Positions 1-64,000 of a stretch of DNA of 64,000 nt are shown one piece after another. Positions within the stretch are counted from its first letter, which is position 1; every line of letters begins with the position of its first letter. This DNA comes from Flectobacillus major DSM 103 (lineage in GTDB: Bacteria; Bacteroidota; Bacteroidia; Cytophagales; Spirosomataceae), in the NCBI RefSeq assembly GCF_000427405.1, contig NZ_KE386491.1, positions 4,411,812 to 4,475,811 on the forward strand, given 5' to 3'. A model generated the notes under the pieces. It was not told the origin of the DNA and made no database searches. It saw nothing but the letters and a program-made list of their open reading frames with translations. The position numbers and the translations under genes are program-made.

Positions 1-82
1 AATATTTTAGCACAATGACTTATGGTCATCGAAGCTATATATGTGTACTTGAACCCTTAATATCTGATAAATTTTTCTAACC

Positions 83-2299
83 ATGAGGAAAAATTACCTT
101 CCGCTGCTTTATACAGCAGTATCTCTTAGTTTGGTTTCTACGGCAGTAAATGCCCAGAACGACCTGCCCCCTAACGCAGTGAATGGCAAATGCTATGCAA
201 AATGCTTGAAGCCAGCACAATTTACAACAAAGACACAACAGTATGTAACAAAAGAAGCTGGCAAAACCCTTTCGGTAGTACCTGCCGTTTTTGGCACAGA
301 AACTAAGTCGATTGTGGTTAAAGAAGCCGCAAAACGCTTGGAAATAGTACCTGCTGCTTATAAATCTGTTTCAGAACAAGTATTGGTAAAAGAGGCTGGA
401 AAAACTGTAACGGTTGTTCCTGCTGTATACAAAACCGAAACGGAAACAATCCTTGTAAAAGAAGCATCTAAAAAAATAGAGGTAGTGCCTGCTCAGTATA
501 AAACGGTAACCGAACAAGTTTTTGTGGGGGGGTGCCCGACGGGTTCTTATATGGCTGGTGCTTGGGACAATATCAAAAGAAGCTTTGTTCGTCCTGATGG
601 CTCTGTATTGGAAGGCTCTCCTTGTAAAAAATTAGAGGTAGTTCCTGCAGTATTAAAAACTGAAACAGAACAGTACATCACAAAACCTGCCTCAAAAAGC
701 TATACAGTTGTTCCTGCTGTATACAAAACTGAAACAGAAAAGTATGTGGTTAAACCTGCATTTTCTCGTTTAGAGGTTATTCCTGCTGAATACAAAACCG
801 TAACTGAGAATATTCTTGTTAAAGAAGCTTCAAAAGTATTGACAGTTATACCTGCCACTTTCAAAAAAGTAACGGAAAGAAGATTGGTAAAAGAGGCTTC
901 AAAAACTCTGACTCCCAATGTGTTCACTTACAAAACGGTTACTGAAAATATATTAGTAAAAGAGGCTTCAAAAAAATTAGAAGTTGTACCAGCTCAATAC
1001 AAAACAATCACTGAACAAGTCTTGGTAAAAGAAGCATCTACGGCATTGGTAACAACACCACCTGTATATGAAACTGTAACAGAAAAAGTGAAAGTTCGTG
1101 ACGAATATACAAAATACGAAAAAGGTAAAGCAGACCCATCGTGTTTGTCGGCCAATCCTGATGACTGCCGTATTTTGTGTTTAGTAACAGTACCTGCCGA
1201 ATACAAAACTATTACAAAGCAAGTGTTAAAAACGCCTGCAGGTACAAAAGAAGTAGTTACGCCTGCTCAGTACACTACAGTAACACGCCAGATTCTGGCT
1301 TCGCCTGCTACAGTAAAAGAAACCGTAATTCCTGCTGAATACAAAACTTTTACGAAACAAGTACTCGTTGCTCCAAGCGATTTGGCCGTAGCAAAAGATA
1401 TTGTAGCAGAATACGAAACTTATACCAAAGAAGTAGTAGACCAACCCGCTAAAGTAACAGAAAAAGAAATTCCTGCTGAATACAAAACTATCACTAAAAC
1501 GGTTATTGCTAAATCGGCATTAACTCGTGAAATAGCAATTCCTGCAGAATATGCGTCGGTAACAAAACAAATTTTGGTAAAAGATGCAGAAGTAAAAGAG
1601 CAAGTAATACCAGCTGTATATGCTACCCGTCAAAAACAAGTTGTGGCTACTCCTGCAAAATCAGTAGAGGTAGACGTTCAAACGCCTTGTGTTGCTCCAG
1701 GTACAACTCCAAGTACAGTTGTTGCTAGTATTAAATTACCTGCTGGACAAAGTTGTTATCAGGTATTGACAAAACAAATTGTGGCTGCTCCAGCTTCAAC
1801 ACGTGAAATTGTAGTGCCAGCTGTATATGCTACTCGCCAAAAGCAAGTATTGGTATCGCCAGCAACTACCAAGGTAATCGAAACACCTGCTCAGTACGAA
1901 ACGCGTGTTCGCCAATTATTGGCAGCACCAGCTACTACTCGCGAAGAAGAAATCCCTGCTGAATCAAAAACTTATACTCGTACTGTTGTAAAATCACCAG
2001 CTAAAACAAACGAAAATACTATTCCTGCTGAATATGGCTCGTTTACTACTACAGCCAAAGTTGCCGACAATATGTATGCCGATTGGGTAGAGGTAATTTG
2101 TGGTAATAAACTAACAGTTGAGAAAATTATCCAGATTCAACGTGCCTTGAAAGTGAAAGGTTATGACCCAGGCCCAATCGACGATGTAATTGGGCCAAGA
2201 ACTAGAGCAGCCTTGACTCAGTTCCAAAAAGATAATAACCTCCCATTGGGTAATATCAATATCGAAACTTTGAAGGCTTTAGGCTTAAATGATAACTAG
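83..2299 (+). CDS. Secreted repeat protein with C-terminal peptidoglycan-binding domain
   Basis: A 738-residue protein with a signal peptide (residues 1-24, ending VNA). A short Cys motif (CYAKC, residues 37-41) is followed by about 23 degenerate units of 21-25 residues, built on a core like VPAxYKTVTEQ followed by a basic/acidic VKEAS or SPAT segment. Units in the first half end in KEASK; units in the second half end in SPAT or APAT. Three loops containing Cys interrupt the repeats (near residues 150-180, 345-370 and 535-570). The last 65 residues resemble a PG_binding_1 domain (KGYDPGPIDDVIGPRTRAAL), which in known families binds peptidoglycan. I infer an elongated periplasmic or cell-surface protein anchored to the wall. 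The function of the repeats is unknown to me, although similar CYAKC-plus-VPA repeats occur in Bacteroidota OmpA-type proteins. A hairpin terminator follows, so the gene appears monocistronic. Confidence 0.85.
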   Translation: MRKNYLPLLYTAVSLSLVSTAVNAQNDLPPNAVNGKCYAKCLKPAQFTTKTQQYVTKEAGKTLSVVPAVFGTETKSIVVKEAAKRLEIVPAAYKSVSEQVLVKEAGKTVTVVPAVYKTETETILVKEASKKIEVVPAQYKTVTEQVFVGGCPTGSYMAGAWDNIKRSFVRPDGSVLEGSPCKKLEVVPAVLKTETEQYITKPASKSYTVVPAVYKTETEKYVVKPAFSRLEVIPAEYKTVTENILVKEASKVLTVIPATFKKVTERRLVKEASKTLTPNVFTYKTVTENILVKEASKKLEVVPAQYKTITEQVLVKEASTALVTTPPVYETVTEKVKVRDEYTKYEKGKADPSCLSANPDDCRILCLVTVPAEYKTITKQVLKTPAGTKEVVTPAQYTTVTRQILASPATVKETVIPAEYKTFTKQVLVAPSDLAVAKDIVAEYETYTKEVVDQPAKVTEKEIPAEYKTITKTVIAKSALTREIAIPAEYASVTKQILVKDAEVKEQVIPAVYATRQKQVVATPAKSVEVDVQTPCVAPGTTPSTVVASIKLPAGQSCYQVLTKQIVAAPASTREIVVPAVYATRQKQVLVSPATTKVIETPAQYETRVRQLLAAPATTREEEIPAESKTYTRTVVKSPAKTNENTIPAEYGSFTTTAKVADNMYADWVEVICGNKLTVEKIIQIQRALKVKGYDPGPIDDVIGPRTRAALTQFQKDNNLPLGNINIETLKALGLNDN

Positions 2300-2330
2300 G
2301 CCAATTCAATCCTTTTGAAGTAAGTGCAAG

Positions 2331-2363
2331 AAACCTCGTAGCCAAAAGCTATGAGGTTTTTTT
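2331..2363 (+). terminator. Intrinsic terminator after the repeat protein
   Basis: A 12-nt arm (2331-2342) pairs with 2348-2359 across a 5-nt loop with one internal mismatch. A run of seven T follows the stem. Confidence 0.85.
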
Positions 2364-2434
2364 GTATCCCTAAAATACCTGATTGTCTAGCTCGTTTTTT
2401 TATATAATTTTAGCTTTTCAACAAAAGAAACAAC

Positions 2435-2875
2435 ATGATGATTGGGATAGTCAAAGGGCTGAGTTTGGCTTATGGCCTACTAGTGGCACAACATAGTTTT
2501 TCACAAAATATTTTGGAAGCAACTTTCTTTCAAGGAAGCTATGAAGAAGTATTACAGGAAGCCCAAAAACAAAAGAAACCTATTTTTCTTACTTTTTCGG
2601 CAAGTTGGTGCCAGCCTTGTAAAAAACTTGAAGATGAATCTTTCTCAGATCAGACACTGGCCTCTATCATGAGTCTTCGGTACATAGCCAAAATTATTGA
2701 TGTTGAGCAATTTGTAGGTATGGACGTAGCCGATATCTATCATGTATCTGAATACCCTATTTCTATTGTCCTAGATTACAAAGGCAAAGAACTAAAAAGA
2801 CTACGAGGTTTTTTCCCACCTGATTATTTAATTAATATCCTTAGTAAATACCCTTCATTTAGGCCGATCAAGTAA
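2435..2875 (+). CDS. Thioredoxin-fold exported protein
   Basis: A 146-residue protein with an N-terminal signal-like segment (residues 1-24, ending in SFSQ). A thioredoxin-like fold has the redox motif WCQPCK at residues 58-63 and a later cis-proline candidate in SEYPIS. The length and the phrase KKPIFLTFSASWC fit the thioredoxin_7/DUF255-like families, whose members act as thiol-disulfide reductases or chaperone-like proteins in the periplasm. The gene stands alone between a terminator and the hemE promoter region. The substrate is unknown. The start codon is the first of two adjacent Met codons. Confidence 0.8.
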   Translation: MMIGIVKGLSLAYGLLVAQHSFSQNILEATFFQGSYEEVLQEAQKQKKPIFLTFSASWCQPCKKLEDESFSDQTLASIMSLRYIAKIIDVEQFVGMDVADIYHVSEYPISIVLDYKGKELKRLRGFFPPDYLINILSKYPSFRPIK

Positions 2876-2926
2876 AGCAAAAATATTAATCCCTAATATC
2901 TAAAATCCTATACCAAATTATTGCCG

Positions 2927-2934
2927 TATATTTG
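2927..2934 (+). promoter_or_regulatory. Candidate -7 promoter element of hemE
   Basis: The sequence TATATTTG matches the Bacteroidota -7 consensus TAnnTTTG and lies 82 nt before the hemE start codon. I do not see a good -33 TTG at the usual spacing, so this rests on the -7 element alone. Confidence 0.45.
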
Positions 2935-2965
2935 TAAAATACATTTATCGGAAGAGTCTTCGAGC

Positions 2966-2988
2966 TAGTTATAACAGGTAGTTATAAC
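2966..2988 (+). promoter_or_regulatory. Tandem palindromic boxes in the hemE leader
   Basis: TAGTTATAAC occurs at 2966-2975 and again at 2979-2988, so the centres are 13 bp apart. Each copy contains the perfect palindrome GTTATAAC. They lie between the candidate -7 element and the hemE start, where an operator would act. No regulator is identified. Confidence 0.5.
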
Positions 2989-3016
2989 CAAAACGATACT
3001 CTATTGGAACTAATCA

Positions 3017-4042
3017 ATGGAAAACTTACAAAACGATTTAATATTGAGAGCCGCTCGTGGCGAGCGTGTTGAGCGAGTTCCCGTTTGGATGATGCGTCAA
3101 GCAGGGCGAATTTTGCCAGAATACCGTGCCGTACGTGAAAAAGCAGGTAGTTTTATTCAGTTAGCTACCAACCCCGAAATGGCCGCTGAAGTAACCATTC
3201 AGCCAGTAGATATTTTGGGAGTAGACGCTGCTATTATTTTTTCAGATATTTTGGTAGTGCCCGAGGCCATGGGGTTACCCTATATTATGGAAGAAAAGGT
3301 AGGCCCTATTTTTCCTGAAACCATCAAATCAATGGCCGATGTCGACAAATTGGTGGTTGCTAATCCAGAAGAACAATTGAAGTATGTATTAGATGCTATC
3401 AAAATAGTAAAACGTGAATTGAATGGTCGTGTACCTTTGATTGGTTTTGCTGGAGCACCTTTTACATTGCTTTGCTATATGATTGAAGGAAAAGGGTCAA
3501 AAACTTTTTCAAAAGCCAAAAAAGCTCTTTATTCTGAAACAGAGCTTTCGCATGCTTTATTACAAAAAATTACAGATACCACTATTGCCTATCTGAAAGC
3601 TCAGATTGCCGCTGGAGCTAATTTGGTACAAATTTTTGACTCTTGGGCTGGTATTCTTTCGCCTGATCAATATCGTACCTATTCGTTGCCCTATATTGCC
3701 CAAATTTGTGATGCCATTACCGAAGTACCAGTAACAGTATTTGCTAAAGGCGCATTTTTTGCCCGAGAAGATATGGGTAAACTCAACTGTGATGTTGTAG
3801 GCTTGGACTGGAACATGGATATTGCTGAGTCGAGAAGGTTGGTTGGAAATACCAAAACATTGCAAGGCAACCTAGACCCATGTGTATTGTATGCCTCTTT
3901 TGATGAAATCAAAAAACATACCGTTTCGATGATAGAACAGTTTGGCAAACAACAATACATTGCCAACTTAGGGCATGGTGTATATCCAGACACAAATCCT
4001 GATAAAGTAAAATGCTTTATTGATACTGTAAAGAGCTATTAG
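3017..4042 (+). CDS. hemE: Uroporphyrinogen decarboxylase
   Basis: A 341-residue cytoplasmic enzyme that converts uroporphyrinogen III to coproporphyrinogen III in heme biosynthesis. The N-terminal signature [17 protein letters not shown] holds the conserved Arg residues that bind substrate carboxylates. Further family motifs are [13 protein letters not shown] near residue 142, IFDSWAG near residue 208 and the C-terminal [13 protein letters not shown]. Length is normal for the family. The gene is single and convergent with guaB. The leader contains a TAnnTTTG element and tandem palindromes, which suggests regulation. Confidence 0.97.
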
Positions 4043-4189
4043 TGTTTAAATGAAACTGTTTGAAGCTTTGTAACGAGCAAATAAATTTGCTAGCCAACAG
4101 GAAAATACCAGAGAATATTCAAGGTAATCTTTATTCTGAGTAGTGTTACAGTACTTTCAAACCGCTAAGTTCAGACGGTTTCGATGCTA

Positions 4190-4234
4190 TAAAAAGAAGA
4201 GGCGTAGAATTCTATGTTGAATTTTACGCCTCTT
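4190..4234 (-). terminator. Terminator between convergent hemE and guaB
   Basis: A 16-nt arm (4197-4212) pairs with 4219-4234 with one mismatch. Read on the minus strand the stem is followed by a T-rich stretch, so it best serves guaB. It may also stop hemE transcription. Confidence 0.75.
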
Positions 4235-4252
4235 GCTTTATGATGACAAAAT

Positions 4253-5722
4253 CTATTTAGCACTGTAGTTGGGTGCTTCTTTAGAAATGGTAATATCATG
4301 AGGATGGCTTTCTTTAACCCCAGCAGAAGTAATTTTTACGAATCTTGCTTTCTGCATCGACTCAATACTTCCAGCACCACAATAGCCCATACCAGCCTTT
4401 AAGCCGCCAACCATTTGATAAAGAATTTCAGCCACCGAGCCTTTGAAAGGAACACGGCCAACAATACCTTCTGGTACTAATTTTTTAATATCATCTTCTG
4501 CATCTTGGAAATAACGGTCTTTAGAACCATCTTCCATAGCTTCCAACGAGCCCATACCACGGTAAGTTTTGAATTTACGTCCTTCAAAAATGATTACCTC
4601 GCCTGGAGCTTCGTCTGTTCCAGCCAACATCGACCCAATCATTACAGTGCTAGCTCCGCCTGCAATAGCCTTTGCAATATCGCCAGAGAAACGAATACCG
4701 CCATCGGCGATAATTGGTACACCCATACCTTCAACGGCTCTGGCTGCTTCATAAACTGCAGTTAACTGAGGCATACCAACCCCCGCAATAATACGAGTGG
4801 TACAAATACTACCAGGGCCAACACCTACTTTTACGGCATCTGCACCTGCTTCTGCTAAGGCTTTAGCACCTTCGCCAGTAGCAACGTTTCCAACAATCAC
4901 ATCTAATTCAGGAAACTTAGCTTTTACGGTTTTCAAGGCATCAATTACCCCTTTTGAGTGGCCGTGTGCAGTATCAATACTAATAACATCGACACCCACC
5001 TGTACTAATGCCTGAACTCTTTCGAGTAAGTCGTAAGTAACACCAACAGCAGCCCCAACACGTAAGCGACCTAAAGAGTCTTTAGAAGCATTTGGATGGC
5101 TTTTGCGTTTTAGAATATCTTTGTAAGTAACCAACCCAATCAACTTATTGTTGTCGTCAACGATAGGGAGTTTTTCGATTTTGTATTCTTGTAGAATATT
5201 TTCAGCTTCATCAAGAGACGTTCCTTTTTGGGCAGTAATCAAACTATTCTTAGTCATGATTTCATTGACCAACTTGGTCATATCTTTCTGAAATCTCAAA
5301 TCTCTATTAGTAAGAATTCCGATAAGCTTACCCTCATGGTCGATTACAGGAATACCACCAATTTTGAATTCACGCATAATACGATGAGCATCGCCAAGGG
5401 TTTGGCCGTCGGTCAAAGTAACAGGGTCAATAATCATTCCTGATTCTGAACGTTTTACTTTTCTTACTTGAGCCGCTTGCTGAGCAATGGTCATATTTTT
5501 ATGGATAATACCGATTCCACCTTCTTGAGCCATAGCAATAGCTAATTCGGCCTCGGTAACAGTATCCATGGCAGCAGAAATCATTGGAATATTCAAAGTG
5601 ATATTGCGAGTGAGCTGAGTTTTGGTGCTCGTATCTCTTGGAAGTACTTCGGAGTAAGCGGGAAGAAGCAATACGTCATCGTATGTTAATGCTTCATATA
5701 AGAACTTGGATGTATCTAACAT
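4253..5722 (-). CDS. guaB: Inosine-5'-monophosphate dehydrogenase
   Basis: A 489-residue enzyme oxidising IMP to XMP, the committed step of GTP synthesis. The N-terminal segment [16 protein letters not shown] is typical. Two CBS domains fill roughly residues 95-210 and are a usual site of nucleotide regulation. The catalytic loop [10 protein letters not shown] near residue 305 carries the active-site Cys. The IMP-binding and flap region ([10 protein letters not shown], then [10 protein letters not shown]) is intact. A TAAATTTG box lies 33 nt before the start. Length and motif order are standard, with no sign of damage. Confidence 0.97.
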
Positions 5723-5754
5723 GGCAAATAGCGTTGATTTTGTTATTTGCCAGA

Positions 5755-5762
5755 CAAATTTA
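5755..5762 (-). promoter_or_regulatory. Candidate -7 promoter element of guaB
   Basis: On the minus strand this reads TAAATTTG, a match to TAnnTTTG, 33 nt upstream of the guaB ATG. No clear -33 partner was seen. Confidence 0.45.
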
Positions 5763-5825
5763 CGACGAGTTTTGTACTTTTAAAAGAAAATCGTAAAAAT
5801 CATTATTATTTAATTGTGAAATTCA

Positions 5826-6857
5826 ATGTCTTACAAGAAAACCTCAACTTTAATTCATTATTATTTTAAGATTTGTTTTCTGGTATTGGGGCTATATACA
5901 AGCCCTGTTTTTGCTCAAAATAGTTGGCAGAAATTTGGTTTTTCTCAGGCTAAAATGGGTTCTCCTTTCTCTATTGTGGTTTATTCCAAAGATTCTATTG
6001 GTGTAAGTATCCTTGCCCAAAAGGCTTATCAGCTTGTTGATTCGCTCAATCTGATTTATAGCGACTACCTGCCTCAAAGTGAATTAAGTTTATTGACCCA
6101 ACACAAAACTCAGCCTATAAAAGTATCTAACGCTATGATTGACATTTTGCAAAGGTCGCAAAAAGCCTACCAGTTGAGTCACGGGGCGTTTGATATTACA
6201 ATTGGGCCATTGGTCAAATTATGGCGACAAGCCCGTAAAGCCAAGGTTTTTCCTGCCGATTCGCTGATTTTGCAAGCCCAAAATCGCTTAGGATTTGGGG
6301 CTATTGTTTTAGATACCGCCAATCAATGGGTATATATCAACAAGCCTAATATGCAACTCGACTTAGGGGGTATTGCCAAAGGGTATATAGCTCAGCAAGT
6401 AGTCAATTACTTTATGAAGGCAGGCTTTCCGCGTGTGTTGGTAGATGCAGGTGGCGATATTGCTACGGGGCAAGCTCCGCCCGATAAAACAGCTTGGAGT
6501 ATTGGAGTAAATATGCCTGAATCTGAGCAACTGATGCCCAAAATGCTCAAAATTCAAAACGCTTCGGTGGCAACTTCTGGCGATATGTATCAATATGTGG
6601 AAATAAAAGGACAAAAATTCTCACATATTGTAAATCCAGCAACAGGCTTGGGACTTACCCATCAAAGAAACGTTACAGTGATAGCTCCCGACGGAGCAAC
6701 AGCCGACTGGCTCGCTACAGCGTGTAGTGTATTGTCAGTAAAAAAAGCGATGCGTTTGGTAAACCAAATACCCCGTAGTGGTGTACTAATTACAGAAATA
6801 AGGAAAGGGAAAATAATGAAATGGACTAACAGGCGGTTTAATCAGTGGTTATTGTAA
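5826..6857 (+). CDS. apbE: FAD:protein FMN transferase (ApbE family)
   Basis: A 343-residue exported enzyme. An uncleaved or cleaved N-terminal hydrophobic segment (about residues 13-30, ending PVFAQ) places it outside the cytoplasm. Members of this family attach FMN covalently to Thr residues of proteins such as Na+-translocating NADH:quinone reductase and Rnf subunits. Diagnostic motifs are DLGGIAKGY near residue 179, VDAGGDIATG near residue 206, ATSGDMYQYV near residue 250 and IVNPATG. No flavinylation target such as nqr is visible in this window. A short hairpin follows the gene. Confidence 0.92.
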   Translation: MSYKKTSTLIHYYFKICFLVLGLYTSPVFAQNSWQKFGFSQAKMGSPFSIVVYSKDSIGVSILAQKAYQLVDSLNLIYSDYLPQSELSLLTQHKTQPIKVSNAMIDILQRSQKAYQLSHGAFDITIGPLVKLWRQARKAKVFPADSLILQAQNRLGFGAIVLDTANQWVYINKPNMQLDLGGIAKGYIAQQVVNYFMKAGFPRVLVDAGGDIATGQAPPDKTAWSIGVNMPESEQLMPKMLKIQNASVATSGDMYQYVEIKGQKFSHIVNPATGLGLTHQRNVTVIAPDGATADWLATACSVLSVKKAMRLVNQIPRSGVLITEIRKGKIMKWTNRRFNQWLL

Positions 6858-6895
6858 ACATACCTGTATTTAGCAGGATAGGAAGCATAATAGAT

Positions 6896-6916
6896 AAGAG
6901 TATTTTTGATACTCTT
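6896..6916 (+). terminator. Probable terminator after apbE
   Basis: An 8-bp perfect stem (6896-6903 with 6909-6916) with a 5-nt loop; only a weak T-rich tail follows. Confidence 0.5.
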
Positions 6917-7035
6917 TCACTTTTGTTAAGTGAATATATTAAGGTTAGATAAATCAACCTATTGGACGGGCTATTTACTTAGTAGGAAAACATTATTTTA
7001 CCTCAGAAAAAAACTTGTATTGACATTTCAATCAG

Positions 7036-7980
7036 ATGAAAAACCTGTTATTAACCTCTCTTTTTGTATCATTAACCAGTTGTTTTGTTCAGGCTCAGCG
7101 TTTAGAAGCCTACGAACAAGTTATTCCAAATACTGCTATCAAGTTCAAAATGGTACCTATTCAAGGAGGTACTTTTACCATAGGCAGTAGTGCTGCCGAA
7201 ATAGGACACGAGGCCGATGAGTCGCCACAAGTAAACGTAAAAATACAGCCTTTTTGGATGGGAGCTTACGAGGTTACTTACGACGAATATCAGTTGTTTT
7301 TTGAAGAAGAGCGTGACCCCGAACCTAAGCCCGATGCCATAACGCGTCCTAGCCCACCTTATATAGACTTTACCTTGGGTATGGGTAAAGTAGGAGGTTT
7401 TCCGGCCAACTCTATGCAGCAATACGCCGCTTTGATGTATTGCAAATGGCTTTATTACAAAACGGGTGTTTTTTATAGATTACCTACCGAAGCTGAGTGG
7501 GAGTATGCTTGCCGAGCGGGAAGTGCAACCCGATTCTTTTTTGGCGATAATGAAAAAAACTTGGGGGAATATGCTTGGTACAAAGCCAATGCCGAAGGGC
7601 ATTACCACCATGTAGGCGAAAAGAAACCTAATCCTTGGGGTTTGTACGATATGCTGGGCAATGTGGCCGAGTGGACACTAGATCAGTATGATGAAAGTTT
7701 TTATCAGAAAATCAAAGAGGGCGAAGAAAACCCCTATTCAATCAAAAATAAAAGATATCAAAGTACCGTAAAAGGAGGTAACTATCAAGATGACCCCCTT
7801 GCTTTGAGAAGTGCCAACCGACTCAAATCTGACCCTATCTGGAATCGTCGTGACCCCCAAGTACCCAAAAGTAAGTGGTGGAATGCCGATGCCCCTTTTG
7901 TAGGATTTAGGGTAGTAAAACCTTTACAACAACCCTCTAAAGAGGAGGTAGATGCTTTTTTTGACAATGTATTAAAATAA
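7036..7980 (+). CDS. SUMF1/formylglycine-generating-enzyme-fold protein
   Basis: A 314-residue protein with a signal peptide (about residues 1-20, ending FVQAQ). The body is an FGE-sulfatase (SUMF1) fold: [56 protein letters not shown] and FVGFRVVK appear in the order typical of the family. The paired cysteines of true formylglycine-generating enzymes are not seen in the C-terminal part, so sulfatase activation is unlikely. Related Bacteroidota proteins include gliding lipoproteins such as GldJ and GldK, but the domain order and length do not settle this. Only 22 nt separate it from the next gene, an oxidoreductase, suggesting an operon that acts on an exported sugar-like substrate. Confidence 0.85.
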
Positions 7981-8002
7981 AACTCAATACTATATTTAAC
8001 TT

Positions 8003-9316
8003 ATGAATCAGACAAGAAGAGATTTTATGAAAAATACCTCCATTATTACTGGAGGTTTGTTGACAACGCCCTTTTTATCAGAGGCAAGCATGTTCAACTC
8101 AAATGTTGATGATACCATCAAAATTGCACTCATAGGCTGTGGTGGGCGAGGTACAGGTGCTGCTATTCAGGCATTGAGTACCAAGCAAAATGTAAAATTA
8201 GTAGCTATGGCCGATGCCTTTCAAGACCGCCTAGATTCTTGTTACAAAGAAATTACAGGCGATGAATTTGAAAACCTCAAAGCCAAAATAGACGTACCTG
8301 CCGAACGCCGTTTTGTAGGTTTTGATGCGTATCAAAAAGCCATACCTTTGGCCGATGTCGTGATTTTGACAACTCCTCCAGGTTTCAGACCGATCCATTT
8401 TGAAGCAGCTGTCAATGCCAGTAAGCATATTTTCATGGAAAAACCTGTAGCTACTGACCCTGCGGGTATCCAAAGGGTATTGGTTGCAGCCGAAAAAGCC
8501 AAAGCAAAAAAACTCAATGTGGTGGTTGGTCTACAACGCCATTACCAAACGTCTTACCGCGAGTTAATGAAACGTTTTCAAGATGGTATGGTTGGCGATA
8601 TAGTTTCGGCTTCGGTGTGGTGGAACAACGATGGCGTTTGGATGAACCCACGAAAAACTGGTCAAACAGAAATGGAATACCAAATGAGAAACTGGTATTA
8701 TTTTAACTGGCTTTGTGGCGACCATATTACAGAACAACACATCCATAATATTGATGTAATTAACTGGGCTAAAAATGCCTATCCTATAAAAGCCCGAGGT
8801 ACAGGTGGCCGTGAAGTACGCAAAGGAAAAGATTATGGCGAAATTTTTGACCATCATATCGTTGAATTTGAATATGCCGATGGTACAATTATGAACTCGC
8901 AATGCCGTCATATAAAAGGTACTTGGACAAAAGTAGATGAGCTTATAGTAGGGACAAAAGGCAAAATTATGTTCGATGCAGGACAAATTGCCGATTATAA
9001 AGGTAATACACTTTTTAAACACAATGCCTCAAAAGATCCTAACCCTTACCAAGTTGAGCATGATGAGCTTTTTGAAGCTATTGCTAAAGGACAATACAAA
9101 TTTGCAGATGCCGAAAATGGAGCTAAATCTACGATGACCTCTATTTTAGGGCGAATGGCAACGTATTCGGGCCAGGTAGTATCGTGGGACAAAGCCATTA
9201 CCTCAGGAATAAGTCTTGCCCCAAAAACATTTGCTTGGGATGCCGATATGCCATTAAAACCCGATGCCAATGGCTTGTATCCTGTAGCTATACCAGGCAA
9301 AACCAAATATGTATAG
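8003..9316 (+). CDS. Gfo/Idh/MocA-family oxidoreductase with Tat-type signal
   Basis: A 437-residue NAD(P)-dependent oxidoreductase. The N-terminus has a twin-arginine motif (RRDFMK, residues 5-10) and a hydrophobic stretch, typical of periplasmic members of this family. The Rossmann motif is ALIGCGGRGTGA near residue 45, and the conserved EKPVATD near residue 146 supplies the catalytic Lys. The C-terminal half is the family's substrate-binding domain. Some family members use bound NAD for glycosidase or isomerase chemistry. The substrate is not evident. It probably forms a two-gene operon with the upstream SUMF1-fold gene. Confidence 0.9.
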   Translation: MNQTRRDFMKNTSIITGGLLTTPFLSEASMFNSNVDDTIKIALIGCGGRGTGAAIQALSTKQNVKLVAMADAFQDRLDSCYKEITGDEFENLKAKIDVPAERRFVGFDAYQKAIPLADVVILTTPPGFRPIHFEAAVNASKHIFMEKPVATDPAGIQRVLVAAEKAKAKKLNVVVGLQRHYQTSYRELMKRFQDGMVGDIVSASVWWNNDGVWMNPRKTGQTEMEYQMRNWYYFNWLCGDHITEQHIHNIDVINWAKNAYPIKARGTGGREVRKGKDYGEIFDHHIVEFEYADGTIMNSQCRHIKGTWTKVDELIVGTKGKIMFDAGQIADYKGNTLFKHNASKDPNPYQVEHDELFEAIAKGQYKFADAENGAKSTMTSILGRMATYSGQVVSWDKAITSGISLAPKTFAWDADMPLKPDANGLYPVAIPGKTKYV

Positions 9317-9408
9317 GCCAAGGTGTTCGTCTGAGAATTAATAGATAATATTTGCTTTAACAATATTTTTTTTCAAAATTGGTGGCAAATAATTTAATTC
9401 ATACACGT

Positions 9409-10119
9409 ATGCAAAATAATCAATATTCACCTTATTACTCGCAAGAAGCCATTCAGGCAGAACAGGCGAGATATATGACCAAAGTATTTGGCTGGATGTC
9501 GGCGGCCTTGATTGTAACAGGTATTGTAGCATTTTTGGTAGCAATAACGCCTGTTTTGGCCGAAACAATTCTTGGTAACCGTATTCTTTTTTATGTAATG
9601 CTAGGGGCTGAGTTTGGGGTAGTGTGGTGGTTGTCATCGCGTGTGGCAACAATGTCGGCAACAGCAGCTACGGTATGGTTCTTTTTGTACTCGATATTGA
9701 ATGGTATTACGCTATCGGTTATCTTTTTTATTTTTACGGCCGATTCTATTTTTTATGTATTCATGATTGCGGCATCTATGTTTATGGCAATGGCCGCTTA
9801 TGGATATTATACCAAAAAAGATTTGACCTCTTGGGGAAGCTTGCTAATGATGGGCGTAATTGGCCTTATTGTAGCAGGTATCGTAAATATATTCATGAAA
9901 AGCGATATGTTTGGCATGGTAATCAGCTCGATTGGTGTTTTGATTTTTGTAGGCCTAACGGCTTATGATACCCAAAAAATCAAAGAAATGAATATCATTG
10001 GCAACGAAGGTACCGACGACGACCACAAAGAAGCCATTATGGGGGCACTTACCTTGTACCTAGATTTTATTAACTTATTTCTTTATTTGCTTCGTTTGTT
10101 GGGAAACAGAAGAAACTAA
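9409..10119 (+). CDS. Bax inhibitor-1/YccA-family membrane protein
   Basis: An integral membrane protein of about 236 residues with seven predicted hydrophobic segments. The C-terminal region (GLTAYDTQKIKEM, then GALTLYLDFINLFLYLLRLLG) carries the conserved Asp residues of the BI-1/TMBIM family, proposed to form a pH-sensitive calcium leak. A longer reading frame opens with TTG at 9379, but the ATG at 9409 (MQNNQYSPYYSQ) gives the usual short polar N-terminus and is preferred. A strong terminator follows. Confidence 0.93.
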   Translation: MQNNQYSPYYSQEAIQAEQARYMTKVFGWMSAALIVTGIVAFLVAITPVLAETILGNRILFYVMLGAEFGVVWWLSSRVATMSATAATVWFFLYSILNGITLSVIFFIFTADSIFYVFMIAASMFMAMAAYGYYTKKDLTSWGSLLMMGVIGLIVAGIVNIFMKSDMFGMVISSIGVLIFVGLTAYDTQKIKEMNIIGNEGTDDDHKEAIMGALTLYLDFINLFLYLLRLLGNRRN

Positions 10120-10137
10120 TTGAAATAGGGCTTTCTC

Positions 10138-10176
10138 AAAACTCCTCATCCTTCAGGACTGAGGAGTTTTTATTTT
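10138..10176 (+). terminator. Intrinsic terminator after the BI-1 family gene
   Basis: An 11-bp perfect stem (10138-10148 with 10160-10170), an 11-nt loop and a T-rich tail. Confidence 0.85.
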
Positions 10177-10189
10177 TACTCTCCTCGCT

Positions 10190-11548
10190 ATGAAAATCAT
10201 AAAAAAAATCGCTTTAGGTTTATCAGTATTCCTTGTCTTGGTTTTGTGCCTAACTTTTACATGGGTTGATAGAACCGATTATCGAACAACAAGTTATTAC
10301 CAAAAAATGACCGAATGGTTACTCAAAAACCGATCGGTATTTCAGCCCCAAATTGATACTACCAACTTAAAAGTAGGTTGGGCAAAAGTAAACCTCACAC
10401 CCGATAGCCCTTTGGCAACGGCAGGGTATGGCAATAGAAAAGGAATGCCCTACAAAAGTATTCATGATTCTATATACGTACGAGCTTTGATTTTTGAGAA
10501 AGGAGCAAAGTATGCTGTCTTGTCGTGCGATATGCTGATTATTCCGCCCGAAGTAACGTTGGCCTTAAAAGCCAAACTTAGCCAAATAGGGTATAGCTGG
10601 AATACTGTATTTGTGGGGGCTACCCATACCCATAATAGTATTGGAGGTTGGGGTAAAAATGCCATTGGAGAACTATTTGCAGGCAAATATCACCCCGATG
10701 TAGTAGAGCAAATAGCCAGCAAAATGATAAAAGCCATACAACTGGCCGAACAAAATACAGAATCAGCCGAAGTAGGTTTTGGTATCACCGATGCAAAAGC
10801 CTTTATATTTAATCGTTTGGTACATGGAAAAGGTACAGTCGACCCCAACATAAGAATACTCAAAATACGCAAACAGTCGGGGAAAACAGCCTTGTTATGT
10901 ACTTATTCGGCACATGCTACTACACTAAATGCTGATAAACTTATATTGTCGCGAGACTACCCCGGTGTATTGGTAGACAAGCTAGAGCAAAATCAGGCCG
11001 ACTTTGCGGTATTTATGGCTGGCTCGGTAGGAAGTACAGGGCCAATTGGCGAAGAAATGCCAGATGATTTTAAACAATTGAATACCGTAGCGGAGGGTGT
11101 TTATCAAAAAATAGCGAGTATTCAGAAGAACATTTTTATAACGAAAATCGATAAAATCAATGGAATTACTTTGCCTCTGTATTTGCGAGAACCACAGGTT
11201 CGAGTTTCACAGAATTGGCGTTTTCGGCCTTGGGTTTTCCAAACCTTCTTTGGTGATTATCCAGCCGAAATAAAAGTTTTTCAGATAGGAAACACCGTTT
11301 TGTTAGGAACACCCTGTGATTATTCAGGCGAATTGATGCCCGAAGTTTTGGCAGAAGCCCGACATCATCAATTGAATTTGATAGTAACGAGTTTTAATGG
11401 GAGTTATGTTGGGTATATCACCCACGACAGGCATTACGACCTAAATAGCTATGAAACCCGAGTCATGAATTGGTATGGCCCACAGAATGGTGTTTACTTT
11501 CAAGAAATAATCAAACAAACATTGAAACGCCCAGAGGTAAAACAATAA
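10190..11548 (+). CDS. Neutral/alkaline ceramidase-like hydrolase
   Basis: A 452-residue protein with an N-terminal hydrophobic anchor (residues 8-26). The body resembles the N-terminal domain of neutral ceramidases: VGWAKVNLTPDSPLATAGYG, RALIFEKGAKYAVLSCDML, and the His pair in GATHTHNSIGG that belongs to the zinc site of the family. SAHATTL and SRDYPGVL further along fit too. The protein is much shorter than full ceramidases and lacks their C-terminal domain, so the substrate may be another amide or lipid. Bacteroidota make sphingolipids, which makes a lipid role plausible but unproven. The gene starts 20 nt after the preceding terminator stem. Confidence 0.8.
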   Translation: MKIIKKIALGLSVFLVLVLCLTFTWVDRTDYRTTSYYQKMTEWLLKNRSVFQPQIDTTNLKVGWAKVNLTPDSPLATAGYGNRKGMPYKSIHDSIYVRALIFEKGAKYAVLSCDMLIIPPEVTLALKAKLSQIGYSWNTVFVGATHTHNSIGGWGKNAIGELFAGKYHPDVVEQIASKMIKAIQLAEQNTESAEVGFGITDAKAFIFNRLVHGKGTVDPNIRILKIRKQSGKTALLCTYSAHATTLNADKLILSRDYPGVLVDKLEQNQADFAVFMAGSVGSTGPIGEEMPDDFKQLNTVAEGVYQKIASIQKNIFITKIDKINGITLPLYLREPQVRVSQNWRFRPWVFQTFFGDYPAEIKVFQIGNTVLLGTPCDYSGELMPEVLAEARHHQLNLIVTSFNGSYVGYITHDRHYDLNSYETRVMNWYGPQNGVYFQEIIKQTLKRPEVKQ

Positions 11549-11842
11549 AGTTTAATAGGTTTTTCAAGTAAAAAAATCACTTCATGTAAATTTTATGAGT
11601 AAATTGCGTCTTGATTTCTGAAATAGCTTACAATAGCCCAGCGAATGCTCTGATTATGTTGACATTTGCGGGCAGTCATCTATTGGCTATCAATTATGAT
11701 TCACTGCTAAGAATGTGGTAAAGGTTGAATTTTTGAGATAAATTGGTATATTTATTCAATAGTTCAGTACTATAGCCCCAGCTTAGGTTTATCAGCTGTT
11801 GAAGCCTTGGTGAGCATAAGTCTAAAACTCAAAACAAACGAA
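11549..11842 (+). other. Spacer upstream of the nuo genes
   Basis: 294 bases without a convincing gene. It should hold the nuo promoter, but I see no clean TAnnTTTG element with a -33 partner and no strong hairpin. Confidence 0.5.
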
Positions 11843-12211
11843 ATGAACTATCAACCTTCCGACTACCTTCCAATTATTGTCCAATTAGGGGCAGCTATTG
11901 CATTTATAGTATTAACGATGGTCGCAACACACTGGTTAGGGCCAAAAAGACACAGTAAAGCCAAAGATGATGTATTTGAGTGTGGTATCGAATCTGTAGG
12001 TGATGCGCGTACTCCTATTTCGGTAAAGTATTTCCTTGTTGCGATTTTATTTGTGCTTTTCGACGTAGAAATTATCTTTATGTATCCTTGGGCTGTAAAT
12101 TTCAAAAACTTAGGCTGGGATGGTTTCGTAGAAATGATTGTATTTATGGGGCTGTTATTGACAGGCTTTATTTACGTATTGAAAAAAGGTATATTGAAGT
12201 GGGAGAAATAG
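11843..12211 (+). CDS. nuoA: NADH-quinone oxidoreductase subunit A
   Basis: A 122-residue membrane subunit of respiratory complex I with three hydrophobic segments. The loop between segments 1 and 2 has the family signature YECG-like FECGIESVGDAR followed by ISVKYFLVAILFVLFDVEIIFMYPWA. This loop lies at the junction of the quinone site. An in-frame TTG at 11807 would extend the protein by 12 residues, but the ATG at 11843 (MNYQPSDYLPI) fits the family. First gene of the nuo cluster. Confidence 0.95.
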   Translation: MNYQPSDYLPIIVQLGAAIAFIVLTMVATHWLGPKRHSKAKDDVFECGIESVGDARTPISVKYFLVAILFVLFDVEIIFMYPWAVNFKNLGWDGFVEMIVFMGLLLTGFIYVLKKGILKWEK

Positions 12212-12265
12212 TTAGCATAAAGCTCCAAAACCTTTGTGCTTAACAGCAAGTTATTGACAAACAAG

Positions 12266-12299
12266 GCTATTAGCTGAACGCTCCAAGCCAACAGCAACT
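12266..12299 (+). repeat. Shared spacer words between nuoA and nuoB
   Basis: GCTATTAGCTGAACGCT (12266-12282) recurs exactly, in inverted orientation, at 29803-29819. AAGCCAACAGCAACT (12285-12299) nearly matches AAGCCGACAGCAATT at 19148-19162 in the nuoG-nuoH spacer (13 of 15). The words may belong to a dispersed intergenic repeat family, but a chance match cannot be excluded. Confidence 0.35.
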
Positions 12300-12321
12300 T
12301 AATTCATAAAGGAATAATACA

Positions 12322-12870
12322 ATGAGTGATAGAACAGTAAAAATGGTAGATGCCCCAGAGGGACTAGAAGGACAAGGATTCTTCGCTGCCAAATTAGATG
12401 ACTTAGTAGGTTTAGCTCGTGCCAATTCGCTTTGGCCTTTGCCATTTGCTACGTCGTGTTGTGGTATCGAGTTTATGGCTACCATGGCATCGCATTATGA
12501 TATTTCACGTTTTGGTTCAGAGCGTATGTCATTTTCGGCTCGTCAGGCAGATATTTTAATGGTAATGGGTACTATTTCTAAAAAAATGGGGCCTGTTCTC
12601 AAGCAAGTATATCTTCAAATGGCAGAGCCAAGATGGGTACTTTCAGTAGGGGCTTGTGCTTCGTCGGGAGGTATTTTTGATACTTATTCTGTCCTTCAAG
12701 GTATCGATCGCATTATTCCAGTAGATGTGTACGTGCCAGGATGCCCCCCTCGTCCAGAACAAATTTTGGACGGTTTTATGCAAATTCAGGAATTGGCTAA
12801 ATCTGAGCAAAGAAGAAGAAGGGAGTCGCCTGAATATAAAGCTTTATTAGCATCATACGGAATCGAATAA
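12322..12870 (+). CDS. nuoB: NADH-quinone oxidoreductase subunit B
   Basis: A 182-residue peripheral subunit of complex I that binds cluster N2, the last iron-sulfur centre before quinone. The ligand motifs are seen: [11 protein letters not shown] (the tandem Cys pair), [10 protein letters not shown] and [11 protein letters not shown]. Length is normal. It follows nuoA after a 110-bp spacer. Confidence 0.97.
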
Positions 12871-12924
12871 TTTGGAGTGTTTAAGAGCTTTTCTTTTAAT
12901 CATTCTATCATTCAGCATTGAAAA

Positions 12925-13425
12925 ATGACAAACGAACAAATCGCACAAGACTTAGTTGCTAAATTTGGAGAAGATAATATCTACGGTATTGTTGAAAATT
13001 ACGGTTTATTAAACGTAACTACTTCTGTAGATACGATTGTACCGCTTCTTCATTATTTGTATCAACACCCAACATTCAAGTTTCAATTTCTGACCGACTT
13101 GGCAGGAATTCACTTCCCTGATGCAGTAGGCCAAGAATTAGGCGTTATTTATCACTTGCATAGTCTTGAAAATAATGTACGTCTTATCATTAAGTTGTAT
13201 GTGCCTATCCAGTCTCCAGTTGTTCCAACTATTACAGGGCTGTATGCTTCGGCCAATTGGATGGAACGTGAAGCCTTTGATTTTTACGGTATTATCTTTG
13301 GAGGTCATCCTAATCTGATTCGTGTATTGAATGCAGAAGATATGGACTATCACCCATTGAGAAAAGAATTTCCTTTGGAAGATGCTACTCGTCAAGATAA
13401 AATTGATGCCCTTTTTGGAAGATAA
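12925..13425 (+). CDS. nuoC: NADH-quinone oxidoreductase subunit C
   Basis: A 166-residue peripheral-arm subunit of complex I (30-kDa subunit family). The signature region is WMEREAFDFYGIIFGGHPNL near residues 112-131, followed by HPLRKEFPLED. It is separate from nuoD, unlike the fused nuoCD of enterobacteria. The gene lies in order between nuoB and nuoD with 54- and 72-bp spacers. Confidence 0.96.
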   Translation: MTNEQIAQDLVAKFGEDNIYGIVENYGLLNVTTSVDTIVPLLHYLYQHPTFKFQFLTDLAGIHFPDAVGQELGVIYHLHSLENNVRLIIKLYVPIQSPVVPTITGLYASANWMEREAFDFYGIIFGGHPNLIRVLNAEDMDYHPLRKEFPLEDATRQDKIDALFGR

Positions 13426-13497
13426 ATCAATGACAGTATTCTTTTGTTAAGAACCTTTCGGTATTTTTATAAGAATGCTCATTCACTCAATTGAAAT

Positions 13498-14733
13498 ATG
13501 TCAGATGTTGCTTTAGTGTCGAATCCTAATGTGGGGATCGCCAAATCAGAAGAAAGTAAAAAATATGTCAATGAGTTGACAACCCTCAACCTTGGGCCAA
13601 CTCACCCTGCAACGCACGGTATTTTCCAGAATATCCTAACTATGGATGGGGAAACAATTATTGACTCCGAGCAAACGGTAGGTTATATCCACCGTGCTTT
13701 CGAGAAAATAGCCGAACGTCGCCCTTTATACCAAATCACAACGCTTACCGACCGCATGAACTACTGCTCGGCTCCTATCAATAATATGGGATGGCACATG
13801 ACAGTAGAGAAGCTTTTAGGTATCGATGTACCCAAAAGAGCTCAGTATATTCGTGTAATTATGATGGAGCTGGCTCGTATTGCCGACCATATTATTTGTA
13901 ACTCAATTCTTGCTGTAGATACTGGTGCTTTGACAGGCTTCTTGTATGTGATGCAATGGCGTGAGCATATCTACGAGATTTACGAAGAAATGTCTGGCGC
14001 TCGCCTTACTACCAATATGGGTCGTTTTGGCGGTATGGAACGTGATTTGTCTGCTGAAGCTATTCGCAAAATCAAAATATTATTGGCTGAATTTCCGAAG
14101 GCTCTTTTAGAGTTTGAAGGATTGGTAAAACGTAACAGAATCTTTATGGACAGAACTACCAATGTAGGTGGTATTTCGGCCGAAAGAGCTCTCAATTACG
14201 GATTTACAGGCCCTAATTTACGTGCCGCTGGGATTGACTACGATGTTCGTGCATTGAACCCTTACTCTTCTTACGAAGATTTTGAATTTGAAATTCCTGT
14301 TGGTACAAAAGGTGATACCTACGACCGCTTCTTGGTTCGTGAGGAAGAAATGTGGCAAAGTTTAAGAATTATCCAACAGGCTTTGGATAACCTACCCCAA
14401 GGGCCGTATCATGCCGATGCCCCACACTATTATTTACCTGCTAAGCAAGATGTTTACCATAATATGGAAGCATTAATTTACCATTTCAAAATTGTGATGG
14501 GTGAAATTGATGCACCAGTTGGTGAGGTATACCATTCGGTAGAAGGTGGCAATGGTGAATTGGGCTTTTATTTGGTTTCAGACGGGGGGCGTGCACCATA
14601 TCGTTTAAAAATGCGTCGTCCATGCTTTATCTATTACCAAGCATTTCCCGAAATGATTAAGGGAACTACTTTGTCGGATGCTATCGTAACGATGTCGTCG
14701 ATGAACGTAATTGCTGGGGAGTTAGATGCCTAG
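13498..14733 (+). CDS. nuoD: NADH-quinone oxidoreductase subunit D
   Basis: A 411-residue 49-kDa-type subunit of complex I, structurally related to the large subunit of NiFe hydrogenases and forming part of the quinone pocket. Motifs: LGPTHPATHGIF near residue 32 (the conserved quinone-site His), YIHRAFEKIAE, DRMNYCSAPINN, TTNVGGISAERALNYG and the C-terminal ASMSSMNVIAGELDA-like ending. Complete and normal in length. Confidence 0.97.
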   Translation: MSDVALVSNPNVGIAKSEESKKYVNELTTLNLGPTHPATHGIFQNILTMDGETIIDSEQTVGYIHRAFEKIAERRPLYQITTLTDRMNYCSAPINNMGWHMTVEKLLGIDVPKRAQYIRVIMMELARIADHIICNSILAVDTGALTGFLYVMQWREHIYEIYEEMSGARLTTNMGRFGGMERDLSAEAIRKIKILLAEFPKALLEFEGLVKRNRIFMDRTTNVGGISAERALNYGFTGPNLRAAGIDYDVRALNPYSSYEDFEFEIPVGTKGDTYDRFLVREEEMWQSLRIIQQALDNLPQGPYHADAPHYYLPAKQDVYHNMEALIYHFKIVMGEIDAPVGEVYHSVEGGNGELGFYLVSDGGRAPYRLKMRRPCFIYYQAFPEMIKGTTLSDAIVTMSSMNVIAGELDA

Positions 14734-14867
14734 GCAATGATTAGGGTGGTGTATTTCTTTATTCCTGAATATCAATACACTAAGCTAATGCTAAAACAAG
14801 ATATTTTGAAAATAGTTTAGAGAAGAGAGCAACGAAAAAATGGGACAGCCCTTATCGTAACTCCGAA

Positions 14868-15377
14868 ATGCTAAATCAAAAAATGACGAATACACAAACT
14901 ATTCAGTTTCCAGCCGATACATTAGAGTTGGTACATAAAATTATCAAACGTTATCCTGAAGGAAAACAAAAATCGGCTCTTTTGCCTATTTTGCACTTGG
15001 CCCAAGCCGAATGGCGTTGGTTGAGCTCGGAGGTAATGGATTATGTAGCGGGTTTATTGAGCATCAAACCTATCGAGGTTTATGAAGTAGCTACTTTCTA
15101 TACGATGTTCCATTTAGAGCCTGTGGGCGAGCATGTAATTGAATACTGTCGCACGGGGCCATGTTGTTTGATGGGAGGCGTAGAAGTGTACGACCACCTC
15201 AAGAAAAAACTAGGTATTGAAACAGGCGAAACTACACCCGATGGTAAGTTTACTATTAAGGAGGTAGAGTGCTTGGCCGCTTGCGGATGGGGGCCTGTTT
15301 TCCAAATTCGTGAAAAATATTATATGAATTTGACCAAAGAAAAGGTAGACGAAATTATTGACGACCTTTCAAAATAA
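14868..15377 (+). CDS. nuoE: NADH-quinone oxidoreductase subunit E
   Basis: A 169-residue subunit of the NADH-oxidising module with a thioredoxin-like fold and a [2Fe-2S] cluster. The ligands appear as CRTGPC (C-x4-C) near residue 98 and CLAAC (C-x3-C) near residue 138. The phrase VATFYTMFHLEPVG is family-typical. A second Met (14883, MTNTQT) could be the true start. The neighbouring downstream gene is not a complex I gene but a dioxygenase. Confidence 0.95.
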   Translation: MLNQKMTNTQTIQFPADTLELVHKIIKRYPEGKQKSALLPILHLAQAEWRWLSSEVMDYVAGLLSIKPIEVYEVATFYTMFHLEPVGEHVIEYCRTGPCCLMGGVEVYDHLKKKLGIETGETTPDGKFTIKEVECLAACGWGPVFQIREKYYMNLTKEKVDEIIDDLSK

Positions 15378-15421
15378 GTCTTGCTAAGAAATTCTCTAAA
15401 ACCATTTAATAATAACCTTTT

Positions 15422-16459
15422 ATGATAGCTTTTTTAAAGAATACATTCAGACGACCCTATTTTTTAGCCAAACACTATTTGTCTGGAACGAAGGAGTTAG
15501 ATTTTGATTATGATACCTTACCATTGGTAGACCAAAATATACCCTTGGAAGAAGTTTTAAAAAGCATTCAAGTAGATGAAAATTTACCTTTTGATTTAAA
15601 GGAGAAATTGGCATTTTGGAGGGAAAATGGCTATGTGGTTTTAGAAAATGTATTGCCTAAGCATTGGCTTGATAATTTGTGGGAAGAGGTAGAAGAAACT
15701 ATCGAAAACCACGAAAAGTACAACATGACAGCCTTGGTGTATCAGTTCAACAATACGAAAGATGCCCCATTAAAGAGTATTCCAAAAGAAAAATTACAAG
15801 GAATTGGTGCAAGAATCAACGACTACCATAATGCCTCTGTAGGAGCTAAAAAAGTGATGAGTCACCCCAATGTGGTTGCATTTTTAAAAGCCGCACTTGC
15901 TCCTGAAATTACGGCTTTCCAAAGCCTAATATTCAAATACAGTAGTCAACAAGGCACACACCAAGATTACCCTTGGGTAACTTCGGGTATTCCGAGCCAT
16001 TTGGCAGCAGCGTGGATTCCTCTCGAAGACGTTCATCCTGATTCGGGGCCATTGTTTTATTATCCGGGGTCGCACAAATTACCTAAGTTTAATTTTGGAC
16101 GTACTGGAATTCTTTACAAACACGGTATGTCATTGTTTAGTCCCGACCAATTTGGGGTATATTTAGATAAGATTTGTGCTAAATTTGGTATCCAAAAGAA
16201 AGTATTGTTGATTAAAAAAGGTGATGTATTGATTTGGCATGGAGGCTTAGCACATGGAGGTAGCAGAATCAATAATCCATTGTTAACCCGAAAATCTTTT
16301 GTTTGTCATTATTCAACCGTTGAGGCTCAGCCCAAACACAGATGGGAGCCCAACGCAAAGTCTCAAACAAGTTATTATAATGGAGTAGCCATTTATGCCA
16401 ATCCTTCCAACCTAGAGCAAGAAGATATTATTGCTAAAGGAAAAGATTGGACCGAATAA
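15422..16459 (+). CDS. Phytanoyl-CoA dioxygenase (PhyH)-family protein inside the nuo cluster
   Basis: A 345-residue protein resembling non-heme Fe(II)/2-oxoglutarate oxygenases of the PhyH family. The iron-binding facial triad is visible as HQD in GTHQDYPW near residue 181 and the distal His in WHGGLAHGGSR near residue 277, with a 2-oxoglutarate Arg candidate in NPLLTRKSFVCHY. LEDVHPDSGPLFYYPGSHKL is also typical. It sits 44 nt after nuoE and 49 nt before nuoF on the same strand, so it is very likely co-transcribed with complex I. The substrate is unknown; family members hydroxylate lipids, amino acids and small metabolites. Confidence 0.85.
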   Translation: MIAFLKNTFRRPYFLAKHYLSGTKELDFDYDTLPLVDQNIPLEEVLKSIQVDENLPFDLKEKLAFWRENGYVVLENVLPKHWLDNLWEEVEETIENHEKYNMTALVYQFNNTKDAPLKSIPKEKLQGIGARINDYHNASVGAKKVMSHPNVVAFLKAALAPEITAFQSLIFKYSSQQGTHQDYPWVTSGIPSHLAAAWIPLEDVHPDSGPLFYYPGSHKLPKFNFGRTGILYKHGMSLFSPDQFGVYLDKICAKFGIQKKVLLIKKGDVLIWHGGLAHGGSRINNPLLTRKSFVCHYSTVEAQPKHRWEPNAKSQTSYYNGVAIYANPSNLEQEDIIAKGKDWTE

Positions 16460-16508
16460 TCTCCCAGCAGAAAACAACATTTCATGATTTAATGAATTTC
16501 GTAATAAC

Positions 16509-17849
16509 ATGAAAATATTAACACAGTATATTGATGTACCGGGTATTGAAACCATCGATGTTTTTCGCAAACATGGTGGGTATTCGGCCGTAGAAAAGGC
16601 ATTGAAAACAATGGCTCCTGACGAAGTAACCGAAGAGGTGAAAAAGTCTGGGCTTCGTGGCCGTGGTGGTGCAGGTTTCCCTGTAGGGATGAAATGGTCG
16701 TTTTTGGCCAAACCCGAAGGTGTGCCTCGCTATTTGGTATGTAATGCCGACGAATCAGAACCGGGTACATTCAAAGACCACTATTTAATGATGAAATCGC
16801 CTCATACACTTATCGAGGGTATGATTGTTTCGTCGTATGCTTTAGGTGCTAATTCTTCTTATATTTATGTACGAGGAGAATTGATGTACGTAATTCACAT
16901 TCTTGAAAAAGCTATCCAAGAGGCTTATGATAAAGGGCTATTGGGTAAAAATATCTTGGGAAGCGGGTACGACCTCGACTTATATGTTCAGCCTGGCGGT
17001 GGAGCTTATATTTGTGGCGAAGAAACGGCCTTGCTCGAATCGTTGGAAGGTAAAAGAGGTAATCCTCGTAACAAACCGCCATTCCCTGCTGTAAAAGGTT
17101 TATATCAGTGCCCAACTGTAGTTAACAACGTGGAGTCGATTGCTGCTACTTCTTGGATTGTCAACAATGGTGGTGATGAATATGCCAAAATTGGTGTGGG
17201 AAGAAGTGCTGGTACAAAATTGATTTCAGTATCGGGACATGTGCGTAAGCCCGGAGTTTATGAAATCCCTTTAGGTATTACTGTCGAAGATTTTATCTAT
17301 GCCGATGAATGGTGTGGAGGTATCAGAGATGGCCACAAGCTCAAAGCTGTTGTAGCAGGTGGGTCGTCTGTACCTATTTTGCCAGCAGAGTTGATTTTGA
17401 GAACTACTAATGGCGAAAATCGCTTGATGACTTACGAATCTCTTGCCGATGGGGGTTTTGCTACAGGTACAATGCTAGGTTCGGGTGGATTTGTGGTGAT
17501 GGACGAAACTACTTGTATTGTTCACAATACCTTAACATTTGGCCGTTTTTATCACCATGAATCATGCGGGCAATGTTCGCCATGCCGTGAAGGAACAGGC
17601 TGGATGGATAAAATTCTTTACCGTATAGAACACGGCCAAGGGCGCATGGAAGATATTGATTTGCTAGTAGATGTAGCTAAGAAAATCGAAGGAAATACCA
17701 TTTGTCCATTGGGCGATGCTGCTGCGTGGCCAGTAGCTGCTGCCATTCGTCACTTCCGCGACGAGTTTGAGTGGCATGTGAAAAACCCAGAAAAAGCAAC
17801 ACAACCAGGTGCTGTATTTATGCGTGAAGGAGCAAGCTGGACGTTGTAA
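16509..17849 (+). CDS. nuoF: NADH-quinone oxidoreductase subunit F
   Basis: A 446-residue subunit that binds FMN, NADH and a [4Fe-4S] cluster. The FMN/NAD loop GLRGRGGAGFPVGMKW lies near residues 49-64, ICGEETALLESLEGKRG near residue 165, and the cluster ligands in ESCGQCSPCREGTGWM near residue 355 with the fourth Cys in NTICPLGD. All key residues are present. It follows the PhyH-type gene. Confidence 0.97.
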   Translation: MKILTQYIDVPGIETIDVFRKHGGYSAVEKALKTMAPDEVTEEVKKSGLRGRGGAGFPVGMKWSFLAKPEGVPRYLVCNADESEPGTFKDHYLMMKSPHTLIEGMIVSSYALGANSSYIYVRGELMYVIHILEKAIQEAYDKGLLGKNILGSGYDLDLYVQPGGGAYICGEETALLESLEGKRGNPRNKPPFPAVKGLYQCPTVVNNVESIAATSWIVNNGGDEYAKIGVGRSAGTKLISVSGHVRKPGVYEIPLGITVEDFIYADEWCGGIRDGHKLKAVVAGGSSVPILPAELILRTTNGENRLMTYESLADGGFATGTMLGSGGFVVMDETTCIVHNTLTFGRFYHHESCGQCSPCREGTGWMDKILYRIEHGQGRMEDIDLLVDVAKKIEGNTICPLGDAAAWPVAAAIRHFRDEFEWHVKNPEKATQPGAVFMREGASWTL

Positions 17850-18065
17850 TTGATTTGAAAATTTGAAAGTATGCTAATTTGAAAATGCAAATGAAGAAAT
17901 AGCAGCCTTAAACAAGTTTATTCTATTTCATTGATGCGTTGGAAAACGCATAATTATCGAATATCAAATTTTGCAAAAATATTTAATCTATAAAATTTGA
18001 TAATTTTAAGGTTTAAAAAATACTTTTTAACTTTTGAAATTATCAAATTCTCAAATTAGAGAAAG
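17850..18065 (+). repeat. AT-rich nuoF-nuoG spacer with imperfect terminal inverted repeats
   Basis: The left end reads TGATTTGAAAATTTGAAAG and the reverse complement of the right end reads TAATTTGAGAATTTGATAA, agreeing at most positions. ATTTGAAAA words recur in between. This looks like a small palindromic intergenic element or a remnant of one, carrying no gene. Confidence 0.45.
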
Positions 18066-19082
18066 ATGAAAGTAACTATTGATAACATCACAATTGACGT
18101 AGAACCAGGTACAACCATTATGCAGGCTGCTCGTAAGATTGGCCCACATATTGCACCTCCTGCGATGTGTTATTATGAACCACTCAAAGGCTCTGGCGGT
18201 AAATGCCGTGCTTGTTTGGTAAAAGTAACTGCAGGTTCTGAGAAAGACCCTCGTCCAATGCCCAAACTCGTTCCTTCTTGTATTACTCAGGTACAAGATG
18301 GTATGATTGTAGAAAATACTGTCAACGAGCAAGTGTTAGAAGCACGCAAAGGTATTGTTGAGTTTTTGTTGCTCAATCACCCGCTCGACTGCCCTGTGTG
18401 CGACCAGGCTGGCGAATGTCATCTACAAGATTTTGCTTTTGAGCATGGTGTGTCAAAAACACGTACCGTCGAAGAGCGTAATACATTTGAACAACACGAT
18501 TTGGGGCCGTATATCCAGCTACACATGAATCGTTGTGTGCTTTGTTACCGTTGTGTGTACACTGCCGACCAAATCACAGAAGGCCGTGTGCATGGGGTAA
18601 TGCACCGTGGCGACCATGCCGAAATCAGTACTTATATCGAGAAAGCCATTGATAACGATTTCTCTGGAAACGTAATCGATGTGTGTCCTGTAGGTGCATT
18701 GACCGACAAAACTTATCGTTTCAAAAATCGTGTTTGGTTTACAAAACCTGTAGAGGCACACTGCGATTGTGAAAAGTGCTCGGGTAATGTAACTTTGTGG
18801 TATCGTGGCGATGAAGTTATCAGAGTCACAGCTCGTAAAAACGAATGGGGCGAGGTAAAAGAATTTATCTGTAATACTTGTCGTTTCGAGCGTAAGAAAA
18901 CTTCTGATTGGATAATCGAAGGGCCAACAAAGGTAGCTCGTCATTCGGTTATTTCGGCTAACAAATATGGTAGTAATCTAATAAAGCCAGCTTTCCCACT
19001 AAAACAAGCGGCAGAGCAATATAAGAAAATCGACGATACTCGTGACCGTTCGTTCTTAGAACCACAAAAACAATTGAAATAG
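18066..19082 (+). CDS. nuoG: NADH-quinone oxidoreductase subunit G, short form
   Basis: A 338-residue protein with the N-terminal iron-sulfur part of NuoG. A [2Fe-2S] ferredoxin domain has ligands in CYYEPLKGSGGKCRAC and PSC. The His-Cys [4Fe-4S] motif is HPLDCPVCDQAGEC. A further [4Fe-4S] set lies in CVLCYRC with CPVGAL, and CDCEKC with ICNTC forms the start of the molybdopterin-type Fe4S4 domain. The protein then stops: the long molybdopterin-oxidoreductase-like domain of canonical NuoG (800-900 residues) is absent, with no trace of it downstream. Short forms are known in Bacteroidota, so this is a lineage feature more than a truncation. Confidence 0.9.
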   Translation: MKVTIDNITIDVEPGTTIMQAARKIGPHIAPPAMCYYEPLKGSGGKCRACLVKVTAGSEKDPRPMPKLVPSCITQVQDGMIVENTVNEQVLEARKGIVEFLLLNHPLDCPVCDQAGECHLQDFAFEHGVSKTRTVEERNTFEQHDLGPYIQLHMNRCVLCYRCVYTADQITEGRVHGVMHRGDHAEISTYIEKAIDNDFSGNVIDVCPVGALTDKTYRFKNRVWFTKPVEAHCDCEKCSGNVTLWYRGDEVIRVTARKNEWGEVKEFICNTCRFERKKTSDWIIEGPTKVARHSVISANKYGSNLIKPAFPLKQAAEQYKKIDDTRDRSFLEPQKQLK

Positions 19083-19183
19083 TTATTTAGAAAGCACAAA
19101 GCTTTAGGCAAGGTAGCTCAGAATACCCTTTCTTAACTAATAGCCCAAAGCCGACAGCAATTAGCTTTAATAATATAATATTC

Positions 19184-20347
19184 ATGGAAATTACGTCAAC
19201 ATTATTTACCGCAAAAGCCATTTATATCGGAGTTATCTTCGCCATAACGCTCGGGGTTGCGGCTTATTCGACTTATTTTGAGCGTAAAATTGCAGCTTTT
19301 ATGCAAGACCGTATCGGGCCAGACCGTGCGGGGCCTTTTGGTATTTTACAGCCATTGGCAGATGCTGTAAAAATGTTCATGAAAGAGGATTTTATCCCTG
19401 CTAACTCAAACAAATGGCTCTTTATTGCAGGCCCTTGCTTGTCGATGCTTACTGCGTTGATGACTTCGGCAGTAGTGCCATTTGGCGATAAATTAGATTT
19501 GGGGGGCGGTGTTATCCTTAATTTACAAGGTATCGATGTAAACGTAGGTATTTTGTGGGTATTTGGTATCGTATCGTTGGGTGTTTATGGCATTTTGGTA
19601 GGAGGTTGGGCTTCTAACAACAAATACTCGTTGTTGGGTGCTATTCGTGCGGCTTCGCAAAATATCTCTTACGAATTGGCTATGGGTTTGTCTATCATCG
19701 CTATTTTGATGCTTACTGGCTCGTTGTCAACAAAGGCTATTGTTGAAGAACAACAAAATGGACACTGGAATATCCTTTATCAACCACTCGGATTTATCAT
19801 ATTTATTGTGTGTGCTTTTGCCGAATGTAACCGTACACCATTTGATTTACCAGAGTGCGAAACCGAGCTGATAGGTGGTTATCATACCGAATATTCTTCT
19901 ATGAAATTGGGCTTCTATTTGTTTGCTGAATATATCAATATGTTTATTTCAGGAGCAGTAATGGCAACACTTTATTTTGGAGGGTACGATTATTTAGGAT
20001 TCGATTGGGTGGCTGCTCAGTTTGGCGAAAATGTAGCAAACTTACTAGGGGTTGGAGCATTGATTTTGAAATCTTTTGCTTTTATCTTCATCTTTATGTG
20101 GGTTCGTTGGACACTCCCTCGCTTCCGTTATGACCAATTGATGCACTTGGGTTGGACTATCCTGATTCCATTGGCAATGTTCAATGTGGTATTAACAGGC
20201 TTGACCATCTTATTGCCACAAGAGCTTGGTGTTTCACCAATGTTTACCATGATTGCTTCTTGGGCTGGTGTAGTGTTGTTGGTGGTTGCATTGTTTGTTT
20301 ATGACTCAATGACTCATAAAAAGAAAAAATTGGCTGTTACACGATAG
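19184..20347 (+). CDS. nuoH: NADH-quinone oxidoreductase subunit H
   Basis: A 387-residue membrane subunit linking the peripheral arm to the proton-pumping arm, with about eight transmembrane segments. Family signatures are AYSTYFERKIAAFMQDRIGPDRAGPFGILQ-type sequence near residues 27-55 (read in parts), AASQNISYELAMGLSI near residue 163, and AECNRTPFDLPECETELIGGYHTEY near residue 212 (in parts). The acidic loop E-E at the quinone funnel is intact. Confidence 0.96.
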   Translation: MEITSTLFTAKAIYIGVIFAITLGVAAYSTYFERKIAAFMQDRIGPDRAGPFGILQPLADAVKMFMKEDFIPANSNKWLFIAGPCLSMLTALMTSAVVPFGDKLDLGGGVILNLQGIDVNVGILWVFGIVSLGVYGILVGGWASNNKYSLLGAIRAASQNISYELAMGLSIIAILMLTGSLSTKAIVEEQQNGHWNILYQPLGFIIFIVCAFAECNRTPFDLPECETELIGGYHTEYSSMKLGFYLFAEYINMFISGAVMATLYFGGYDYLGFDWVAAQFGENVANLLGVGALILKSFAFIFIFMWVRWTLPRFRYDQLMHLGWTILIPLAMFNVVLTGLTILLPQELGVSPMFTMIASWAGVVLLVVALFVYDSMTHKKKKLAVTR

Positions 20348-20402
20348 GATATTTGTTGTATCTTACATTAACATTTCCTGAATTCAAAGAGGGCAAATCA
20401 AG

Positions 20403-20921
20403 ATGAAATTATCAAATAAAACCAAAGTTTTAGAACAAGAAGAAATGACGCTTACCGAGCGTATGTACCTACCTGCTATTGTTGGGGGTATGGCTACTAC
20501 GTTGAAGCACTTCTTTGGCAAAAAAGCAACGATTAAATATCCCGAAGAAAAACGCTATTTGGGGCCAGTATTTCGTGGGCATCATATTTTGAAACGTGAC
20601 GAAAACGGTGCCGAACGCTGTACTGCTTGTGGGCTTTGTGCTGTAGCCTGCCCTGCCGAAGCTATTTCGATGGTAGCCGACGAACGCAAAAAAGGCGAAG
20701 AGGGATTGTATCGTGAAGAAAAATATGCACGTGTATATGAAATCAATATGCTTCGTTGTATTTTCTGTGGTCTTTGTGAAGAGGCTTGTCCAAAACAAGC
20801 TATCTATCTGCGTCACGACAAAATGGTTCAGGTATTCCATGACCGTGATGAGGTGATTTTTGGCAAAGACAAACTTGTAGAAAAAATGGACGACCGTTAC
20901 TTGCGTGATGGCTGGAAATAA
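20403..20921 (+). CDS. nuoI: NADH-quinone oxidoreductase subunit I
   Basis: A 172-residue ferredoxin-like subunit carrying two [4Fe-4S] clusters (N6a and N6b). The two ligand sets are CTACGLCAVACP near residue 78 and CIFCGLCEEACP near residue 119, both complete C-x2-C-x2-C-x3-CP. FRGHHILKRDENG before the first cluster is typical. Confidence 0.96.
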   Translation: MKLSNKTKVLEQEEMTLTERMYLPAIVGGMATTLKHFFGKKATIKYPEEKRYLGPVFRGHHILKRDENGAERCTACGLCAVACPAEAISMVADERKKGEEGLYREEKYARVYEINMLRCIFCGLCEEACPKQAIYLRHDKMVQVFHDRDEVIFGKDKLVEKMDDRYLRDGWK

Positions 20922-21019
20922 TAGAACGGCATAGGCAAATATGCCTATATATACGTTTACTATCATATACTCGTAATAGTAGAAAGTATTTAATAATACT
21001 GGACTAAACTTGAAAAAAA

Positions 21020-21529
21020 ATGCAATTCTGGTACTTTTTAACTGCCCTTACGCTAATTAGTGCGTTGATGGTTGTGCTTTCAAAGAACCCAATCCACAGT
21101 GTATTGTACTTGGTGTTCACTTTCTTTTGTATTTCGGGGCATTATGTATTGCTCAATGCTCAGTTTTTGATGGCTGTAAACATTATCGTGTATGCTGGGG
21201 CAATTATGGTATTGTTCTTGTTTGTGATTATGATGCTAGACTTGCGACGTAACTCGCCAGATTCTAAGTCAAATCTGACAAAATTGGCTGGGGCTATCTT
21301 GGGGGGTACTTTAATGGTTATCCTTATTGCTGCAAGCCGCAAAATGAATTTAGGAACAGGTGCCGACAACCCTGCTTACAGCTCTCAAACGGGTATGGTT
21401 GAAAACCTTGGGCAAATCCTTTATCGCAACTATTTGTTGCCTTTTGAATTAGTATCTATTTTGTTCTTTGTAGCAATGGTAGGGGCGGTAATGTTGGGCA
21501 AAAGAGAAGCAGGAGAACGTAATTTCTAA
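21020..21529 (+). CDS. nuoJ: NADH-quinone oxidoreductase subunit J
   Basis: A 169-residue membrane subunit with about five transmembrane segments. NPIHSVLYLVFTFFCISGHYVLL near the N-terminus and VIVYAGAIMVLFLFVIMML (here NIIVYAGAIMVLF) are the family signatures, including the third helix with its pi-bulge. This is the last complex I gene seen: a terminator follows and the expected nuoK, nuoL, nuoM and nuoN are not in the window. Confidence 0.95.
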   Translation: MQFWYFLTALTLISALMVVLSKNPIHSVLYLVFTFFCISGHYVLLNAQFLMAVNIIVYAGAIMVLFLFVIMMLDLRRNSPDSKSNLTKLAGAILGGTLMVILIAASRKMNLGTGADNPAYSSQTGMVENLGQILYRNYLLPFELVSILFFVAMVGAVMLGKREAGERNF

Positions 21530-21573
21530 TAAAAAGCAGCATATTATGGCTGTTTAGAACAAAAATTAAATAG

Positions 21574-21608
21574 AATCCACTCAAAATATGAGTGGATTTT
21601 TGTTTTTA
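21574..21608 (+). terminator. Terminator after nuoJ
   Basis: A 10-bp perfect stem (21574-21583 with 21589-21598) with a 5-nt loop is followed by TTTTGTTTTT. It ends the nuo transcript. Confidence 0.9.
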
Positions 21609-21658
21609 GGCAAATCCGTACTGTTTAATAGGTTGGGATTTGCTGGATGGCAATATTT

Positions 21659-22678
21659 TTATGGTAGTTTAGGCTTGCCGCTAGTTTTGATAAACTGATG
21701 CGGTGATTGGCCATATTTCTTTTTGAATATCCTTGAAAAACTTGAAGGATAATGAAAGCCCACCATATAAGCTACTTCGTTGATAGTATATACACCAGCT
21801 TGTAAATATCTACAAGCCTGTTCAAGCCGTTCGTTGAGATGATAAGTATACACACTTGTATTAAATACGGTTTTGTAGAGAGCCTTAAATTTGGCTGAAC
21901 TCATACCGATAGATTTGGACAACTCTTCGATAGTAGGACAAGGCTTGCTCAAATCTTCGAGAATAGATTCATTGAGCTTATAAATTTGTTGAATATCGTG
22001 CCTTTTAAATTGCTGTACAGGAATAAAAATACTTTTGTTGACTAATTTCTCGAAGAAGAGCAATGTCAGGTCTAATGCCGTTCGATAAAACAACAGCTTT
22101 GTATTATTTTGATACAAATCTTTATTCAGAAGTGAGCTAATAATACGATGGAGGTCTATATCTATGTTATCAATTTGCCATACGGGCCTATCCTCGGCTA
22201 GTATTCCTTTTAATAACTTGGCAGCTTCAGGCTTTACGTAGGCAATAATATTCTGGGCAATCCATTCTTTTGAGAAGGTGATGGAAAACGATAAGTTTTT
22301 TTTTTTTGCTGGAATAATAATTTCTTGCTGAGCCATCGACGAGCTCATGATAACACAGTAAGGGTAATGACTTTGGGTATAGTCAAGTTTGTCGGTATGA
22401 ACGGTATGATTACTACAAATGGTGATACTCCATTTTCCATTGTTATTGGCAGGGATAGGCCTGATATGCAAGTCGTTGTACAACTGTACTTGCAATAATT
22501 CAATTTCAAATCCAGGTTCAATTTCAATAGAAAAAAATTTGCCTTTTCCGTTGCTATTGTCAATAGTATAAGTATTTTTCTCAGTTAAAATGGTATTTAG
22601 TTCATTAGTAAGTTGAGTAAGAAAAGCGTTCCTATTGAGATACTCGTAAGTAATAGAATGAATATATTTTGATTTCAT
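21659..22678 (-). CDS. AraC-family transcriptional regulator
   Basis: A 339-residue regulator. The C-terminal 95 residues form the double helix-turn-helix DNA-binding domain: TIEELSKSIGMSSAKFKALYKTVF and INEVAYMVGFHYPSSFSRIFKKKYGQSP are characteristic. The N-terminal 230 residues have no domain I recognise but resemble the sensor part of Bacteroidota AraC proteins often linked to siderophore or nutrient uptake. A run of 12 A on the coding strand (22296-22307) encodes three Lys in the N-terminal part and could slip. It lies 159 bp downstream of the receiver-kinase hybrid on the same strand. Confidence 0.92.
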   Translation of the reverse strand: MKSKYIHSITYEYLNRNAFLTQLTNELNTILTEKNTYTIDNSNGKGKFFSIEIEPGFEIELLQVQLYNDLHIRPIPANNNGKWSITICSNHTVHTDKLDYTQSHYPYCVIMSSSMAQQEIIIPAKKKNLSFSITFSKEWIAQNIIAYVKPEAAKLLKGILAEDRPVWQIDNIDIDLHRIISSLLNKDLYQNNTKLLFYRTALDLTLLFFEKLVNKSIFIPVQQFKRHDIQQIYKLNESILEDLSKPCPTIEELSKSIGMSSAKFKALYKTVFNTSVYTYHLNERLEQACRYLQAGVYTINEVAYMVGFHYPSSFSRIFKKKYGQSPHQFIKTSGKPKLP

Positions 22679-22837
22679 CGGCTTAATTATAGGAAATAAT
22701 AGATTACTGTATTATGTCCCTTTTAGGGAGGAAAATAAGATTTGTATTATGTTTAGATTACTACTAAGGTTTTTCAAAATAAGTTTCATACGAGTAAGGA
22801 AAATGGTAATAATATTAAGTAGCAAGAAAAATTGTGT

Positions 22838-23923
22838 TTACATATAGTTGATTGGGATTTTAATTAAAACTTCAAACAAATGGTTTTCACCTTTTACTTC
22901 AATATATCCATCAACCGACTTTACCCATTCTTTTACGATATATAAGCCCAAGCCTGTTCCATTCATATCTTTGGGGTTATGAGCTTGGAAAAAGGGGGTA
23001 ATATCGTAAGTTGAAAAGGTGTAATCGGCTTTGTATTGATTTCTGACAATCAGTACAAACATATTATTTTCTAATCGGGCATCCGAATAAATTGTGTACA
23101 GCGGGTCGGCATATTGAAAAATGTTTTGGTATATTTCTGTAAATATTTGTTCTATATGCGTTTCGTCATAGCCCGATAGGCTTGAAATACTGGACTTGAG
23201 TATAATATCTATATTTTTGGTAGAACTCCTTTTTAGGTTATTAATAATTTTTTGTTGTAAATCAATAACGAATATAGTATGGCTGTTTGTATTTTGCCAA
23301 GGATTTAGGTAATTTGAGAGCTGATTGTACCATAATAATTTACGAGTAATACGGAGCATCCTTTGCCCCGACACATTAATTCCTTCAACTAGCGTGATAG
23401 CATCGTGAATTTGGTGATTTTGTAGCTGTTTTACTACGATTTCGCTCAAATTTACAATTCCATTCAAAGGTGTGAGGTATTCATGATTAGATACCTTGTA
23501 AAAGACATCTACGGCACTTTTGCGTATTTCTACTCCAGTCGAAGCATTTTTTTGAGCACTTATTGTTAGGCGTGCCTTGATAGCTTCGATGAGGTCTCTG
23601 GACATAAAAGGCTTGGTCAGAAAATCGTCGGCTCCCAGATTCATTCCTTTTCTTTTATCTCCAAAATCGGCACGAGCCGTTAAAAATATAAAAGGCAGGT
23701 TTAGGAAATTATGAGTAGCTCTAACCTCCCTTAGAATCTCAAATCCATCTATTTCATCGAGCATAATGTCACAAACAACCAAATCGGGGCAGGTAGTTTT
23801 AATCAGCTGAATCCCTTTTTGACCTTCATGTTCCATAAAACATTCAAAACCATTTAGCTCTAAAATTGTTTTTGTGTTTTCGGCTAGGAGTCGGTCATCT
23901 TCTATCAATACTATTTTTGGCAT
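22838..23923 (-). CDS. Response-regulator/histidine-kinase hybrid, kinase part degenerate
   Basis: A 361-residue protein. Residues 1-120 are a receiver domain with acidic pocket EDD, phospho-acceptor in VVCDIMLDEIDG near residue 52 and Lys in TKPF. The rest resembles HisKA plus HATPase. An H-box-like SNHEYLTPLNGIV is present, an N-box-like EIYQNIFQYA and a G2 motif GTGLGLYIVK are visible, but the region expected to hold the G1 box DxGxG reads VRNQYKADYTFSTYD, with no glycines. ATP binding may be lost or altered, so the domain may act in protein interaction. Its start overlaps the end of the upstream kinase gene by 29 bp, which implies translational coupling. Confidence 0.85.
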   Translation of the reverse strand: MPKIVLIEDDRLLAENTKTILELNGFECFMEHEGQKGIQLIKTTCPDLVVCDIMLDEIDGFEILREVRATHNFLNLPFIFLTARADFGDKRKGMNLGADDFLTKPFMSRDLIEAIKARLTISAQKNASTGVEIRKSAVDVFYKVSNHEYLTPLNGIVNLSEIVVKQLQNHQIHDAITLVEGINVSGQRMLRITRKLLWYNQLSNYLNPWQNTNSHTIFVIDLQQKIINNLKRSSTKNIDIILKSSISSLSGYDETHIEQIFTEIYQNIFQYADPLYTIYSDARLENNMFVLIVRNQYKADYTFSTYDITPFFQAHNPKDMNGTGLGLYIVKEWVKSVDGYIEVKGENHLFEVLIKIPINYM

Positions 23924-25814
23924 GAGTAAAATGTTTATCCTTTATTTCTAGAAGCATACAAGTACCTTTGTTTACCTTGCTTTTGAAATTGATTTCAGCT
24001 TTATGAAAATCTATAAAATATTTTACGATCAACAACCCAAGCCCAGTACCTTTGATTCCATTGGTATTAGATGCTCTGGCAAAGGCTTTAAAGAGCTTTT
24101 GGGTATCTTTGGCTGGAATACCGATTCCATAGTCAGCAATAATAATGAGTACTGCTCCATTGGTGTATCTGATACGAATCCGTGGTATTTTTTTACCCAC
24201 CGAATATTTGATTGCATTGCCCAGTAAGTTTTTAAGGATATGGTACATCATCATTCGGTCAAATGTGGTTTCCCTGATATGGCCTTTTACTTCTAATGCT
24301 ATGGCTAGTTCGTTATTGGGGGCGTATAAATCATCAATGAGAACCTTTACAAAACTTGCTAAATTTTGGGGGTAAGGCTTAAACTCTACCTTGCCACTTT
24401 CTATTTTACTTACTAGCAAAAGCTCTTCCATCAAACTGTGCATGCCATCTATTTCGTTAATGATTCGATTAACGTGGAGGGCTATATCCTCTTTGGTTAT
24501 TTTGTCGTTGCTATTGAGGATTTCCATGATTTCGGCACTCGACTGAATTACCGATAGGGGAGTACGAAGCTCATGTGAAACCACATTTACAAAGCCAGAT
24601 TTTAGTTCATTTAATCTCCTTTCTTTATCTACAATTTTTTGAAGTTCGGATACGGCAAAGTACTGGTCAGAGACATCGTTGATAAAAACAGCAAAGTTTA
24701 ATTCATTGACATCTGTTCTAACGTATGGGGTAAATGAATAGGTGATATGTTTGGTGAAGCCATATTTATCAACAAACTGATGTTTTTTCTGAGAACTATC
24801 TATCTGTTGTGACGAACGATACAGGTCAAAATCTTTGATAATAAAATCAAGTTCGTGGTTGTTGATACTATTAAGGTTTTTACCTATTATGTCGTGTGCA
24901 GGGTAGCCAAATAACGATTCATAAGCGGCATTGGTAAAGATGATATTGTGGTCTTGATCAATAACAATCATTACCATACTCAACAGATTGGCAACCTGTT
25001 CGATATTTTTTTCTTTTTGCAGAATAACCTTTTCAGCATTTCTAATCGACGATACATCTATGCCATAGCCAATCACAATGTCAATTTTATTGTTGTGGTC
25101 AACAATGGGGTGCATTTTGCGTAACAGGTATCGTACATTTTGCTGTTTATCTTCTAGTTTTTCAATGAACTCTTTTGGTTTTCTTTCAGCAATAGCATTA
25201 TTAAATACCGCTCTTCTTTTTTCGGCAATAGTAATATCTTTATTTCTGATTTTGACATAATCAAAATCATCTTTTCCTAAGAGCCATTCTCTAACGATAG
25301 GGTCGGATACGCTGTTTTGATTAATAAAAATATACTTATGATTTTTATCAAAAGCTACAATATCTGCTGGAATATTATGGAGTATTTTTTCATAAAACTG
25401 CTTGGTTTTGAGTAGTTCAAGCTCCATTTTATGAGCATCAGTATAGTCGTAATAAAGCCATAAATGCCCTTCAAGCTGACCATCCTGAAAAATGGGGAGG
25501 TAATCTCTTAGGTATAATTGGCCATTGGCCAATGGGACTAACTCTTTGGATACAGGGCTGTGGTTAATAACGGTTTGATGTACTGTTTCGACAAATCCTG
25601 AAGGATTTTCAAATAACCTTGAAATCATCTGAACAGCCACAATACAATTGGTGCCTACCATTTGTTCGGGTGTTAAGGGAAATCCAAACAAATGACAAAA
25701 GTTTTGGTTGACAAACTCTAAGATTCGGTGTTTGTTCTCCAATAATATGGCAAATGGAATATTATTTAATACAAAATGAAATGGATTTACCAATTTACTA
25801 TTACCTGAAGTCAT
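23895..25814 (-). CDS. PAS-domain sensor histidine kinase
   Basis: A 639-residue kinase without transmembrane segments. Three PAS-like regions precede the kinase core (about residues 10-120, 140-260 and 270-385), with phrases such as ILHNIPADIVAFDKNHKYIF and NLLSMVMIVIDQDHNIIF. The H-box is NVVSHELRTPLSV near residue 413. The N-box (ILKNLLGNAIKYS), G1 (IIADYGIGIP) and G2 (GTGLGLLIVK) are complete. It is likely a soluble sensor of redox, light or a small ligand. Its start overlaps the stop of the upstream response-regulator gene by 4 bp (ATGA). Confidence 0.93.
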   Translation of the reverse strand: MTSGNSKLVNPFHFVLNNIPFAILLENKHRILEFVNQNFCHLFGFPLTPEQMVGTNCIVAVQMISRLFENPSGFVETVHQTVINHSPVSKELVPLANGQLYLRDYLPIFQDGQLEGHLWLYYDYTDAHKMELELLKTKQFYEKILHNIPADIVAFDKNHKYIFINQNSVSDPIVREWLLGKDDFDYVKIRNKDITIAEKRRAVFNNAIAERKPKEFIEKLEDKQQNVRYLLRKMHPIVDHNNKIDIVIGYGIDVSSIRNAEKVILQKEKNIEQVANLLSMVMIVIDQDHNIIFTNAAYESLFGYPAHDIIGKNLNSINNHELDFIIKDFDLYRSSQQIDSSQKKHQFVDKYGFTKHITYSFTPYVRTDVNELNFAVFINDVSDQYFAVSELQKIVDKERRLNELKSGFVNVVSHELRTPLSVIQSSAEIMEILNSNDKITKEDIALHVNRIINEIDGMHSLMEELLLVSKIESGKVEFKPYPQNLASFVKVLIDDLYAPNNELAIALEVKGHIRETTFDRMMMYHILKNLLGNAIKYSVGKKIPRIRIRYTNGAVLIIIADYGIGIPAKDTQKLFKAFARASNTNGIKGTGLGLLIVKYFIDFHKAEINFKSKVNKGTCMLLEIKDKHFTHAKNSIDRR

Positions 25815-26212
25815 TTTACCTGAAAATTAGCATAAGCTTGTTTAAGTGCTTGTTGGAGTATATCGCGGCTAACAGGCTTTTGTATATATGTTACAATATC
25901 AGCATCAGGGCATCTTTGCTGAAACGAGAAATAATCAGATGCAGATATTACGATAATGCTAATTTGAGTATGATGAAAAAACGAAGGATGAGCTTGTATA
26001 TAACTTATTACTTCGTACCCGTCCATAATAGGCATGTGAAGGTCGAGCAAAATTACGATATGTTTCTCCTGTGTATCTTTCAAATATCGAATGGCCTCTT
26101 CTCCATTTTCACACTGCTCAAAACGCACATCTAGTGTTTTTAGTAGGCTTCTTAGTAGCAACCTGTTAACATAGTCATCATCTACTACAAGTGCAATAGT
26201 TTTTTCTCTCAT
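25811..26212 (-). CDS. Single-domain response regulator
   Basis: A 133-residue stand-alone receiver. The acidic pair is VVDDD near residue 10, the phospho-acceptor Asp lies in ILLDLHMPIMDG near residue 57, and the conserved Lys is in IQKPVS near residue 109. No output domain follows, so it acts in a phosphorelay or by protein contact. It is sandwiched between the LuxR-type regulator (14-nt gap) and the PAS kinase (4-bp overlap), so all are in one operon. Confidence 0.92.
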   Translation of the reverse strand: MREKTIALVVDDDYVNRLLLRSLLKTLDVRFEQCENGEEAIRYLKDTQEKHIVILLDLHMPIMDGYEVISYIQAHPSFFHHTQISIIVISASDYFSFQQRCPDADIVTYIQKPVSRDILQQALKQAYANFQVK

Positions 26213-26226
26213 AGCTTCTTAATATT

Positions 26227-26850
26227 TCAGTAGTTGATAAATAGTGCTAGTAGTTCACCTTTAGAGTTGATATTTAATTTTGTGTAAATTTTTTTTACGT
26301 GATCATTCACGGTGGTATAACTAATACTCAAGATACTGGCAATTTCTTTGTACGATAGCCCCTTGAGTAAGTAGTTCATCACATCGTGTTCTCGCTTGGT
26401 AAGTAAGGTCTCGGTTTGGTTTTTAATATTTGATATTCTAGAAAACAACATAGATGCCACCTCTGGCGATATAAGAGCACCGTTGTTTTTGATTATATCA
26501 ATTTTTTTTACCAACTCTTTTAATGACAATGGCTTTAATAAGTAGCCATTGGCTCCAGCTTTGATGGCTTGCCAAATAAGCTCCTCACTACAAGCTCCAC
26601 TTATCATAACTAAATGGGTATTGGGAAATCGTTTACGGATAATACTGATACCCTCTATGCCCGAAATACCTGGAAGGCCGATATCGATAAATATAATATA
26701 TGGCTCGCTTATGACTTTGTCGCCCAACAAGTCTTCAACACTACTTACCGAAAACACCAACCTTATGTCTGTTGACATAGCAAAATAAGTCTCTATATTT
26801 TCTCTTAATAGCGAGTCATCTTCTATAAGGCCAATTAATGTTTCCTTCAT
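26227..26850 (-). CDS. NarL/FixJ-type response regulator with LuxR helix-turn-helix
   Basis: A protein of about 207 residues. The receiver domain has LIEDD near the N-terminus, the phospho-acceptor in FIDIGLPGISG and Lys in LLKPLS. A C-terminal LuxR/GerE domain reads LTKREHDVMNYLLKGLSYKEIA then SYTTVNDHVKKIYTKL. A longer frame begins with TTG at 26892, but the ATG at 26850 (MKETLIGLIEDD) gives the usual receiver start and is chosen. First gene of the minus-strand signalling operon. The DNA target is unknown. Confidence 0.93.
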   Translation of the reverse strand: MKETLIGLIEDDSLLRENIETYFAMSTDIRLVFSVSSVEDLLGDKVISEPYIIFIDIGLPGISGIEGISIIRKRFPNTHLVMISGACSEELIWQAIKAGANGYLLKPLSLKELVKKIDIIKNNGALISPEVASMLFSRISNIKNQTETLLTKREHDVMNYLLKGLSYKEIASILSISYTTVNDHVKKIYTKLNINSKGELLALFINY

Positions 26851-27356
26851 ATTGAGTTTTAGGCTTGACGTAGGGAATAGTTTATCGTACAACTAGGTAT
26901 CTAGTTACGATAGAAAAACGCATTACAGATTAGACTTAGGCAGTTTGGTACTCTGTGAAATAGCTAAATATATATAGCTTTTTCACAAAGTTATACAATG
27001 TATCAGCAAGGAACAATCCCTATTTTTAGGGATTGCATATTTTTTTGCTAACTTCTTATATCAGCCGTGATATGTAGGGTAAAGATACTTTCTTTGTAAG
27101 AGAAATTTGAGTTATGGGGATTGTATTTTATCAGGAAAAAGATATACCAATATTCCAATAGATAGGATTATTACTTTTTATGTTAATATCGAAATTTTTG
27201 AGTAACTACGTGTTCGTATACTTTATACACTATGGTATTATTTGGCTGTACTTTTTATTAATATTTGAAAAAGACGGTGGACAACCAACTGCTAATCATA
27301 CGCTTCAGAGTATATGACATAAAAAACTAGTTATGATGTTTCTATTTTAGTGGTAT
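26851..27356. other. Intergenic region with one hairpin
   Basis: About 506 AT-rich bases between two minus-strand signalling genes. The only notable structure is a 9-bp perfect stem with a 4-nt loop (27014-27022 with 27027-27035) followed on the plus strand by a run of seven T at 27040-27046. It looks like a plus-strand terminator although no plus-strand gene precedes it. The promoter of the LuxR-type regulator operon should lie here, but I did not find a clear element. Confidence 0.5.
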
Positions 27357-29213
27357 TCAAGTGCTTCCTAATTTGTTAAGAAAGGTAATATAAAAGGTTG
27401 TGCCTAATTTCTCGGTACTTTTAAAGGCAATTTCTCCACCATTCAGGTAAATAAAGTTTTTTACAATGGTAAGTCCCAAGCCCGAGCCTTTGATATTGCC
27501 AACATTTTTGGCTCTAAAAAAAGGGGTAAAAATTTTATGTTGTTCAGCCTCCGATATGCCTATCCCAAAATCTTGTACACTAATTTTTACCATATCAGGA
27601 GTAAAATGTACATGAATGATGGGGGCTTTTTGCCCAACAGAGTATTTAAAAGAGTTGGCTATGAGGTTGTCGATGGCCAGTTCTATTTGGTCGGGGTCAA
27701 GTACGATTGGATAGGGCCTTCCTTCCACAATCAGTTCTGCTCGGCGATTGTCTTTCTGTAACAGGTTTTGTCGTTCGGTTATGTGTTGAATAATTACAAG
27801 AAGGTCGGTTTTTTCTTTTTGAGCTACCGACTTTTCTGAATCAATTTTGCCTATCAATAAAATCTCATCAATTAGGCGGGTCATTCTTGATATTTCGGAA
27901 TGTATTAGCTGTGTATGGTTATAAATTTTGGCATTTTCAGGTACTTTTTGGGTATAAGCCTCGATAATTTCGGTACTAGTACGAATCGTAGCAAGGGGTG
28001 TTCTAAACTCATGTGAAGTAAAGTTAACAAATTTTGCCATAAGCTCGTTGAGTTCTTTTTCTTGCTTTAGAGCTTTCATGATACTTTCTTCCGACTTTTT
28101 GCGGGCCTCAATCTCACGCGAGGAGGTAATAACCCTATAAGCAATACTATATTCATCAAAAAAAACCTTGAAACTTACCTCTAACCATACATAACTACCA
28201 TCTTTTTTTCGGAAACGATATTCTATATAATCGCTGCTACCTATGGTATTTTTCAGTTCTTGGTTTTTCCTAGCAACGTGTTCTATATCTTCTGGGTGAA
28301 TAAATGAATAAGCCGATTGATTGATCAGCTCATGAGTGTCGTAGCCAGCCAAAGCTTTGATATATGGCGATACATAAAGAAATGTACCGTCGAGGTCATG
28401 AATACATACCAAATCTCGTACATTGTTCGATAGTAGTTCATAGAGATGAACATTGGCTATATCATTGGTCGTGTCTTTGAGTGTACCTGAAATACCAATA
28501 ATTTGGTTATGCTCATCAAACAATAGCGTAGCAAAAACCTCCAACCATTTTACCTGCTTTTCTTTGGTAAGGTAGCGAATGGCATGTTTGTATTCATTTT
28601 TTTGATGACTAATAAACGACTGAAATAACGCCCTCGCTTTTTCTAGGTCGTCAGGATGTAAAAAGTTGAAAAAAGACTGCCCTAGAGACTCTTCTACCGA
28701 AAAGTGCATAATACTGTTCCAAGTTTTATTCAAGAAAACCCAATTTCCTTGAATATCTGTCTGAAAAACAATATCATGTATGCTATCCATAATGTATTGA
28801 TATTGTTGCTGTTGGATGGCAATTTTTTCGGAAAAGTATGTAGTTGCTACTCTAGGTTTTATATGTACCACAAGGGCCTCTACCTCTTGATTGTTGTCGG
28901 TAAAGATAGGGGTAATATATACTTCGCTAGGTTTATCATCATAAATGATCGTTTCTATCAATTTCTCTCCACTAAATCCTTTAAGGTACGATTGCTGTAG
29001 TATTTGTTCTACACTAGGAAAGGCTAAGTAAATAGGACGATACACTTCGTATAATGGAGGCGGGATTCCATATTGAGCTTGATAAATATCGGCAAACAAC
29101 TTATTAAACATTAATAATTGCATTTGTGGATTAATAACAAAAATGCAGCCTTCTAAAGTATCAAAGAGCTGGAGGTATATTTTCTTCGATATAGGAAGTT
29201 GTAAATATGACAT
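27357..29213 (-). CDS. PAS-domain sensor histidine kinase
   Basis: A 618-residue soluble kinase with three PAS-like regions (about residues 10-115, 135-255 and 260-380). The third contains the FIHPEDIEHV and YRFRKKDGSYVWLEV phrases of PAS/PAC domains. The H-box is NFTSHEFRTPLAT near residue 405, the N-box IDNLIANSFKYS, G1 VQDFGIGIS and G2 GSGLGLTIVK. All catalytic boxes are intact. It is similar in plan to the kinase at 23895-25814, suggesting paralogues. It is separated from the downstream operon by about 500 bp and is probably transcribed on its own. Confidence 0.93.
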   Translation of the reverse strand: MSYLQLPISKKIYLQLFDTLEGCIFVINPQMQLLMFNKLFADIYQAQYGIPPPLYEVYRPIYLAFPSVEQILQQSYLKGFSGEKLIETIIYDDKPSEVYITPIFTDNNQEVEALVVHIKPRVATTYFSEKIAIQQQQYQYIMDSIHDIVFQTDIQGNWVFLNKTWNSIMHFSVEESLGQSFFNFLHPDDLEKARALFQSFISHQKNEYKHAIRYLTKEKQVKWLEVFATLLFDEHNQIIGISGTLKDTTNDIANVHLYELLSNNVRDLVCIHDLDGTFLYVSPYIKALAGYDTHELINQSAYSFIHPEDIEHVARKNQELKNTIGSSDYIEYRFRKKDGSYVWLEVSFKVFFDEYSIAYRVITSSREIEARKKSEESIMKALKQEKELNELMAKFVNFTSHEFRTPLATIRTSTEIIEAYTQKVPENAKIYNHTQLIHSEISRMTRLIDEILLIGKIDSEKSVAQKEKTDLLVIIQHITERQNLLQKDNRRAELIVEGRPYPIVLDPDQIELAIDNLIANSFKYSVGQKAPIIHVHFTPDMVKISVQDFGIGISEAEQHKIFTPFFRAKNVGNIKGSGLGLTIVKNFIYLNGGEIAFKSTEKLGTTFYITFLNKLGST

Positions 29214-29507
29214 TTATCTAATGATTAATTTTCAAAGCACAATATTGGGTTCTGATATAGTGTTTTGTTATAAGAACGATGTGCTCAAAAGAGCATAAAG
29301 TGAACTCGTATCAAAAAACACGCCTAAATAGTTATTATTAAAATGAACGTGCTAAAAAAGTAGAATATTAACCCCAAGATGTATTTTTGTATGTTCTAAC
29401 AGGCTAACTTTGTATCATTGAAAATTATTCATTTCTAAATAATAGCTCCAAATTTTTAGGTCTATTTTCTATCCTTAAAATACTTTATATACTCACTTGC
29501 ATAAGTT

Positions 29508-29684
29508 ATGAATCTATTCACAAAGCAACAACTCTATCTGCTTAAACACGAGATTATATCCCAGATTAACCTTTCTATTACAGAAAAACCAACCTACAAT
29601 AGTATCGTTGAGAATGAAAATACACCTGAAGCATTTGATGTGTTAGAGCAGGATAGCACCTTGGCACATCAAGATTTTTATTAG
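29508..29684 (+). CDS. Small hypothetical protein (58 residues)
   Basis: An ATG-initiated frame of 58 codons. The N-terminal half (MNLFTKQQLYLLKHEIIS) is amphipathic-helix-like and the C-terminal half is acidic. There is no signal peptide and no domain I recognise. Support for it being real is the ATG start, codon use like its neighbours and a good intrinsic terminator 20 nt after the stop. It lies divergent from the PAS kinase at 29213. Confidence 0.5.
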   Translation: MNLFTKQQLYLLKHEIISQINLSITEKPTYNSIVENENTPEAFDVLEQDSTLAHQDFY

Positions 29685-29703
29685 CTAAGTAGGTTAAATT
29701 TTG

Positions 29704-29736
29704 AAAAAGCCTAGAAACAGAATTTCTAAGCTTTTT
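29704..29736 (+). terminator. Terminator after the small protein gene
   Basis: AAAAAGC (29704-29710) pairs with GCTTTTT (29730-29736) and TAGAAA (29712-29717) with TTTCTA (29723-29728), with one mismatch and a 5-nt loop. The stem end itself supplies the T-run. Confidence 0.7.
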
Positions 29737-29802
29737 ATCCTTACTTGCTATCCTTAGCCTATTATAGTTTTTGTTATTGAACTCATGGGTAATTTGAGCG
29801 AT

Positions 29803-29819
29803 AGCGTTCAGCTAATAGC
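29803..29819 (-). repeat. Inverted copy of the nuoA-nuoB spacer word
   Basis: AGCGTTCAGCTAATAGC is the exact reverse complement of 12266-12282. Both copies are intergenic. Confidence 0.35.
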
Positions 29820-29917
29820 GTAATGCTTACTTAAATAAGTATGCTAAATAATTGGTGGTTTAGTAATTGATAGTACGTTGTTTAGTTTCAGAATCCTGTA
29901 CTTCCAATTTCTCAATC

Positions 29918-30439
29918 TTACTTAAGATTCTCATTGTTTACTTTAGATGTATTTTTCAATGAGTTGAGCTTAGCTTCATAAATATGAATGAGGTTGTTGA
30001 CAGTTTCAATTCTTAATCTGCGCTCAAAACGCACTTTTCTGCCCAATGTTTTTATGGTATTTTCACTAAGTTTTAGTTTTCCTTCATAGTGATTGGTAAT
30101 ATCTACAGAACCTTTTCTACAAGCTGCCAGCTCTTTTTCTTTTTCAAGAACATCGTTCTTATAAGCTGCCACTTTGAGAGAATCTTGAGCAAATGATTTC
30201 TTTAATTGATTGATTTGCTGATTTACTTTTACAAAATTTTGTGATTGGATGTCTAGCTTATCCGACAACAATATAGACCTTTCTCGTAGGGTATGAATTT
30301 CATCCTGAGCTTGTTCAAAACGAGATGATAGGCGATTCTTGCTACTAACCAAACTATCATATTTTTTAGTACTTATACATGAATACAATAGATTGCCAGC
30401 AAGGAGGGGAAGTATCCAATATTGTATTTTCTTATACAT
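29918..30439 (-). CDS. Coiled-coil lipoprotein of unknown function
   Basis: A 173-residue protein. The N-terminus is a lipoprotein signal with lipobox LLYSC (Cys 20). Residues 30-110 are rich in heptad-like E/K/L/Q patterns and should form a coiled coil. A C-terminal basic stretch (GRKVRFERRLRIETV) follows. I recognise no family. I infer attachment to the inner or outer membrane facing the periplasm. It stands alone with long spacers on both sides. Confidence 0.75.
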   Translation of the reverse strand: MYKKIQYWILPLLAGNLLYSCISTKKYDSLVSSKNRLSSRFEQAQDEIHTLRERSILLSDKLDIQSQNFVKVNQQINQLKKSFAQDSLKVAAYKNDVLEKEKELAACRKGSVDITNHYEGKLKLSENTIKTLGRKVRFERRLRIETVNNLIHIYEAKLNSLKNTSKVNNENLK

Positions 30440-30890
30440 TTTGCAGAGGATTAAAAGACTTAATACTTTATTTTTTTACAAAGCAAGAGCTTTTGTTATA
30501 ATAAAAAAATAACAATTTGGATAATAGATAGTCGTATCGGCTGTTTTTTTTACGATAATGTTTTATATAAATAACTCTTCTCAACTTGTAGAATTACTGG
30601 CTCAATACTCCACGGTAACTCATAAGTGTATGAACGTTGAGGTAGTAGATTGAGGTGTAATAGACATGATTTTATGCTTTCAGGCAAGGCTAATGAATTA
30701 TTCTACTATCCGAATTTTAAACGTTTATAATGCTTGTGGCCGAATGTCTCGATAGTCAATAGCGGTATTGAAAAATCAATACCAATTGGCTTGATATTGC
30801 TACCAATTTGCCAAAAATAAACGAGAAGAATCATGGGGAGGTTTTCAGAACTTTCTTCATTGTGTTATGATTATGAAGAAAGTCCTGGTT
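30440..30890. other. Intergenic region with weak coding traces
   Basis: A plus-strand ATG at 30558 opens a 31-codon frame (to 30653) with protein-like composition. After its TGA stop the same frame stays open to about 30755. This could be a decayed gene or chance. An 11-bp stem (30850-30860 with 30873-30883) lies just after the stop of the minus-strand gene at 30891 and may end its transcript. Confidence 0.3.
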
Positions 30891-31715
30891 TTAAAAGTCG
30901 TATCCAATCGAAATACCTGTAATATTGGCTTTGGTCGAAGGCTGAGATATACCTCTTAGCGAGTCGGCAGACCCAATATTGAGGCGTTCGTACCGAATTT
31001 TGATAGTCATTTTTTTGATTTTGGCACCTGCCTCAATCGAAGGCGAAAGATGTTTGCTCAGGTTCAGCTCGGTATTGGGAGCTGAGAGGTTTTTTTCGTC
31101 AGTTTTTAGCTTAGAAATAGCTGGGTAGCTAACTCCAACACGAAGTGTTAATTTGATTTTCGACTTGGTGTTATAGTTTAACTTTGCCCCCAAAGCAGGC
31201 GACAAAAATTTGTATTTTTCGTCGAACGTAGTGCTGCTCCCTTCTTGGCCAAATACCAACGAGCGATTCCACATTTTCCCTTCCAAGCCAATAAAAGGCT
31301 CGACCGACACATCGGTGCTATCGCTCAATTTGAACGGAATCCCTACATCGAGGTTTACAAAACCACCTTGTAAAATAGCTTTTGGGCGGCTATCGTTTGG
31401 GTTGACACTAGAGGTATAAGGAGGGGTTGTTTTAAAATCACTAAAATTAACACTAAAAGAAGCTCCATTTTCTTGAGCCCCATAGGTACTACCAAGGCTT
31501 TTGTAAGCTCCTAAATCTAAATTAATATTGAGTTTGGCCGAGGGTTTTAGTTCAAAGTTAACTCCAGCCTTTCCAACAGTACTTTTTTCAATCCAATTAA
31601 AATTCTCAACTGAAATGTGTGGTGTTATTGTCAAGGGCTTATCATTCCCAGTTTGGGCGTGGATAACAGGCAAGCTGCCACCAATAAGAATACTAATGAG
31701 TAAAGCCTTTTTCAT
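30891..31715 (-). CDS. Outer-membrane beta-barrel protein
   Basis: A 274-residue protein with a signal peptide (residues 1-20, ending IHAQ). The remainder alternates hydrophobic and polar residues in short strands (for example VSVEPFIGLEGKMW and LTLRVGVSYP) and ends in the aromatic residue of GISIGYDF, as outer-membrane barrels do. About ten strands are likely. No specific transport function is visible. Confidence 0.75.
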   Translation of the reverse strand: MKKALLISILIGGSLPVIHAQTGNDKPLTITPHISVENFNWIEKSTVGKAGVNFELKPSAKLNINLDLGAYKSLGSTYGAQENGASFSVNFSDFKTTPPYTSSVNPNDSRPKAILQGGFVNLDVGIPFKLSDSTDVSVEPFIGLEGKMWNRSLVFGQEGSSTTFDEKYKFLSPALGAKLNYNTKSKIKLTLRVGVSYPAISKLKTDEKNLSAPNTELNLSKHLSPSIEAGAKIKKMTIKIRYERLNIGSADSLRGISQPSTKANITGISIGYDF

Positions 31716-32108
31716 ATTGTAATGCTATTTTGTATAATCTAATGCTTGTCTGGATATTTTGAAGGTTATATCAACCTCAAAATCATAATATAACCTAACA
31801 ATGACCCTAATATTTAACACAAAGTTGGAAAAAATATTTTATATATTTTGTTAAAAATTATTAACTCTTTTTTGAAAATTATGAAGGTAAAGCTTAGCTA
31901 TAAAATTGCGTGGTAATTCTTCCAGAAATCAAAAAAATGGACTTGTTGCTTTGTGGAAAAGTCAGGTATTAATTTGGATTCCCAGTTCATATTAATTAGT
32001 TTTACTATACTTTAAACGCACTAATCTTATTATTTATAATAGCTTTTTTTGCTAAAAGCTACATAAGTTTTGTATCTAAGCCAGTGTATGGTAAAATAAA
32101 TAAACCAA
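31716..32108. other. Divergent intergenic region
   Basis: 393 very AT-rich bases between divergent genes, so promoters for both should be here. An 8-bp perfect hairpin (32040-32047 with 32054-32061) lies 48 nt before the sigma-like gene. No other gene or repeat is seen. Confidence 0.5.
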
Positions 32109-32555
32109 ATGAGTATATTGGAGCCGTCAGAAAACAAACTATCCAACAATAAGCCTATTTTATATTCTGACCAACTGTCGTTGTACGATGAATATGGTGC
32201 ATTGGCTTATGGGATTATCTTGCAGATAATTCCGCAGGAACAACTTGCTCAGGAAGTACTTGTTGATTTATTTAGTTCATCTTCGTTACAGCAGTGCAAC
32301 GAAAATGTGGTTAGTAAAACAATTTGTATTATTAGAAATGCAAGAGCAAAAGCAATAGCATGGAAATCAAAATTAGCTGCTGTATCGGCTGCTAATGACT
32401 ATACCACTTCAGGTAAAACTTTGCCTGAAATAGTATTTGATTTGTCATTCAAGCAGGGTATTTCTACAGAGGTAATTGCCGAAAAACTCAATGTTTCAAA
32501 AGAACGAGTACTGAAAGCAATTAATGAATATTTTAAAATATATCGCCAATCTTAA
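32109..32555 (+). CDS. Sigma-70-like protein, partly degenerate
   Basis: A 148-residue protein resembling a shortened ECF sigma factor. LYDEYGALAYGIILQIIPQEQLAQEVLVDLF near residues 25-55 (read in parts) matches region 2 of SigK-type sigma factors. The C-terminal ISTEVIAEKLNVSKERVLKAI resembles the region 4 helix-turn-helix. The stretch between them is short, and the conserved Trp/Arg-rich promoter-melting part of region 2 is poorly kept (CIIRNARAKAIAWKSK). It may be a working divergent sigma factor or one that has lost promoter binding. An anti-sigma-like gene follows 12 nt later. Confidence 0.65.
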   Translation: MSILEPSENKLSNNKPILYSDQLSLYDEYGALAYGIILQIIPQEQLAQEVLVDLFSSSSLQQCNENVVSKTICIIRNARAKAIAWKSKLAAVSAANDYTTSGKTLPEIVFDLSFKQGISTEVIAEKLNVSKERVLKAINEYFKIYRQS

Positions 32556-32567
32556 CTTTGTATCAAG

Positions 32568-33050
32568 TTGAATACTCAAGAATATATAGAAAGTGGTATT
32601 TTGGAAGCCTATCTTTTGGGTTTGGTATCTGATGCTGAACAAAAAGAGGTGGATAAAAACCTTCGTGATTTTCCAGAGATTTATGTTGCTGTAAAGGAAT
32701 TGGAAAATACAATTAATGATCACTTCTCCACTCATGCTGTACCTCCACCTCCAGCGGTTCGCTCGCGGGTTCAATTTAAAGAAGAGAAGCAAGAAGTGAA
32801 AAAATGGCATTTTACCGATCAAGGTGAAACGACCCAAAAACCTAAAGAAGAGCAGAGCTATCTTGAAATAGAAGTAAACAATACACATATTAATGTGCAT
32901 AAGTACTGGCGACCTGCATTTATCGCTGTATTTATATTATCGAAAATATTTTTGATACTAGCAGTGTATTTTTACTTCAAAGCCGACACACTAGATAAAG
33001 AAAATGCACGCTTGACTAAAGAAATTGAAGCGAAATACAAAAATAAGTGA
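32568..33050 (+). CDS. Anti-sigma-factor-like membrane protein
   Basis: A 160-residue protein that starts with TTG (no ATG is available near the conserved N-terminus). NTQEYIESGILEAYLLGLVS at residues 2-21 is the N-terminal signature of RskA-like anti-sigma-K proteins in Bacteroidota. A single transmembrane helix spans about residues 117-138, followed by a short coiled-coil tail. The usual large periplasmic domain is missing, so the protein has only about 20 residues outside. Location next to the sigma-like gene supports a pair. Confidence 0.7.
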   Translation: MNTQEYIESGILEAYLLGLVSDAEQKEVDKNLRDFPEIYVAVKELENTINDHFSTHAVPPPPAVRSRVQFKEEKQEVKKWHFTDQGETTQKPKEEQSYLEIEVNNTHINVHKYWRPAFIAVFILSKIFLILAVYFYFKADTLDKENARLTKEIEAKYKNK

Positions 33051-33088
33051 TAAAAAAAACTTCTGCCGATAAGCTATTGGCAGAAGTT
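33051..33088 (-). terminator. Terminator serving the minus-strand operon
   Basis: A 10-bp perfect stem (33058-33067 with 33079-33088). On the minus strand it is followed by a long T-run. It should terminate transcription from 33160-39170. Confidence 0.8.
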
Positions 33089-33116
33089 GGTATCACTAAC
33101 CATTTTAATTTAGAGG

Positions 33117-33155
33117 CTAAACCACTCATAGCGATTATGAGTGGTTTAGTTTTTA
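33117..33155 (+). terminator. Terminator serving the sigma/anti-sigma operon
   Basis: A 14-bp perfect stem (33117-33130 with 33136-33149) with a 5-nt loop and a T-run on the plus strand. Confidence 0.85.
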
Positions 33156-33159
33156 TGAG

Positions 33160-34734
33160 TTATTTTACGCCATCAGCTTTACCTCGCAATACAGCTCTTT
33201 CGCCCACCAATTGACCGTATTTTAGGCCATATTCACAGTCCATACGGTAGTGAATACCACCCATGAGCCTCGACATAGAGGCTTCTTTGGCCATGGCATC
33301 AAACTTTGAAGCATCTGATGGAAACAAGTAACTTAGTACTGTAGATGCTGCTGCCGAAAACGTTGAGTGCCCCGACGAATACGCAGGAAAATTAGGTACG
33401 CCCGTCAAGGTCTTGATACTTGGATCGGCCTGACTAGGTCTAGGAAAATAGTAATACGACTTGGTGTACCAGCAACTTATGGCTGCATCCATCATAGCAG
33501 AATTTAGTAAAGCAAAGCTTCGGGCAGCCCTAAACTCCGATTGTTTTTCCTGAGCCACATAGTTGGCTGCAATGGCATTCCAGTGGCCTGGAGGAGTGTA
33601 TGTACCTGCACCATCAGCCCAAAAATGCACAATAGCAATATTTTCTCTAGTAGCTTTGGTAGTTACATATTCTTTTACTTCAGCTACCTGTTTTTTAAAC
33701 TCTTCCGATTTGTAGGCCAAAGGAGGGTATTTGGTACTAATATCTTTTAAAGTAGCAAAATCCATATTCCATGTTTTTACATTACCAAAGAATGGTAACA
33801 TAGGAGGGCGAGGAGCATTCTCTAATGAAACCCAAGCTACTTCACCTTTTTCCTCTACTCTTTTGGCCAAGCTATCCCATTGAGCTTTTACCCCAATGGC
33901 ATTTCTCATACCATCGCTAGTAAAGCGAGCCAATACTTTTGTAGCAATAGCTTTGCCCAATTTTTCTCCAGCTTCAATATCTGATTTTGTCGAAGCTCCA
34001 GCCCACAATTTATACCATTTTTGTTCTTCTTTTTTCTTGTACAAAAACAAAGTGTCTTCTGTAGCAGGGAATAACCTTTTCATCATTTCATACGTTACAG
34101 CTGCCATTACTGCATCTTCAGAAGGGAAAGAAGGCAATGTTGATTTTGTAACAATAACAGGGGCAATAGTAGCATCTACCTGATATGGAGCTTTACGCTT
34201 GTACAATTGTTTGTAGGCCATTGCCGCTACCAAAGCATCATATTGTGCTACCGACACATAAGCATACGAGCGTGATGCGTAAGGCGGGTTGGCAAAAGGA
34301 AACATTGGGTCAGCATTGGGATTGGCTGCATTTGGAATGGGGTATTCTCCGCTGTTGTTTTCGGCAGGAGGGAGGTTGCGTTTGGCTACCAAACTACGCA
34401 TAATCTGATTCCAACGAAGAATACCTCCGCCAGCCCAATAGCGGATAGCTACACGCTGGTCGTCGGTAATATTAGCTACAGCTGTTTTTACAGCTGCCAA
34501 TTCGCTTTGATAACTGCTAGAAGTTACGGCCTCTGGGGCTGTCAAGGGAACTTCTGTAGCAGACTGAAGAATAAATGGCTTCCATGTGCCAGCATCATCG
34601 TCAACTTTGGCAGGAACAAGCGGGTCTAGTTCTGTACCGTCACGGTCTAAGCTTTTTTCACAAGCCCACAAGATAGTGATAACAGCCGCAACAGAAAAAA
34701 TAGTCTTTATATTAAAATGTAATAATTTTTTCAT
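33160..34734 (-). CDS. Vanadium-haloperoxidase/PAP2-like lipoprotein
   Basis: A 524-residue protein with a lipoprotein signal (lipobox ILWAC, Cys 25). The C-terminal half has the acid-phosphatase/vanadium-haloperoxidase core: RPSQAD near residue 432, YSSGHSTFSAAA near residue 453 and SRLMGGIHYRMDCE near residue 488, containing the oxyanion-binding Arg, Ser-Gly-His and the axial His. Such enzymes either hydrolyse phosphate esters or bind vanadate and oxidise halides; sequence alone does not decide. It is the last gene of a five-gene minus-strand cluster. Confidence 0.87.
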   Translation of the reverse strand: MKKLLHFNIKTIFSVAAVITILWACEKSLDRDGTELDPLVPAKVDDDAGTWKPFILQSATEVPLTAPEAVTSSSYQSELAAVKTAVANITDDQRVAIRYWAGGGILRWNQIMRSLVAKRNLPPAENNSGEYPIPNAANPNADPMFPFANPPYASRSYAYVSVAQYDALVAAMAYKQLYKRKAPYQVDATIAPVIVTKSTLPSFPSEDAVMAAVTYEMMKRLFPATEDTLFLYKKKEEQKWYKLWAGASTKSDIEAGEKLGKAIATKVLARFTSDGMRNAIGVKAQWDSLAKRVEEKGEVAWVSLENAPRPPMLPFFGNVKTWNMDFATLKDISTKYPPLAYKSEEFKKQVAEVKEYVTTKATRENIAIVHFWADGAGTYTPPGHWNAIAANYVAQEKQSEFRAARSFALLNSAMMDAAISCWYTKSYYYFPRPSQADPSIKTLTGVPNFPAYSSGHSTFSAAASTVLSYLFPSDASKFDAMAKEASMSRLMGGIHYRMDCEYGLKYGQLVGERAVLRGKADGVK

Positions 34735-34781
34735 TTTGTTAGTTAATTTTTTAATAGATTAATACTATTAGGAAATCTATT

Positions 34782-35774
34782 TTAATTATGTTTTTCTTCG
34801 CTTGTAGCACCAACGTGGTTGGCATCGCCAGGGCGACAGATTGGACCTGAAGGAATACCTGAAACTTTGTTTTTGCGGAGGTCGATATATTGTAAAATGC
34901 CAATTGAGAAGGTTGTTGATTTTCCAACATTGCGTCCTGCTACGATATGGCCAACAGTTGCCTGAATTTGTAGGTCTTTCAATTGCGGAATACGGTAAGC
35001 CGCTACTACGCCAACACGAGTAAAGTCCATTTTAGCACAAAGGCCTGGCATATCGTTGCGTCTGATGTCTATGTCGCCCTGAACGATATTCTGTTCGTAA
35101 GTAGCCTCCAATTGCCAACGATAAGAGTAATGACCAAATTTAGCTCCAAAGTTTACTACATCTGGCATCATCATTTCGTTAGTAAAATATGCTTGGTCAG
35201 AAAAATACATTTCTCTATCCACCTTTACGTTGGTACGGTGTGTATATGACCCCTGTGCCGTAATAGCAAGCTCATGAGGTAGTGTATAGTAAAGAATCCC
35301 TCTTGAGAAAAATGTTTTGCTTTGCATACCTATCGCCAAAGGCAAGAAGTCGGCAACATAATTATTGGTAGGAATAGACCCACCAACCGAACCAATGATA
35401 GATAAATTTTTGATTTGGGCAATACGGTACTTCAGTGCCAAACTTAAATCCTGAAAACCATTCATCCCTTTCAATGTGCCTTTCGATGCCTCTGTTTTAA
35501 CGTATGGCAACATAAATAGCACATTGAATCGGTCTGAAATACCATAATTACCTACAGCCGCAATCGACTGTGTAGTTACAGTACCAAGGTTTTTATTTTC
35601 ACGGAAAAGTGTACCTTCCCAGTATTTGTTCCAAGAATCGTGTGTATAGGTAATACCTCCACAAAAATTATTTTTGGCCATAAAAATCCCATCCGTCATA
35701 TTTTGGGCAGATAGTATTGGCATTGACAAAATCAGCAATAAGCCTGATATGAAAAGGTTTCTAAATTTAAACAT
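34782..35774 (-). CDS. Outer-membrane beta-barrel protein (transporter-like)
   Basis: A 330-residue protein with a signal peptide (about residues 1-23, ending ILSAQ). Repeated amphipathic strands (ISDRFNVLFMLPYV, LSLALKYRIAQI, YRWQLEATYEQNI) resemble the MetA/phenol-degradation-type outer-membrane transporter family. The C-terminus is polar (EEKHN) and extends beyond the last strand. It lies 47 nt before the haloperoxidase-like gene and is very likely co-transcribed. Confidence 0.75.
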   Translation of the reverse strand: MFKFRNLFISGLLLILSMPILSAQNMTDGIFMAKNNFCGGITYTHDSWNKYWEGTLFRENKNLGTVTTQSIAAVGNYGISDRFNVLFMLPYVKTEASKGTLKGMNGFQDLSLALKYRIAQIKNLSIIGSVGGSIPTNNYVADFLPLAIGMQSKTFFSRGILYYTLPHELAITAQGSYTHRTNVKVDREMYFSDQAYFTNEMMMPDVVNFGAKFGHYSYRWQLEATYEQNIVQGDIDIRRNDMPGLCAKMDFTRVGVVAAYRIPQLKDLQIQATVGHIVAGRNVGKSTTFSIGILQYIDLRKNKVSGIPSGPICRPGDANHVGATSEEKHN

Positions 35775-35858
35775 CTCGTCTTTAATAAGGGGCTAAATGA
35801 ATTGGAGAATAAATCTATATAGCTAGCCGAAAGTAAATACAATTCGGCTGTGCTGATA

Positions 35859-36959
35859 TTAAAATCTATGAGAAAGCGTTGCCGAGATAAAGTAGTCAGC
35901 AAATGCTGCATCGCCATGTTTGCCATATTTCAAATCAGCAACACTTTTGATACGGTTACGAGTAGTGGCTACAGGTACTGTTACAGCAATAGAGCTTTTG
36001 CCTTTCGAGTACGAAAGTCCTGGTTCTACCGAAATAATATAGCCTGGTCGTCTGAAGCCTTCACTCTTGCCAAAAACATCATGAGCAGGTACACCTTCTA
36101 TTCTACCGCCAAAACTTACAGCTAGTCCAGCTTTAGCAAGAAGAGCATACGAAGCCCCGATACGTCCAGCAAATTGGTCTGCTACAGAATGATACACAAC
36201 GATTTCATTAGCTGCTGCTTCTTTTGTTACTGAATTGAGGGTGTTATTAGTGTTTCGAGGATTAAACAGATAAAAGCCATTAAAATATAATACAGTTTTA
36301 TTAAATAGTTTTTGGAAACCCTGAATCTCAAGGTTTGCACCCCAGCCACCATCGCCTAATTGAATCGATTGGTCAACTGATTTGGTCAAGAGGTACTCTT
36401 TACCTTCTTTGTCTAGTTTATGAAATTGTCCTTGAACATTTGAATTACCTGTTGGGGCTTTTACTCCAACTCCCAAGGCAATATTACCATTCATATTTTT
36501 GATAGGGTCAAGTAACCAATAGGTAGCAGACAAACGAATATCGCCTAAGCCCGACGACTTTGTGTCGAAATATTGAGCATTGGCAGCAGTGTTGCCATAG
36601 TGTTCGTATTTTGAAGCACGAACATTGATAGCGATAGGAATATTCAATGCCACGCTAAGGCGGTCAGTTAAGCTATAAGCAATACCCAAGTCAAAACCTT
36701 GTGAGTCGTTGATTACCTCAGTGTTGTTGGCCGCACGTTGTTTTTGTTCTTCTGTGCCTACAAAATGGCGGTGTGAATGAAGGCTACGAAAGCCTAATGT
36801 AGCTTGCCATTGTCCAGGATGTAGCATCGATGTAGCGTTTGTGCCTGTACCTGTGGCACAGCTCATGTGACGAACCGCTACACACCCTTGAGATAAAATT
36901 TTAAAATTTATTGAAAAAATACAAAAAAAGGTAATCGCAAATTTGGAGAAATTTTTCAT
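35859..36959 (-). CDS. Outer-membrane beta-barrel protein
   Basis: A 366-residue protein with a signal peptide (about residues 1-23, ending ILSQ), directly followed by a Cys pair region (GCVAVRHMSCATG). The rest shows barrel-type alternation, for example LSVALNIPIAINV and IRLSATYWLL, ending in the aromatic ATLSHRF typical of outer-membrane insertion. Its general plan is like the neighbour at 34782-35774. Substrate unknown. Confidence 0.75.
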   Translation of the reverse strand: MKNFSKFAITFFCIFSINFKILSQGCVAVRHMSCATGTGTNATSMLHPGQWQATLGFRSLHSHRHFVGTEEQKQRAANNTEVINDSQGFDLGIAYSLTDRLSVALNIPIAINVRASKYEHYGNTAANAQYFDTKSSGLGDIRLSATYWLLDPIKNMNGNIALGVGVKAPTGNSNVQGQFHKLDKEGKEYLLTKSVDQSIQLGDGGWGANLEIQGFQKLFNKTVLYFNGFYLFNPRNTNNTLNSVTKEAAANEIVVYHSVADQFAGRIGASYALLAKAGLAVSFGGRIEGVPAHDVFGKSEGFRRPGYIISVEPGLSYSKGKSSIAVTVPVATTRNRIKSVADLKYGKHGDAAFADYFISATLSHRF

Positions 36960-37068
36960 AGATAGCTGAAATTTAATGACTTGTATGTATACAGAGATTC
37001 TGTTGGATAAAATTTATCCAAAGTGATCTAGCACAATCGAATAGGTTGTGTTAAGAAGTCAATAAAAA

Positions 37069-37617
37069 TTAGCTATGCCGGGGTGGTGGCGAGTGGGTAT
37101 CTAACGAGCGGCTCCAGGTCGTAAATACATGGATAGTTTTTGGGCGAGGATACACCCAGTCCAATACAAAGAATATATGTCTCTTCTCTGAAGACATGTA
37201 TTCTTTCACAAAGTTTTTGAGTAATTGCGAAGATGACTTTTTCGACAAGTCATTGTCATGATCACTTACATGTTCGTTGATATGCGAAGCAAGGTTGAAA
37301 AAGCGGTCACGGGCTGTTTGGTCTATTTTACAAACGGTATAGAGCGTATCATTGACCAATTTTTGCGAAATCATCTGGTAATGTTTATCGCCCTGACGCA
37401 AAGTTCCTTTTACTTGTGTTGGGGTACTCCAGTCAGTTTGATAAGGCAATGAAAGGGGCATTTTGATCAATACATAATCTTGCTTTCCTTCTATTGGCTC
37501 GGCAATTTGTGTAAAATCATTTTTCGCTAAATTATCTTCTATCCAGTATACAACCGAGAACCCCATCATGTTGTACAACAGGAGTCCGAAGAATAATATG
37601 GAAAGAATTCGTTTCAA
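37069..37617 (-). CDS. Membrane-anchored hypothetical protein
   Basis: A 182-residue protein with one N-terminal hydrophobic helix (about residues 4-25) that may anchor it or act as a signal. The rest is soluble, with a His-containing segment (ASHINEHVSDHDND) and a C-terminal tail ending SPPPRHS. I recognise no family. Its position between a haloperoxidase-like gene and two barrel genes on the same strand suggests a shared job. Confidence 0.65.
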   Translation of the reverse strand: MKRILSILFFGLLLYNMMGFSVVYWIEDNLAKNDFTQIAEPIEGKQDYVLIKMPLSLPYQTDWSTPTQVKGTLRQGDKHYQMISQKLVNDTLYTVCKIDQTARDRFFNLASHINEHVSDHDNDLSKKSSSQLLKNFVKEYMSSEKRHIFFVLDWVYPRPKTIHVFTTWSRSLDTHSPPPRHS

Positions 37618-37757
37618 GGGATAATAATTTTACTTTTTCTCTAAACAAATTTACACAATAAATTATAAAACTTTTAGCCTCAAAAGTACATTCTTGATAA
37701 TGTACAAGTTTCATGAGAACAAACAGAGAGGTTATGAGGCATTAACCTCTCGATATT

Positions 37758-39170
37758 CTATAGCGAAAAGATAAGATTATTGACATTTCGCCCTATTTTT
37801 TTACCTTCTCGCAGACCAACTTCATTGTCTTGTCGTGTATGAATACCACCCAAAAAGCGAGACATTGCCGATTCATCAGCAAACTCATAGAAGTTATTAA
37901 AAGAGCGTTGTTTGAAGGGGGTATTCGTAGCGGGGTCGTTGGCTCGGCCATTATGCGAGTTGTCGATAAACTTAAAGTTATTGCCATACACAAATGTAAG
38001 AACTTCGGCAGCCGCTCCAGATTGTGTAGCATGACCCGACGAATACCCTGGAAATGGAGGTGCTGGCCAAAATGGTTTCCAATCGGGGTCTATTGAACGC
38101 CTCACCATGGTATAAGGGCGTTCGTTCATGTAGGTAAACTTCCCTTTCCAGCAACCAATAAAGGCATCGGCTACAGCAATGCCTGTTCGGGCAAAACCCT
38201 CTACAGCTTTACCAAGGGTAGTTTTGCTTGATTTGGCAGCAATGTTAGCAATATTGTACGAATGCCCAGGAGGTGTAAACGTTTCGGAAGGATTGTCGGC
38301 CCACCATACTGCTATTTCTTTTTCTTCTGTACTAAGGGTTTTGTTTTTGGTGTATACTTCTAAATACTGGGCGAAGTATTGCGAAGTAATACTACTCGAA
38401 AACGGGATAGGTGCTGGCATTGCCAACGTGGTATTGGAGGGTACAAAGGTACGGTTATTTCCCCAAGTAGGTTGCATCGGAATCTTCTGGCCATTTTCGG
38501 TAGCCTGCCATGCACCAGGAAATACGGGTGTTTTATACGTTACGGGAAAGTTGCGTTTATAACCCTCATGACCACCATCGGTTTTTGACCATTCAAAAAT
38601 GGCATTAGCAATAGCCTTGCCCAATTGAATAGACCTTGTTTGGGTATCGGTATTTGTTTGTTTGCTAAATGTTTCTAGCAAGGCTGTTTCTAAGGAATCT
38701 ATTACTTTTAGATTGTTGGTAGCTTGTGGCAGTGATGCCTCGGCATATAAAGCTCTGAGGATAGTGGCCTGGCCAGCATTCAGGCTAATTGCCCAATGAT
38801 ATGCTTTGCCTGCTTCGGGCTGAGGTAATTTGCTGAGACCACTGAGCTGCCCTGCCAAACTTTGGTGGTCGAGCATACCATGTACAATCGACTCGTACAT
38901 AGTAAGCCCCCCCAAACCGTATGCCCTAGAGGCTACAGGGGGTGTATATCCTGAGGTTTTTTGGGTTAAAATAAGCTGTAAGTCTGCCCATTTAGAAGCA
39001 ATTTCATAACTAAATTCATCTGCGGGATTGGGCGTACTGTTTGGTGCTGGCTCGTTATTCGATTTACAAGATGCTAATAACAATATGCCCAGAACAAAAT
39101 ATACAAAATGGACGGACAATACCTTGAATGGCAAAGTAGACCTACTTTGCGAGGTGCCTGATGACTTCAT
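37758..39170 (-). CDS. Vanadium-haloperoxidase/PAP2-like lipoprotein (second copy)
   Basis: A 470-residue lipoprotein (lipobox LLASC near residue 35). The PAP2/haloperoxidase core is present: MNERPYTMVRRS near residue 335, GYSSGHATQSGAAA near residue 360 and SRFLGGIHTRQDNEVG near residue 435. It shares the core with the gene at 33160-34734 but is clearly divergent and shorter. The first gene of the cluster; a long leader with a terminator-like hairpin lies before it. Confidence 0.87.
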   Translation of the reverse strand: MKSSGTSQSRSTLPFKVLSVHFVYFVLGILLLASCKSNNEPAPNSTPNPADEFSYEIASKWADLQLILTQKTSGYTPPVASRAYGLGGLTMYESIVHGMLDHQSLAGQLSGLSKLPQPEAGKAYHWAISLNAGQATILRALYAEASLPQATNNLKVIDSLETALLETFSKQTNTDTQTRSIQLGKAIANAIFEWSKTDGGHEGYKRNFPVTYKTPVFPGAWQATENGQKIPMQPTWGNNRTFVPSNTTLAMPAPIPFSSSITSQYFAQYLEVYTKNKTLSTEEKEIAVWWADNPSETFTPPGHSYNIANIAAKSSKTTLGKAVEGFARTGIAVADAFIGCWKGKFTYMNERPYTMVRRSIDPDWKPFWPAPPFPGYSSGHATQSGAAAEVLTFVYGNNFKFIDNSHNGRANDPATNTPFKQRSFNNFYEFADESAMSRFLGGIHTRQDNEVGLREGKKIGRNVNNLIFSL

Positions 39171-39621
39171 TGTAAGATATGTTTAAGTTCAAAATTGGGA
39201 AGCGTGGAGGGGGCGAACCTCGTCCCAATTCCTTGACGGACGTTGATTTACAGCAAAAATTATGCCGTATAGCCTTCTTACAACAATGATTGGCAGCAAA
39301 AAAACGCCCTTTCGGTTAGGAAAGAGCGTTGGAAAACTTATAAAGTAATGATGTAATTAGCAAAGAAAAATCGTTATAGGGTTAGATGAACAATATTAAG
39401 ACCCCTAGCATAAGGATAAGTCACATTCTACATGAAAAATAATTGAAATACACCGATTTATCTATCAAATAAACAAGTAAAAAGGCTTATTAACAAGGAT
39501 TAATTTTTTGAAATAGAATATTATAAAATACATTCCTACTAATTTAGAGGTGATTTTGAAAGGCTCAAGGCCAATTAGTAAAAAAAATACGTCTGATTGG
39601 CAGGGTATTTTGTGAAAAAAT
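39171..39621 (-). promoter_or_regulatory. Structured leader upstream of the second haloperoxidase-like gene
   Basis: 451 bases between divergent genes. On the minus strand, reading toward the gene: a promoter-like TTG, 20 nt, TTTATTTG (39466-39473); a 9-residue frame MLGVLILFI (39411-39382); then a stem (39330-39320 with 39313-39303) followed by seven T, like an intrinsic terminator; then a GC-rich patch (about 39201-39230) able to fold. The order resembles an attenuator. On the plus strand dnaG must have its own promoter here, but I did not identify it. Confidence 0.4.
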
Positions 39622-41679
39622 ATGAGAATAGACCAAGAAACAATAGAGCGAATAAAGCAGACAGCCCAAGTGGCAGACGTAATCGGAGATTATGTATCCT
39701 TGAAAAAGAAGGGAGCTAATTTGTGGGCTTGTTGTCCTTTTCATGGTGAAAAATCGCCCTCCTTTTCTGTTTCGCCTGCCAAGGGTATTTATAAATGCTT
39801 TGGCTGTGGCAAAGCTGGCGATGCCGTAAGGTTTATTATGGATATAGAGGGGCTTGGTTATGGTGAAGCATTGAGGCATTTGGCCAAAAAATACAGCATC
39901 GAGATTCAGGAAGCACCAATGACCGACGAACAGCAGTTGGCTCAAAACGAACGCGAAAGCTTGTATATTGCCCTGAATTATGCCAAAAACTATTTTCAAA
40001 ACAACCTTTTTACTCATGAAGAAGGGCAATCAATAGGCTATCCTTATTTTAAAGAAAGGGGTTTTTCTGATAAAACTATCAAGGCTTTTGATTTGGGATA
40101 TAGCCTTGAATCGTGGGATGCTTTTACCAAAGAGGCTATCAAGCAAGGCTACAATATTGATATTCTGGAAAAAGCTGGGCTAACTATTAGAAAACCCGAA
40201 GAAAATAAACAGTTTGACCGTTTTAGGAATAGGGTTATTTTTCCGATTCATAATGTATCGGGCAAAACAATTGCCTTTGGAGCAAGAATTTTAAAAACAG
40301 ATAAAAATCAACCAAAATACCTGAATTCGCCCGAAACAGAGGTGTATCATAAATCTCATATCTTGTATGGGATTTACCAAGCCAAAAATGCTATTCGAGC
40401 CAAAGATGTATGTTATTTGGTGGAGGGTTATACCGATGTGATTTCTCTTTATCAGGCTGGAATCGAAAATGTAGTGGCCTCGTCGGGTACATCTTTAACC
40501 CTTGAACAGATTCGTTTGATTGCACGATTTACCCAAAATATTACGGTACTTTACGATGGCGACCCTGCTGGTATCAAGGCTTCGTTGAGGGGAATGGACA
40601 TGATTTTGGAGGAAGGGCTCAATGTGAAATTGGTTGTTTTTCCTGAAGGCGAAGACCCCGACAGCTACGTACGAAATATTGGGTCGGAGGCTTTTATGCA
40701 ATATATTGCTGAACATTCATCAGATTTTATTACTTTCAAAGCCGAATTATTTTTGAAAGAAGCTGGTAACGACCCCTTCAAGCGTGCCGAACTTATCAAG
40801 GATATGGTGGGTAGTATTGCCAAAATCCCTGATTCTATTAAGCGTTCTGTATTTTTTCAGAAAACAGCTAGCTTGATGCAAATAGATGAAGGTATTTTGA
40901 TTTCGGAAAGCAATAAAATTACCTTAGAAAGAACCAAGCAAAAAGAAAAAGATTCACAACGTGATGCCAATAGGCAACGTCTACAACAGGATTTGCCTTC
41001 GGGGGTTTCTTTAAATAGTAATCCTTCTTTACCTCCAGATGATGTGGGCGGAGGAATGATGAGCTTTTCGGAAGAAGATGAGTATGTAGGTGATTATCCT
41101 GTTAGCAACGAGCCACAACCCGAGCCTCAGAAGGTTGCTCCTGTGTACACGGCTACTACATTACACGAACTAGAATGTATTAGGCTATTGGTAAACCACG
41201 GTACTAAAGAGGTAGACCCAGGTGTGGCACCAGGTGTAACATTGATGCAATATGTGCTGGGCGAAATAGATGGGATTAATTTTTCGACGCCTATTTATCA
41301 GGAAATATTAACGATTTGCCGAGAGAAGTTTTTACAAGGGGTAGTGCTAGACACGGCTTATTTTATTAGCCATCATATTGCCGAAATTCAGAATGAAGCC
41401 ATTAATTTGGCCTCCGAAAAACACGTTATTTCGGAAGAATGGATGAGCCGCCACGAAATTTTTGTGCCAACCGAAGAAGATAAATTGGCAGATATGGCTT
41501 ATACCAATATTTTGAGATTGAAAAAATCGTTTAATGATGAATACATCAAAACTTTGATGAAGCAACTTACTCAAGCCAAAGATCCACAAGAGCAAAACCG
41601 CTTGCTGAGCTTGTTTATGGAAGCCAAAGAAGTAGAGAAGCAAATTGCAAAAGAATTAGGAACAGTTGTGGTTAGATAA
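39622..41679 (+). CDS. dnaG: DNA primase
   Basis: A 685-residue enzyme that makes RNA primers at the replication fork. The N-terminal zinc-binding domain has CCPFHGEKSPSFSVSP and CFGCGKAGDAVRFIM (residues about 37-75; ligands C-x2-H and C-x2-C). The TOPRIM core includes YLVEGYTDVISLYQAG and VLYDGDPAGIKASLRG with the metal-binding acidic residues. A variable C-terminal third should carry the helicase-binding domain. Length is at the upper end of normal. A histidine phosphatase gene follows after 29 nt. Confidence 0.97.
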   Translation: MRIDQETIERIKQTAQVADVIGDYVSLKKKGANLWACCPFHGEKSPSFSVSPAKGIYKCFGCGKAGDAVRFIMDIEGLGYGEALRHLAKKYSIEIQEAPMTDEQQLAQNERESLYIALNYAKNYFQNNLFTHEEGQSIGYPYFKERGFSDKTIKAFDLGYSLESWDAFTKEAIKQGYNIDILEKAGLTIRKPEENKQFDRFRNRVIFPIHNVSGKTIAFGARILKTDKNQPKYLNSPETEVYHKSHILYGIYQAKNAIRAKDVCYLVEGYTDVISLYQAGIENVVASSGTSLTLEQIRLIARFTQNITVLYDGDPAGIKASLRGMDMILEEGLNVKLVVFPEGEDPDSYVRNIGSEAFMQYIAEHSSDFITFKAELFLKEAGNDPFKRAELIKDMVGSIAKIPDSIKRSVFFQKTASLMQIDEGILISESNKITLERTKQKEKDSQRDANRQRLQQDLPSGVSLNSNPSLPPDDVGGGMMSFSEEDEYVGDYPVSNEPQPEPQKVAPVYTATTLHELECIRLLVNHGTKEVDPGVAPGVTLMQYVLGEIDGINFSTPIYQEILTICREKFLQGVVLDTAYFISHHIAEIQNEAINLASEKHVISEEWMSRHEIFVPTEEDKLADMAYTNILRLKKSFNDEYIKTLMKQLTQAKDPQEQNRLLSLFMEAKEVEKQIAKELGTVVVR

Positions 41680-41708
41680 ACAGCAACTATCAAAAAGTAC
41701 CGCTTTAT

Positions 41709-42215
41709 ATGAAAAAAACATTATTTCTCGTCCGTCATGCTAAAGCCTCCGAAGCTGTTAGTCCCGATATTGTTCGACCACTTACTTCGAGTGGTATGAT
41801 AGACTCCGCTCGTATGGGTAAGCACCTATCGGCCAAGTTGCAGGGTATCGACCTCATTATTACTTCCAATGCCGAACGTACCCAAATGACTACACGTGTT
41901 TTTTGTGAGCAATTAGGGCTTCCAGAAAGTATTGTCAAAGTAGAAGCATCGCTTTATGAAAGTTCGCCAAAATATTATTTAGATGCCGTGAATACATTGC
42001 CCGAAACAGTTAGTACTGTCATGTTGGTTGGGCATAATCCCAGTATTAGTTATTTTGCCGAATACCTAACCCACGAAGATATTGGTACTATGCCTACTTG
42101 TGGGGTTGTCGGAATGACGTTTGAAAATCTTACTTGGGCAGAGGTTTCAAAACGAACTGCTACTATGACTTTTTATGATTCGCCAGACTCTATTTTGGGC
42201 ATAAAATTCGATTAA
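41709..42215 (+). CDS. SixA-like phosphohistidine phosphatase
   Basis: A 168-residue member of the histidine phosphatase superfamily. The catalytic motif is LVRHAKASE (residues 7-15; RHA in place of RHG, as in SixA). The second His lies in VGHNPSISYFAEYL near residue 102. SixA-type enzymes remove phosphate from histidine phosphotransfer domains. It is 29 nt downstream of dnaG on the same strand and ends at a strong terminator. Confidence 0.9.
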   Translation: MKKTLFLVRHAKASEAVSPDIVRPLTSSGMIDSARMGKHLSAKLQGIDLIITSNAERTQMTTRVFCEQLGLPESIVKVEASLYESSPKYYLDAVNTLPETVSTVMLVGHNPSISYFAEYLTHEDIGTMPTCGVVGMTFENLTWAEVSKRTATMTFYDSPDSILGIKFD

Positions 42216-42227
42216 TTTCGATAAGCG

Positions 42228-42279
42228 TTTTAATAAAAGGAGCTATTTTCTTAAAGAAAAATAGCTCCTTTTATTAAAA
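42228..42279. terminator. Long bidirectional terminator
   Basis: A 22-bp perfect stem (42228-42249 with 42258-42279) with an 8-nt loop lies between convergent genes. Both orientations have T-rich stem ends. Confidence 0.9.
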
Positions 42280-42306
42280 CTGATTATTGGTAAAGTCTCC
42301 GATTGC

Positions 42307-44331
42307 TTAACGGCCTATTACCGATAATTTTTGGGTATAACTCTCGTTTTCGTTATTGATAACTACCAAATAAGTGCCCGTAGGTAAGGCCGAAATATCA
42401 AGCCTAATAAGACTTTCTTTGTTGATTTTTCTGGCAAAACAACTCAAGCCTGTAATATCAGTAATAGATAAGTTACCTGTAAAGACTTTAGGTAATTCAA
42501 TATTTACTTCATTTTGGGCAGGATTTGGATAGATATTCACCGCAACCCGTAATTCTTCTTCTGTTGCTAATACTGCTTGAGTTTTAGCTTCTATTTGTGC
42601 CGACGACTCGCTAGTACTACTAAAAGCTTTTAGGCGATATACATAAGCCTGATTGCTTAACAATCTGGTATCTGTATAAGTTATATTACTTGTTTCTGCC
42701 ACTTTTACAAAGCTGTTTTCACCCTGTTTTTTTCTTTCGATAAGGTATTTGTTAGCTTGTGGTACAGTTTGCCAATTGATTTGAATTTGTTCGTAGGTAA
42801 TATTATTAACACTTATCACAGGCATTTGAAGTGCCTGAGCTAATTTGACATTATGAAATGCCATTGCCCTAAAGCCATCGGTATTTTTTAAAAATGGCCC
42901 CAAATATACCCACGGAAGGTCGTCGAGGTGGTCGTAGCCCCCCGAATACGGAAATACAGAAGGGAGGTATTTTACCAAAGTATCTTGTAGCGAAGCAGGT
43001 TGTTTTAGTTTCAAGACAATTTTATTTTCTTCTGCTCGTCCTTCTGCTACTCTTTGCCAGCGGCCGTTGAGGTAGAAAAAGTCTTTTACACTCAAAGTAC
43101 CTTTTCCTCCAACAATAAAGTTGTAAATAGTAGTATCTTTGGGGTATACCATTTGTTGCCCTTCTTCAAAAGAAAGAACAATCTCATCTCTGGCTGGAGT
43201 AGAAAAATAGGCTTTTTGAATATTGGGAGAAAGATATTTTTTCGTTTCTCCATAAAAATCATGCGATACAATTTTGGCCAGCTCAGTACCGAGTTGTCTA
43301 TAACCTGTTGTTTTATAGTGAAAACCGTCCCAACCCGAAGCTCCAAGTGCTCCAAAGCTTGTTATTTTAGGGTAAATAGAGCTAAGTCGACGTTGGTAGT
43401 CACGCATTACGCCTACTTCTTCATTATAGAAATTACCCCCAAAAAGAGGTAGCTGAAACACATAATAACGCTGAATCGACGGATAGTCTTCTTCCAGTTC
43501 ACGATATAGTACATCAAAAGTGGGTTTCCATTCGCTAGGAATATGAGCTGCTTCGGTTTCGCCTTGCCAGTAAAAAAGGGCTTTTATAGCTTTTGAAAGC
43601 TTGGCTTGTGTCACATAGGTTAGCAAACGTCCGTATTGTGTTTCGGGGTCGGCATGATTATTGGGATTGCGGGCTGCCAAAGCACTAATAGGCTGTCCAG
43701 GTGTAGCCTGACTAATAATACAGGTTGGAATACCGTAGGTTTCCATGATATATTTTTGAAAGCCTATTCCCCATGCTCCCACAATTTGGCGGTCGTAATA
43801 ATAACCTGTATGGTCTGAGTTGGACAAACCCCAAGTAAAGTCATTGCCCAAATACCCAAAGCCAAATGTTCGGCAATATTCGTTTTGGTAAGGGTCTATT
43901 TCTTCCCAACCTCGGGCATTGGACTGGCCAAAAATAATGTAGGCATCGCCAGCCACAATATTTTCTCGATTTACAATCAAAACCGAGTCTTTTCCTGCTT
44001 GGCTAGCATATACTTGTATGTCGTATTCGGCCAATTCGGCTTTGATGACAGGGTTGAGTGCAAACGTACCTGTATCGCCTTTGGCATTATAACTAATAGA
44101 GGCACGCTGATAAGCATAAGGCTGTTTATTTCGTAAAACAACTACCGAAAGGTAAAGCCAATTGGCTACCTCTATACGCCCATTGATAGGAATAATAGCT
44201 TGATTTTGAGCGTTTCTAGGGTACAGCTGCATATCGGCAGGAAGTTCTTTGAATACAACAGAATAAAAGCGCTGGCAAAAAGAGGAGGAAATCGTAAAAA
44301 ATAGTAGGGTAGTAAGTAAGAGTTTTTGCAT
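42307..44331 (-). CDS. Secreted sialate O-acetylesterase-like protein with T9SS sorting domain
   Basis: About 674 residues from the ATG at 44331 (MQKLLLTTLLFFTISSSFCQ is a good signal peptide); a longer frame opens at 44382. The esterase part has the SGNH-type nucleophile motif IIFGQSNARG near residue 137 and a later Asp-His pair in GWDGFHYKTTGY. A fibronectin type III domain follows (about residues 520-600). The C-terminal 75 residues are a type IX secretion sorting domain (NIYPNPAQNEVNI to GTYLVVINN and KLSVIGR). It is exported to the cell surface or medium, presumably to remove acetyl groups from glycans. Confidence 0.9.
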   Translation of the reverse strand: MQKLLLTTLLFFTISSSFCQRFYSVVFKELPADMQLYPRNAQNQAIIPINGRIEVANWLYLSVVVLRNKQPYAYQRASISYNAKGDTGTFALNPVIKAELAEYDIQVYASQAGKDSVLIVNRENIVAGDAYIIFGQSNARGWEEIDPYQNEYCRTFGFGYLGNDFTWGLSNSDHTGYYYDRQIVGAWGIGFQKYIMETYGIPTCIISQATPGQPISALAARNPNNHADPETQYGRLLTYVTQAKLSKAIKALFYWQGETEAAHIPSEWKPTFDVLYRELEEDYPSIQRYYVFQLPLFGGNFYNEEVGVMRDYQRRLSSIYPKITSFGALGASGWDGFHYKTTGYRQLGTELAKIVSHDFYGETKKYLSPNIQKAYFSTPARDEIVLSFEEGQQMVYPKDTTIYNFIVGGKGTLSVKDFFYLNGRWQRVAEGRAEENKIVLKLKQPASLQDTLVKYLPSVFPYSGGYDHLDDLPWVYLGPFLKNTDGFRAMAFHNVKLAQALQMPVISVNNITYEQIQINWQTVPQANKYLIERKKQGENSFVKVAETSNITYTDTRLLSNQAYVYRLKAFSSTSESSAQIEAKTQAVLATEEELRVAVNIYPNPAQNEVNIELPKVFTGNLSITDITGLSCFARKINKESLIRLDISALPTGTYLVVINNENESYTQKLSVIGR

Positions 44332-44345
44332 AGATTTTTTTGTTG

Positions 44346-44353
44346 CAAAATTA
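44346..44353 (-). promoter_or_regulatory. Candidate -7 element of the esterase gene
   Basis: On the minus strand this reads TAATTTTG, a match to TAnnTTTG, 15 nt before the preferred ATG. The short leader supports the ATG at 44331 over the upstream start. Confidence 0.4.
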
Positions 44354-44576
44354 GCTAAAATACTAAACAAAACGATATTCAATTGAGCTTATATACAAGA
44401 AATATTGGATGGCTCTATAAATTTGAGAGTTGCTGATTGAGTGAAGGTATCATAAGGCGAGAACCTAGCTTCAAATTTGGGAATATCTATAATACGGGTG
44501 TATTTTTACCCAAGATTTCAGAGGGTATCATATAGAAAATAGACTTATAATGGATTTTTAATAACAAAAGAGCTTT

Positions 44577-44756
44577 ATGAATAAGAACCAGAGAATATTG
44601 CGTTGGGTATTTGTGATTTTTACAACCATTGTCGTGATTTTAGCGATTGATATGGCTCGCAATACCACTGCTCCATGGAACAAAAAGAAACAGATGGTAA
44701 GAGCATGGGGCGGCGATTCTGCTCAAGTAGCTCCTGCCGACACAGCCCAACACTAA
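44577..44756 (+). CDS. Small membrane protein (59 residues)
   Basis: An ATG-initiated frame of 59 codons. One transmembrane helix spans about residues 9-26 (RWVFVIFTTIVVILAIDM), preceded by a basic N-terminus, followed by a soluble tail with NKKKQMVRAWGG. Single-span proteins of this size are common in Cytophagales, but I do not know the function. It ends 3 nt before a 15-bp perfect terminator stem, which supports it being real. Confidence 0.65.
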   Translation: MNKNQRILRWVFVIFTTIVVILAIDMARNTTAPWNKKKQMVRAWGGDSAQVAPADTAQH

Positions 44757-44758
44757 GG

Positions 44759-44800
44759 TTTCTGCTTAGCAAGTGAATTTATTGGCTTGCTAAGCAGAAA
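44759..44800. terminator. Bidirectional terminator
   Basis: A 15-bp perfect stem (44759-44773 with 44786-44800) with a 12-nt loop. It lies between the convergent small protein gene and the aminotransferase gene. Confidence 0.85.
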
Positions 44801-44842
44801 AATGATTTCAAAAACTTGTTCAGACAAGCCCAATTAAAACGG

Positions 44843-46009
44843 CTAAAAAGCCAGAAGTCCTTCTAATAGCATATCTATATCGTTTTGGTCGTTGTAAACA
44901 TGTGGAGCAAGACGGATTGCTTCACCTCTAAACGATACTAGTACATTTCGTTCTTTTAATGCCTGTTGAATTTTGACAGGGTCGGTGTGTTTGGGAAAAC
45001 GTAAACCCACCAAATGTTTGCTACGATGAGGTAAGTCGTCTACCCAATAACCATTTTCTTGTAAAATTTGCAACGGTTTTTCCAATAATTGATGGCAATA
45101 GGCCTCTATATTAGCTACTCCCCATGCTGTAATCTGCCCCAATGCTGTGGTTAGCATAGGATTCAAGATAAAATTGCTTCTTTCTCCTATATTAAAGCGG
45201 TCGGCTTTAGGGCGATAGGCTGTTTGATAATTAATCAAATTCTTAAAATCTTCAGAACCCACTCGGTTAATCCAGTTGCGTTCTATAGGTGTTCCTTCAT
45301 CGAAAAATGGCCCAAAATACGCTACTCCTGCCGAATAAGGCCCCAAAAGCCATTTGTAGCCTACATTGATAATAGCGTCGGGCTGTATTTGCTGGACATC
45401 GAAAGGCATTGCCCCAATCGACTGTGTGCCATCCAAAACCAATAATGCTCCAACCGAGCGGCAGGCTTCTCCGATTGCCTTAATATCAAATCGTGTGCCG
45501 TCGGCCCAGTGCGTTGGCGAAATAACAACCATGCAGGTATTGGCAGAAATCGCATTGAGAAACGACTCGTTCCAAATTTTGCCTCGATGCTGAAGGGTGT
45601 TGGGTGCTGCTACTGTTTTAATAATCAATCCTTTTTCCTGACATATTTCTTCCCATGCGTATACATCCGACGGAAATTCTTCTTGTACCATCAAAATTTC
45701 TTGACCTGCTTGCAAATGAGGCTTTTTAGCTAAATTTTTAGCCACAATAGCCATTCCATAAGACGTAGAAGGAATCAAGGCAATACGCTCGGGGTCGGGG
45801 CAGTTGATAATCTTGGCATAAGCTTCTTTAACTGGCTGGGTAGTATCAAAGAAAGTCTCTTGGGTAATTAAATGGGGTTGTGATTTTTGTGAAATCCCCT
45901 TAAAACCAGCTTCTTCTACAGCCTTCAAATTGGGCGACATGGTAGCACAGTTGATATAATGTATGCCAGATTCAAGGCTAAAAAGATGTTTTTGACACGA
46001 AATAGACAT
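44843..46009 (-). CDS. Class V aminotransferase-family PLP enzyme
   Basis: A 388-residue PLP-dependent enzyme. The N-terminal half has the fold of cysteine desulfurases and isopenicillin-N-epimerase-like proteins; LVLDGTQSIGAMPFDV near residue 195 holds the PLP-pairing Asp, and the PLP-binding Lys is in INVGYKWLLGPYSAG near residue 219. The Cys-containing loop of true cysteine desulfurases is not evident, so kynureninase- or epimerase-like activity is possible. A TATCTTTG box lies 31 nt upstream. Confidence 0.88.
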   Translation of the reverse strand: MSISCQKHLFSLESGIHYINCATMSPNLKAVEEAGFKGISQKSQPHLITQETFFDTTQPVKEAYAKIINCPDPERIALIPSTSYGMAIVAKNLAKKPHLQAGQEILMVQEEFPSDVYAWEEICQEKGLIIKTVAAPNTLQHRGKIWNESFLNAISANTCMVVISPTHWADGTRFDIKAIGEACRSVGALLVLDGTQSIGAMPFDVQQIQPDAIINVGYKWLLGPYSAGVAYFGPFFDEGTPIERNWINRVGSEDFKNLINYQTAYRPKADRFNIGERSNFILNPMLTTALGQITAWGVANIEAYCHQLLEKPLQILQENGYWVDDLPHRSKHLVGLRFPKHTDPVKIQQALKERNVLVSFRGEAIRLAPHVYNDQNDIDMLLEGLLAF

Positions 46010-46039
46010 TTAGTTTGATTTTAGAAGTAAATACTATTT

Positions 46040-46047
46040 CAAAGATA
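46040..46047 (-). promoter_or_regulatory. Candidate -7 element of the PLP-enzyme gene
   Basis: On the minus strand this reads TATCTTTG, matching TAnnTTTG, 31 nt before the ATG at 46009. No -33 element at the right spacing was found. Confidence 0.45.
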
Positions 46048-46145
46048 AGCATAATTATATAGGTGAGAAATACCACCAAAGGCTTAATACGAGTAGTTTT
46101 TTCAAAAAAAAAGATACACATATCATAATTATATCGTTTTTCCGT

Positions 46146-46153
46146 TATATTTG
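46146..46153 (+). promoter_or_regulatory. Candidate -7 element of the 98-residue protein gene
   Basis: TATATTTG, matching TAnnTTTG, 45 nt before the ATG at 46198. Confidence 0.45.
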
Positions 46154-46197
46154 AAAAGTTAAATTATTTCTTGAATAGTTAAAATATTTTAAAAAGT

Positions 46198-46494
46198 ATG
46201 GAACTACCATTTTTTAATTACAACTATTTACAAGAGTTGAAGGGGGAAAATAAAGACCTAGAAATTATTCAAGATGAAAGATGGTTGGGCAATTCGGTGG
46301 TAGGTTACCTTGTCGAGCCAATAAGGGAGGAGTGGGCTATTTCGTTGGTATTTGTTTCGGCAGAAACACCCTTAAAATTTGTTATTAGGAAACTAGAGAA
46401 ACATACATCGGCAGAGAAAGCGTATCATTATGGCGTGCTTGCCCAAAAAACAGCTAAAATGTTGCATACTTGCTATAATCAATGGATAAACTAA
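46198..46494 (+). CDS. Small hypothetical protein (98 residues)
   Basis: A 98-residue cytoplasmic protein without signal or membrane segment. It appears to be a mixed alpha/beta fold: strands in VVGYLVEPI and WAISLVFVSAE, then a C-terminal helix rich in Ala and Lys (SAEKAYHYGVLAQKTAKML). I do not recognise the family. A TAnnTTTG element upstream and a good terminator downstream support a real single-gene transcript. Confidence 0.7.
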   Translation: MELPFFNYNYLQELKGENKDLEIIQDERWLGNSVVGYLVEPIREEWAISLVFVSAETPLKFVIRKLEKHTSAEKAYHYGVLAQKTAKMLHTCYNQWIN

Positions 46495-46512
46495 CCTGTT
46501 GAAGATAGGTCG

Positions 46513-46550
46513 AAGCCCTCGAAAATACACCTTTCGAGGGCTTTTCCTTT
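46513..46550 (+). terminator. Terminator after the 98-residue protein gene
   Basis: A 12-bp perfect stem (46513-46524 with 46532-46543) with a 7-nt loop, then TTCCTTTT. It also lies at the end of the convergent ATP-grasp gene. Confidence 0.85.
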
Positions 46551-47497
46551 TAAGAGTTTACCAGTTGATTATCAAGTACAGTAGCATTATGATACACTTT
46601 TTCAAAACGCAATAATATCCTTCTAAAAATCTCCTTTAATCCAATTCCTTCGCTATTGGCAATAAATGGTAAGAAGCTATTGGTATCTAAATTAGGCATG
46701 GTGTTGATGTCGAGAACATAAATTTTGCCATGACTAATACGAATATCGGTGCGCGACATCCCTTTCAGCCCCAATGCTCGGTGAACTTTGAGTACCATTT
46801 CTTGCATTTGGAAACAAGTAGTTTCGTCCAAATCGTGGTGTATTACTTTTTCGGTTTTGCCATAATTTTGTCCAGCAATATACACTTCTCTGGCATCGTC
46901 GGGGCGAATTTCGAGTGGATTTAAACAAATATAATCGCTCGCATCGGCATTAGGAATAACCCCAACCGTAAACTCACGACCCGCCAAATAAGGCTGAATA
47001 ATCATTTCATCTTTTTCTAGAAGGTCTTGGTAGGGAATCTGGTCTTTTTCAAAAACCAACATATTTTGGTGCAAACTGCCATAACGAGGTTTGGCAATAA
47101 AGCGATGACTCGGATAGTCGTTCAATTGGCTCAAAGGAACAATATCGGGGGTGTTGACCCCTACCATCTGACAAAAATGAGGTAGTTGCACTTTGTCTTT
47201 GGCTACAATCTGCGAAGTAAAATTACTGGCAGTGTGCCTAATGCCATTGTTGTCGAGCCAGCGTACAACATCGTGTTGCCCTTCGTCGCCAAAGCCATAA
47301 CAAACATTAAAAACAATGTCGAATTGGCGAAGAAACTGTGCAAATTCAGGCGTAAAGCCCACAAAATGCGTAATATAAGGATAATACCCTTCGGGCGTGG
47401 ATTGCAGAAATTGTACTACCGTACGAGCAAATATATTTTCCTTCCACGGGGTGAATGTTGAGTCTGAATACAAATAAATAAGCCGCTTGGGTGTCAT
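46550..47497 (-). CDS. ATP-grasp enzyme, D-Ala-D-Ala-ligase-like
   Basis: A 315-residue enzyme of the ATP-grasp superfamily. The central region FIAKPRYGSLHQNMLVF near residue 134 and IIQPYLAGREFTVGVI near residue 165 form the ATP-binding lobe. The C-terminal motif VLDINTMPNLDTNSFLP near residue 268 is the Mg-binding signature of D-alanine-D-alanine ligases (EINTMPG in the family; Asp replaces Glu here). No other cell-wall gene is adjacent, so it may be a general peptide- or amino-acid ligase and not the main Ddl. Confidence 0.85.
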   Translation of the reverse strand: MTPKRLIYLYSDSTFTPWKENIFARTVVQFLQSTPEGYYPYITHFVGFTPEFAQFLRQFDIVFNVCYGFGDEGQHDVVRWLDNNGIRHTASNFTSQIVAKDKVQLPHFCQMVGVNTPDIVPLSQLNDYPSHRFIAKPRYGSLHQNMLVFEKDQIPYQDLLEKDEMIIQPYLAGREFTVGVIPNADASDYICLNPLEIRPDDAREVYIAGQNYGKTEKVIHHDLDETTCFQMQEMVLKVHRALGLKGMSRTDIRISHGKIYVLDINTMPNLDTNSFLPFIANSEGIGLKEIFRRILLRFEKVYHNATVLDNQLVNS

Positions 47498-47712
47498 GTT
47501 TTTTGGGTTAAATTTCTGCCAAAATACGGAAGAAATCGGAAGGGTAAATTATCTCAATATTACGATTTTGTTATAGTTTATTATTTTTATAGTATTGATA
47601 TATAGGTGTTTATGTAATATTTGTTTAATGCTAATTTAATGTTGGTATAACCCACAGATGATAAATAAATGCACATCTTTGCAAATTCAAAATGGCATAA
47701 CAACATAGTAAC

Positions 47713-50262
47713 TTGAAGCAGCTAAAAAGCCTGATATTGGGGCTAATCTTTTTGTTGATTTATTCTGAAAATTTGTGTGGACAGGCTTTCACCAAAGTAA
47801 AAGGAAAGGTAGTAGATGCCAAAACAAACGAAACTATTCCTTTTGCTAATATTGTTGTTCAAGGCACCAATAAGGGTACACAAACAGATATGAATGGCAA
47901 TTTTTATCTGGAAATTCAGGCAAACCAGATTACCTTAAACGTGTCGATGGTAGGTTATCAGTCTGTTGTACGTAGTATCGAACAGGCAAAGGATATTGTG
48001 GTGGTCAATGTTAAATTACAAACCCTAGTAACTGGCCTTCAGGAAGTAACCGTAAAAGGTCGGCGTGAACGCTACCGCAACAAAGATAACCCAGCAGTAG
48101 CCCTTATCAAAAAGGTGATCGAGCATAAAAGCATGAATCGACCAGAGTTTTTGGATTTTTATCAGTTTAATCGTTATGAGAAACTAGAATTTGATTTAAG
48201 TAATATTTCCGAAAAATTTAGAAATAAGCGTTCGCTTCGCAAATTTGATTTTGTTTTTAACCACCTCGACACCTCCAAAGTTACAGGAAAGGTTAATTTG
48301 CCGTTGTATCTAAAAGAAACCATTTCTGATATTGTGTATCGCAAAACGCCTGAGGCTAAAAAAGAAATAATCCTTGCTGAAAAGATGACGGGGTTGGGGG
48401 GATATGTCGATAACAACGGGATAAAAATGTATTTAGAGGCTCTTTATCAGGATGTTAATTTTTATGACAATAATATCTTGTTGCTTGCCAATCAGTTTTT
48501 GGGGCCAACATCGCCTGTTGCCCCACAGTTTTATCGCTATGTGGTTGTTGATACCACCCAGCTAAAGGGTACAAAATGTATAACGCTGGGTTTTGCTCCT
48601 CGCAATAACAACGACCAGCTATTTCAAGGAGTGATGCTAGTGGCTATGGATTCTAGCTATGCTGTTCGGAAAGTAGAAATGGGCTTTTCAAAAGATATTA
48701 ACGTCAATTTTGTAACAGACCTCAAGGTTGTTCAAGAATTTGATTTTGTACAAAACCAAGGCTTGATGCTGTCTAAAGATGAACTTTCGATAGAGTTTAA
48801 TCCATTGAAAAAAGAAAATGGTATGGGGCTTTTTGGACAAAGAAGCGTTTCGTACCAAGACTATCAGCTCAATCAGCCAATTGCTGCCCAAAGATTTGAG
48901 GGTTTGCGAACCGAAACACTAAAAGAAGCCATCAATAGAGACGAAGAATTTTGGACAAAAAATCGTCATCAACCTTTATCCCTCAAAGAGGAAGGGATTT
49001 ACTCAATGGTCGATAGTGTTAGAAAAGTGCCTGTTTTTCAGAAATTTATGAATACGGCCACTTTTCTTTTGGAAGGATATAAGCCTCTTGGAGGATTTGA
49101 AATAGGGCCAGTCAATACATTTTATAGCTTTAACCCTATAGAGGGGCTTCGCTTACGATTGGGCGGTAGAACAACCCCCATATTTAGCGAAAAACTGGCT
49201 TTTGAAGTATATTCGGCCTATGGCATGCGCGACCAGCGTTGGAAATACTTTGGCTCAGCTACTTTGTCTCTAACCGACCACAATGTATATACCTATCCGA
49301 TTCGGCATTTGAGGGTTTCTTACCAAAACGATATTAAGATACCCGGTCAAGAATTACAATTTGTTCAAGAAGATAACTTTTTGTTGTCGTTCAAGCGAGG
49401 AAGTAACGATAAAATGACTTACAACAAAGTCTTTAATATCGATTTTTTGCGTGAATCTCGTACGGGATTGGCATGGAATCTTAATTTTAAACATATTCAA
49501 CAAGTACCAACGGGGTCGTTACAGTTTCAGACGGTAAGTTCGGTACAAATGCCCAATATTACCTCTGCCGAATGGACGCTTGGTTTGCGTTATGCCCCCC
49601 ACGAACAATTTTATCAAGGCAAAACCTACCGTATCCCTATTGTGAATCAATATCCTATTTTTCAGTTAAGGTATACTTTAGCACGAAAAGGAATTTTTGG
49701 TAGCGATTATAATTATAGTCGTTGGATAGGCATGGTTTACAAAAGGGTATATATGCCTCCACTAGGTTATTCAGATATTACCCTAGAGGCCGCCAAAATG
49801 CTAGGGAAAATACCTTTTCCACTTATGATGATTCATAGAGCCAACCAGACTTATGCCTATCAGCCCGAAGCCTACAACCTCATGAACTTTTTAGAATTTG
49901 TGAGCGACCAATACGGAGCTGTTTTTGTCGACCATCATTTTAATGGTTTTTTCTTCAATAAGATTCCGTTATTGAACAAACTCAAGGTACGAGAAGTACT
50001 AACTTTCAAAGGACTTTGGGGCAGGGTATCGCAAGCCAATATACCAAACAAAGAAAATAACTTATTGGTATTTCCCCAAAATACCCAAGGCGAAACCACT
50101 ACCTTTTCGCTCGACAACCGACCTTATGTCGAAATGAGCGTAGGCGTTGAAAATATCTTTAAAGTATTACGAATAGATATGTTGCAGCGACTTAGCTATC
50201 GAAACAACCCTAATATTGCTCATCAAGTAGCTTTTAGATTTAGAATGAAATTTGATTTTTAA
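47713..50262 (+). CDS. Outer-membrane protein with carboxypeptidase-regulatory-like N-domain (DUF5686-type)
   Basis: An 849-residue protein that begins with TTG; the only nearby upstream ATG runs into a stop. A signal peptide (residues 1-24, ending LCGQ) is followed by a CarboxypepD_reg-like domain (VKGKVVDAKTNETIPFANIVV, with TDMNGNFYLEI near residues 58-68; read in parts). The long remainder fits the DUF5686 family, whose C-terminal half is barrel-like, and ends in the aromatic FRMKFDF. Related proteins are abundant in Bacteroidota outer membranes. The function is not established. Not a SusC: no TonB plug domain was recognised. Confidence 0.85.
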   Translation: MKQLKSLILGLIFLLIYSENLCGQAFTKVKGKVVDAKTNETIPFANIVVQGTNKGTQTDMNGNFYLEIQANQITLNVSMVGYQSVVRSIEQAKDIVVVNVKLQTLVTGLQEVTVKGRRERYRNKDNPAVALIKKVIEHKSMNRPEFLDFYQFNRYEKLEFDLSNISEKFRNKRSLRKFDFVFNHLDTSKVTGKVNLPLYLKETISDIVYRKTPEAKKEIILAEKMTGLGGYVDNNGIKMYLEALYQDVNFYDNNILLLANQFLGPTSPVAPQFYRYVVVDTTQLKGTKCITLGFAPRNNNDQLFQGVMLVAMDSSYAVRKVEMGFSKDINVNFVTDLKVVQEFDFVQNQGLMLSKDELSIEFNPLKKENGMGLFGQRSVSYQDYQLNQPIAAQRFEGLRTETLKEAINRDEEFWTKNRHQPLSLKEEGIYSMVDSVRKVPVFQKFMNTATFLLEGYKPLGGFEIGPVNTFYSFNPIEGLRLRLGGRTTPIFSEKLAFEVYSAYGMRDQRWKYFGSATLSLTDHNVYTYPIRHLRVSYQNDIKIPGQELQFVQEDNFLLSFKRGSNDKMTYNKVFNIDFLRESRTGLAWNLNFKHIQQVPTGSLQFQTVSSVQMPNITSAEWTLGLRYAPHEQFYQGKTYRIPIVNQYPIFQLRYTLARKGIFGSDYNYSRWIGMVYKRVYMPPLGYSDITLEAAKMLGKIPFPLMMIHRANQTYAYQPEAYNLMNFLEFVSDQYGAVFVDHHFNGFFFNKIPLLNKLKVREVLTFKGLWGRVSQANIPNKENNLLVFPQNTQGETTTFSLDNRPYVEMSVGVENIFKVLRIDMLQRLSYRNNPNIAHQVAFRFRMKFDF

Positions 50263-50389
50263 GGATAAAGCCCTATGTAGTACAATGTATTTATTATCAA
50301 ATTGTTAAGTCTAAAATTCGTAACCTCCTCATAATATTTAGATAATACTAAATACCTACTTTTACGAAACAAATTAGTCAAATACTTGT

Positions 50390-51430
50390 ATGCGAAAAAA
50401 ACTATTGTTCATTACAGGGTCAATCAACCAGACATCGCAGATGCACCAAATAGCTCAGTATTTGCCCGAATACGAGTGTTGGTTTAGTCAGATATTTGCT
50501 GATTCGCCATTTATTAATTGGGTAATAGAAAATACCACTTGGGCAGACAGAACAGTACTGGCTGGGCAGTTCAGGAAAAACTCTGAGGCTTATTGTAAAG
50601 AACACGGTTTGTTGATGGATTATAAGGCTCAAAAAAACCACTATGATTTGGTAGTGTATTGTTCTGACCTCATTATTCCTGATAGAATGCTACAAACCAA
50701 AACGCTTTGGGTACAAGAAGGGATGATAGACGAATGTACCTTGGCGAGCAAAATAGTTAAAAAGTTGCATTTGCCACCTTATTTGGCTATTGGTACGTCG
50801 CTCAATGGCTCGTCCAATATTTGCGATATATATTGTGCCGCTTCTGAAGGTTATAAAAACTATTTTGCCAAAATGGGTACAGATACGCAACGTATTTTGC
50901 CAACAGGGATTCCTAATTTTGATAACTGCCAGCAGTTTTTACAAAACGATTTAGCTCTTCGCAACTACGTTTTAGTAACAACCTCCGATATTCGAGAGTG
51001 CTTTCGTCCCGACGACAGAGTGGCCTTTATTAAAAAGTGTGTCAATATTGCCAATGGTCGCCCTTTGATATTCAAATTACACCCCAACGAAGTATTTGAA
51101 AGAGCTATCGCCGAAATCAAAGAAAACACACCAGAAGGCACACAGATATTGACCAATGGCAATGCCAACCACCTAGTAGCCAACTGCGACGAACTAATTA
51201 CGCAGTATTCTACGCTAGTGTATGTGGGTATTGCCCTTGGTAAAAAAGTACATTCCTATTTTGAGGTAGATGAGCTCCAAAAACTTGCTCCAATTCAGAA
51301 CGAAGGTACTTCTGCACAAAATATTGCTCAAGTTTGTCGTGATTTTGTGGAGTTCAGTGGAAAGAAAGAACAGTTTGTACAGCAGTATCAGTACAGAGCT
51401 GTCGACCCAAAGGTTTTAAGTTTTGCCTAA
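50390..51430 (+). CDS. GT-B-like glycosyl- or polyol-phosphate transferase
   Basis: A 346-residue cytoplasmic protein. The C-terminal half resembles CDP-glycerol glycerophosphotransferase and UDP-GlcNAc 2-epimerase-type GT-B folds: PLIFKLHPNE near residue 224, then a serine-containing nucleotide-binding segment ITQYSTLVYVGIALGKKVHSY near residue 266. The N-terminal half is Trp- and Tyr-rich. It is the first gene of a cluster and only 6 nt precede the next gene, a cytidylyltransferase, so it likely transfers the sugar made by the cluster. Confidence 0.65.
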   Translation: MRKKLLFITGSINQTSQMHQIAQYLPEYECWFSQIFADSPFINWVIENTTWADRTVLAGQFRKNSEAYCKEHGLLMDYKAQKNHYDLVVYCSDLIIPDRMLQTKTLWVQEGMIDECTLASKIVKKLHLPPYLAIGTSLNGSSNICDIYCAASEGYKNYFAKMGTDTQRILPTGIPNFDNCQQFLQNDLALRNYVLVTTSDIRECFRPDDRVAFIKKCVNIANGRPLIFKLHPNEVFERAIAEIKENTPEGTQILTNGNANHLVANCDELITQYSTLVYVGIALGKKVHSYFEVDELQKLAPIQNEGTSAQNIAQVCRDFVEFSGKKEQFVQQYQYRAVDPKVLSFA

Positions 51431-51436
51431 AAAAAT

Positions 51437-52252
51437 ATGCGTAAAACCAACGATTTAGCTATCACATTGGTAGTACAAGCTCGGATGAGTTCGAGCCGTT
51501 TGCCCGGCAAAGTGATGCTCCCGATTTTGGGCGAACCTTTGCTTTTGAGAATGATTGAGCGACTAAAGCAAGTAAAGCGTATAGTGAATATAGTTATAGC
51601 TACTTCCGATACGAGCGATGATGATTTGATAGAAAGTTTTTGTAAAAAATATCAAATAGACTGTTATAGAGGAAGCCTAAACGACCTTTTGGATAGGCAC
51701 TGGAATGTAGGGCATTTGACCAATGCCGATGCTGTAGTAAAAATCCCGTCGGACTGTCCACTAATAGACCCTCGGATTGTAGATAAGGTGTTGGATTACT
51801 ATGTAGAAAACGCCAACCAATATGACTTTGTTAGCAACCTTCATCCAGCCACATATCCCGACGGAAACGATGTAGAAGTAATGGCATTTGAGGCACTTAC
51901 CCAAGCGTGGGAAGAAGCCTCAAAACCCTTAGAGCTAGAACATACAACACCCTACTTTTGGGAAAACCCCGATAAATTTAAAATAGGGAATGTAGTATGG
52001 GAAACAGGTTTAGATTATTCGATGTCACACAGATTTACCATAGACTACCATGAAGACTACCAATTTATTAAGCGGGTTTTTGAGGAGCTTTATCCTGTCA
52101 AGCCTAACTTCTCTTTGGAAGATATTTTAACATTGCTGACCAATAAGCCCGATATTATGGCTATTAATGCCCAGTGGGCAGGTGTAAATTGGTACCGAAA
52201 TCACTTAGCAGAACTCAAAACAATTGAGCCGTTTATGACCAAGGTAATTTAA
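51437..52252 (+). CDS. SpsF-like cytidylyltransferase
   Basis: A 271-residue nucleotidyltransferase. The N-terminus VVQARMSSSRLPGKVMLPI (residues 12-30) is the CTP-binding loop of the SpsF/CMP-KDO-synthetase family, followed by the metal-site motif KIPSDCPLIDPRIVD near residue 104. The rest fits the family. Relatives activate nonulosonic or octulosonic acids as CMP-sugars, but SpsF-type proteins also occur with other sugars. Its place in the cluster suggests it activates the product of the NeuB-family synthase at 57314. Confidence 0.85.
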   Translation: MRKTNDLAITLVVQARMSSSRLPGKVMLPILGEPLLLRMIERLKQVKRIVNIVIATSDTSDDDLIESFCKKYQIDCYRGSLNDLLDRHWNVGHLTNADAVVKIPSDCPLIDPRIVDKVLDYYVENANQYDFVSNLHPATYPDGNDVEVMAFEALTQAWEEASKPLELEHTTPYFWENPDKFKIGNVVWETGLDYSMSHRFTIDYHEDYQFIKRVFEELYPVKPNFSLEDILTLLTNKPDIMAINAQWAGVNWYRNHLAELKTIEPFMTKVI

Positions 52253-52292
52253 CTGCTTTGGTATGCTAAAATAGTCGCTTAATATACAACTC

Positions 52293-53150
52293 ATGAACGA
52301 ATTAAAATTACAAAAGTTAGAGCAAACAGCCCTCCGTGTAAGAGAACACGTAATTAAACTGGCCACCGATGGAGGGTGTTTTGTAGGAGCATCGTTGTCT
52401 GCCACCGACTTGATTGTTTACTTATATTCCGAATTTCTGAACCTTAATAGTACTAATTTAACAGACCCCGAGCGGGACTATTTATTTCTGTCAAAAGGGC
52501 ACGATGTGCCTGCTTTGTATGGTACGTTGGTCGAAATGGGTGTTTTAGAAGCAGAGAGACTGCAAAATCATCTATCTACCAACGACCATATTTATTGGCA
52601 TCCCAATACCAATATTCCGGGTATCGAATTTCATTCGGGTTCGTTGGGGCATCTTCCTGCTGTAGCGGTAGGCGTAGCTATGGATTGTAAAATAGCAGGT
52701 ACAAACAATCGTATTGTGTGTATCTTGGGCGATGGCGAACTCAACGAAGGGTCGGTTTGGGAAGCAGTAATGGTAGCTCATGCTCATCAGCTCGACAACC
52801 TCGTTTTTGTGGTTGACCGCAACCAATTTCAGGCTAATATGGCTACCGAAGATTTGATACCATTAGAACCTCTCACCGATAAATTTGAAGCTTTTGGCTG
52901 GGAAGTTTGCCGTATCGATGGGCATCATTTTTTAGATTTGGAAGAAGCTTTTTCTGAATTGCCTTATAAAAAAAATAAACCAAGCGTAGTAATTGCCGAT
53001 ACCGTTCGAGGCAAAGGTTTACCGAGTATCGAAGCTCGTTCTGACCGTTGGTTTTGTAATTTCTCAACCTCTGAAATTGAGCAATTGCTTCAAGAACTTC
53101 ATGGAGTATCTCAGGCCAATATTGCATCCGAATCGTTGGTTGTTAGGTAG
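52293..53150 (+). CDS. Transketolase, N-terminal subunit
   Basis: A 285-residue protein equal to the ThDP-binding half of transketolase. The diphosphate-binding motif GDGELNEGSVWEA lies near residue 147 and the pyrophosphate-side His in SKGHDVPALYG near residue 70. Other motifs are HSGSLGHLPAVAVG and ADTVRGKGLPSIE. The pyrimidine-binding and C-terminal domains are supplied by the next gene, after a 221-bp spacer. Such split transketolases occur in sugar-biosynthesis clusters. It transfers two-carbon ketol units; the substrate here is unknown. Confidence 0.92.
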   Translation: MNELKLQKLEQTALRVREHVIKLATDGGCFVGASLSATDLIVYLYSEFLNLNSTNLTDPERDYLFLSKGHDVPALYGTLVEMGVLEAERLQNHLSTNDHIYWHPNTNIPGIEFHSGSLGHLPAVAVGVAMDCKIAGTNNRIVCILGDGELNEGSVWEAVMVAHAHQLDNLVFVVDRNQFQANMATEDLIPLEPLTDKFEAFGWEVCRIDGHHFLDLEEAFSELPYKKNKPSVVIADTVRGKGLPSIEARSDRWFCNFSTSEIEQLLQELHGVSQANIASESLVVR

Positions 53151-53371
53151 TATATTGTAAGTGGTTGTTTTTCAGTGTTATAGATAATCTGATGAAGGGT
53201 CGGATACCTGAGCCTATTGGCAGAGGAAGCCTTTCCCTAAATCAATAATATCCTCTTCCTATTAGTTAACTTATCGACAAGTAGTAAAGAGTAATGAATA
53301 TCATGGCTCAGTAATCAGAGCCTTGGGCATATTTGCCCAGTCAATAAAACGTTATAAACAGAGGTGTACCC
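53151..53371 (+). promoter_or_regulatory. Spacer with two adjacent hairpins between transketolase halves
   Basis: A 5-bp stem (53305-53309 with 53318-53322) is followed at once by a 6-bp stem (53324-53329 with 53334-53339), 32 nt before the second subunit's ATG. Neither has a T-run. A role in differential expression or an internal start is conceivable. Confidence 0.35.
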
Positions 53372-54310
53372 ATGTACGAAGAACTGCTAAAAGAAATGGC
53401 TTTGGACAACGAGCGTTTCGTTGTTATGACGGCCGAAAATAGAGCTTTAATACGAAATTTGCCTTGGGTTTTGGGTAAAAGATTTATAGATACAGGTATT
53501 ACCGAACAATGTATGATAGGAGCGGCGGCAGGCTTGGCTTTGCGTGGTCGTATTCCTGTAGTACATGCTTTGGCGGCGTTTTTATCGATGCGTGCTTTTG
53601 AGTTTGTTCGTACCGATGTTGGTATTGCTAATTTGCCCGTCAAACTAAGTGCTTTTATCCCAGGCTTTTTGTCGGATGGTAATGGGCCTACCCACCAAGC
53701 CATCGAAGATATTGCCCTGATGCGTGGTATTCCTAATATGCAAGTATTTGCTCCTGCCGACGAACAAGAGTTGGCTATAATGTTACCTCAAATGTTGCTT
53801 TCTACGCAACCCGCCTATATCCGTATTTGTAATCGTCCTACTATTTTTCAGCACCAAACAAACTTTACTATTGGCCAAGCCGAGGTAATAGCCGAAGGAA
53901 ACGACGTAACGATTTTAGTATATGGCTTTATGTTGGAACAAGCCCTTATTACAGCCCAAATTTTACGAGAAGAAGGCAAATCTGTAGGTTTAGTCAATAT
54001 GAGGTCATTGAAACCTATTGATGAAAATATCATTTTGCAAGTAGCTCAATCGTCGAGTTTAGTAGTTACTATCGAAGACCATTTTGTTACAGGGGGCTTG
54101 TATTCTATTGTGGCCGAAACGTTGCTAAAACACCAAAAAACAGCCAATGTATTGCCTATTGCCCTGTTTGAAAAATGGTTTAAACCAGCCCGCCTTCAGG
54201 CATTACTTGAATATGAGGGCTTTACGGGGAAGCTCATGGCCGAAAAAATATTGGGCTATACCACCAAGGCTACCCAACCCCAAATAGCAGTCTCAGCTTT
54301 TGCTGAATAA
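53372..54310 (+). CDS. Transketolase, C-terminal subunit
   Basis: A 312-residue protein equal to the pyrimidine-binding and C-terminal domains of transketolase. The catalytic Glu is in FIDTGITEQCMIGAAAGLA near residue 38. GNGPTHQAIEDIALMRGIPN near residue 107 is the family signature. VTIEDHFVTGG near residue 231 belongs to the C-terminal domain. Together with the preceding gene it makes a full ThDP-dependent transketolase. Confidence 0.92.
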   Translation: MYEELLKEMALDNERFVVMTAENRALIRNLPWVLGKRFIDTGITEQCMIGAAAGLALRGRIPVVHALAAFLSMRAFEFVRTDVGIANLPVKLSAFIPGFLSDGNGPTHQAIEDIALMRGIPNMQVFAPADEQELAIMLPQMLLSTQPAYIRICNRPTIFQHQTNFTIGQAEVIAEGNDVTILVYGFMLEQALITAQILREEGKSVGLVNMRSLKPIDENIILQVAQSSSLVVTIEDHFVTGGLYSIVAETLLKHQKTANVLPIALFEKWFKPARLQALLEYEGFTGKLMAEKILGYTTKATQPQIAVSAFAE

Positions 54311-54353
54311 AACAACATTTATTACGCTGAAATCACCAATCCGAATATAGAAT

Positions 54354-55697
54354 ATGCCCAACGGAATTGAATTGAACCAACATTTTCCAGATATTACCAT
54401 ATCCAATCAGTGGTTTGAACGTGCAAAAGCCATTCAAAAACCAGTCACCCAAACCCTTGCCAAAGGGCCAGGGCAGTTTACCAAAGGAGTTGCTCCCAAA
54501 TACCTACAAAAAGGACGAGGCTCGCACGTGTGGGATGCCGATGGCAACGAGTATATCGACTACAATGCGGCCATTGGGCCTGTATCGTTAGGGTATTGCT
54601 ACCCTGTGGTCGACGAGGCCATCAAGGCTCAGCTCGAAAATGGCATTTCTTTTTCGCTCATGCACCCCTTAGAAGTAGAGCTCTCTGAGCTTATTCAAGA
54701 GGTAATCCCCAATGCCGAGGCTGTAAAAATCGCTAAAACGGGTGCTGATGTCTGTTCGGCGGCTGTGCGTGTAGCTCGGGCATTTACGGGGCGTGAAAAG
54801 ATTTTTTGTTGTGGGTATCATGGCTGGCACGACTGGTACATAGGCATTACAAGCCGTAATGCGGGTATTCCTGAAAGTACTCAACACATGACCTACACTT
54901 TTGAATACAACGATATTGAAAGTATCAAGGCTGCCCTCGACGAAGACGTTGCAGCGATTATTTTAGAACCTTTTATTTTTGAAGCACCACATCCTACTTT
55001 TTTGCAAGAACTCGCAGAGGTATGTCGTGAAAATGGTACATTGCTAATTTTTGATGAAATGTGGACAGGTTTTAGGATTGCCTTAGGCGGTGCTCAGGCC
55101 TATTTCGATGTAAAGCCCGATTTGGCTGTATATTCAAAAGCCTGTGCCAATGGTATGCCTATTGCCTTACTGACAGGCCGTGCCGATGTAATGGAACTAT
55201 TTAATAAAGAGGTGTTTAGTTATACTACCTTTGGTGGCGAAACCCTTTCGCTGGCGGCGTGTATAGCCACTATCAAAGAACTTCGAGATAAAAATGTACC
55301 TGCTTATTTGGCCGAAAAAGGACAAATCTTACAAGATGGATATAACCAAATAGCCCGTGAGTTTGGCCTAGATATGTTTACAAAATGTATAGGGTATCCT
55401 TGCCGTTCTATGGTTACATTTTTGCCAGATGCAGGCAATAGCCTCGAACTAAAAACACTGATGCAACAAGAAATGATTAAGCGTGGGGTTTTGTGGGCGG
55501 GCTTTCATAATATGTGTTTTAGCCATACCGACGACGATATTCAATACACATTACAAGCTTACCACGACGTAATGCCTTTGATAAAAGAGGCTATTTTGTC
55601 GAAAAATGTACAAGCATTATTGAAAGGGGAAGTATTGGAAGCTGTATTCAGAAAAACCAGTAATTACAATATTAAACCAGCCTTACAAAAAGCCTAA
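54354..55697 (+). CDS. Class III aminotransferase (glutamate-1-semialdehyde-aminomutase-like)
   Basis: A 447-residue PLP enzyme. GSHVWDADGNEYIDYNAAIG near residue 59, the PLP-contact segment FCCGYHGWHDWY near residue 152, LLIFDEMWTGFRIA near residue 229 and the PLP Lys in YSKACANGMPIAL near residue 263 match the class III family. The GSA-aminomutase-like N-terminus is typical, but the surrounding genes favour a sugar or keto-sugar substrate. Spacing of 4 nt to the next gene shows an operon. Confidence 0.9.
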   Translation: MPNGIELNQHFPDITISNQWFERAKAIQKPVTQTLAKGPGQFTKGVAPKYLQKGRGSHVWDADGNEYIDYNAAIGPVSLGYCYPVVDEAIKAQLENGISFSLMHPLEVELSELIQEVIPNAEAVKIAKTGADVCSAAVRVARAFTGREKIFCCGYHGWHDWYIGITSRNAGIPESTQHMTYTFEYNDIESIKAALDEDVAAIILEPFIFEAPHPTFLQELAEVCRENGTLLIFDEMWTGFRIALGGAQAYFDVKPDLAVYSKACANGMPIALLTGRADVMELFNKEVFSYTTFGGETLSLAACIATIKELRDKNVPAYLAEKGQILQDGYNQIAREFGLDMFTKCIGYPCRSMVTFLPDAGNSLELKTLMQQEMIKRGVLWAGFHNMCFSHTDDDIQYTLQAYHDVMPLIKEAILSKNVQALLKGEVLEAVFRKTSNYNIKPALQKA

Positions 55698-55701
55698 AAC
55701 C

Positions 55702-56541
55702 ATGGAAAATACCAAGCCAAATGCAGCCATTGCGATTCCTCAAATGTTTTCGTTGGTAGGCAAAACGGCCATCGTTACAGGTGCAACGGGTCTGATTGGG
55801 CAAAAACACTGCGAAGCTTTGGCACTGGCAGGAGCTAATGTTGTCGTGGCTGATTTACTAGAAATACAAGCAAAAAGCTTGGCAAAAACATTAGGCAATA
55901 GCCATTTAGGAATAAAACTAGATGTTACCAGCGCCAATTCTCTTGAAAAAGCCAAGGCGATGATTTTGGCCGAATATGGCACGATTGATATTCTGGTTAA
56001 TAATGCCGCCATCAACGATATGTTTGAAAATCCATTGATGGCTAAAGAGTTGTCGGCTTTTGAATATTACCCGATAGAATCTTTCCGAAAGTCATTGGAA
56101 GTAAACGTATTAGGTGTGTTTTTGTGTTCGCAAGTATTTGGTACAGTTATGGCCGAAAATGATGGAGGTAGCATAATTAATATAGCTTCTACCTATGGTA
56201 TGGTAGGCCCCGACCAAAGTATTTACCGTGACGAAAATGGTGAGCAGAGTTTTTATAAATCTCCCTCATATCCTACTACCAAAGGGGCTATACTCAATTT
56301 TACTCGTTTTTTGGCTTCCTATTGGGGGCATAAAGGTGTGAGAGTAAACACCCTTTCGCCTGGAGGAGTTGCTAATGGACAAAGCGATTTTTTTATCCAA
56401 AACTATACCGCCAAAACACCTCTAGGGCGTATGGCTCAGCCTACAGATTATCAGGGAGCACTGTTGTATTTGGCCTCTGAGGCTTCAGCTTATATGACTG
56501 GTGCCAACTTGGTTGTAGATGGCGGTTGGACAGCAATTTAA
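55702..56541 (+). CDS. Short-chain dehydrogenase, PtmA-like
   Basis: A 279-residue NAD(P)-dependent oxidoreductase. The Rossmann motif is TGATGLIGQKH near residue 29, the NNA motif NNAAINDMF near residue 99, and the catalytic Ser-Tyr-Lys set comprises ASTYG then YPTTKGAI near residue 192. The FENPLMAKELSAFEYYPIE-like stretch and length resemble PtmA flagellin-modification proteins, which act in nonulosonate synthesis. The 4-nt spacing to the aminotransferase implies coupled expression. Confidence 0.87.
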   Translation: MENTKPNAAIAIPQMFSLVGKTAIVTGATGLIGQKHCEALALAGANVVVADLLEIQAKSLAKTLGNSHLGIKLDVTSANSLEKAKAMILAEYGTIDILVNNAAINDMFENPLMAKELSAFEYYPIESFRKSLEVNVLGVFLCSQVFGTVMAENDGGSIINIASTYGMVGPDQSIYRDENGEQSFYKSPSYPTTKGAILNFTRFLASYWGHKGVRVNTLSPGGVANGQSDFFIQNYTAKTPLGRMAQPTDYQGALLYLASEASAYMTGANLVVDGGWTAI

Positions 56542-56734
56542 TCAAAACGGGTTATTGAACTATTATTTAAAAACCACTGAGCCATAGCCTAAGGCCAATC
56601 AAGCATTGTGGGGATTTAGTGCAGTACAAATTTTCAATAAGCTACAAAATATGATTTTTGAGAATTAGGAAATAGCTATCGGTATGTAATATACAGATTG
56701 GTTAAATAGCTAATTCATTCAATTATGTGTCAGA

Positions 56735-57232
56735 ATGATAGAGAAAATTAAGAAAATCAAACTACTTATAACCGATTGCGACGGTGTACTTACCGATGCA
56801 GGCGTGTATTATGGCGAGCAGGGCGAAGTATTGAAAAAATTCAATATTCGTGATGGAATGGGGGTAGAACGCCTCCGAAAAAACAATATCGCAACGGGTA
56901 TTATTACAGGAGAGCTATCGCCTTCTGTCAAAAAAAGAGCTGAAAAATTACAGATTACCGAACTGCATTTGGGTATAAAAGACAAACTCCAAGTGTTGAA
57001 TCAAATCTTGGTTAATAAAAACCTTTTGCCCGAAAATATTGCCTATATCGGCGACGACATAAACGACCTCGAAATCATGCAACATGTTGGACTAAAGGCT
57101 TGTCCAGCCGATGCAATGCCTGCCGTCAAGGCGGTAGTCGATTACCAATGTCAGCTAAAAGGTGGCGAGGGTTGCTTTCGTGAGTTTGCCGAATTGATTC
57201 TGGACAGACAAGCCGACAAGTGTATCAACTAA
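56735..57232 (+). CDS. KdsC-like HAD phosphatase
   Basis: A 165-residue member of the HAD superfamily (C0 type without cap). Catalytic motif I is ITDCDGVLTDAG near residue 14, motif II GIITGE near residue 57 and motif III/IV IGDDINDLEIM near residue 110. Length and order match KDO-8-phosphate phosphatase and the related nonulosonate-9-phosphate phosphatases. Since a NeuB-family synthase follows, it likely dephosphorylates a sugar-acid phosphate. A 193-bp spacer precedes it. Confidence 0.88.
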   Translation: MIEKIKKIKLLITDCDGVLTDAGVYYGEQGEVLKKFNIRDGMGVERLRKNNIATGIITGELSPSVKKRAEKLQITELHLGIKDKLQVLNQILVNKNLLPENIAYIGDDINDLEIMQHVGLKACPADAMPAVKAVVDYQCQLKGGEGCFREFAELILDRQADKCIN

Positions 57233-57313
57233 ATAACTACTTAACAACGCTTATACAAACGCTTACTGCCTTTTGCTTGCAAGCATTTGGCTCGCAGCTT
57301 ATTCTTAAACAAA

Positions 57314-58219
57314 ATGAAAGCAATTCATCTCAACACAGGAAGAGTAATAGGCGAAGGAAAGCCTTGTTACATCATTGCCGAGATTGGTATCAACCACAAT
57401 GGCTCGATTGAAACCGCCAAAAAGCTAATTGACGAAGCCGTAAATGCCAAGGTAGATGCCGTGAAGTTCCAGAAAAGAACTCCTGAAGTATGTGTGCCTC
57501 GCGACCAATGGGAAATCATGCGTGATACTCCTTGGGGGCGTATGTCGTATATCGACTACAAACGCAAAACGGAGTTTGGAGCGGTGGAGTTTTCGATAAT
57601 TGACCAATATTGTAAAGAAAGAGGTATCGACTGGTTTGCATCGGCTTGGGATGTAGCATCGGTAGATTTTATGGAGCAGTTTGACACATCGTTGTACAAA
57701 CTAGCTTCTGCATCATTGACAGACTTTGAGCTTATTGAAAGAATATTACATACAGGTCGCCCTTTAATGATTTCTACAGGAATGTCGACTCAGCACGAAA
57801 TTGTAGCAACTGTACGTTTTATCCTAGATTTCAACCCTGAATATCCTTTAATGATAGCACACGCTACATCGGCGTATCCGTGCAAGCCCGAGGAACTGAA
57901 CCTCAATATGATTCATACCCTCAAAAATATGTTTCCTAATCACCCTATTGGCTATTCTGGCCATGAAACAGGCTTGGCTACTACTGTGGCTGCTGTGGCT
58001 ATGGGAGCTACTTTTGTTGAGCGTCATTTTACCCTCGACCGTGCTATGTGGGGTTCTGACCACGCTGCCTCTGTCGAGCCACAAGGCTTAGCTCGTTTGG
58101 TAAAAGATATTCGTGATGTAGAAATTGCCAGTGGCGATGGTATCAAGAAAGTCTACGAGTCGGAAGTAGGCCAAATGAAGAAGTTGAGGAAACATATTTC
58201 TGCTGAGTATAACCAATAA
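57314..58219 (+). CDS. NeuB-family sugar-acid synthase (nonulosonate/SpsE type)
   Basis: A protein of about 301 residues from the ATG at 57314 (MKAIHLNTGRVIG); an upstream frame opens at 57287. The TIM-barrel part matches N-acetylneuraminate synthase: CYIIAEIGINHNGSIETAK near the N-terminus, VDAVKFQKRTPE, STGMSTQHEI, IGYSGHETG and ERHFTLDRAMWGSDHAAS. These enzymes condense phosphoenolpyruvate with a sugar to give a 3-deoxy-2-ulosonic acid. The C-terminal SAF (antifreeze-like) domain of NeuB is absent, so it resembles shorter members such as KDN-9-phosphate synthase. The sugar acceptor is unknown. Confidence 0.88.
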   Translation: MKAIHLNTGRVIGEGKPCYIIAEIGINHNGSIETAKKLIDEAVNAKVDAVKFQKRTPEVCVPRDQWEIMRDTPWGRMSYIDYKRKTEFGAVEFSIIDQYCKERGIDWFASAWDVASVDFMEQFDTSLYKLASASLTDFELIERILHTGRPLMISTGMSTQHEIVATVRFILDFNPEYPLMIAHATSAYPCKPEELNLNMIHTLKNMFPNHPIGYSGHETGLATTVAAVAMGATFVERHFTLDRAMWGSDHAASVEPQGLARLVKDIRDVEIASGDGIKKVYESEVGQMKKLRKHISAEYNQ

Positions 58220-58312
58220 AACGATTGCTTAAAACCAAATTCTCTTGCAAAACCTATAAGGGGATATCCTTATAGGTTTATGTTGCTTAGGGGGTCAATA
58301 CCAAAAAACAGC

Positions 58313-59182
58313 ATGACTACCGTTCAAATCACAACCTTCATTTTGGTGGCTTGGATAGGGCTAATTATTTTGTTAGAACGCCTGTATCCTTATAGAAAAG
58401 GGCTTCCCTTTTTTCGAGAAGGCTTTTGGATAGATTTGGTATGGTATACCCTTATTCAAAGCTATTTCCTGAAAATCCTGATTTTCGATTATATTATTAC
58501 GCCTATTAATGGATATTTTGACTGGTCTCGGTGGCAATTGGTGGGCAAGTGGCCTATTGGCTTTCAGGTATTGTTTTTCTTGATTACACATGATTTTTAT
58601 ATCTACTGGTTTCACCGATTTCAGCATGCCAATCCATTTTTCTGGCGTACCCACGAGGCTCATCATTCGGGCAAAAATATAGATTTCCTGAGTGGGTCTC
58701 GTTCGCATGCTGTCGAAATATTAATTAACCAAACTATCGAATTTTTGCCTATTGTTGTACTGGGGGCATCGCCCGAAGTAATGCCTATCAAAGCTCTTCT
58801 GGATGCCATGTTTGGAACATTTATTCATAGTAATATCAATATAAAAATGGGTAAATGGAAATACATTTTCAATTCGCCCGAACTGCATTTGTGGCACCAT
58901 GCCAACTATAAGGAGGTTTTTCATGCCAATTTTGCTACTAAATTTTCGGTTTGGGATTACCTTTTTGGTACGGTTTACGACCCTACTTTCAAGCCTGGTA
59001 ATAAGCCCGAAAATTGGGGTTTATATTATGACTATCCACACGATTATTTTTTGCAGCATTTCTTTTCTATCAAGCGTTTCGACGAAAAAAAACTGCTTAA
59101 ATTTCATTGGTTTAGGTACTACTATTACCTCCGACCTAATTTGTGGAAGTGGCTAAAAAAACATTTAAAATATCGACTATGA
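58313..59182 (+). CDS. Sterol-desaturase/fatty-acid-hydroxylase family protein
   Basis: A di-iron membrane protein of about 289 residues, preferred start ATG at 58313; another in-frame ATG at 58280 would add 11 residues. Three His clusters are visible: HDFYIYWFHRFQH near residue 94, HEAHHSGKN near residue 115 and HLWHHANYKEVFHANF near residue 195. They match the HxxxH / HxxHH pattern of this family. About four membrane segments. Such enzymes hydroxylate or desaturate lipids at the membrane. No pathway partner is visible nearby. Confidence 0.88.
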   Translation: MTTVQITTFILVAWIGLIILLERLYPYRKGLPFFREGFWIDLVWYTLIQSYFLKILIFDYIITPINGYFDWSRWQLVGKWPIGFQVLFFLITHDFYIYWFHRFQHANPFFWRTHEAHHSGKNIDFLSGSRSHAVEILINQTIEFLPIVVLGASPEVMPIKALLDAMFGTFIHSNINIKMGKWKYIFNSPELHLWHHANYKEVFHANFATKFSVWDYLFGTVYDPTFKPGNKPENWGLYYDYPHDYFLQHFFSIKRFDEKKLLKFHWFRYYYYLRPNLWKWLKKHLKYRL

Positions 59183-59383
59183 GCATAAATTTTAGCTAGT
59201 CCTTGCCCCCGATTGCAAATAATTCTGTTTTGATACTATTCATGAATAGGGTACAGTATCAGATAGGTGGTTTGGCTTATTTTACTTTTATCAATGAAGC
59301 CGCATACCTTGTTTCTCAGCCCCCAATATTGTATAAAATCTTAACTTTTGTATACTTTCCACCATTTATTCAAAAACATATCG

Positions 59384-59752
59384 GTGCACTGGTTATATCT
59401 TTCTATTGCCGCCCTTTTTGAGGCTGCTTGGACATATTCACTCAAATACCTTGATTTCAAGCATATCAAAAACTTGGCTTGGACATCGCTTTTTTCTGCT
59501 GAAAGTTGGTCGGTTATATCGCCACTATTGGGCTATATTGTTTTTGGAATAGGCAATATTTATTTCTTTTCCTTATCGCTCAAATTTGTTTCTACAGCTG
59601 TGGCTATGGCAGTTTGGACAGCCCTAACACTATTGTTTATTAAGCTAGCCGACGTTTATATTATGGGCGAAAAACTGATTTGGCAGGAGGTATTCTTTAT
59701 GTTATTAATTACTATCGGTATTATTGGGTTGAAGGTTTATAGTAAATCATAA
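59384..59752 (+). CDS. SMR-family small multidrug transporter-like protein
   Basis: A membrane protein of about 122 residues with four hydrophobic segments. The GTG at 59384 gives the family start (M)HWLYLSIAALFEAAWTYSLKY, with the essential Glu in helix 1; a TTG at 59348 would add 12 residues. VAMAVWTALTLL near residue 72 matches the helix-3 signature of EmrE/SugE proteins. It may export cations or guanidinium compounds; the sequence does not decide. Confidence 0.8.
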   Translation: MHWLYLSIAALFEAAWTYSLKYLDFKHIKNLAWTSLFSAESWSVISPLLGYIVFGIGNIYFFSLSLKFVSTAVAMAVWTALTLLFIKLADVYIMGEKLIWQEVFFMLLITIGIIGLKVYSKS

Positions 59753-59951
59753 TGAGCCATATTTTGTAGGGAAAACAGCCGATTTTCTGAGGTTTCTCAA
59801 AACAAAAAGCGGTAAGATAAAATCCTACCGCTTTGAAAAGAGAACCACTTATTTCATAACTAGCTACCAAAATTTTTAGTATTGATTGTGTAAAACTAAG
59901 GAATAGATAGGCGTTGAATCTTTTGTTACAGACCTTAATAAGTACAGTATC

Positions 59952-60878
59952 CTATTTATAACTCACATAATTATTGCTAAACGAACCATCTTCGTACAAG
60001 TCGATTACGGCATAACCTGCTTCTGTATGTTGGTATTTACCAAACCACCATTTTCCCGAAACGGCCCCATTACAGCAGTACGAAACCCCATTGTAATCAA
60101 CCCTGTCGGTAAGGTGAATATGTCCCGAAACGGCCAATTTTACATTTTTATGTTGATGAAAAAGTTCAGAAAGGCGTTTAGAGTCGGTGTGCATCCAACT
60201 GCCAGGTACTTCCCATTTTTCGTCCTTGATATTGTTGCCATCAAAAAATACACAAGCTGCCAAAATCGGAATATGCGATATAATCATAGTAGGCTTATAG
60301 CTTGGGGTATTATTGAGCTGGTCTTTGAGCCAGTCAAATTGTTCTTCATCCAAATGAGCGGTATACCACGAGCCATCTTTTTTGCGCTGTACACTATCGA
60401 GCATGATAAAATTCCAATCGGGTGTATCGTGGCTATAATAGCGTTGACCAATCGACATTTCGTCCATAGCCCATTTTTTACCATCTTCAAAGGTTTTGGA
60501 GCTATCGCCTTCACAACAAATGTCATGGTTACCAACACAACTAATAATAGGCAAACTGTTTTCGCTTTTGAGTACGTCGTTAAATAACTTCCACTGCTTA
60601 TCGGCATTATGCGGTTTACGCTTGTGGGCATCCATTACGCAGTCGCCCGAATTAATGATAAGGTCTGGTTTTACCTCTAGCGACTGAATATGGTGTAAGC
60701 AGTTTTCAAATCCTTTAGCCGCACCAATTAGTGGCTGCACATGCACATCGGTAATATGAGCCACCCTCAAAACCCTTTTGGGCGGTGTAGCCGTTAGGGT
60801 GTGTCCTTGTGCCATTTGCGAAAGTGATAAGCCTCCAGCAGAAAGGGCTAATTGGCGAAGTAAATCTCTTCTTTGCAT
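59952..60878 (-). CDS. Exported metallophosphoesterase
   Basis: A 308-residue calcineurin-like phosphoesterase. A twin-arginine-type N-terminus (RRDLLR, residues 3-8, then a hydrophobic stretch and AQG) suggests Tat export. Metal-binding motifs are in order: ITDVHVQP near residue 42, NSGDCVMD near residue 75, VGNHDICCEGD near residue 115, SHIPIL near residue 201 and SGHIHLTDRV near residue 251. It resembles secreted phosphodiesterases or phosphatases; the substrate is unknown. Confidence 0.9.
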   Translation of the reverse strand: MQRRDLLRQLALSAGGLSLSQMAQGHTLTATPPKRVLRVAHITDVHVQPLIGAAKGFENCLHHIQSLEVKPDLIINSGDCVMDAHKRKPHNADKQWKLFNDVLKSENSLPIISCVGNHDICCEGDSSKTFEDGKKWAMDEMSIGQRYYSHDTPDWNFIMLDSVQRKKDGSWYTAHLDEEQFDWLKDQLNNTPSYKPTMIISHIPILAACVFFDGNNIKDEKWEVPGSWMHTDSKRLSELFHQHKNVKLAVSGHIHLTDRVDYNGVSYCCNGAVSGKWWFGKYQHTEAGYAVIDLYEDGSFSNNYVSYK

Positions 60879-61094
60879 TTTAGTTAAGTATCAGATTTGC
60901 GGATATTTACCGTGCTTATTTTGTTATGCAAAATTGGTTTTTTACTATAATTTGATGATTGATAGATGATTAAGTATTTGTAAAAAGTTTTTTCTTTTTA
61001 ATAATCAATATAAACTTGCTGTCAAATAATAGTCATTGAATGGTTAAATCTCTTCGCTCCCAAAATTTAACATTACTATTTCATAAAGATTTTT

Positions 61095-61102
61095 TACTTT
61101 TG
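61095..61102 (+). promoter_or_regulatory. Candidate -7 element of the beta-glucosidase gene
   Basis: TACTTTTG, matching TAnnTTTG, 45 nt before the first possible start codon at 61148. Confidence 0.45.
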
Positions 61103-61103
61103 T

Positions 61104-61123
61104 CGCCCCTTAGTCGAGGGGCG
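61104..61123 (+). promoter_or_regulatory. GC-rich inverted repeat at the expected transcription start
   Basis: CGCCCCT and AGGGGCG form a perfect 7-bp inverted repeat with a 6-nt centre, immediately after the -7 element. In AT-rich DNA this stands out and could be an operator or a leader hairpin. Confidence 0.45.
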
Positions 61124-61147
61124 AAATATTTCAAAGCATTTATTTAG

Positions 61148-62548
61148 TTGGGTATTGTGGAAAAGTTTAGTAATCAAGCATTTGAGCATCATAAGCCTAT
61201 AGAGGTATTAGAAAAAAAAGCCTTTGGCGAAAACTTTGTTTGGGGAGTAGCCATGTCGGCTTTTCAAAATGAAGGTGCTTGGGACAAAGACGGCAAAGGA
61301 GAGTCGATTTGGGATAGATTTAATCATCGAAAAAACAAGATTCTCGACAAAACTAATGCCGACATTACAGCCGATTTTTATCATCGATTTGAAGAAGATA
61401 TTGCCTTAACAAAGTCGTTGGGTTTCAAAGCTTTTCGTTTTTCTTTTTCGTGGGCTCGTATTTTGCCGTATGGTATCGGCAAAATCAACCGTGCAGGCAT
61501 AGATTTTTATCATAAACTTATTGACACCTGCTTGGCTTACAACCTTGAGCCTTGGCCAACTATATATCACTGGGACTTGCCCCAAGCCTTGGAAGATATG
61601 GGGGGCTGGACCAATCGTGATATAATAGACTGGTTTGCTGAATATTGTGAAATTTTGACGGAAGAATATGGCCTAAAAGTAAAAAACTGGATGGTACTCA
61701 ACGAACCTGCAGGGTTTACAGGCTTGGGGTATATGACAGGCTATCATGCTCCTGGCCGATTGGGCATGAGTAATTTTTTGCCAGCAGTACACCATGCCGC
61801 CATGTGTCAGGCTGAAGGGGGGCGTATTATTCGCAAAAATGTTCCTGACGCTGTGATTGGTACTACATTTTCATGCTCATTTATCGAGCCTCATACGCAC
61901 CGATTTGCCGATATAAAAGCCGCCAAAAGGGTTGATGCCTTGCTTAATAGGCTATTTATTGAACCTGCTTTGGGCTTGGGATACCCTACAGCCCAACTAC
62001 CGTTTTTAAATAAAATGGTAGACAAATATGTTATGGAAGGCGATATGGAAAAGCTCCAATTCGACTTTGATTTTATAGGTATTCAAAACTATTTCAAGCT
62101 GGTGATGAAGGGTGTTTGGTGGATGCCCTATTTGAAAGCGATGGAGGTAAAACCTCACAAAAGAGGCATTCAAGACACTACCGATTTGGGTTGGGAGGTA
62201 TCGCCAGAAGGTATGTATCAGATTATTCGACAGTTTGCGGGGTATCCACAAATCAAGAAAATTATGATCACCGAAAATGGAGCAGCTTTTAAAGATACTT
62301 TACGTCATGGCGAAATTCATGATACTCAGCGAGTGGCATTTTATGAATCGTATTTACAAAGTATTCTAAAAGCAAAAAAAGAAGGTATCAATATTGGAGG
62401 TTATATGGCATGGACGCTTACCGATAATTTTGAATGGCGCGAAGGCTATATTCCTAAATTTGGCTTGGTATATGTAGATTTCAAAACCCAAGAACGTATT
62501 GTTAAAAGCTCAGGAAAATGGTTTCAGCAATTGTTAGGGGGTAAATAA
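61148..62548 (+). CDS. Beta-glucosidase, glycoside hydrolase family 1
   Basis: A 466-residue cytoplasmic enzyme. Substrate-binding FVWGVAMSAFQNEGAWDKDGK lies near residue 28 (read in parts). The acid/base Glu is in WMVLNEPAGF near residue 187, the nucleophile Glu in KIMITENGAAF near residue 377. The C-terminal WTLTDNFEWREGY is typical. The frame opens with TTG at 61148; a GTG at 61157 is also possible. It cleaves beta-linked gluco- or related disaccharides and glycosides. Single gene; a terminator follows at once. Confidence 0.95.
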   Translation: MGIVEKFSNQAFEHHKPIEVLEKKAFGENFVWGVAMSAFQNEGAWDKDGKGESIWDRFNHRKNKILDKTNADITADFYHRFEEDIALTKSLGFKAFRFSFSWARILPYGIGKINRAGIDFYHKLIDTCLAYNLEPWPTIYHWDLPQALEDMGGWTNRDIIDWFAEYCEILTEEYGLKVKNWMVLNEPAGFTGLGYMTGYHAPGRLGMSNFLPAVHHAAMCQAEGGRIIRKNVPDAVIGTTFSCSFIEPHTHRFADIKAAKRVDALLNRLFIEPALGLGYPTAQLPFLNKMVDKYVMEGDMEKLQFDFDFIGIQNYFKLVMKGVWWMPYLKAMEVKPHKRGIQDTTDLGWEVSPEGMYQIIRQFAGYPQIKKIMITENGAAFKDTLRHGEIHDTQRVAFYESYLQSILKAKKEGINIGGYMAWTLTDNFEWREGYIPKFGLVYVDFKTQERIVKSSGKWFQQLLGGK

Positions 62549-62586
62549 AAACATAGCTTCAGCCTAGTTGTGCTGAAGCTATGTTT
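62549..62586. terminator. Bidirectional terminator between beta-glucosidase and polyphosphate kinase genes
   Basis: A 15-bp perfect stem (62549-62563 with 62572-62586) with an 8-nt loop, between convergent genes. Confidence 0.85.
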
Positions 62587-62587
62587 A

Positions 62588-64000
62588 CTAAGACATACTT
62601 TCGTATTCTACAGGGGCAGGAGCAGTGGCCTTATCAAAAATTTTGGCCGTCATTACATCCTCTATTGTTACGTGAAAGAACTCTTTATGAATATCAAATG
62701 GTACAACATCAAAGTCTTCAGGATTGACACAACGACGGTATGAGCCATCTTCTTGCATTTCGTAGGTATTGACATTGTCCATCAAGTTCCATTTCAAAAG
62801 ATGAATAGCTTGTTGCTTGACATGCTTGCTCACAATTTCAAAAAGAGATTCTATTCTTCTGTCAAAACTTCGTACCATAACATCGGCCGAGCCACCATAA
62901 ATTTTGGGGTCGCCATTGTTATGGAAATAATAAATACGAGTATGCTCCAAAAACTCACCCACAATCGACCGCACCGTAATGTTGTCAGATAAGCCTTTTC
63001 TTTGTGGACGAATACAGCAAATACCACGAACAATCAATTGAATAGGTACACCCGCCTGCGAAGCTTTGTATAATTCGTCGATGGTGATTTTGTCTTGTAA
63101 TGAGTTGATTTTGATACAAATACCACTTGCCAATCCTGCTTTTGCATTTTTGGCTTCTTGACGAATCATATCTACCAATTTATTACGCATTTCTCGTGGA
63201 GCTGTAATCAAATGTTTGTAGCTATGTGGCTGAGAATGCCCCGTAATAACATTGAAAAACTCTGAAATATCACGTGTTATTACATCGTCGGTAGTCAACA
63301 AGCCAATATCTGTATATAATTTGGCTGTATCTTCATTATAGTTGCCCGACGATAAGTGTGCATAACTTACCACTTTGTTGCCTTCATTGCGGATTACCTG
63401 CAATAGTTTGGTATGGGTTTTTAGCCCTGGAATACCATAAATTACAAAACAGCCAGCATTTTGGAGGCGAAGAGCTTCTCGGATATTATTTTCTTCGTCA
63501 AAACGAGCCTTCACTTCAAACAATACCGAAACGTGCTTGCCATTTTCGGCAGCGTGCAAAAGGGCATCGGCAATTCTCGAATTTTTGGAAATACGATACA
63601 ACGTAATTTTGATTGCCAATACATGTGGGTCTTCGGCAGCTTGTTCTAAAAGCTGTAAAACAGGCTCAAAATTATTGTAAGGATGATGCAACAAAATATC
63701 ACCTTGCTTCATGGTCTCAAAAATATCGTCTTGCTTCATCGACGTAAGACCAAGCGGAGGTACAGGAGCGTGTTGTACCTGTAATTTTGACTTAAACTCA
63801 GGATGTTTAATAATTTGCCAGAAAGCCGTAAAGTCAATCAGGTTATTAGAAAAGAAAATACCATCTTTTTCTAGTTTCCATCGCTTCATCATCATTTCGA
63901 GCATCCATTCCGAGCAGTCGCATTCTATTTCTACACGTGTTACACGTCCAAGTCGACGGTCTTTGATTTTCTTCTTGATTTCGTCGATAAAATCTGTTTC
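62588..64000 (-). CDS. ppk1: Polyphosphate kinase 1 (C-terminal part, cut by window edge)
   Basis: The frame runs off the window end at 64000; 470 codons are visible before the stop, about two-thirds of a full PPK1. The C-terminal domains show PLD-like features: ILLHHPYNNFEPVLQLL, AIKITLYRISKNSRIADAL, the phosphorylated-His region in GLKTHTKLLQV, AHLSSGNYNEDTAKLYTDIGLL, and GSADVMVRSFDRRIESLFEI. The enzyme makes polyphosphate from ATP. The visible part is intact. The start lies outside. Confidence 0.95.
   Translation of the reverse strand, partial: ETDFIDEIKKKIKDRRLGRVTRVEIECDCSEWMLEMMMKRWKLEKDGIFFSNNLIDFTAFWQIIKHPEFKSKLQVQHAPVPPLGLTSMKQDDIFETMKQGDILLHHPYNNFEPVLQLLEQAAEDPHVLAIKITLYRISKNSRIADALLHAAENGKHVSVLFEVKARFDEENNIREALRLQNAGCFVIYGIPGLKTHTKLLQVIRNEGNKVVSYAHLSSGNYNEDTAKLYTDIGLLTTDDVITRDISEFFNVITGHSQPHSYKHLITAPREMRNKLVDMIRQEAKNAKAGLASGICIKINSLQDKITIDELYKASQAGVPIQLIVRGICCIRPQRKGLSDNITVRSIVGEFLEHTRIYYFHNNGDPKIYGGSADVMVRSFDRRIESLFEIVSKHVKQQAIHLLKWNLMDNVNTYEMQEDGSYRRCVNPEDFDVVPFDIHKEFFHVTIEDVMTAKIFDKATAPAPVEYESMS

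Follow-up and report, generated by a model that had tools for sequence, protein, structure and literature searches.

A haloperoxidase-like lipoprotein and a predicted outer-membrane channel encoded side by side in Flectobacillus major and other Bacteroidota

Why do two haloperoxidase-like lipoprotein genes bracket two genes for outer-membrane barrels in Flectobacillus major? The window, a 64,000-nucleotide stretch of contig NZ_KE386491.1 of strain DSM 103, was originally predicted to hold a single five-gene system in which two such enzymes enclose the outer-membrane channels that serve them. Bacteroidota genomes of this group carry several haloperoxidase-like genes each (four matches in the F. 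major genome), and few of these have a known role; a fixed partner gene is a handle on function. Our tentative reading, to which we give a probability of about 0.45, is that four genes of the window, SP-BB-BA-VHA, form an outer-membrane module, which would combine a lipid-anchored, vanadium-haloperoxidase-type enzyme (VHA) with a dedicated COG4313-type channel (BA) and which lies beside an unrelated haloperoxidase gene, VHB. The features concerned are as follows.

33111..33155, plus strand as listed: terminator-like hairpin of 20 pairs, immediately downstream of VHA.
33160..34734, minus strand: VHA, 524-residue lipoprotein of the PAP2/vanadium-haloperoxidase superfamily, closing the four-gene unit (Pfam PAP2, PF01569, 49.1 bits against a cut-off of 27.2; match to 4cit).
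34782..35774, minus strand: BA, predicted COG4313-type outer-membrane beta-barrel beside VHA (PF13557, 27.8 bits against a cut-off of 22; AlphaFold2 model).
35859..36959, minus strand: BB, second barrel (PF13557, marginal at 22.5 bits against 22).
37069..37617, minus strand: SP, 182 residues, with an N-terminal helix or signal anchor and a beta region, opening the four-gene unit.
37640..37757, minus strand: VHB-SP intergenic region, with a terminator-like hairpin and two -7-like boxes.
37758..39170, minus strand: VHB, 470-residue lipoprotein related to the Zobellia vanadium iodoperoxidase and resident at the dnaG locus (4cit, E 6.1e-53).

The gene layout was as predicted: five open reading frames on one strand, the outermost two encoding lipoproteins, separated by 47, 84, 109 and 140 bp, these gaps being approximate as start codons were set mechanically. 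The RP, SGH and GxH motifs reported for both enzymes were likewise recovered, as K-x6-RP, SGH and SR-x3-G-x-H (K425, SGH454 and SR488 in VHA; K344, SGH378 and SR437 in VHB); the catalytic roles of these residues are those that we presume for the superfamily. The lipobox that follows the signal sequence is LWAC in VHA, with Cys25 invariant in 28/28, and LASC in VHB.

A single operon of five genes was rejected because VHB is a gene of the dnaG locus: dnaG lies within 1.5 kb of VHB in 13 of 19 loci (L001-L019), barrels present or not, and VHB and its orthologues occur without BA. VHB falls in a clade separate from VHA and is a distant paralogue of it that forms a unit of its own. It directly adjoins the four-gene unit in four of the five genomes of the genus (G000-G003), the two lying on different contigs in the fifth (G004), and among the places listed no other relative has VHB next to the unit; its linkage to the barrels is genus-specific. 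Its Pfam scores are under the cut-offs (PAP2, 21.3 against 27.2; VCPO_N, 21.7 against 29.3), and its match to the Zobellia iodoperoxidase extends over 394 residues.

Between VHB and SP there is a terminator-like hairpin of nine pairs (37751-37726), a type of site found 13 times in the 8 kb scanned against 6.6 expected. The same gap has two boxes, at 37688 and 37653, that match TANNTTTG, which we take to be the Bacteroidota -7 consensus; the two strands of the 6.7 kb scanned have 13 such boxes against 6.7 expected, and a search for a -33 element accompanying the two in the gap found none. A sigma-70 promoter scan gave 22 sites against 22.7 expected. The gap probably holds the promoter of the four-gene unit, although these signals are suggestive only. 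At the other end, the inverted repeat downstream of VHA could also end the minus-strand transcript.

The constant neighbor of VHA is BA. Across 198 genomes drawn evenly from the Bacteroidota, each of the 18 places with VHA had BA next to it on the same strand; BA was directly beside VHA in 35 of 39 cases in 59 relatives (VHA rows restricted to E < 1e-60, and three second fragments of BB matches left out); and it was in the VHA directon in 77 of 80 named loci, 76 times directly upstream, these 80 being the best of 562 confirmed relatives. These counts overlap in part, with G000, G034, G047 and G054 present in both genome samples and L131-L136 being places already counted among the 59 relatives (G003, G002, G001, G004, G031 and G008). 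The three misses among the best 80 loci are contig ends, BA was present in all 70 of these loci with 5.5 kb of upstream sequence, and the median BA-VHA gap was -4 bp by mechanically set starts. Four of the 39 VHA-like genes in the relatives have no BA, and one of them (G028) starts at a contig edge. Neither a catalase nor an oxidase nor a halide transporter turned up as a constant neighbor of VHA. BA and VHA distances correlated with r 0.91 over 82 pairs, a value reached in 0 of 2000 permutations and uncorrected for species phylogeny. Two genomes (G007 and G021) have two VHA copies each, every copy with its own BA and like grouping with like, and even two VHA copies that have lost the active site (in L115 and L121) retain one BA each. 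The linkage is not due to chance; the pair evolves as a unit, inherited and duplicated jointly, and its side-by-side arrangement looks common in Bacteroidota and fixed by evolution. Conservation of the five-gene neighborhood, proposed beforehand as a check, thus held for BA with VHA and broke down at VHB. Among the titles and abstracts listed in haloperoxidase searches of the open-licence PMC library, none describes the pair.

The predicted fold of BA is that of a 12-stranded, COG4313-type channel. Its AlphaFold2 model (pLDDT 87.4) has 12 long strands and superimposes on the COG4313 channel 4rl8 with Z 26.1 and an rmsd of 2.1 over 251 residues, and the amyloid exporter FapF is the second-best match (Z 23.1). 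PF13557 was reached at E <= 0.001 by only 9 of 65 BA members. The modelled barrel starts at residue 36, about 12 residues past the probable signal-peptide cleavage site, and residues 16-26, relevant to the lumen-folded N-terminal segment of COG4313 channels, have pLDDT below 50. The COG4313 family is linked to the uptake of hydrophobic molecules (PMC4493636). The earlier idea that the enzyme has outer-membrane channels of its own therefore stands, as a prediction, for VHA, and does not stand for a system enclosed by two enzymes.

The conserved unit is SP-BB-BA-VHA, with BA-VHA as its core. Among the 70 loci with sufficient upstream sequence, SP was present in 57 and BB in 32. The mature N-terminus of BB reads QGCVAVRHMS, in which Q24, G25, C26 and A28 (QGC-x-A) are invariant in 29/29, and eight arginines are also invariant (R58, R75, R114, R266, R286, R303, R304 and R336). 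Against the NCBIfam FapF model BB scored 39.2 bits, far below the cut-off of 700, and so is not assigned to FapF. SP starts at a TTG codon and ends in an invariant Pro-Pro (P178-P179, 54/54). It belongs to no Pfam family, a scan of 54 members giving scattered weak matches only, and its model (pLDDT 72.8, pTM 0.38), in which the N-terminus is helical, had no PDB match at E <= 0.001. SP was rejected as a haloperoxidase-specific protein: of 64 matches in 30 of the 59 genomes, 26 lie within 6 kb of VHA, and other copies adjoin TonB receptors and FG-GAP/ASPIC proteins. At least seven other haloperoxidases lie near SP, a minimum picked by eye for proximity and without a control.

Which reaction does VHA catalyze? 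PAP2 is the top Pfam family for 23 of 23 VHA members. W422, K425, R432, F449, S454-G455-H456, R489 and H495 are invariant in 23 aligned relatives, and the K-x6-RP ... SGH ... SR-x5-H set is present in all aligned rows except two degenerate copies (L115:4433-5941 and L121:4139-5737), each of which has lost both active-site His and the Arg. VHA matched the iodoperoxidase 4cit at E 5.7e-16 as a single sequence and at 9.3e-27 as a profile, full-length over 362 positions, whereas the profile aligned with acid phosphatases over about 80-110 positions at E 1e-9 or weaker. In alignment, VHA has a Trp three residues before the Lys and a Phe five before the Ser, matching 4cit. The stretch from the SGH His to the ligand His, however, spans 39 residues in VHA, as in the acid phosphatases 7f18 and 8yc1, against 56 in 4cit and 64 in VHB, so that VHB has the long haloperoxidase-type stretch and VHA does not. 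VHA is therefore called haloperoxidase-like and not a confirmed vanadium-dependent haloperoxidase, and this mixture of haloperoxidase-type Trp and Phe with phosphatase-like spacing leaves halide oxidation as favored only.

Under the four-gene reading, VHA at the outer membrane would use H2O2 to oxidize either a halide, namely iodide or bromide, or an organic substrate that depends on halide; BA would pass a small uncharged or hydrophobic reaction partner, such as hypohalous acid, I2 or an aromatic substrate or product, across the membrane beside it. BB, the second barrel, whose mature N-terminus has a conserved Cys, and SP, an anchored periplasmic protein, would be accessory. We infer the vanadate binding, substrate, membrane side and physical contact that such a mechanism would entail.

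It is also conceivable, if somewhat unlikely, that VHA works at the cell surface as a PAP2-superfamily acid phosphatase or pyrophosphatase, with BA and BB as channels for the released phosphate or an organic phosphate. VHA could be a phosphatase because its His-His spacing equals that of 7f18 and 8yc1; its SR-x5-H-x3-D end is likewise as in acid phosphatases, its best Pfam family agrees, and the invariant arginines of BB could favor anions. Its end-to-end alignment with 4cit, with Trp and Phe retained, argues otherwise, as does its length, since class A acid phosphatases are single domains of about 220-260 residues. Among the neighbor families identified, none was a recurrent phosphate-uptake gene, and a term search of two papers on Bacteroidota phosphatases gave no mention of PAP2 proteins or haloperoxidases. 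In PMC4493636, the sole COG4313 channel studied in detail is judged an unlikely carrier of hydrophilic solutes. We consider it unlikely that BA, rather than being a substrate channel, is dedicated to the export or assembly of VHA, much as FapF secretes amyloid. One BA per VHA, even where the enzyme has lost its active site, and the FapF likeness fit such a role; the best match is nevertheless a channel of the small-molecule type, BA has no periplasmic extension, and VHB and its orthologues, lipoproteins of the same superfamily, manage without BA.

That both barrels and both enzymes form one system in which VHB is a working part seems to us quite unlikely, given the dnaG neighborhood of this lineage of VHB and the hairpin that separates it from SP. 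Such an arrangement would nonetheless have parallels: Chitinophagaceae and one Saprospiraceae MAG have another haloperoxidase (VH2) within the operon, in the order SP-VH2-(BB)-BA-VHA, and 34 second genes of this kind were counted in the directons of the 80 loci taken as the best among 562 confirmed relatives. They come mostly from a clade other than that of VHB and have two or three different origins, which suggests that such a neighbor is useful; the Chitinophagaceae have their second, different haloperoxidase independently. A loss of SGH in the VH2 of Sediminibacterium and its kin, read from a regular expression, was rejected, as alignment gave Cys-Gly-His in 17 of 33 VH2 rows, and these retain the remaining active-site residues. 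Equally improbable is that the purpose of the module is not uptake but detoxification of peroxide or reactive halogen, or the breakdown of hydrophobic signals or toxins. Carboxymuconolactone-decarboxylase-like and DoxX-like genes adjoin it in some relatives, and the former superfamily includes the AhpD peroxidases, but neither neighbor is constant. More speculative than any of these is an extension of the four-gene reading to a haloperoxidase-coupled channel, in which VHA would sit at the mouth of its channel and generate there either an uncharged, short-lived halogen species or a halogenated product, for the channel to pass across the outer membrane, with the N-terminal cysteines (Cys38 of BA and the QGC of BB) as oxidant-sensitive gates. 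Cys38 occurs in 77 of 82 BA rows and is Ser in both copies, from one clade, that are paired with a VHA lacking the catalytic His; these would then be a non-catalytic, perhaps binding, form of the BA-VHA pair. Speaking against the gates, BA has Trp at position 38 beside an intact enzyme in L110 and L135, which are one place counted twice.

If the four-gene reading is right, one distinct clade of haloperoxidase-like proteins would have its own channel and act at the outer membrane or through it. BA-VHA is a two-gene unit amenable to deletion and assay and, should VHA oxidize halides, a genetically defined candidate for H2O2-dependent handling of iodine or bromine in freshwater, soil and marine Bacteroidota.

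Among known systems, the vanadium-dependent iodoperoxidase of Zobellia galactanivorans (4cit/4usz) shares its superfamily with VHA and VHB, and its active-site residues W, K, R, P, F, S, G, H, R and H recur in both; VHA differs in forming a separate clade (support 100/100) and in an inter-His stretch 17 residues shorter. The class A acid phosphatases (1d2t, 2akc, 7f18 and 8yc1) have the PAP2 active-site motifs in common with VHA but no counterpart of its N-terminal half, and 8yc1, as read from the alignment, is without the Trp three residues before the Lys. FapF, the Pseudomonas amyloid exporter, resembles BA in fold, second to 4rl8, and BB weakly in sequence. The channel 4rl8 (Pput2725), of the COG4313/PF13557 channels that include SphA and TcpY, shares with BA a 12-stranded barrel and a similar length; the two are 14% identical, and BA differs by its fixed haloperoxidase-like gene partner.

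Five ORFs lie on the minus strand with spacings of 47-140 bp, in agreement with the original prediction; the names VHA, BA, BB, SP and VHB were coined in this analysis.

33160-34734, minus strand: VHA, PAP2/haloperoxidase superfamily, lipoprotein type, downstream end of the cluster
34782-35774, minus strand: BA, barrel of the Phenol_MetA_deg (COG4313) kind
35859-36959, minus strand: BB, barrel of the Phenol_MetA_deg (COG4313) kind
37069-37617, minus strand: SP, small anchored protein without a Pfam entry
37758-39170, minus strand: VHB, PAP2/haloperoxidase superfamily, lipoprotein type, upstream end of the cluster

Beside VHA, two short plus-strand ORFs of 148 and 160 aa (32109-33050) recur only in Flectobacillus loci (L111, L131-L133), and a Pfam search of both gave no confident family. 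Two more haloperoxidase-like genes of the same genome (G000:C6:648948-650225 and G000:C6:274712-275590) group in the Zobellia iodoperoxidase clade.

The closest association was found between VHA and BA. Among 59 relatives, BA was located <300 bp from 35 of 39 VHA-clade genes, the exceptions being G031:C223, G008:C24, G013:C14 and G028:C351, the last of which starts at a contig edge. VHA accompanied 35 of the 40 BA matches in these relatives, and the five matches without VHA were weak (best E 7e-7). The named loci are the 80 best among 562 confirmed relatives. At 77 of them BA and VHA share a gene run, with BA immediately upstream at 76; the three loci lacking it (L161, L189, L203) start at or inside VHA. 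Pair carriers among these 80 include Flavobacterium, Niastella, Sediminibacterium, Mucilaginibacter, Pontibacter, Flectobacillus and others. In an even draw of 198 Bacteroidota genomes, VHA (cut-off E <= 1e-60) occurred in 18, with BA adjoining on the same strand in every case, and weaker barrel matches occurred alone, without VHA, in 7 further genomes. No description of the BA-VHA pair was found in the open-licence literature searched.

A structural model of BA built from 65 sequences (mean pLDDT 87.4) has twelve long strands, and its best fold match is the COG4313 channel 4rl8 (Z 26.1, rmsd 2.1 over 251 residues; Foldseek E 1.8e-10), with FapF second (Z 23.1) and autotransporter barrels behind it (Z <=20). 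Together with its position beside VHA, this fold supports the predicted enzyme with its own channel. COG4313 channels are implicated in hydrophobic-molecule uptake, and in the one solved channel an N-terminal segment sits in the lumen (PMC4493636).

BA and VHA distances were correlated (r 0.91, 82 pairs; 0 of 2000 permutations as high), a value inflated by shared descent. A more telling sign of joint evolution comes from G007 and G021, two genomes with two BA-VHA pairs each, in which the BA and VHA copies both cluster by type and not by genome; two tandem pairs also occur in G031. One VHA type (L115:4433-5941, L121:4139-5737) lacks the active-site Gly, both His and Arg while retaining its own BA, which has Ser at Cys38, a residue common in other BA copies; these may be pseudoenzyme-barrel pairs.

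BB was found <4 kb from 19 of 39 VHA genes and SP <6 kb from 25 of 39 in the 59 relatives. Because SP was <1 kb from BB in 22 of 28 cases and BB was far from VHA in 8 of 28, we regard BB-SP as a second, looser pair. The mature N-terminus of BB, QGC-x-A, is invariant (29/29), and the certainty of the SP structure model was too low for interpretation. The SP family has five matches in this genome and an invariant C-terminal Pro-Pro; paralogues are located at L091:5104-5718, L092:5524-6063, L093:5266-5874 and L094:4906-5451. Further neighbors of the family are TonB receptors, FG-GAP/ASPIC proteins and other haloperoxidase genes, of which there are at least seven. Carboxymuconolactone-decarboxylase-like proteins recur next to SP or the four-gene unit SP-BB-BA-VHA as a set with a TonB receptor and an MFS transporter (L094:5634-10977, L122:11434-18535, L124:1174-10830, L126:11156-15931), and DUF3179 genes recur there too.

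VHB orthologues (>=54% identity) occur in loci L001-L019, with dnaG <1.5 kb away in 13 of the 19 (L001-L004, L006, L007, L009-L011, L014, L015, L017, L019), some of them from genomes with the four-gene unit elsewhere. The VHB and dnaG region of the window spans 37758-41679. The congeneric genome G004 has the two on separate contigs: VHB with dnaG on contig 50, SP-BB-BA-VHA on contig 4. A terminator-like hairpin of 9 pairs (37751-37726) lies 3' of VHB, and two Bacteroidota -7-like boxes lie upstream of SP; these predicted elements are suggestive of VHB being set apart from the SP unit. VHB is a neighbor by position, and the most economical reading is that the unit arrived beside it within Flectobacillus. 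The original prediction is partly supported: for an enzyme with its own channel, but not for one five-gene surface system.

A second haloperoxidase (VH2) is found within the operon in other families. Among the best 80 of 562 relatives, the Chitinophagaceae order is SP-VH2-(BB)-BA-VHA (16 loci with BB, 13 without). Chitinophagaceae VH2 and the Zobellia iodoperoxidase form one clade (support 100/100). A second clade (98/90) contains VHB together with VH2 from a Saprospiraceae MAG (L195), and VHA makes up a third (100/100). Since VH2 genes fall in different clades, a second enzyme has, judging from the sequences, joined the unit at least twice and probably three times. In 17 of 33 VH2 rows, Cys-Gly-His replaces Ser-Gly-His with the other site residues kept (Chitinophagaceae operons L143, L146-L149, L155, L157 and others); the change falls at a cofactor-binding Ser.

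VHA aligns with the Zobellia iodoperoxidase 4cit over 362 profile positions, but with acid phosphatases over only about 80-110, and it shares with 4cit a Trp three before the Lys and a Phe five before the Ser. In contrast, its active-site His-His spacing of 39 is that of the acid phosphatases 7f18 and 8yc1, unlike 4cit (56) and VHB (64). For VHA, we lean towards halide oxidation over dephosphorylation. H2O2-dependent iodine uptake has been proposed for Arenibacter C-21 (PMC5064120), and by analogy with this proposal and the COG4313 channel kinship of BA, we propose that VHA and BA may be functionally coupled.
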